20,308 nt of DNA from a virus, in the IMG/VR virus record IMGVR_UViG_3300029263_000563, positions 1 to 20,308 of that record. One strand, given 5' to 3'. Below, one piece after another: positions 1 to 20,308 of this stretch (positions are counted from its first letter, which is position 1; each line of letters opens with the position of its first letter). The notes beneath the pieces were generated by a model. The model saw nothing but the letters and a program-made list of their open reading frames with translations. It was not told where the DNA came from and made no database searches. The position numbers and the translations under genes were made by a program.

Positions 1-120
1 ATGTCGCGTGAGCAGTTCGACATTGCCGCCGATGAGTTTATGGACAGCAAGTGGAGTGGGCAGGTAGGCAATCGAGCAGTAGAGGTCACCGAGATGATCC
101 GTACAGGTGAGTACCAGTAA
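1..120 (+). CDS. C-terminal end of an upstream phage gene (partial)
   Basis: An open frame runs from the first base of the window to a TAA at 118-120 and encodes 39 residues ending in TGEYQ. The first codon happens to be ATG, but the frame is open to the window edge, so this is most simply the tail of a longer gene cut by the window; a stand-alone 39-residue protein cannot be excluded. Its stop overlaps the ATG of the next gene (TAATG), which suggests translational coupling within the virion operon. The peptide is mixed charged and helical-looking, with no motif I recognise, so no function is proposed. Confidence 0.55.
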   Translation: MSREQFDIAADEFMDSKWSGQVGNRAVEVTEMIRTGEYQ

Positions 121-2003
121 TGGCACTACAAAAATTTATCTTTCAACCCGGCATTAATAAAGAAGGCACTGACTACACTGCTGAAGGCGGTTGGTTTGAT
201 GGCAATCTGGTGCGATTTCGTAAAGGGTTCCCCGAAAAGATAGGTGGTTGGGTTAAGTATTTAACCAATTCCTACAACGGCACGGGCCGGAAAATGTTGG
301 GTTGGGTTGCGCTAGACGGAACGCGGCTCTTGGGCCTCGGCACGCGGACCAAGTTGTATATTCAAGCTGGCTCAGACTTTGATGACATAACACCTATCCG
401 TGCCACGACAACCAACGGCATTGTTTTCGCAGCCACTAACGGCTCTTCTATTATTACTGCAACTGATGATGCTCATGGCGCGTCTAAAGGGGACTTTGTC
501 ACCATATCTGGCGCAGCCTCATTGGGTGGTTTAATAACGGCAGCAGTCCTTAATCAAGAATATCAGATTGCAACTGTCCCATCTGTTGATACATACACTT
601 TTACCGCCAAAGACACGGCTGGAGACGCGGTCACCGCAAACTCTTCGGACAGTGGTAACGGTGGCAGCGGTGTAGACGGCGCTTATCAAATATCTCCCGG
701 CTTAGATGTGTATGTAGACGGCACCGGTTGGAGCGCAAGCGCGTGGGGCGATGGTACGTTTGGTTCTACCAGTGCAATTGGCTCTAGTAACCAACTGCGC
801 CTGTGGTCATTAGACAGCTTCGGTGAAGATCTACTGGCGTGTCCTCGCGGCGGAAGTGTTTACTACTGGGATTACACAAACTTTAGTACTAGGGCCGTTG
901 CTCTTGCAGATCTAGCCGGAGCAAACCTTGCTCCAACATTAGGCTTGCAGATATTGGTTTCAGACGTTGATCGACACGTTATTGTTCTCGGCGCAGACCC
1001 TATTGACGCTCCGGGTACAGGTAGAACGGGTGTAATAGACCCGTTATTGGTGGCTTTTTCTGACCAAGAAAACGCTGCCGAATGGCAACCTTTATCTACC
1101 AACACCGCGGGATCACTTAGATGTTCTGCGGGGTCCCAGATTATAGGCGGTCTTAGAGCACGGCAAGAAACGTTGATTTGGACAGACGTTGCTTTGTACA
1201 GCCTTCAATTTATTGGCGCACCGCTTACTTTTGGTTTAACGCTAATTAACGAAGGCGTAAGTTTGATTGGGCCTAACGCCGCAGTAAACACGCCTACCGG
1301 CATATTTTGGATGGACAAAAAGGGTTTTTACGCATACCAAGGTGCGGTACAGCCCATTCCATGCAGTGTTCATTCGTATGTATTTGAAGATTTTAACGAA
1401 GAGCAAGCGTTTCAAGTATTTGGGTTTTTAAACAAGCAGTTCAACGAAGTGGGCTGGTTCTATTGTTCTGGCAGTTCTAGCACCATAGATCGCTATGTTA
1501 CTTACAACTATGTAGATCAAACTTGGGCTATAGGGCAGTTAGCTAGAACCGCGTGGTTAGACGAAGGTATCGCAAACTTCCCAAGGGCCGCGGGCTACGA
1601 TGGGGATAGCAACTACATCTACTCTCATGAAACAGGCTTTGATGATGACGGCTCCCCAATGGACAACGTGTTCATTGAAAGTGCTGATTTTGATTTAGGC
1701 GAAGGCGAAGACTTTCAGTTTATTCGTAGGTGTATTCCGGACGTAAAATTCACGGGTAACGGCGGAACAGGTCAAGCCATTAACTTTGTGCTAAAGGCGC
1801 GAAACTTTCCCGGCGAATCGCTGACCACGGATCAAACAACTTCGTTTACAGGAACTACTACAAAGATTGACACTCGGGCACGGGGTCGGCAAGCAGCGGT
1901 ACGGTTTGAATCGGACGATGATGCTTCAACCGGAGTACGAACTGGAGTAGGTTTTAGGATCGGTGGAACTCGTTTAGACCTACAACCTAACGGCAGAAGA
2001 TGA
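120..2003 (+). CDS. Tail stabilisation / head-tail connector-like protein (P22 gp10-like, tentative)
   Basis: This 627-residue, beta-rich, Cys-poor protein has no signal peptide. The N-terminus (FQPGINKEGTDY...GGW.DGNLVRFR) resembles proteins common in marine phages. The central part (about residues 270-430) has propeller-like strands with SDQENAAEW near 314, an LIWTDVALYSLQF segment near 354 and GIFWMDKKGFYAYQG, followed by a C-terminal R-rich beta segment (RGRQAAVRFES...GFRIGGTRL). This order resembles the P22 gp10 DNA-stabilisation family, which closes the portal after packaging and links it to the tail. Residues about 100-187 look like an inserted Thr/Ser/Gly-rich beta domain. The ATG at 120 is chosen because AGGTGAG lies 8 bases upstream at 105-111. 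The gene overlaps both neighbours and starts the visible virion operon. Structural role is fairly sure; the gp10-like assignment is a remembered pattern only. Confidence 0.6.
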   Translation: MALQKFIFQPGINKEGTDYTAEGGWFDGNLVRFRKGFPEKIGGWVKYLTNSYNGTGRKMLGWVALDGTRLLGLGTRTKLYIQAGSDFDDITPIRATTTNGIVFAATNGSSIITATDDAHGASKGDFVTISGAASLGGLITAAVLNQEYQIATVPSVDTYTFTAKDTAGDAVTANSSDSGNGGSGVDGAYQISPGLDVYVDGTGWSASAWGDGTFGSTSAIGSSNQLRLWSLDSFGEDLLACPRGGSVYYWDYTNFSTRAVALADLAGANLAPTLGLQILVSDVDRHVIVLGADPIDAPGTGRTGVIDPLLVAFSDQENAAEWQPLSTNTAGSLRCSAGSQIIGGLRARQETLIWTDVALYSLQFIGAPLTFGLTLINEGVSLIGPNAAVNTPTGIFWMDKKGFYAYQGAVQPIPCSVHSYVFEDFNEEQAFQVFGFLNKQFNEVGWFYCSGSSSTIDRYVTYNYVDQTWAIGQLARTAWLDEGIANFPRAAGYDGDSNYIYSHETGFDDDGSPMDNVFIESADFDLGEGEDFQFIRRCIPDVKFTGNGGTGQAINFVLKARNFPGESLTTDQTTSFTGTTTKIDTRARGRQAAVRFESDDDASTGVRTGVGFRIGGTRLDLQPNGRR

Positions 2004-2344
2004 GCAAGCTTTTACAGGGCCGATTGCCTTTTGCGCCTATGGCGCAGAACGTAGACGGCAACACCTTTAACAAGGCTGTTCGTCTACTGGAGATTAGTTT
2101 GGATTCGTTTAATCCGGACGCTACTCCGCAGTTTACAAGAACGGAACGTGATACTTTAAAGTTTAATGCAGGGGACGTGATTTGGAACGTTTCTATTGAA
2201 AACCTCCAAGTTTATGATGGTGATAAATGGGTGAGTTTATCGTCAGAATTGCCGTATACTCAAGATGGGTTAGAGGCCACAGGACTTGTAGGCAGTGTTC
2301 AAGTGATTAACAAAGGTTCTATCGTAGTAAACGTCCACGGTTAA
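2000..2344 (+). CDS. Small conserved phage structural-type protein, function unknown
   Basis: This 114-residue protein starts in an ATGA overlap with the stop of the tail protein, so the two are probably translated in a coupled way. It has an N-terminal low-complexity start (LLQGRLPFAPMAQ), a helix around residues 22-36, then a beta-strand stretch with FNAGDVIWN and IENLQVYDGDKWV. The 'phrase' of a strand followed by the YDG.KW turn is common in phage tail-fibre and baseplate accessory domains, where it marks a short beta hairpin. No catalytic motif, signal peptide or membrane segment is seen. From its position it is likely a minor tail or adaptor component. I do not recognise a named family with confidence. 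Confidence 0.6.
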   Translation: MSKLLQGRLPFAPMAQNVDGNTFNKAVRLLEISLDSFNPDATPQFTRTERDTLKFNAGDVIWNVSIENLQVYDGDKWVSLSSELPYTQDGLEATGLVGSVQVINKGSIVVNVHG

Positions 2345-2384
2345 GGGCGTTTTTCTCTAATAAAAATAGGCGTATAGTCGTAAC

Positions 2385-4622
2385 ATGGCACAATCAGCAC
2401 GTAAATACGAAGAATTTGATCAAATGGATCAAGTCCCTATACCCGCAGGTGGTATTGCTACCTTTTTGACTGCGGAAACTGGCTCTTGGGCCGATGAAGA
2501 TGATGTCATGCCGCGACAAGGTATTGCTCAAGTTCATCAGATTGCTGACAAACTTGCCGAGTATGGTCGTAACGAAGACGAATACATGATCCACGCTGCG
2601 GAAGGCGAGACTGTTATTCCGATGGAAGTGTTTGATCAAAACCCCACCCTAAGAAACAAGCTATTTGCTGAAATGCGCATCATGGGCATTGAGCCAGAAC
2701 GTTATGTTGTGGGTAATGAGCTTAACTCTATCAACCCTGTTACGGGTCAGCCTGAGTTTTTCCTCAAGAAACTGTTTAAAGGTCTGAAGAAGATCGTAAA
2801 GATGGTTTTGCCGGTCATTGCGACAATAGGTCTAACCGTTTTAACCGGCGGCATTATTAATCCGGTAATGGCAGGCGCGATTGTTTCTGGAGCTTCAACG
2901 GCTATTCAAGGCGGAAGTTTAAAAGACTCTTTAAAATCCGCGGCAATTGGTGGTATAGCTGCTTTTGCCGGTGGCAGAATAGCGGGAAGAGCAGGTTGGG
3001 CGGCAAACAGCGCTAAACAAGCTATGACTAGCGCGGCCATAAACACTGCGCTTCATGGCGGAAGCACAAAAGACGTGTTGACCGGTGCGGCTTTGGCCGG
3101 TGTAGTGACCAAAGGTGTAGATTTTGTAGGGGCTAAAATTGCCGAGTCCCGAACTCCTCCACCGACAAATAGTGCTCAAGCAGGCGGTGTGACCGGAGGC
3201 GGTTTTCAACCAGCTACTCCAGAACAATTGGCCTTTCAAAAAACAGGTGTTACAGCGGCTACTCCCGAGGTTATATCAACGCTAAATCCTGATTTAACTA
3301 CATCATCTACTGGCACCGGAACCGACGCTACGGCACCCGTTACACTGTCCAACGTTTCGACAAGAGTAGTTGGAATGGACATGCCGTACAGTGTGGACAA
3401 TCCTATGGGTTATGGAGCGCCGACTGTCCAACAGTTTGATGGGTTTATGCCCGGAGATCAGTATTCCGCTCTGAATCAACAAATACCTCCGCCATTATCG
3501 GGTGCCCTTAGTCCTGATTACGATGTACTTGGAAACCTTCTTCCCGAAGTGGCATCCTCTCAATTACCCGCGGCCCTTAGTCCTGATTACGATGTACTTG
3601 GAAACCTTCTTCCCAAAGCAAGCGGCGAGTTTCAACCTGCTACTCCACAAGAGTTGGCCTTTCAAAATGATGCAAGCGGATTTCAACCTGCTACTCCACA
3701 AGAGTTGGCTTATATAGACCCTTTATTGGTAGATGCTACGGGCACTCCGGTTGCGGTAGGTCCTACGGGCACTCCGGTTGCGGTAGGTCCTACGGGCACT
3801 CCGGTTGCGGTAGGTCCTAACGCGAACCTTACTCAAATAAGCTCAGAAAATTTAAATACGTTAAGCGCCGATGCGGCTCCAAATGTTAAAGCCGATGCGA
3901 CTCTTCTAACGGCTCCAGAATTACCGGGCGCTATGGACAGCTTTAAAGACATATTTACCGGGTCGGGCATTGAAGGAGAAGGTTTTAGTAGTCGGCTAAA
4001 GGCGGTTCAAAAACTTTTCTTACCCGGCATTGATAAAGGTCAAGCAACAGATTATTTAAAAAACTTAAAAACAAATGATGCCAAGGCTTATGAAGCTTCG
4101 TTTGGAAATAAAACTATCTCGGATGCGTATAGACAAATGTCAAAAGACGCTTTCCAAGGTGTTGGCGGTTTTGCTAGGAAATACGGCCCTGCTATAGGTG
4201 CGGGCCTTGGCTTGATGGCCTTGGCACCTAAGCCCAAGCAGCCTGAGTTAATGGACATTAGCAACATGCCCTCGGGCCAAGATTTAATTGACGCTGATCC
4301 TAGCAAATACCGTATGTACAGCGACGATTACACATATAAAGCGCCAACTTATGCTGTTCAAAACGTGGCTGGAAGTGCTCCTTACTTTCAACCCACCGCT
4401 TTAGCGGCAGAAGGCGGCATAATGAACGTTTCCGACTTTCCTCGACGTAACGGGGATATAAACGGGCCGGGAACAGGAACATCTGACGATATTCCAGCAA
4501 TGCTTTCTGATGGTGAGTTTGTATTTACTGCGCAAGCGGTTCGCGGCGCGGGCAAAGGTAACCGAGAAGACGGAATGAAGAACATGTATCAAATGATGAG
4601 ACAATTTGAGGCGAAAGCATAA
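2385..4622 (+). CDS. Large repeat-containing virion-associated protein with hydrophobic segment
   Basis: The protein has 745 residues. Residues about 1-120 are acidic and soluble and contain EGETVIPMEVF. Residues 137-175 form a basic-then-hydrophobic stretch (LKKIVKMVLPVIATIGL...) followed by Ala/Gly-rich helices to about 250, typical of a membrane-inserting or tape-like segment. Residues about 270-480 are low-complexity and contain three families of direct repeats (FQPATP..LAF; SPDYDVLGNLLP; GTPVAVGPT). The C-terminus has GTSDDIPAMLSDGEFVF, a motif I associate with marine phage proteins. The ATG is preceded by a 40-base gap with only a weak AGGCG 12 bases upstream. The stop overlaps the next start as TAATG. 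Likely an internal or ejected virion protein; a tape-measure-like role is the alternative. No enzyme motif is visible. Confidence 0.6.
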   Translation: MAQSARKYEEFDQMDQVPIPAGGIATFLTAETGSWADEDDVMPRQGIAQVHQIADKLAEYGRNEDEYMIHAAEGETVIPMEVFDQNPTLRNKLFAEMRIMGIEPERYVVGNELNSINPVTGQPEFFLKKLFKGLKKIVKMVLPVIATIGLTVLTGGIINPVMAGAIVSGASTAIQGGSLKDSLKSAAIGGIAAFAGGRIAGRAGWAANSAKQAMTSAAINTALHGGSTKDVLTGAALAGVVTKGVDFVGAKIAESRTPPPTNSAQAGGVTGGGFQPATPEQLAFQKTGVTAATPEVISTLNPDLTTSSTGTGTDATAPVTLSNVSTRVVGMDMPYSVDNPMGYGAPTVQQFDGFMPGDQYSALNQQIPPPLSGALSPDYDVLGNLLPEVASSQLPAALSPDYDVLGNLLPKASGEFQPATPQELAFQNDASGFQPATPQELAYIDPLLVDATGTPVAVGPTGTPVAVGPTGTPVAVGPNANLTQISSENLNTLSADAAPNVKADATLLTAPELPGAMDSFKDIFTGSGIEGEGFSSRLKAVQKLFLPGIDKGQATDYLKNLKTNDAKAYEASFGNKTISDAYRQMSKDAFQGVGGFARKYGPAIGAGLGLMALAPKPKQPELMDISNMPSGQDLIDADPSKYRMYSDDYTYKAPTYAVQNVAGSAPYFQPTALAAEGGIMNVSDFPRRNGDINGPGTGTSDDIPAMLSDGEFVFTAQAVRGAGKGNREDGMKNMYQMMRQFEAKA
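3504..3614 (+). repeat. Two exact 42-bp direct repeats encoding ALSPDYDVLGNLLP
   Basis: Copies lie at 3504-3545 and 3573-3614 and are identical over 42 bases, separated by 27 bases encoding a variable linker. They are in frame with the 745-residue protein. Identity at the nucleotide level, including third codon positions, points to recent duplication or conversion rather than old divergence. Confidence 0.9.
3631..3709 (+). repeat. Two exact 28-bp direct repeats encoding FQPATPQELA, with a diverged third copy upstream
   Basis: Identical 28-base copies lie at 3631-3658 and 3682-3709. A diverged copy encoding FQPATPEQLAFQ lies about 3203-3239. The two close copies are spaced by 23 bases and stay in frame. 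They look like a linear peptide motif that has been multiplied within the low-complexity middle of the 745-residue protein. Confidence 0.88.
3737..3817 (+). repeat. Three exact tandem copies of a 27-bp unit encoding GTPVAVGPT-type nonapeptides
   Basis: Copies are 3737-3763, 3764-3790 and 3791-3817, identical base for base and head to tail. The unit is a multiple of three, so copy-number change would keep the reading frame. The encoded Gly/Pro/Val-rich peptide is likely an extended flexible linker. It is not a CRISPR array, because there are no spacers. Confidence 0.92.
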
Positions 4623-6169
4623 TGGTTGATGTCACACAAACAACTCAGTATGTACGCGAAGCGCCGCAGATTGAGGCGTACAAACTAGCTGCTTACCAAG
4701 ACGCTAAAAAACTTATTCAAGCAAGACAAGGGGTTGCACCCCCTACTCAAGCCGTTGCGGGTCTTACTAGCGAACAACAGGCCGCGGGCCAGCTTACTCG
4801 CGAAGGTATAGGCGGATATGAACCTTATTTACAAGGTGCTCTAGCCGCTAATCAAGCCGGTCAAGGCATGATTTCCAACACAGCAATGCCCATGATGGCA
4901 GAGTCCCTTGCACAGCAGCAGGCGGGTATTGCAGGTCTTGGGCAAGCGCGAGACTTAGCCGTAGGTCAGATGAACGCGCCTTATGCTTTAAGAGATCAAG
5001 CTTTGGCGGGGATGTCGCAAGCTAACTTAGACTTAGCCCGTGCTGGACAAGGTGCTGGCAACCAAGCTTTTGAGGCTCAACAAGGCATAGCTCAAGCCGG
5101 TTTAGGGGCCGCAAACCAAGCGTATGCGGCTCAACAAGGTATAACTGGAGCGGGGCAACTGGGTCAATCGGCAGCGCAGCAAGCTCAACAACAACTAGCC
5201 AGTAACATTGGTCAATTTGATCCTAGCGCCGCCAGTGGTGGTATTTCTGCGTTCATGGACCCGTACACACAAAACGTTATTGAAGCCGAGCAGGCAGAGA
5301 TTGCACGTCTTGGTGAACAACAAAAAGTTCAATCCCGTGGACAACAAGTACAAGCGGGCGCTTTTGGCGGCTCTAGAGGCGCTATTGCAGAAGCAGAAAT
5401 TAATAGAAACACCTTGGAGCAACAAGCGCGAACCGGGGCACAGCTTCGATCACAAGGCTACCAACAAGCAGCGCAACAGGCGCAGCAAGCCTTTGAGCAA
5501 TCTCAAGGCCGAGGCATACAAGCCGCAAGTCAATATGGGCAGTTAGGTTTAAATGCTGCACAGCAACAACAAGCGGGTGCTCAAGCAGGCGGGCAGCTAG
5601 GTTTATCTGCCGCGCAGCAACAGCAGGCGGGCGCACAAGCCGGTGGACAGTTAGGTCTTTCCACACAGCAAGCTTTGGCTCAAATGGCTGGTCAACGTGC
5701 CAATATTGCACAACAGGGCGGTCAAATGGGCTTGCAGTACGGCCAGTACGGTCAGCAAAACGTCAATCAACTCGCGGCCCTTGCACAACAGCAAGGCGCA
5801 ATGGGTCAAGGCATTGCTGGATTAGCCGGACAAAGTGGACAGTTAGCCGGACAGCTAAGTAATCTGGGCACACAACAAGCCCAGATAGGCGCACAAGCGC
5901 AACAGCAACGCGCCGCGGACACCCAAGGCTTAATGCAGTACGGCGGTGTTCAGCAGCAGCAAGCGCAGAACGTGCTTAACGCGAAGTACGCAGCAGAGCA
6001 AGGTGCATACAACCAGCCTCTGGCGGATGTGGCATTCCTTGGTGACATGACTAAGGCGTTACCTTCTTCACAAAGTGCCGTCTTCCAACAGCAGTCTCCT
6101 TCGCCCGGTCTTGCTCAAACAGCGGGTGGACTAGCCGTAGGTGCCGCAGGTTTAGCAAGAGCTTTTTAG
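4622..6169 (+). CDS. Gln/Ala-rich helical virion-associated protein with 18-residue repeats
   Basis: The protein has 515 residues, is extremely rich in Gln, Ala and Gly, and lacks Cys and long hydrophobic segments. Two blocks have an 18-residue period: residues about 141-176 (AGQGAGNQAFEAQQGIAQ and a near copy) and 306-341 plus a partial third copy (GQLGLNAAQQQQAGAQAG type). Eighteen residues equal five alpha-helical turns, so a regular helical rod or bundle is predicted. The middle (FMDPYTQNVIEAEQAEIARLGEQQ) resembles a region seen in many marine phage internal proteins. It is joined to the previous gene by a TAATG overlap and to the next by an 8-base gap. An ejection-protein role, like the small Ala/Gln-rich T7 gp14 class, is inferred from composition and position only. 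Confidence 0.62.
   Translation: MVDVTQTTQYVREAPQIEAYKLAAYQDAKKLIQARQGVAPPTQAVAGLTSEQQAAGQLTREGIGGYEPYLQGALAANQAGQGMISNTAMPMMAESLAQQQAGIAGLGQARDLAVGQMNAPYALRDQALAGMSQANLDLARAGQGAGNQAFEAQQGIAQAGLGAANQAYAAQQGITGAGQLGQSAAQQAQQQLASNIGQFDPSAASGGISAFMDPYTQNVIEAEQAEIARLGEQQKVQSRGQQVQAGAFGGSRGAIAEAEINRNTLEQQARTGAQLRSQGYQQAAQQAQQAFEQSQGRGIQAASQYGQLGLNAAQQQQAGAQAGGQLGLSAAQQQQAGAQAGGQLGLSTQQALAQMAGQRANIAQQGGQMGLQYGQYGQQNVNQLAALAQQQGAMGQGIAGLAGQSGQLAGQLSNLGTQQAQIGAQAQQQRAADTQGLMQYGGVQQQQAQNVLNAKYAAEQGAYNQPLADVAFLGDMTKALPSSQSAVFQQQSPSPGLAQTAGGLAVGAAGLARAF
5042..5149 (+). repeat. Block of two in-frame 54-bp repeats (18-residue helical unit)
   Basis: Copies span 5042-5095 and 5096-5149. They encode AGQGAGNQAFEAQQGIAQ and AGLGAANQAYAAQQGITG. 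The bases have diverged more than the residues, suggesting an older, selected duplication. Confidence 0.8.
5537..5680 (+). repeat. Block of 54-bp repeats (two full, one partial) encoding GQLGL.AAQQQQAGAQAG
   Basis: Full copies lie at 5537-5590 and 5591-5644; a partial third copy begins at 5645 (GQLGLSTQQALAQ). The period is 54 bases, the same as the upstream block at 5042-5149. Several synonymous changes between copies show the protein pattern is kept while the DNA drifts. Confidence 0.82.
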
Positions 6170-6177
6170 GATAAATT

Positions 6178-9100
6178 ATGAACGTAATGCAAAGACCTTT
6201 GTTTCGCGCTAATGGCGGCGAAGCTTTTCCTGATTTAAGTGGTGATGGAAAAGTTACTCAAAAAGATATTCTAATGGGCCGCGGCGTTATACCGCGGGGC
6301 ATGGAAGAAGGAGGCTTGGCCGCGTTAATGCCGGGACCAGAAGCCGCTATGATGCAAGAAGGGATGGCAGATCCGGCCATGATGGAAGGCGGGCCGTTAA
6401 ACCCTGCCGAAGCTGCGCTTGCCGGGGACATTTTAGGTGCCCGAGAAGAAGGCGAACAAATGGGCCTCGATTACTTAGCTCAAACAATGAGCGGCATAGA
6501 CAACGCCTCCAACACAGAAGAGCTAATTAACTCTATACGCGGTAAAGCGCAGCCTCTAGAAGCTAGGGTTCAAGAACTGGCTACGTTTGTTGGCGAAGAA
6601 GACGCTATGCGAACCCCTGAGTCTGTTCTAACAATGGTTCAGCCGGTCATTATGATGACTGAAGAAGGCGCAATAGACAGTGGTGTTGGTGAACTAATTC
6701 AAGGTGTGATGGGCGACACTGAAATGTCTCCAGAAATGGGTCAAGGCGTAGGCGCTTTGATGGCTCAAGGTCAGCCTGCACCAGAAATGGCTCCTGCTCC
6801 TATGGCTCAACCGGTACAGCAATTCTACCAAGGCGGTGCTGTAAAAAAGTTTGACATCGGCGGCGGGGCTAATTTAGGCGACCCTGTCTATGACCCCACG
6901 CTAGGAAGATCTTTTAGTGGCCCGTCTATCATGGGCGGTGTTAGGGAAGCAACAGCGGGTTTAGAAGACATTGCTTATTTAAACAATATAAACCCGGATC
7001 TTGCTAAGGCGTTCCAGAGCGAATCGTTAAGAGCAAGACCTCCGGTAACAATTGAAGAAGAAACCGCTAGAATTCAAAAGCTTATGGAAAAAGCTTACGA
7101 CACAGAGGGTCAACAAGCCTACTCTGATCGTGAAGCAGGATTAGATCTTGCCCGCGCAGGATTTGCTTTTGCCTCTGGTCGAGATCCAAAAACCGGCGAA
7201 AACATGGCGGGAAGAGGGTTTTTGGCTCAGGTAGGCTCTGTCGGCCAACAATACGCAGAGAGCGTAGGCGAACGTTTGGCTAGAGAGCGTAAAGGTGAGC
7301 AAGCTTTGCGGCTGGCGGCGGTACAACAAGGTATTGCAGCAGAAGGTCGCGATATTGCAATGCGGGAAGATGAAAAAAAATCTTCTAGGGAAGCACTTTT
7401 CAAAGACGCTGTAGAAGGTCGTAGATTAAGGCAGCAAGGTAAAATAACTGCGGCAGGTCTTCTAGCTGCCGGCCGACAGACTGTGGCTACAATAGGTGCC
7501 AACCTGTTTGATGCTGACAAAAATAGAGAATTTCAAGGCGAACAAACAGAACGAAAAGGGCAAATTAAAGAAAATTTAACAAAACTTAACGCGGACTTAA
7601 CTGAAGCACAAGCTCAATCAGATTTTACACGCGTTCAAAATTTAACTGAGCAACGTCACGTCGATTTATTAGAACTTACGGATATTAATTTTTATGACGG
7701 TCTGGCTACGCAAGCAGACCTATATACAAGACAATACAATAATAAAACCGCATATATTAATTTGGAAGGCGGCATACAGAAGAACTTGCAAACACAGCGC
7801 CTAGATTACACAAAGTTGTTAGAGGAGGCACGCCGAGAACTTCTTAAAGAGCAGGCGCGTTTAGATCGAGGTCTTACTACGGATGAAAAGGCTTTAGACA
7901 GAGCTTTTAGAAAAGGTCAGGCGGGTTTAGATCGAGATCTTACTACGGATGAAAAGGCTTTAGATAGAGCTTTTAGAAAAGGTCAGGCGGGTTTAGATCG
8001 AAATCTTACTACGGATGAAAAGGCTTTAGACAGAGATCTTCGTAGAGATTTGTCGGATGATGAAATTTCGTATAAAGAAGACGTGTTAGCGTTAAATGAA
8101 GAAAAGTTTGCATTAACGGAAGGTTTATCACCTTCTACTAGTAACAGTTTCTTGTTTAACATGACCGGCGGATTTGCTGGGCAAGCTGCTGAAGCAAGAC
8201 AAATCCGAGATGTAGAGCAAGATATTCAAAAACTTCGCGCCGAAGCATTAGCTCAAGGTATTGATCAAAATTTCTTGGCTAGAACCGATCAAGGCATCTC
8301 TAATTACATAGGTCTTGCAGACCAAGCTTTGCGTAAAGAACGTTTTGCATTTGATAAGAGTCAAACTTTGTTGGGAGCGTTACAAGCAGAGGGCGCTGGA
8401 CCACAATTTGGCACGACTGCCCAGCAAACTGCACTTCTAGGCAATAACGCGGCCATTCGGGCTTACGCTCAAGGCGCGGATGTCCCCGGATTTGATCTAT
8501 CGTTAAACAACATGTTTGGCACCGTAGTATTGGACAACGTAGGCAACCAAGTGCCTGCACGGGCATTGACTCCGGCACTGCGAGCCGCTATGGACAAACG
8601 GCAAAAAGCAGGCTTTGCCGTGCCTAGAATACAAGGGTTCGCGAACGGCGGTGAAGCAGACATGTCTCAAGGTTATTTAGAGCCTGTGACCGGATATCGG
8701 TTCCCTATGGATCAGCCGAAAACACAGCAAGAAATGCTTCCAGAAGTAATGCAACGCTCGTATCAGCCTCTTATTACTAAAGACATTGAAGACATTACAA
8801 AGGCTACTGGCACGCAAGAAGGTCTTTTTAACAAAGTTGGGATAGCCGGTAATACGGTGCTTAATGCAGTTTTTAACGAGGACGCAGGTTTTGCGGAAGA
8901 CACACGACAAGCAAAGAAAGCTGTTGAGACACTCGGCACTATAGCCACCACTACTTTGATGGCGGCTATTCCGGGAAAAGATAACGTAGAGCTACAGCGC
9001 ATGTTGAAGAGCTTGCAAGTGCCTGCGGACAGCTTTACTTTGCAAGATAACGAAGCGTTGGATTATTTTAGATTGGCTCGTAACACAATGAAACTGGGCA

Positions 9101-9285
9101 TCGAAAATCAGTTGGATTTGTTACAAAACGCCAATTTAACCAGAAAAGAGATGACCAAAGTAGAGACGGACTTGGCTCAAATGAACTCCATTCAAGCTGA
9201 ATACGACAATGTTATTAAAGCTTACGAAACTAAATTGCTGCCTTCGGAAGAAGTGTTTGCAGAACTGGATAAATTCTTTAAGTAA
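6178..9285 (+). CDS. Very large virion-associated protein with EF-hand-like loop and 22-residue repeats
   Basis: The protein has 1035 residues. The ATG at 6178 has AGGA at 6168-6171, six bases upstream. Residues 19-30 read DLSGDGKVTQKD, an EF-hand/dockerin-like calcium loop (acidic or polar at positions 1, 3, 5, 9, 12). Residues about 30-215 are acidic, Met/Pro/Gly-rich and helical. Residues about 540-660 are strongly charged and predicted coiled coil, including two and a half tandem copies of LDR.LTTDEKALDRAFRKGQAG. The C-terminal third is helical and soluble. Three F..GG motifs (F9, F216, F821) punctuate the chain. There is no signal peptide or enzyme motif. Its position between the Gln/Ala-rich protein and a 1289-residue protein suggests an internal/ejection protein comparable in size and place to T7 gp15; this is inference. 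Confidence 0.6.
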   Translation: MNVMQRPLFRANGGEAFPDLSGDGKVTQKDILMGRGVIPRGMEEGGLAALMPGPEAAMMQEGMADPAMMEGGPLNPAEAALAGDILGAREEGEQMGLDYLAQTMSGIDNASNTEELINSIRGKAQPLEARVQELATFVGEEDAMRTPESVLTMVQPVIMMTEEGAIDSGVGELIQGVMGDTEMSPEMGQGVGALMAQGQPAPEMAPAPMAQPVQQFYQGGAVKKFDIGGGANLGDPVYDPTLGRSFSGPSIMGGVREATAGLEDIAYLNNINPDLAKAFQSESLRARPPVTIEEETARIQKLMEKAYDTEGQQAYSDREAGLDLARAGFAFASGRDPKTGENMAGRGFLAQVGSVGQQYAESVGERLARERKGEQALRLAAVQQGIAAEGRDIAMREDEKKSSREALFKDAVEGRRLRQQGKITAAGLLAAGRQTVATIGANLFDADKNREFQGEQTERKGQIKENLTKLNADLTEAQAQSDFTRVQNLTEQRHVDLLELTDINFYDGLATQADLYTRQYNNKTAYINLEGGIQKNLQTQRLDYTKLLEEARRELLKEQARLDRGLTTDEKALDRAFRKGQAGLDRDLTTDEKALDRAFRKGQAGLDRNLTTDEKALDRDLRRDLSDDEISYKEDVLALNEEKFALTEGLSPSTSNSFLFNMTGGFAGQAAEARQIRDVEQDIQKLRAEALAQGIDQNFLARTDQGISNYIGLADQALRKERFAFDKSQTLLGALQAEGAGPQFGTTAQQTALLGNNAAIRAYAQGADVPGFDLSLNNMFGTVVLDNVGNQVPARALTPALRAAMDKRQKAGFAVPRIQGFANGGEADMSQGYLEPVTGYRFPMDQPKTQQEMLPEVMQRSYQPLITKDIEDITKATGTQEGLFNKVGIAGNTVLNAVFNEDAGFAEDTRQAKKAVETLGTIATTTLMAAIPGKDNVELQRMLKSLQVPADSFTLQDNEALDYFRLARNTMKLGIENQLDLLQNANLTRKEMTKVETDLAQMNSIQAEYDNVIKAYETKLLPSEEVFAELDKFFK
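7860..8037 (+). repeat. 66-bp tandem repeat, two full copies and a partial third
   Basis: Copies begin at 7860, 7926 and 7992 with a 66-base period; the third diverges after about 46 bases. Only a few substitutions separate them (for example the codon after LDR changes among Gly, Asp and Asn in the next residues). The unit encodes 22 residues and keeps the frame of the coiled-coil region. Confidence 0.92.
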
Positions 9286-12200
9286 ATGGCTATTTCACTA
9301 CCTTACGCACAATCGGCCCTTTCTAGGGGTATCTCAGATGTATCGCAAGAAGAACGCGAAGCTTTGCAACAAGCCCGCGGGTCGATGCAAAAACCTTTGG
9401 ACTTTGATTTGGACGGTGCTTATGTAGAGTTGCGTAAAAAAGGGTTTGATGAGCGAACTGCTACGGACACCATTGCCCAGAAATTAGGTGAAAAAGCTAA
9501 CTTTGACCTTACTGGCGCAAGAAAAGCCGGTTTCACCAATGAGATGGTTATTGCCAAGCTTATTGGTCGAGATCCGGATGATATTGTTAGTTCTAAGGGA
9601 TTTACGGGATTACAGGGCGTTGGTAGAGGCTTTGTGAGCCTCGCGCCATCAGGCGTGGCATACGGAGCAGCAGCTTTGGGGTTAGGAGCTTTGGGCCTAG
9701 CAGGCGCTCCGGTTTTTGCGGGAGGTTTATTAGCCGCTTTAGCTGTTGATGCAACAGGAGTCGGAGATTATGTTGAAGATTTAACTTTCGATGAGCGTCA
9801 ATTACTGCCCTCGGAACGCGGATACGATGCTACCGGAAGAGTAGTGGGCGAACTTTTTGCTCTTTCTCCGGGGACAAAAATAGGTTTGGGGACTATTAAA
9901 GAAACAGTGGACTTTGGTTCAAAAAAACTACTGTCTACACACCAAAAGAACCTTAAAAAAAAGCTTGATGATGCTGGAAAGATATCTTTTGGCACAGGCG
10001 AAAAAACTGCACAAATAAAACGGCGCGAATATGTTGAAGATCTTGTAGCAGATATGGGGAAGCGTTCCCGTGAGCAAGGCATGGGAGTAAAAGGTTTTAG
10101 TGTTGCCGCAGCAGAAGAATTAGCTTTCACTTTAATCCCAGCAGCGTTTGAAGGTATTGCAGAATCTTTGTATCCCGATAATGCTCTTGTACGAACCATT
10201 GCGGGTTTAACCGGATCAGTTATTCCTAGTCCGACAGGGGCCGCGATTAACGTTGGTGCAAACGTGGCCGGAACCGTTAAACAAGATGTGGCAGAAAAAG
10301 GTTTGGCAGGGTCTACTAAAAATCTTTTTGGCGCAAGAGATCGCGTGGAACGTGGGCGGCAACGGAAAGCCGCAGAGTACTTGGCTCAATCTTATAAAGA
10401 ATCTGGCGGAGATCCTATTGCGTTTGCCACTAAACTAGATGAAATGATCGCGGCGGACCCGGAGTTTGCAGAAATAGCTACTGCGGGTCAATTAAGTAGT
10501 GATGCGATGGTTTTAGTTTTAGAAGCAACTATGCGGCAAGGTAATACAATACTTTCTAATCAACAAAAACGAGCGGGTGAAGAGGCTACCAAACATTTAA
10601 AAGGTTTAGTTGGAACATTAATAGCAAGAAACAGTGAAAAATCTTTAAAAGCAGCCGCATTTTTAGAAAAAACAGGTACGGAAGCTTTGCTCACCGGGTT
10701 GTTAGACATACATTTATCTAAAGCGGCACTTGCAGCAGAAAAATTAGTTTTACGTGAAGTTGGTGTAGTAGGTAAAAAAACCAGTGTAGATATTCAAGCG
10801 GAACAAGGCGATATAATAAAAAACGCCGCCTTAGCGGCAATGGCCGATGCCAAGAAGATTAGAAAAGGTCTTTATGACGCGGTAGATCAGCAGGTTGAAG
10901 TAGACACTGCTCCTCTTCTGGCCGCATACCGAAGGCTTAGATCAGAAAACTTGTTAACTGAGGCCGATGATTTAAAAGGCACTTTTATAAAAGATCTGCG
11001 CAACTATGGTTTAGATGAACCAGACGGTGCGGTATCGGATGCCCTCAATACGCTTACAGGCCGACAAAAAACATTAACCAGCAACAACACTCGTTTAGGC
11101 AACAAGTTTGACCAGTTGGCTCAAGGAAATAACGATGCTTTTGATGAATATGATAAATTGGTCGATAGTCTTGGCGGACCCAACAAACGTGGCTACACAG
11201 AACGTTTAAATAAAGTTCTTAATGGTTTTTCTAAGAAAACCGGCGAAGAAGGTGCATTAGGTCTGGAGTTACCTCGTAGCGTCCGAAACGATGTATTAAA
11301 ACTCGCTAAACAAGCTCAAGCTATAGAAACAAATAAGATTGAGTTACAGAAAGTAACCGATAGTTTATCTACGGTAGACTTTGATCGCATAGTTAGTGAC
11401 GTGCCTCAAATGGAAACCATCGGAGAGTTACTGGCGTTCCGCAATAAAGTCCGCCAGCAGTATCGTGTTGCAGCTAGAGGCGTTGTTGAAGGACCCACTA
11501 CGGCGCAGCTTAAAGTTTTAGATGACGGCGTAACTGAAGCTATTGGCAAAAGAATTAAAGATGGAACCGCGCCAGACGGAGAAGCTTCCGACAACATCAA
11601 AGCCTTGGTTGCGGCGGAAAACTATGCGCTTTCTTATCAAGAAGTTTTTGGTAGAACGTTTGCTGGTAAATTAGGTCGAACTGGGCAAGCTGGCGCAGAA
11701 GTAATAGACCCCGAATCTGCGTTAGAAGAATTGTTTAGTGGTTCTGCCGCCAAACAAACAAAAAAAGTTAAAGACCTGATTGCTGCGATGAACTTCGGAG
11801 AAGGTAATGACGAAATTTTGGGCACTGTTACCGGCGCAATGGACGTGTTTTTAAGAAACAAGCTGGCGTTAGAGGCAACAGCTACTCCTGTAAAAAACTC
11901 GATTACGGGAACCACTGAAACAGTCTTAAAAATTGACCCAGAAAAGTTAAAAACGTTTGTAGATGAAAACCAAACGCTCCTTAATGCTATGGACCCCAGT
12001 GGCGCACTTCTTAACGATCTTTCTAACGTTCAAACAGCTCAAATAAAACTAGAAAGTTCCCTTAACCAAGTGTCCGAACATGCAAAAAATAATCGCAACG
12101 AAGTATCTTTAGCACGGTTTCTCGACGCAGATAGTGCTGAAACGATTATATCAAGAGTAATAAACAGCGAAACGGTTGTACGAGATCTTAACGAGTTGTC

Positions 12201-13155
12201 TAAGAGAATAAACGCTGCGGACACAAGTGTTTCTCAAAAAAATCAATTTAAAGAGGGTATGTTTTCTACCGTATTGGCTTCTGCCATTACGGCAGCTACG
12301 TCCAACGGTGCGGTAGATTTTAAAAAATTAAAAAACATTTTGTATGCTACGGGTAGTACAAAAACCGAAACAGGCTTTAGTGGGTTTCCAAAAGGCCAAG
12401 ATAGCTTAATGGCTATTTTACAAAGAAATGATGGGGTTCCCGAAGAACAAGCCACGGCTTTAAAAGATTTTTTGGCGCGAGGAGAAAAACTTCAAGACAC
12501 TTTAGATACAAAGGATGTAGATGCTTTTCTTGAAGCACAAGGCGTGTCGGCGCTTAAAGCCCTTGTTGTTAAATTTGGAAGCATTCAAGCAGGTTTAAAA
12601 GCTTCACAAGCGATAGGTGGAGCCGGGTCAATTCAATTTCCGGGCTTTCTTGCTGGTTTAGGAGCCGATTTGTTTTTAAACGCCCCGCAAACAGCTTTAA
12701 AAGATATATTGATCGACGCATCTAAACCCGGACAAGCGGGTACTTTAGCTAATTTAATGCGTCAAGGCGCATCTAAAGATCAACAGAAAGGTGCCGCTAG
12801 AAAAATAGCTTTGCGATTAGGTAGAAGCGTTATGGGTTCACCTAGTTATCTAGTAGGACTTGCCGGTAGGGACATAGAGGCAACAGGAGAACTGGTACAA
12901 TCGGAATTCCAAGAACGCTTTATGCAGGACGAACCGCCTGTCGCGGCTGTCCAACCAATGGCACCGCCCATGCCTCCGCCTCAAATGGCTGCTCCGATGG
13001 CACCGCCTCCAGCGGCTCCACAACCACGGCCAGCGGCACAACCTGCACCAGCAGGGGATCAACGTTCGCGGTACGCGGCCATGTTCCCTAACGATCCGAT
13101 CTCAAGCCTGATCACTCAACAAGGTATTGGATCTCTGCCACAGGCTCCGGGTTAA
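9286..13155 (+). CDS. Giant virion-associated protein (1289 aa), candidate ejection protein
   Basis: This is the largest gene here. Residues about 38-98 hold two related helix-turn units (FDLDGAYVELRKKGFDE... and FDLTGARKAGFTNEMV...), a pattern I associate with repeated phage motifs of the 'ARKAGYSDEEI' kind. Residues about 122-154 are hydrophobic (GVAYGAAALGLGALGLAG...), and 278-330 are moderately hydrophobic, consistent with membrane interaction on DNA delivery. The long middle is charged and helical. The C-terminus (about 1215-1289) is Pro/Ala/Met-rich and ends with RYAAMFPNDPISSLI and a short tail. No lytic transglycosylase or protease motif was found by eye. It starts directly after the TAA of the preceding gene and overlaps the next start (TAATG). 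Size and place recall T7 gp16, but homology is not claimed. Confidence 0.6.
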   Translation: MAISLPYAQSALSRGISDVSQEEREALQQARGSMQKPLDFDLDGAYVELRKKGFDERTATDTIAQKLGEKANFDLTGARKAGFTNEMVIAKLIGRDPDDIVSSKGFTGLQGVGRGFVSLAPSGVAYGAAALGLGALGLAGAPVFAGGLLAALAVDATGVGDYVEDLTFDERQLLPSERGYDATGRVVGELFALSPGTKIGLGTIKETVDFGSKKLLSTHQKNLKKKLDDAGKISFGTGEKTAQIKRREYVEDLVADMGKRSREQGMGVKGFSVAAAEELAFTLIPAAFEGIAESLYPDNALVRTIAGLTGSVIPSPTGAAINVGANVAGTVKQDVAEKGLAGSTKNLFGARDRVERGRQRKAAEYLAQSYKESGGDPIAFATKLDEMIAADPEFAEIATAGQLSSDAMVLVLEATMRQGNTILSNQQKRAGEEATKHLKGLVGTLIARNSEKSLKAAAFLEKTGTEALLTGLLDIHLSKAALAAEKLVLREVGVVGKKTSVDIQAEQGDIIKNAALAAMADAKKIRKGLYDAVDQQVEVDTAPLLAAYRRLRSENLLTEADDLKGTFIKDLRNYGLDEPDGAVSDALNTLTGRQKTLTSNNTRLGNKFDQLAQGNNDAFDEYDKLVDSLGGPNKRGYTERLNKVLNGFSKKTGEEGALGLELPRSVRNDVLKLAKQAQAIETNKIELQKVTDSLSTVDFDRIVSDVPQMETIGELLAFRNKVRQQYRVAARGVVEGPTTAQLKVLDDGVTEAIGKRIKDGTAPDGEASDNIKALVAAENYALSYQEVFGRTFAGKLGRTGQAGAEVIDPESALEELFSGSAAKQTKKVKDLIAAMNFGEGNDEILGTVTGAMDVFLRNKLALEATATPVKNSITGTTETVLKIDPEKLKTFVDENQTLLNAMDPSGALLNDLSNVQTAQIKLESSLNQVSEHAKNNRNEVSLARFLDADSAETIISRVINSETVVRDLNELSKRINAADTSVSQKNQFKEGMFSTVLASAITAATSNGAVDFKKLKNILYATGSTKTETGFSGFPKGQDSLMAILQRNDGVPEEQATALKDFLARGEKLQDTLDTKDVDAFLEAQGVSALKALVVKFGSIQAGLKASQAIGGAGSIQFPGFLAGLGADLFLNAPQTALKDILIDASKPGQAGTLANLMRQGASKDQQKGAARKIALRLGRSVMGSPSYLVGLAGRDIEATGELVQSEFQERFMQDEPPVAAVQPMAPPMPPPQMAAPMAPPPAAPQPRPAAQPAPAGDQRSRYAAMFPNDPISSLITQQGIGSLPQAPG

Positions 13156-14171
13156 TGGCTGAAGGCATCGAAAGTTTAGCTAATCCCGAAGACTTAGAGC
13201 TTGCGCGTAAAGCGGCAGAGCAAATGGGTGACGCGGAATATATGTATTCACAGCAACAATTGTTGCCCGAAAACATGCGAAGAGGCACCCCGCTGGGGTT
13301 CGTGTCAGACATGGGCTATGACGGGGATTACCCGCAAACTGGTCGAAATGCAGAAGTTATTTCTTACGGGATGCCCGGAAAAGAAGACCGAGAAGCGGGA
13401 ACAATGCCCTATTTAGGAAGTGGGGATGGGCTAATTCAAGGTTTGTACGTGCGAAAAAATCGAACACCGCAAGCTGTAAAAGACGAATTTGGCGACATGC
13501 CCGTTTTTAATTTAAATCCGGCAAAACCGGGGTCAGTTTTGTTGTTTAATTCCCCTGAGTACAAACAACTCTTAGAAAATCGCGACAATCCCGAGCGCAC
13601 GGGAAAAGAAAGCGTAGCTAACACTTTAAATCACGAACTGTTTCACCGCGGGGCCGTAGATGTTTTGCCTTTGCCGGATCTTACCGATTATGCTTTAAAT
13701 GAGTATAGAAAGTCCTCCATTCCGGGAATGGATTTTATTAAAGAGGACCGTACTGGTGAACGCGCAGCAATAGTGTTTAGAAAATTAAAAGACGTTGACG
13801 GACAACACCGGTATTTAGATGCGTTAGATAAACTAAACATAGCAAAAGGCGATATAACGCTTTTAACCGAAAGAGATCAAATGCGCGTCGAAGATTTAAT
13901 CGCCGCAGGAACAGTAGGGCAGCAGTTTTTTAATACTCAAGCGCAAGAGGATTACATGGTTAGAACTCCCAGCCCCGCCTTGGAAACTCCAACAGAATAC
14001 GAGCCGGGAATTGCAGGGTTAATGTCCCGTATAGGTGACCTTGGCGAAGCTCGAAAAGCAGAGGTTAGAAGCTTTAACCGATATAGAACAGCAAGACAGG
14101 AAGGAGGGGCCTATGACACTAGTCGTTTTGGCAACCGTGGAGAAAATCAAGTAGAATTTGATTCACCCTAA
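13155..14171 (+). CDS. HExxH-motif protein, putative zinc metallopeptidase closing the virion module
   Basis: The protein has 338 residues. NHELFHRG places an HExxH zinc-binding signature at residues 160-164 (H160, E161, H164) in a predicted helix preceded by SVANTL. A downstream Glu (E202 in TGERA) could be the third ligand of a gluzincin-type site, but this is a guess. Residues 30-150 contain strands and Gly/Asp turns (GYDGDYPQTGRNAE, LYVRKN, VFNLNPAKPGSVLLFNS) compatible with a small peptidase fold. The C-terminus (about 290-338) is Arg/Gly-rich and disordered-looking. Start overlaps the previous stop (TAATG); the TAA at 14169-14171 overlaps the stop of the opposite-strand helicase. Possible roles are virion protein maturation or cell-wall/envelope cleavage at entry. 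Motif is certain; activity is not. Confidence 0.55.
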   Translation: MAEGIESLANPEDLELARKAAEQMGDAEYMYSQQQLLPENMRRGTPLGFVSDMGYDGDYPQTGRNAEVISYGMPGKEDREAGTMPYLGSGDGLIQGLYVRKNRTPQAVKDEFGDMPVFNLNPAKPGSVLLFNSPEYKQLLENRDNPERTGKESVANTLNHELFHRGAVDVLPLPDLTDYALNEYRKSSIPGMDFIKEDRTGERAAIVFRKLKDVDGQHRYLDALDKLNIAKGDITLLTERDQMRVEDLIAAGTVGQQFFNTQAQEDYMVRTPSPALETPTEYEPGIAGLMSRIGDLGEARKAEVRSFNRYRTARQEGGAYDTSRFGNRGENQVEFDSP

Positions 14172-15616
14172 ATAAGCCACTTCTTAGCTGACTCGCCCAA
14201 GACTTCTTGAGCTATGTCTATCTTGTCCTTCAATGCCTGTATTATCTTCTCATCCACCGTGTCTGGGCTAATTAGATCCACATACAGAACATGCTGCGTT
14301 TGCCCTATCCTATGCGCTCGGTCCTCGGACTGTAGCCGTATCTCCAAGTCGTACTGATTGTTGTAGTAGATCATGTTGGTAGCCGCCGTAAGCGTCAGTC
14401 CGTAGCCCCCTGTGCGCGGGTTAGCCACAAAGAACCGAACGTCACTGTCCGGATCTTGGAAATCCGCCACGATCTGGTCCCGAGCATCAGTAGGCGTGGC
14501 CCCATAGAAAGTGCGCACGGCGCTCGGCCCATAGGCTTCGCTTAGTTCTTTTTCTATCTGCTCTATGTCATACACCCAGCTTGCCCAGATGATTACTTTG
14601 CCGTTCATTTCAGAGACTACGTTTAGCATCTCGTTCATTCGATTACTGGGTATGGCTTGTATCTCACCATCGTCAGTCTTCAAGTGCCCACAGCAGATCT
14701 CCTGTAGTCGCATGATCTGTGTCAAAACGCTCTGTGTTGTTGCCAGTTCGCCTTTTTCAAGCATAGCCAGTGCCATGTCCTGCATCTGTTTATACGCAGA
14801 AGCTTGCTCTTTGGTCAGCGGTACGCTGCGCTGGGTGTAGATCTTTTCGGGTAGATCCAAGCAGTCTTCTTTTAAAACTCGGCTAGAGAACTCATCCAGA
14901 ATCCCATTTAACTCGCCAAGGTTGCGGTATCCAGTTATCTGTTGAAAGCTACGGTTACCAAACTTACGTGTCTGCATGATCGCGTAGCGGCCTTGGAAAG
15001 CATAGTAGCTGGGCTGTTGAAGCATTCTTGTCCCTAAGAACGCGCATTGTGAGTACAAGTCCATTGGGTTCTTGGTAATAGGACTACCGGTCAAGATCCG
15101 GCGGTACTTGGCTAACTCACCTAGCGCCATGATGCTCTTGGTACGCTTTGCGGTACGGTTCTTTATAGCCGTGGACTCATCTACTGCAACAAGGCTGTTC
15201 GGATTTAGTCGTAGAAACTTGGCCGCAACGTCCGTACCCTTCTTAGTAGAGAACGACTCGACGTTCATTACCAAGATGCGCAAGTGCTTGGTGTCTTTCT
15301 TGTCGGCTACTTCGTTAAGCTGCTTTTTAAAAGCTTGGGTAAAACTTGGTTGCCACTGCACAACCTTTACTGGGATATCGTCCCCGAGGTGCTGTGGAAT
15401 CTCCTTGTGTACCCAATTGCCGTACACGCCTTTCGGTGCAATGACCAAGGCAGACGTTATCTCACCTTCGCAGAACAGCTTCGCCATTGTGTCGATGGTT
15501 ACTTTGGTTTTGCCTGTGCCCATCTCTAAAAACAACGCATGAGCGTGCTTATCCCAGCTTGCATCGAACACTTCTCTTTGATGATCGTATGGCTGCGTTT
15601 TAAAATTAAATTGCAT
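14168..15616 (-). CDS. SNF2-family (superfamily 2) DEAD/DEAH-type helicase
   Basis: The protein has 482 residues, typical for compact phage SNF2-like helicases. Motifs in order are PYDHQ near residue 10 (Q-like), Walker A EMGTGKTK with K36, motif Ia ALVIAPKGV, motif II VAVDESTAIKN with D146-E147, motif III LTGSP at 175-179, motif V GGYGLTLTAA, and motif VI QSEDRAHRIGQ near 429-439. The last is the hallmark of the SNF2/Rad54 group, which uses ATP to translocate on double-stranded DNA. In a phage it may remodel forks or recombination intermediates. AGGA (15622-15625 on this strand) lies five bases before the ATG. It is the only minus-strand gene, convergent with the virion module and divergent from the replication module. 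Family is secure; exact role is not. Confidence 0.92.
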   Translation of the reverse strand: MQFNFKTQPYDHQREVFDASWDKHAHALFLEMGTGKTKVTIDTMAKLFCEGEITSALVIAPKGVYGNWVHKEIPQHLGDDIPVKVVQWQPSFTQAFKKQLNEVADKKDTKHLRILVMNVESFSTKKGTDVAAKFLRLNPNSLVAVDESTAIKNRTAKRTKSIMALGELAKYRRILTGSPITKNPMDLYSQCAFLGTRMLQQPSYYAFQGRYAIMQTRKFGNRSFQQITGYRNLGELNGILDEFSSRVLKEDCLDLPEKIYTQRSVPLTKEQASAYKQMQDMALAMLEKGELATTQSVLTQIMRLQEICCGHLKTDDGEIQAIPSNRMNEMLNVVSEMNGKVIIWASWVYDIEQIEKELSEAYGPSAVRTFYGATPTDARDQIVADFQDPDSDVRFFVANPRTGGYGLTLTAATNMIYYNNQYDLEIRLQSEDRAHRIGQTQHVLYVDLISPDTVDEKIIQALKDKIDIAQEVLGESAKKWLI

Positions 15617-15632
15617 TATGGTCCTAAATCGT

Positions 15633-15662
15633 TTGACACATGCGATAGTATGGGATTATTGT
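15633..15662 (+). promoter_or_regulatory. Candidate sigma70-type promoter for the replication module
   Basis: The -35 hexamer TTGACA is a perfect match; the -10 TATTGT matches TATAAT at four of six positions with an 18-base spacer. It would start transcription near 15669, about 45 bases before the first replication gene. Confidence 0.5.
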
Positions 15663-15671
15663 TGCTTTGGG

Positions 15672-15689
15672 AAGTGGCTAACGCCGCTT
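15672..15689 (+). other. Short stem-loop in the leader of the replication operon
   Basis: AAGTGGC (15672-15678) pairs with GCCGCTT (15683-15689) through one G-U wobble, with a TAAC loop. There is no T-tract on either strand, so it is not an intrinsic terminator. It could be a repressor site or an RNA element in the leader. Confidence 0.45.
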
Positions 15690-15714
15690 AAAACTAGAAA
15701 AACGAGAAAAAACT

Positions 15715-16284
15715 ATGAGTGATTTACTTTCTCAGATGGCGGGGGACAGCAACGCCGCTTTGAACCTACCAGATGATAGAGGATTAGCTTCCGTGCAAGC
15801 TATCGCAGACCGCATCGTGTCCTACGAAAAGCGGGTAACCAGTTTAGAGTACGACCTAAAAGAAGCAAAGAGAAAACTTCTCAAGCTCACCGACGAAGAC
15901 TTGCCCAGCAAGATGCAAGAGTTGGGGCTTTCTGATTTTCGTTTGACTGACGGCAGTCGTATTGAAATCAAACAGACCTACGGCGCACGCATCAGTGAAG
16001 ATAATCGGGCAGACGCTTTTGCATGGCTACGCGCCAAAGGCGAAGGCGATCTAATCAAGAACACTATCTCCGTGCGGTTTGGCAAGAAGGAAGATAACGA
16101 GGCAATGGCTTTATTGGACGATCTTAGGAAAAGAAATATGGAGCCAGAGCAGAAAGAAGAAGTACATGCCAGCACGTTGAAAGCATGGGTAAAAGATCGT
16201 ACTGAGCAAGGTCTGGAGCTAGACATGGATTTGTTTGGGGTATGGATCGGAAACAGAGCAACAATTAAGAGAGCGCAAAAATGA
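15715..16284 (+). CDS. Conserved phage replication-module protein with coiled coil, function unknown
   Basis: This 189-residue protein is the first gene of the rightward replication operon. Residues about 28-62 form a predicted coiled coil (ADRIVSYEKRVTSLEYDLKE...), followed by SKMQELGL.DFRLTDGSRIEIK, a short beta region, and a charged helical C-terminal half ending in a basic tail (RATIKRAQK). The layout of an N-terminal coil followed by a small beta domain recalls Gam-like DNA-end protectors, but I see no diagnostic match and do not assign that name. The gene overlaps the ssDNA-binding candidate by ATGA, implying coupled synthesis and perhaps a shared complex. A nucleic acid-related role is inferred from context. 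The leader before ATG is A-rich with a weak GAG. Confidence 0.6.
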   Translation: MSDLLSQMAGDSNAALNLPDDRGLASVQAIADRIVSYEKRVTSLEYDLKEAKRKLLKLTDEDLPSKMQELGLSDFRLTDGSRIEIKQTYGARISEDNRADAFAWLRAKGEGDLIKNTISVRFGKKEDNEAMALLDDLRKRNMEPEQKEEVHASTLKAWVKDRTEQGLELDMDLFGVWIGNRATIKRAQK

Positions 16285-17072
16285 GCGATAAAGAAGTAGC
16301 GGATAAGAAAAACACGGCAGTAGCCGTAGCAGGGCCAGCAATGTTTGAAGCAGATGCTGGGTTGGGTATGGACATGGGAACCGACGATTTAGCGTTGCCA
16401 TTTCTAAAGATTGTATCTTCAGAACTATTGAATCAAGACGAAACCATTGATGCAAAGCTGGGCGATATGATCAACTCCGTCACCAAAGAAGTGTACAGCG
16501 GTAAAAAGCCGATGCGCGTTATACCGTGCCATTACAAGCGCGAGTTTTTAATGTGGGCACCTCGGGGTTCCGGTAACGGTGCGCCGATGAAGATCTTTGG
16601 ACCGGAAGACGAACGTCCCGAAACCAAGCGCGATGAAGGCGACAACCGTGAGTACGTTGTAGGCGGTAACGGCGAATACATCGACGAAACACACCAACAC
16701 TACGTGTTGATTCTTCAAGAAGACGGTACTGTCTCTAATGCATTGATTTCAATGAAGTCCACGCAGTTGAAGAAGTCACGTCAGTGGAACTCTATGATTG
16801 CTACGCGCAGTATGTTGAACGCAGAAGGTATGCCATTCACACCGCCACGGTTCTCGCATGTGTACAACTTGAGCACCAACAAGGAAGAAAACTCCAAGGG
16901 TGTTTGGCATGGTTGGAAGATTGAGTTGAACGGTGTCATCGAAGACGCTATGCAATATCAAGCGGCTAAGGCGTTTCACACCGCAATTAGTGCTGGAGAT
17001 GTAAAGGTGAAGCATGAGCAAAATGCAGCCCGTGCAAAATCTGAAGAAAACTCGGATGCCGATCCTTTTTAA
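16281..17072 (+). CDS. Probable ssDNA-binding protein with acidic C-terminal tail
   Basis: The protein has 263 residues. The first 25 or so are low complexity; a conserved-looking core follows with LPFLKIVSSE, GDMINSVTKEVYSGKKPMRVIPCHY, YVLILQEDGTVSNALISMKSTQLKKSRQWNSMI and GVWHGWKIEL, a beta-rich pattern with aromatic and basic residues fitting an OB-like ssDNA binder. The C-terminus (EENSDADPF) is acidic and ends in Phe, as in bacterial SSB and T7 gp2.5, where such tails dock polymerase and helicase-primase. AAGAGAG at 16267-16273 precedes the ATG. The gene sits directly before the primase, the expected place for a phage SSB. The binding activity is inferred; an annealing-protein role is the main alternative. 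Confidence 0.6.
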   Translation: MSDKEVADKKNTAVAVAGPAMFEADAGLGMDMGTDDLALPFLKIVSSELLNQDETIDAKLGDMINSVTKEVYSGKKPMRVIPCHYKREFLMWAPRGSGNGAPMKIFGPEDERPETKRDEGDNREYVVGGNGEYIDETHQHYVLILQEDGTVSNALISMKSTQLKKSRQWNSMIATRSMLNAEGMPFTPPRFSHVYNLSTNKEENSKGVWHGWKIELNGVIEDAMQYQAAKAFHTAISAGDVKVKHEQNAARAKSEENSDADPF

Positions 17073-17088
17073 AAGCCACCTCGGCGTT

Positions 17089-17144
17089 CCGTAGCGTCGA
17101 TAGGCGGTAGATCTTGGACCCCTTCGATCTGCCGCCGTCTACGG
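17089..17144 (+). other. Strong two-part stem-loop between ssDNA-binding and primase genes
   Basis: An inner stem pairs GGCGGTAGATC (17103-17113) with GATCTGCCGCC (17126-17136), 11 pairs with one G-U wobble and a 12-base loop. An outer stem pairs CCGTAG (17089-17094) with CTACGG (17139-17144), separated by an 8/2 internal loop. No T-run follows, and a ribosome site (AAGGA, 17148-17152) starts four bases later. It therefore looks like a structured RNA leader, processing site or DNA element rather than a terminator. Confidence 0.7.
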
Positions 17145-17156
17145 ATCAAGGAATTT

Positions 17157-18689
17157 ATGAATATAGCGAAGTTTTCAGAAATATTTGATGGTCTGCGTCA
17201 GGCTTACGGCACTTTTAAAATTGAGTCCAAATCTAGCAGTGGCAAGACCCAAGGCAAGGCCACCGTAGTTCGCGGTGAGCGGAACACGGAACATTGGGAA
17301 AGTCATTTATCGGGTCAGCAATCTATCGGGATAATCCCGATCAACGAAGACAATGCGTGTCGATGGGGGTGTATCGACATTGATCAATACAACTTTGATC
17401 ACAAGGCCCTGATAGACAAGATACAGGCGGCAAAGCTGCCGCTAGTAGTGTGTAGAAGCAAATCTGGGGGCGCTCACGTCTTCTTATTTACGGATGCATT
17501 TATACCTGCCAAGGACATGCAAAACGTCCTGACACAACTGTGCGCGGGTCTAGGCTACGGTGGGAGCGAGATCTTCCCCAAGCAAATCAGTTTGAACCTA
17601 GAGCGTGGAGATGTAGGCAACTTTTTAAACATGCCGTACTTCGATCATGAGAACGGGTTGCGGTATGCCTTCAATCTAGATGGCAGTGCAGCTACGTTTG
17701 ATGAGTTCTTGGCCTTAGTAGAAGAGAACGTCCAGACATATGAGCAGTCGTTGTCTTTGGTCATTGAACAAGACCCAACGCTTCCAATTCAAGACGGCCC
17801 CCCGTGTTTACAGACCCTATGCAAAGAGGGTATTGGTGAAGGTGCGCGGAACAATGGCCTGTTCAACATTGGGGTCTATCTTAGAAAGGCGTACCCCGAT
17901 ACGTGGGAGACAGAGATCCTCACGCACAACATGAACTTTATCCACCCTCCACTGCCCTTGGGCGAGGTAAACACCGTAGCAAAGCAAATTGAGCGCAAGG
18001 ACTACGCATATAAGTGTAAAGACGCGCCGATCAATGCCTACTGCAACCCCGAGCTATGCAAGACACGTAAGTTTGGGATCGATGCCGCTGTGTCAGGCGT
18101 GCAGATTGCTAACCTCCGCAAATACAACAGTGTGCCACCGGTATGGTTCTTGGACGTTCAAGGTCAGCCTTTAGAACTGGGCACCAACGACCTGATGATT
18201 CAGTCCGACTTTCAACGTGCTTGCGTAGAGCAGCTAAACTTTTTCCCCCGTACCGTACAGAAGGCTCAGTGGGAGCAGCGGATCAATGCCCTGCTCAACG
18301 AGATGTCGGATACGGAAGGCCACGTCATAGAGGTTAGCCTAGATGTAAGTGTGAACGGGCAGTTCCAAGACCACTTAGAAGAATTCTGTACCGGACACCA
18401 AGCCGCCGACGATAAAGAACAGATCTTGCTGAAGCGTCCGTGGACTGATGAGTCCGCAGACTTTACATACTTTAGGTTGAAGGACTTAGAAGCGCACTTG
18501 GCTAAAGCTAATTTTAAAACTTACAAGACCCACCAGATTGCGCAGAGATTGCGCGATATAAACGGCGAGGCTACACAGCTTCGCATCCAAGGAAAGGTGA
18601 TAAGGCTGTGGAAAATCCCTGCACACGAGCAGTTAAACAGTCGGATTACTACGCCGAAGTTTTCGGCAGACGAAGAGATACCATTTTAG
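17157..18689 (+). CDS. Archaeo-eukaryotic-type DNA primase (AEP/PrimPol-like) with four-Cys module
   Basis: The protein has 510 residues. The catalytic part shows the AEP DxD motif in CIDID (D74, D76) and the SxH motif in SGGAH (S103, H107), with GSEIFPKQ and GNFLNMPYFD (D163 a candidate third acidic residue) following. Residues about 215-305 form a second module: PPCLQTLCKEGIGEGARNN with C217 (also C222), LF..GVYLRKAYPD, then C287, C296 and C301, a spacing reminiscent of the PriL-type iron-sulfur or a zinc site. The C-terminal third is helical and ends in the acidic ADEEIPF. Such enzymes make primers at phage forks. The ATG has AAGGA four bases upstream. The stop is followed by a nine-base gap to the next gene. 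AEP identity is strong; metal type is open. Confidence 0.85.
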   Translation: MNIAKFSEIFDGLRQAYGTFKIESKSSSGKTQGKATVVRGERNTEHWESHLSGQQSIGIIPINEDNACRWGCIDIDQYNFDHKALIDKIQAAKLPLVVCRSKSGGAHVFLFTDAFIPAKDMQNVLTQLCAGLGYGGSEIFPKQISLNLERGDVGNFLNMPYFDHENGLRYAFNLDGSAATFDEFLALVEENVQTYEQSLSLVIEQDPTLPIQDGPPCLQTLCKEGIGEGARNNGLFNIGVYLRKAYPDTWETEILTHNMNFIHPPLPLGEVNTVAKQIERKDYAYKCKDAPINAYCNPELCKTRKFGIDAAVSGVQIANLRKYNSVPPVWFLDVQGQPLELGTNDLMIQSDFQRACVEQLNFFPRTVQKAQWEQRINALLNEMSDTEGHVIEVSLDVSVNGQFQDHLEEFCTGHQAADDKEQILLKRPWTDESADFTYFRLKDLEAHLAKANFKTYKTHQIAQRLRDINGEATQLRIQGKVIRLWKIPAHEQLNSRITTPKFSADEEIPF

Positions 18690-18698
18690 GAGAATAAA

Positions 18699-18938
18699 AT
18701 GTCAGAACTAATTTTTGTAGATGGCCTACGGGTATTCCCACCAAGGGATAAAGCACCAGACTTTATAAAGGGCGCAATGCTTATCAATCGGGACGAAATG
18801 ATTGCATGGCTACAAGCGCAGCCCGATGAAGAAATACGCCTAGACATCAAAGCGTCTAAGCCACCTAAAACTTCGTGGTATTGCTCGGTGGACAACTGGA
18901 AGCCCGAGAACCCCAAAAGCAAAGGGCCAGCCTTTTGA
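18699..18938 (+). CDS. Small conserved phage protein (79 aa), function unknown
   Basis: A clear ribosome site, AGGAG at 18688-18692, lies six bases before the ATG and overlaps the primase stop. The protein starts with a short strand (ELIFVDGLRVFPP), then KAPDFIKGAMLINRDEMIAWLQAQPDEE, then a strand-rich basic segment (RLDIKASKPPKTSWYCSVDNWKP). I have seen this pattern (API-F-KG.L-I---EL--WL) in small proteins beside phage replication genes, but no function is known to me. No membrane segment or signal is present. Its neighbours suggest a replication accessory, perhaps an adaptor for the primase or helicase. The stop TGA overlaps the proposed TTG start of the next gene. Confidence 0.7.
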   Translation: MSELIFVDGLRVFPPRDKAPDFIKGAMLINRDEMIAWLQAQPDEEIRLDIKASKPPKTSWYCSVDNWKPENPKSKGPAF

Positions 18939-19189
18939 AGCTATTAGATGGTTTTAACGATGCCATTCTAGGTGTGGGTGAAAAAGCCGGTGAAGAAAAC
19001 CCTTTTATGATTTATGACTACCGAAAATGCGTAGAAATTTTGATGACGGTCAACAACTGGAGTGAAGACGATGCCGTTGAATGGATGGATTACAACGTCA
19101 TATGTGCTTACTTTGGCGAAGATACTCCGGTGTTCTTGTATCCGGCGGAGCTTAATGTAATTGAGGGTTCGGACGGGGAAATCCACTAA
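18935..19189 (+). CDS. Small conserved phage protein (84 aa), probable TTG start
   Basis: The acidic protein reads MKLLDGFNDAILGVGEKAGEENP, then MIYDYRKCVEILM, WSEDDAVEWMDYNVICAYFGEDTPVFLYP. This matches a widespread family of roughly 80-residue phage proteins that I recognise by the LLDGFD.A..GV opening and the DYDKCI..LM..... motif; its function is unknown to me. A start at 18875 would give 104 residues, but would overlap the previous gene by 64 bases and add an atypical Gln/Arg-rich lead. The TTG at 18935, overlapping the preceding TGA, gives the family-length protein, so I choose it. A TAATG overlap couples it to the helicase. Confidence 0.65.
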   Translation: MKLLDGFNDAILGVGEKAGEENPFMIYDYRKCVEILMTVNNWSEDDAVEWMDYNVICAYFGEDTPVFLYPAELNVIEGSDGEIH

Positions 19190-20308
19190 TGCAACGTATC
19201 TTTGGACCGCCCGGAACGGGAAAGACCACCACATTGTTGGACTTGGTGGAGAAAGAACTGGCAAAGGGCACGCATCCAAGCAAGATTGCGTTCTTTGCCT
19301 TTACACGCAAAGCGGCAAACGAGGCTAAAGAGCGTGCTGCCGCAAGGTTTGGGCTAGATCCCAAGCAGGACCTACCGTTTTTTCGCACTATGCACAGCCT
19401 CGCGTTCAACCTGACGGGGCTGAAGTCCGAGCAGCTTATGACTGCGCAGCACTACCGTGAGGTAGAGCGCCGCATAGGCATAGAACTAATCGAAGGTAGC
19501 CTGTCGCGCCTCGATCAAGTAGAAGAAGACCTAAGCAACAGCTTAAAGAAAGAATCTCCACTGCTGCGTTTGATTACCCTAGCGCGGCTAAAGCAGCAGC
19601 CCTTGCAGTCCGAGTACAACAGCAGCGGACTAAACAACCCGTGGCTAGAAGTGGATTACGCTGCGCGGGCCTTGGTTGAGTACAAGAAGACGCACGGTCT
19701 ATTTGATTACACCGACATGCTAGAGCTTTTTGCAGACTCCGCATCATCGGTATGCCCCGAGTTTAAACTGGCAATGCTAGACGAAGCGCAAGATCTGTCC
19801 CCCCTACAATGGAAGATTGCTCACGCCATCGACAACAAGTCTGACCGGATGTACTGCGCAGGGGACGATGATCAAGCTATCTACAAATGGTCGGGTGCAG
19901 ACGTTGAACACTTCATTAATTTAGACGGCGGCAGCGAGGTGCTTGAGCAGAGCTACCGCGTGCCTTCCAACATCCACACAATCGCAGAGCGTATCTGCAA
20001 CAGGATCAAGCGTAGGTTTCCTAAGAAGTACCTGCCACGCAAGGCCGAGGGTATCTTTCAGCAGCTATCCGACTTTAGCGGATTAGACATGGACGAAGGG
20101 ACATGGCTTTTCTTAGCGCAGGCCAACTACTTCCTGTCACCCGTACAGAACTTTTTAAAATCCCAAGGTTATTTCTACGAGCATGGTGGTGGTGTGCGCA
20201 GTGTGCGCGAGAAGATCCGCATGGCCCTCGGCGCTTGGGCCTGCATACAACAAGGTTTGCCGCTGTCGCTAGACGCAGCCAAAGCCATGTATTCGTTTAT
20301 GAACGGCA
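19189..20308 (+). CDS. UvrD/Rep-like superfamily 1 helicase (partial, runs off window end)
   Basis: The frame is open from ATG at 19189 to the last base, giving at least 373 residues. Motifs in order are Walker A GPPGTGKTT (K12), Ia FFAFTRKAANEAKERA, TMHSLAF, Walker B MLDEAQDLSPLQW (D198-E199), motif III GDDDQAIYKWSGA (about residues 225-237) and motif IV LEQSYRVP. This is the standard UvrD/Rep/PcrA arrangement; the later motifs lie beyond the window. The enzyme should move 3' to 5' on ssDNA using ATP and probably drives fork unwinding or repair beside the primase. It is shorter between motifs than UvrD itself, with only a small 1B-like insertion. The start overlaps the TAA of the small upstream gene, and GGGGA at about 19174-19178 is a possible ribosome site. 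Confidence 0.9.
   Translation, partial: MQRIFGPPGTGKTTTLLDLVEKELAKGTHPSKIAFFAFTRKAANEAKERAAARFGLDPKQDLPFFRTMHSLAFNLTGLKSEQLMTAQHYREVERRIGIELIEGSLSRLDQVEEDLSNSLKKESPLLRLITLARLKQQPLQSEYNSSGLNNPWLEVDYAARALVEYKKTHGLFDYTDMLELFADSASSVCPEFKLAMLDEAQDLSPLQWKIAHAIDNKSDRMYCAGDDDQAIYKWSGADVEHFINLDGGSEVLEQSYRVPSNIHTIAERICNRIKRRFPKKYLPRKAEGIFQQLSDFSGLDMDEGTWLFLAQANYFLSPVQNFLKSQGYFYEHGGGVRSVREKIRMALGAWACIQQGLPLSLDAAKAMYSFMNG

Follow-up and report, generated by a model that had tools for sequence, protein, structure and literature searches.

Co-evolving C-terminal tips of a phage AEP-type primase and its gp34-like neighbour point to a probable shared docking site

The window (the whole stretch of DNA that was analysed, 20,308 nucleotides, positions 1 to 20,308 of IMG/VR virus record IMGVR_UViG_3300029263_000563) harbors a gp34-like protein, a primase and several possible receptors for their C-terminal tails, arranged as follows:

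14168..15616, minus strand: SNF2-type helicase of the same module (PF00176, E 4.7e-26), possible receptor
15715..16284, plus strand: gp33-like protein (DUF7307, PF23984, E 4.5e-29), partner gene close to gp34, possible receptor
16281..17072, plus strand: gp34-like protein (Pam3_Gp34 family), 263 aa, candidate ssDNA-binding protein
17019..17069, plus strand: predicted disordered C-terminal tail of gp34, residues 247-263, with EENSDADPF at 17043-17069
17157..18689, plus strand: AEP-type primase (AEP-TOTE + PriCT_1), 510 aa
18621..18686, plus strand: predicted disordered C-terminal tail of the primase, residues 489-510, with SADEEIPF at 18663-18686
18699..18938, plus strand: ORF of 79 aa located 3' of the primase, C-terminus ...KSKGPAF
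19189..20307, plus strand: UvrD-type helicase, extending beyond the window (PF00580, E 3.3e-32), possible receptor

In relatives a family-A DNA polymerase gene lies nearby. The SNF2-type helicase is common to this module and PB1-type phages, in which gp33 also adjoins gp34. Neither RNA families nor tRNAs were found in the window.

The primase is assigned to the AEP family on the agreement of profile, motifs and fold, and priming activity is predicted for it. It matches PF22548 (E 1.7e-15, 57.7 bits, curated cut-off 27), PF08708 (E 1.5e-4, 21.7 bits, curated cut-off 21.1) and PHROG 21866, annotated as primase (E 2.9e-100). Foldseek relates its fold to the CRISPR-associated Prim-Pol (CAPP, 7nqe; E 1.5e-10) and to RepB' (E 2e-5), and the catalytic IDID and SxH-type motifs are represented by D74, D76 and H107, none of which varies among 38 diverse members. 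The translated ORF ends in ...KFSADEEIPF; this tail has a pLDDT of 57 in the last two blocks of the model, against 91 just upstream, and is devoid of secondary structure.

The gp34-like protein ends in ...KSEENSDADPF, and the translations confirm both ORFs and both tips exactly as given in the original prediction. Its only profile match is PF23977 (Pam3_Gp34, E 1.8e-55), no known SSB family being matched in the profile search, and it belongs to PHROG 2402, where function is unassigned. Pam3_Gp34 comprises more than 500 phage records, many of them from Pseudomonas phages; the protein in the window is an ordinary member, together with those of PB1-like, Wifcevirus, Myosmarvirus and Carpasinavirus phages, whose ends are likewise acidic and finish in F. 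Neither Pfam nor PHROGs records a function for the family, no earlier mention of the tip was found, and a search with the window protein as query confirmed no relatives in bacterial and archaeal genomes. No PDB entry matched by sequence. In the AlphaFold2 model the core exceeds a pLDDT of 90 across most of residues 41-237; its best Foldseek matches in the PDB are weak (E 0.015 or weaker), with RPA, PrgE and SsbA near the top, and one BFVD match (E 1.6e-4) carries the name single-stranded DNA-binding protein. The fold search thus points weakly to gp34 as a candidate ssDNA binder with an OB fold. Residues 247-259 of the tail have a pLDDT below 50 and lack secondary structure. Burial of the tails in the folds, which the original prediction had named as evidence against itself, is seen in neither model, and both tails are predicted to be disordered.

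The tips were compared across a large group of marine and freshwater phages, with lineage-level counts based on 134 lineages. In these lineages, 95% of primases and 98% of gp34s have a hydrophobic residue at the very end; among all complete family members, F, Y or W ends 240/353 primases and 241/328 gp34s, and in 339 of the 353 primases the final position holds a large hydrophobic residue. Both tips exceed chance, since only 7.3% of 898 other dereplicated ORFs from the same loci end in F, Y or W, and 0.3% in -PF. Positional entropy has its minimum at -1 (1.5 and 1.4 bits in the two proteins) and lies mostly at 2.7-3.7 bits upstream, gp34 showing 1.4 bits at -2 as well, so that the end of the tip is more conserved than the linker. 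The conserved element is the final residue, with Pro preceding it. The expectation that the last eight residues are conserved beyond the linker holds for the terminal residue; the acidic run is kept (net charge of -2 or lower over the last 8 residues) in only about half of the lineages and is not the conserved part. Primase tips are basic throughout some clades (for example QKKRSPF and KKGSF), and in some lineages the tips end in Val, Ile, Leu, Met or Glu-Phe. Both TTT and TTC are used for terminal F, and each of the four proline codons for P, a synonymous variation indicating that the constraint acts on the protein.

The two tips also vary together, the primase/gp34 pairs being -PF/-PF, -SF/-SF, -EF/-EF, -ENIV/-QDIV, -KDIM/-EDIM and -PFV/-PFA, or both lost. 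Individual lineages illustrate this: -DIPF/-DIPF in L184, -ERSF/-ATSF in the L064 clade, -KAEF/-HSEF in Kokobel2, -KENIV/-KQDIV in HTVC027P, -KDIM/-EDIM in L357 and -PPFV/-IPFA in L083. Exactly two of the 87 CDS of HTVC027P end in -IV, and these are gp34 and the primase. In a clade where the primase is extended beyond the aromatic residue (PSFAK, PPFVK), the gp34 tail is absent too. Tip loss is thus patterned, not the patternless decay that had been named as the other sign against the prediction. Dependent and independent evolution were compared on a primase tree of the 134 lineages, with the tail excluded from tree building. Dependence was favored for an aromatic last residue (LR 22.6, reached by 0 of 21 simulations, maximum 6.3) and for Pro at -2 (LR 22.2, reached by 0 of 23, maximum 8.6), and LR stayed at 21.4 and 17.8, respectively, when the two longest branches were removed. 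A few events can sway tests of this type; here, at least five clades contribute. An independent-pairs test agrees in direction and is not significant, its 3-5 pairs being too few. No co-evolution of tip net charge was found once relatedness was removed (contrast r 0.11, p 0.21).

The ATGA overlap found in some lineages, in which the stop codon of the primase shares bases with the start of the following gene, is a natural experiment on tip matching, because the genetic code then bars F, Y and W from the final position. All 11 lineages with this overlap (6 clades) have a non-aromatic primase end, as the code requires. The gp34 gene has no such overlap in them, and the last codons of gp34 follow no shared DNA rule there; nevertheless, gp34 is non-aromatic in 10 of the 11 (5 of the 6 clades), versus 3/123 elsewhere. 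The tree test of overlap against gp34 end gives an LR of 24.5, which 0 of 50 simulations reach. L302 is the exception, having the overlap and yet a gp34 ending in -VPY.

As the two tips change together, both probably fit a single socket on another replication protein, and joint evolution is what a shared docking site predicts. The model proposed here, to which we give a probability of about 0.6, is that primase and gp34 carry matched C-terminal docking peptides for one pocket on a shared, most likely phage-encoded partner; pocket, partner and a role in recruitment are what we infer from the observed tips. The docking peptide would be a flexible, often acidic tail with a large hydrophobic last residue and a free carboxylate. 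As in SSB-Ct pockets, the side chain of that residue would be buried and its carboxylate clamped. Single strands coated with gp34, or the replisome, could in this way recruit the primase through the socket that gp34 also uses, for which the two proteins may compete, or which they may hand over or share. A narrower version, to which we tentatively give a little under even odds, is that the AEP primase and the SSB-like gp34 compete for one socket, that the 4-base overlap removing the aromatic end of the primase re-sets socket specificity, and that gp34 follows in trans. The co-evolving tips connect the gp34 family, to which no function is assigned, to DNA priming.

The pocket may lie on the core of gp34 itself, on the family-A DNA polymerase, on the SNF2 helicase, on gp33 or on the UvrD helicase; the polymerase is included because of the T7 precedent, and the SNF2 helicase and gp33 because both are common to PB1-type phages that retain the gp34 tip. 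Alignment columns switching with tip class show no excess over the null in the gp34 core, gp33, UvrD, SNF2 or PolA, and the charge of the candidate receptors does not track the tips after correction for relatedness; the lone nominal p of 0.039 (gp34 tip versus SNF2 charge) is one of 15 tests and not meaningful. The clade that has lost both tips retains SNF2, gp33, gp34, primase, UvrD and PolA, so that none of the candidate receptors is missing there. A pocket that accommodates an aliphatic end in place of an aromatic one in HTVC027P and similar lineages would be a clue to the receptor.

One variant of the shared-pocket model places the pocket on the OB-like core of gp34 itself, whose own tail would occlude the ssDNA groove or link neighbours, the primase tail taking the same place. 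PB1-type phages fit this variant, as they retain the gp34 tip while, of the other module proteins, only gp33 and SNF2 were found near gp34. Precedents exist: the Enc34 SSB tail inserts into the groove of a neighbour (PMC5686142), and in T7 gp2.5 the tail and ssDNA compete for the protein's own binding surface, to judge from the title of a work cited there. Human PrimPol is also an AEP primase with acidic C-terminal motifs in a flexible tail, which dock on the RPA70N OB cleft (PMC5457501); in contrast to the tips studied here, its motifs bind as short helices, dependence on a free C-terminus is not described for them, and no matching tip is described on RPA. However, the gp34-core columns do not switch with tip class beyond the null, and the OB fold itself rests on weak fold matches, so this variant is unlikely, with some appreciable weight left to it.

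It could also be argued that the two tips serve separate partners, their likeness and joint changes being a coincidence of shared ancestry. Exceptions to matching do occur in both directions: Nanhaivirus and HTVC023P retain the gp34 tip with a primase that has none, L290-L299, L310 and L318 combine aliphatic primase ends with -PF on gp34, and PMBT28 shows the reverse of this last pattern. The independent-pairs test, taken alone, is not significant. Nevertheless, tree LRs of 22-24 that no simulation reaches, matches as specific as -ENIV/-QDIV and -KDIM/-EDIM, and the non-aromatic gp34 in 5/6 ATGA clades make it improbable.

The original prediction let the primase dock onto host or phage proteins that normally bind SSB. 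In the host version of this idea, both tips would imitate the host SSB tip and dock on partners of host SSB such as PriA, RecQ, exonuclease I or RecO. Near-canonical tips (DEEIPF, DDIPF, DDDLPF) are found in the window's clade and several others, and SSB-Ct pockets take precisely a C-terminal Phe after acidic residues: the Phe is buried, the carboxylate is clamped by a basic lip and the Asp residues are met by a basic ridge (PMC10164576). Like the bacterial SSB-Ct, the tips here have a terminal Phe after Pro and acidic residues, with a conserved hydrophobic C-terminal residue and, in both models, a flexible, unburied tail; unlike it, the tip is also on a primase, and the acidic run, present in the window as DEEIPF, is not strong in about half of the lineages. 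Two phages of one Pelagibacter strain nevertheless differ, HTVC027P having -IV/-IV and HTVC023P -VPF on gp34 with -FRT on the primase; the E. coli phage Mansfield ends gp34 in DAEEF while its host SSB ends in DDDIPF; and basic, -EF, -IV and -IM tips exist. The matched switching of both tips argues instead for a receptor that changes with the phage. Host mimicry is thus quite improbable and is not supported as a general rule; what survives of the prediction is that the tails resemble docking peptides, to which the present analysis adds that the two tips evolve together.

Finally, it is scarcely credible that the tail is a coding by-product without a role as a peptide, its GAGGAG serving as ribosome site for the gene that follows and its final TTT as part of a TTTTGA overlap. 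In most lineages an overlap of the primase stop with the following start is possible, and a Shine-Dalgarno-like motif is found in many primase tails. Yet among the 25 lineages that have neither (including the window), 96% of primases end in an aromatic residue and acidity is no lower, on which ground a DNA-level origin of the tip is rejected. In addition, gp34 bears the same tip mostly without overlap, and the F and P codons vary synonymously.

The closest known parallel is T7, in which the SSB gp2.5 ends in -EDGDF and the primase-helicase gp4 in -NDTDF; nearly all tips in 27 T7-like contigs and P-SSP7 are -DF, -DY or -EF. The T7 gp4 primase is of the TOPRIM type and joined to a ring helicase, whereas the primase described here is of the AEP type and has no helicase. 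In both systems an SSB or SSB-like protein and a primase of one phage share a matched tip class on disordered tails; unlike in T7, gp34 belongs to an uncharacterised family, gp2.5 being of a different SSB family, and the terminal residue switches jointly between aromatic and aliphatic in primase and gp34. The gp2.5 and gp4 tails of T7 both make replisome contacts, that of gp4 with basic patches on the family-A polymerase (PMC12593628). The suggestion that such a tip was undescribed for phage primases is therefore contradicted by T7, where both tips are acidic and end in -DF and that of gp4 binds the T7 DNA polymerase. If the shared socket exists, T7-style matched-tip wiring of a replisome would have arisen again from unrelated parts.

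The 79-aa ORF 3' of the primase is restricted to the sub-clade of the window, and all five distinct tails of it among relatives end in F (GPAF or QADF).

The window, 20,308 bases long, is an IMG/VR virus record in full. Its replication module spans 14168–20308, with the genes for gp34 and the primase adjoining each other:

Within 14168–20308, minus strand: SNF2-type helicase
Within 14168–20308: gp33-like protein (DUF7307)
16281–17072, plus strand: gp34-like protein (Pam3_Gp34, PF23977)
17157–18689, plus strand: AEP-type primase (AEP-TOTE plus PriCT_1)
18699–18938: 79-aa ORF, 3' of the primase
Within 14168–20308: UvrD-type helicase, downstream of the primase

The same module, intact or rearranged, is harbored by the complete relatives DSL-LC04, 023Pt_psg01, HTVC023P, HTVC027P and PMBT28, which additionally encode a family-A DNA polymerase. 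The Pam3_Gp34 family has no function on record; gp34 is predicted as a likely ssDNA-binding protein, and its fold gives weak matches to RPA, PrgE and SsbA and, among viral models, a match to one named SSB.

Both proteins end in SSB-like tips, EENSDADPF in gp34 and SADEEIPF in the primase, exactly as in the original prediction. In a sample of 366 loci from isolate phages and IMG/VR contigs, F/Y/W ends are found in 240 of 353 primases and 241 of 328 gp34s (all members); the other ORFs of the same loci carry them in 7.3% of cases, and -PF ends in only 0.3%. All complete primases listed among the close relatives (primase identity of about 67% or more) end in IPF or VPF, and the preceding linker varies. 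Across 134 lineages (<90% identity), the final position of each protein has the lowest entropy, which increases upstream; both Phe codons (TTT and TTC) and all four Pro codons are used. In the AlphaFold2 models, the two tails lie outside the fold, are modelled at low confidence and lack secondary structure. Therefore, the terminal residue is kept above the linker and the tails are predicted to be disordered, so that neither patternless loss of the tip nor its burial is seen. The observation behind the original prediction thus stands, and its interpretation does so in part. The acidic run, read there as part of the SSB-like tip, varies among lineages: the net charge over the last eight residues is −2 or lower in about half of them, a net positive charge is found in 19% of primase tips, and the primase ends of the DSL-LC04 clade are basic (KKGSPF or QKKRSPF).

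The tips of primase and gp34 switch together, as the following lineages illustrate:

Paired tips (primase / gp34)
HTVC027P (Pelagibacter phage) and about 80 contigs: KENIV / KQDIV
Kokobel2: KAEF / HSEF
L064: ERSF / ATSF
L083: PPFV / IPFA
L357: KDIM / EDIM
L297: NLL / TII
L289: PNY / GNY

In HTVC027P, -IV ends are present on exactly two of 87 annotated proteins, gp34 and the primase. Both tips are lost in one clade (L077–L080, L159, L160, L163), where the primase extends beyond the aromatic residue (PSFAK, PPFVK, KWQKK) and gp34 ends short of its tail. Nanhaivirus (L168, L169, L179) is an exception to the pairing: gp34 ends in DEEIPF or DDEVPF, and the primase is acidic without the aromatic residue (EDDGEA, SDGEA, ENGQD). 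Pagel-type models of dependent versus independent evolution were fitted on a maximum-likelihood tree of 134 primases, tail columns left out, giving likelihood ratios (LR) of 22.6 for an aromatic last residue and 22.2 for Pro at −2, matched by 0 of 21 (maximum 6.3) and 0 of 23 (maximum 8.6) independence simulations, respectively. Without the two longest branches, these values are 21.4 and 17.8. The stricter independent-pairs test yields 3 to 5 pairs on supported branches and none contrary, too few for significance. Host partners of SSB, proposed earlier as docking sites, are disfavoured as the general receptor, since HTVC027P and HTVC023P bear unlike tips despite a common host strain, and gp34 of E. 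coli phage Mansfield ends in DAEEF.

Many relatives have a primase stop codon that overlaps the start of the downstream gene. An ATGA overlap makes the last primase codon end in A, so that no Phe, Tyr or Trp codon is possible. It occurs in 11 lineages of six clades (L170:3493–3496, L083:16211–16214, L078:5262 and L297:5491, among others), with long downstream ORFs (162–580 aa), and the primase end is non-aromatic in all 11, as the genetic code demands. In these lineages the gp34 genes stop with TAA, TAG or (L181) TGA after G, which exempts them all from the ATGA rule; their final codons (ATT, TTA, ATC, ATG, GTA, GTC, GCA and others) follow no common DNA rule. gp34 is non-aromatic in 10 of the 11 (five of six clades) versus 3 of 123 elsewhere (Fisher 8e-12, with no correction for relatedness); on the tree, the LR is 24.5, which none of 50 simulations matches (maximum 9.7). 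The tip class can be predicted from the type of overlap, for the primase itself and, in trans, for gp34. The overlap may force the tip switch, or an earlier switch may permit the overlap. Clades L290–L299, L310 and L318 pair aliphatic primase ends with -PF gp34s, and L310 and L318 adjoin L297–L301, in which gp34 has switched; this pattern suggests that the primase tends to switch before gp34. Whichever the direction, the tips of the two proteins are linked. It could be argued that the tip is a by-product of gene packing, as many primase tails contain GAGGAG codons that can serve as a ribosome site too and TTTTGA at the primase end can contain a TTG start, but this origin is ruled out by 25 lineages with neither overlap nor ribosome-site motif, window included, where 96% of primases end aromatic and tail acidity equals that elsewhere.

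Because the tips change together, the best explanation is most likely one pocket that both must fit. Such a single pocket would accept either tip, and the primase would get to gp34-coated strands or the replisome via the socket used by gp34 itself. In SSB-Ct sites, the terminal side chain sits in a hydrophobic pocket, the carboxylate contacts a basic lip, and the acidic residues lie along a basic ridge (PMC10164576); this anatomy matches the constraint found here, which is tight on the terminal residue and relaxed on charge.

T7 is a close precedent, with gp2.5 ending in EDGDF and gp4 in NDTDF, and nearly the same pair is found throughout 27 T7-like contigs and P-SSP7. The gp4 tails bind basic patches on the gp5 polymerase, and their removal lowers processivity (PMC12593628); the gp2.5 tail is implicated in polymerase and primase-helicase contacts (PMC5686142). 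Human PrimPol, also an AEP primase, docks on RPA through C-terminal acidic motifs (PMC5457501). Therefore, the claim that such a tip was undescribed for phage primases was wrong. The proposed wiring is that of T7, with a primase and a partner unrelated to T7's; this combination is new, as are its occurrence in a very large number of phages and the evidence for paired evolution of the tips.

By analogy, T7 would point to the polymerase as the pocket holder. PB1-type phages retain an acidic gp34 tip (-EEF, -EQF, -DNF or -ENF), gave no match to AEP primase, family-A polymerase or UvrD in the stretches read, and have SNF2, gp33 and gp34 in common with the window group, so a pocket on gp34's own core, gp33 or SNF2 is favoured, unless receptors differ between groups. 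No charge or residue changes tracking the tip were detected in the candidate receptors.

Other ends may be tips as well. The 79-aa ORF ends in KSKGPAF (GPAF or QADF in relatives) and, within the window's sub-clade, may add a third tip-bearing protein. Among the 82 proteins of DSL-LC04, only gp34, the primase and a 61-aa protein (L081:26186–26371, ending in EFEPAPF) have a -PF end. In Salmonella phage PMBT28, the primase ends in KSEF and gp34 in ATEM, and a separate 113-aa 'DNA-binding protein' (L165:21108–21449), with no Pfam match, ends in FDDDIPF, like host SSB. The C-terminus is also fixed in UvrD-type helicases 3' of the primase (e.g. L002:3344–4895), mostly as aromatic-x-Leu/Ile (SYVL, SYAL, YGYQI, NYYRI), and could be either a tip or the fold's final strand. 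Elsewhere in the window, three large virion-type proteins (2385–4622, 4622–6169 and 6178–9285) contain internal peptide repeats: PTGTPVAVG; QQQAGAQAGGQLGLS; and FRKGQAGLDRxLTTDEKALDR.
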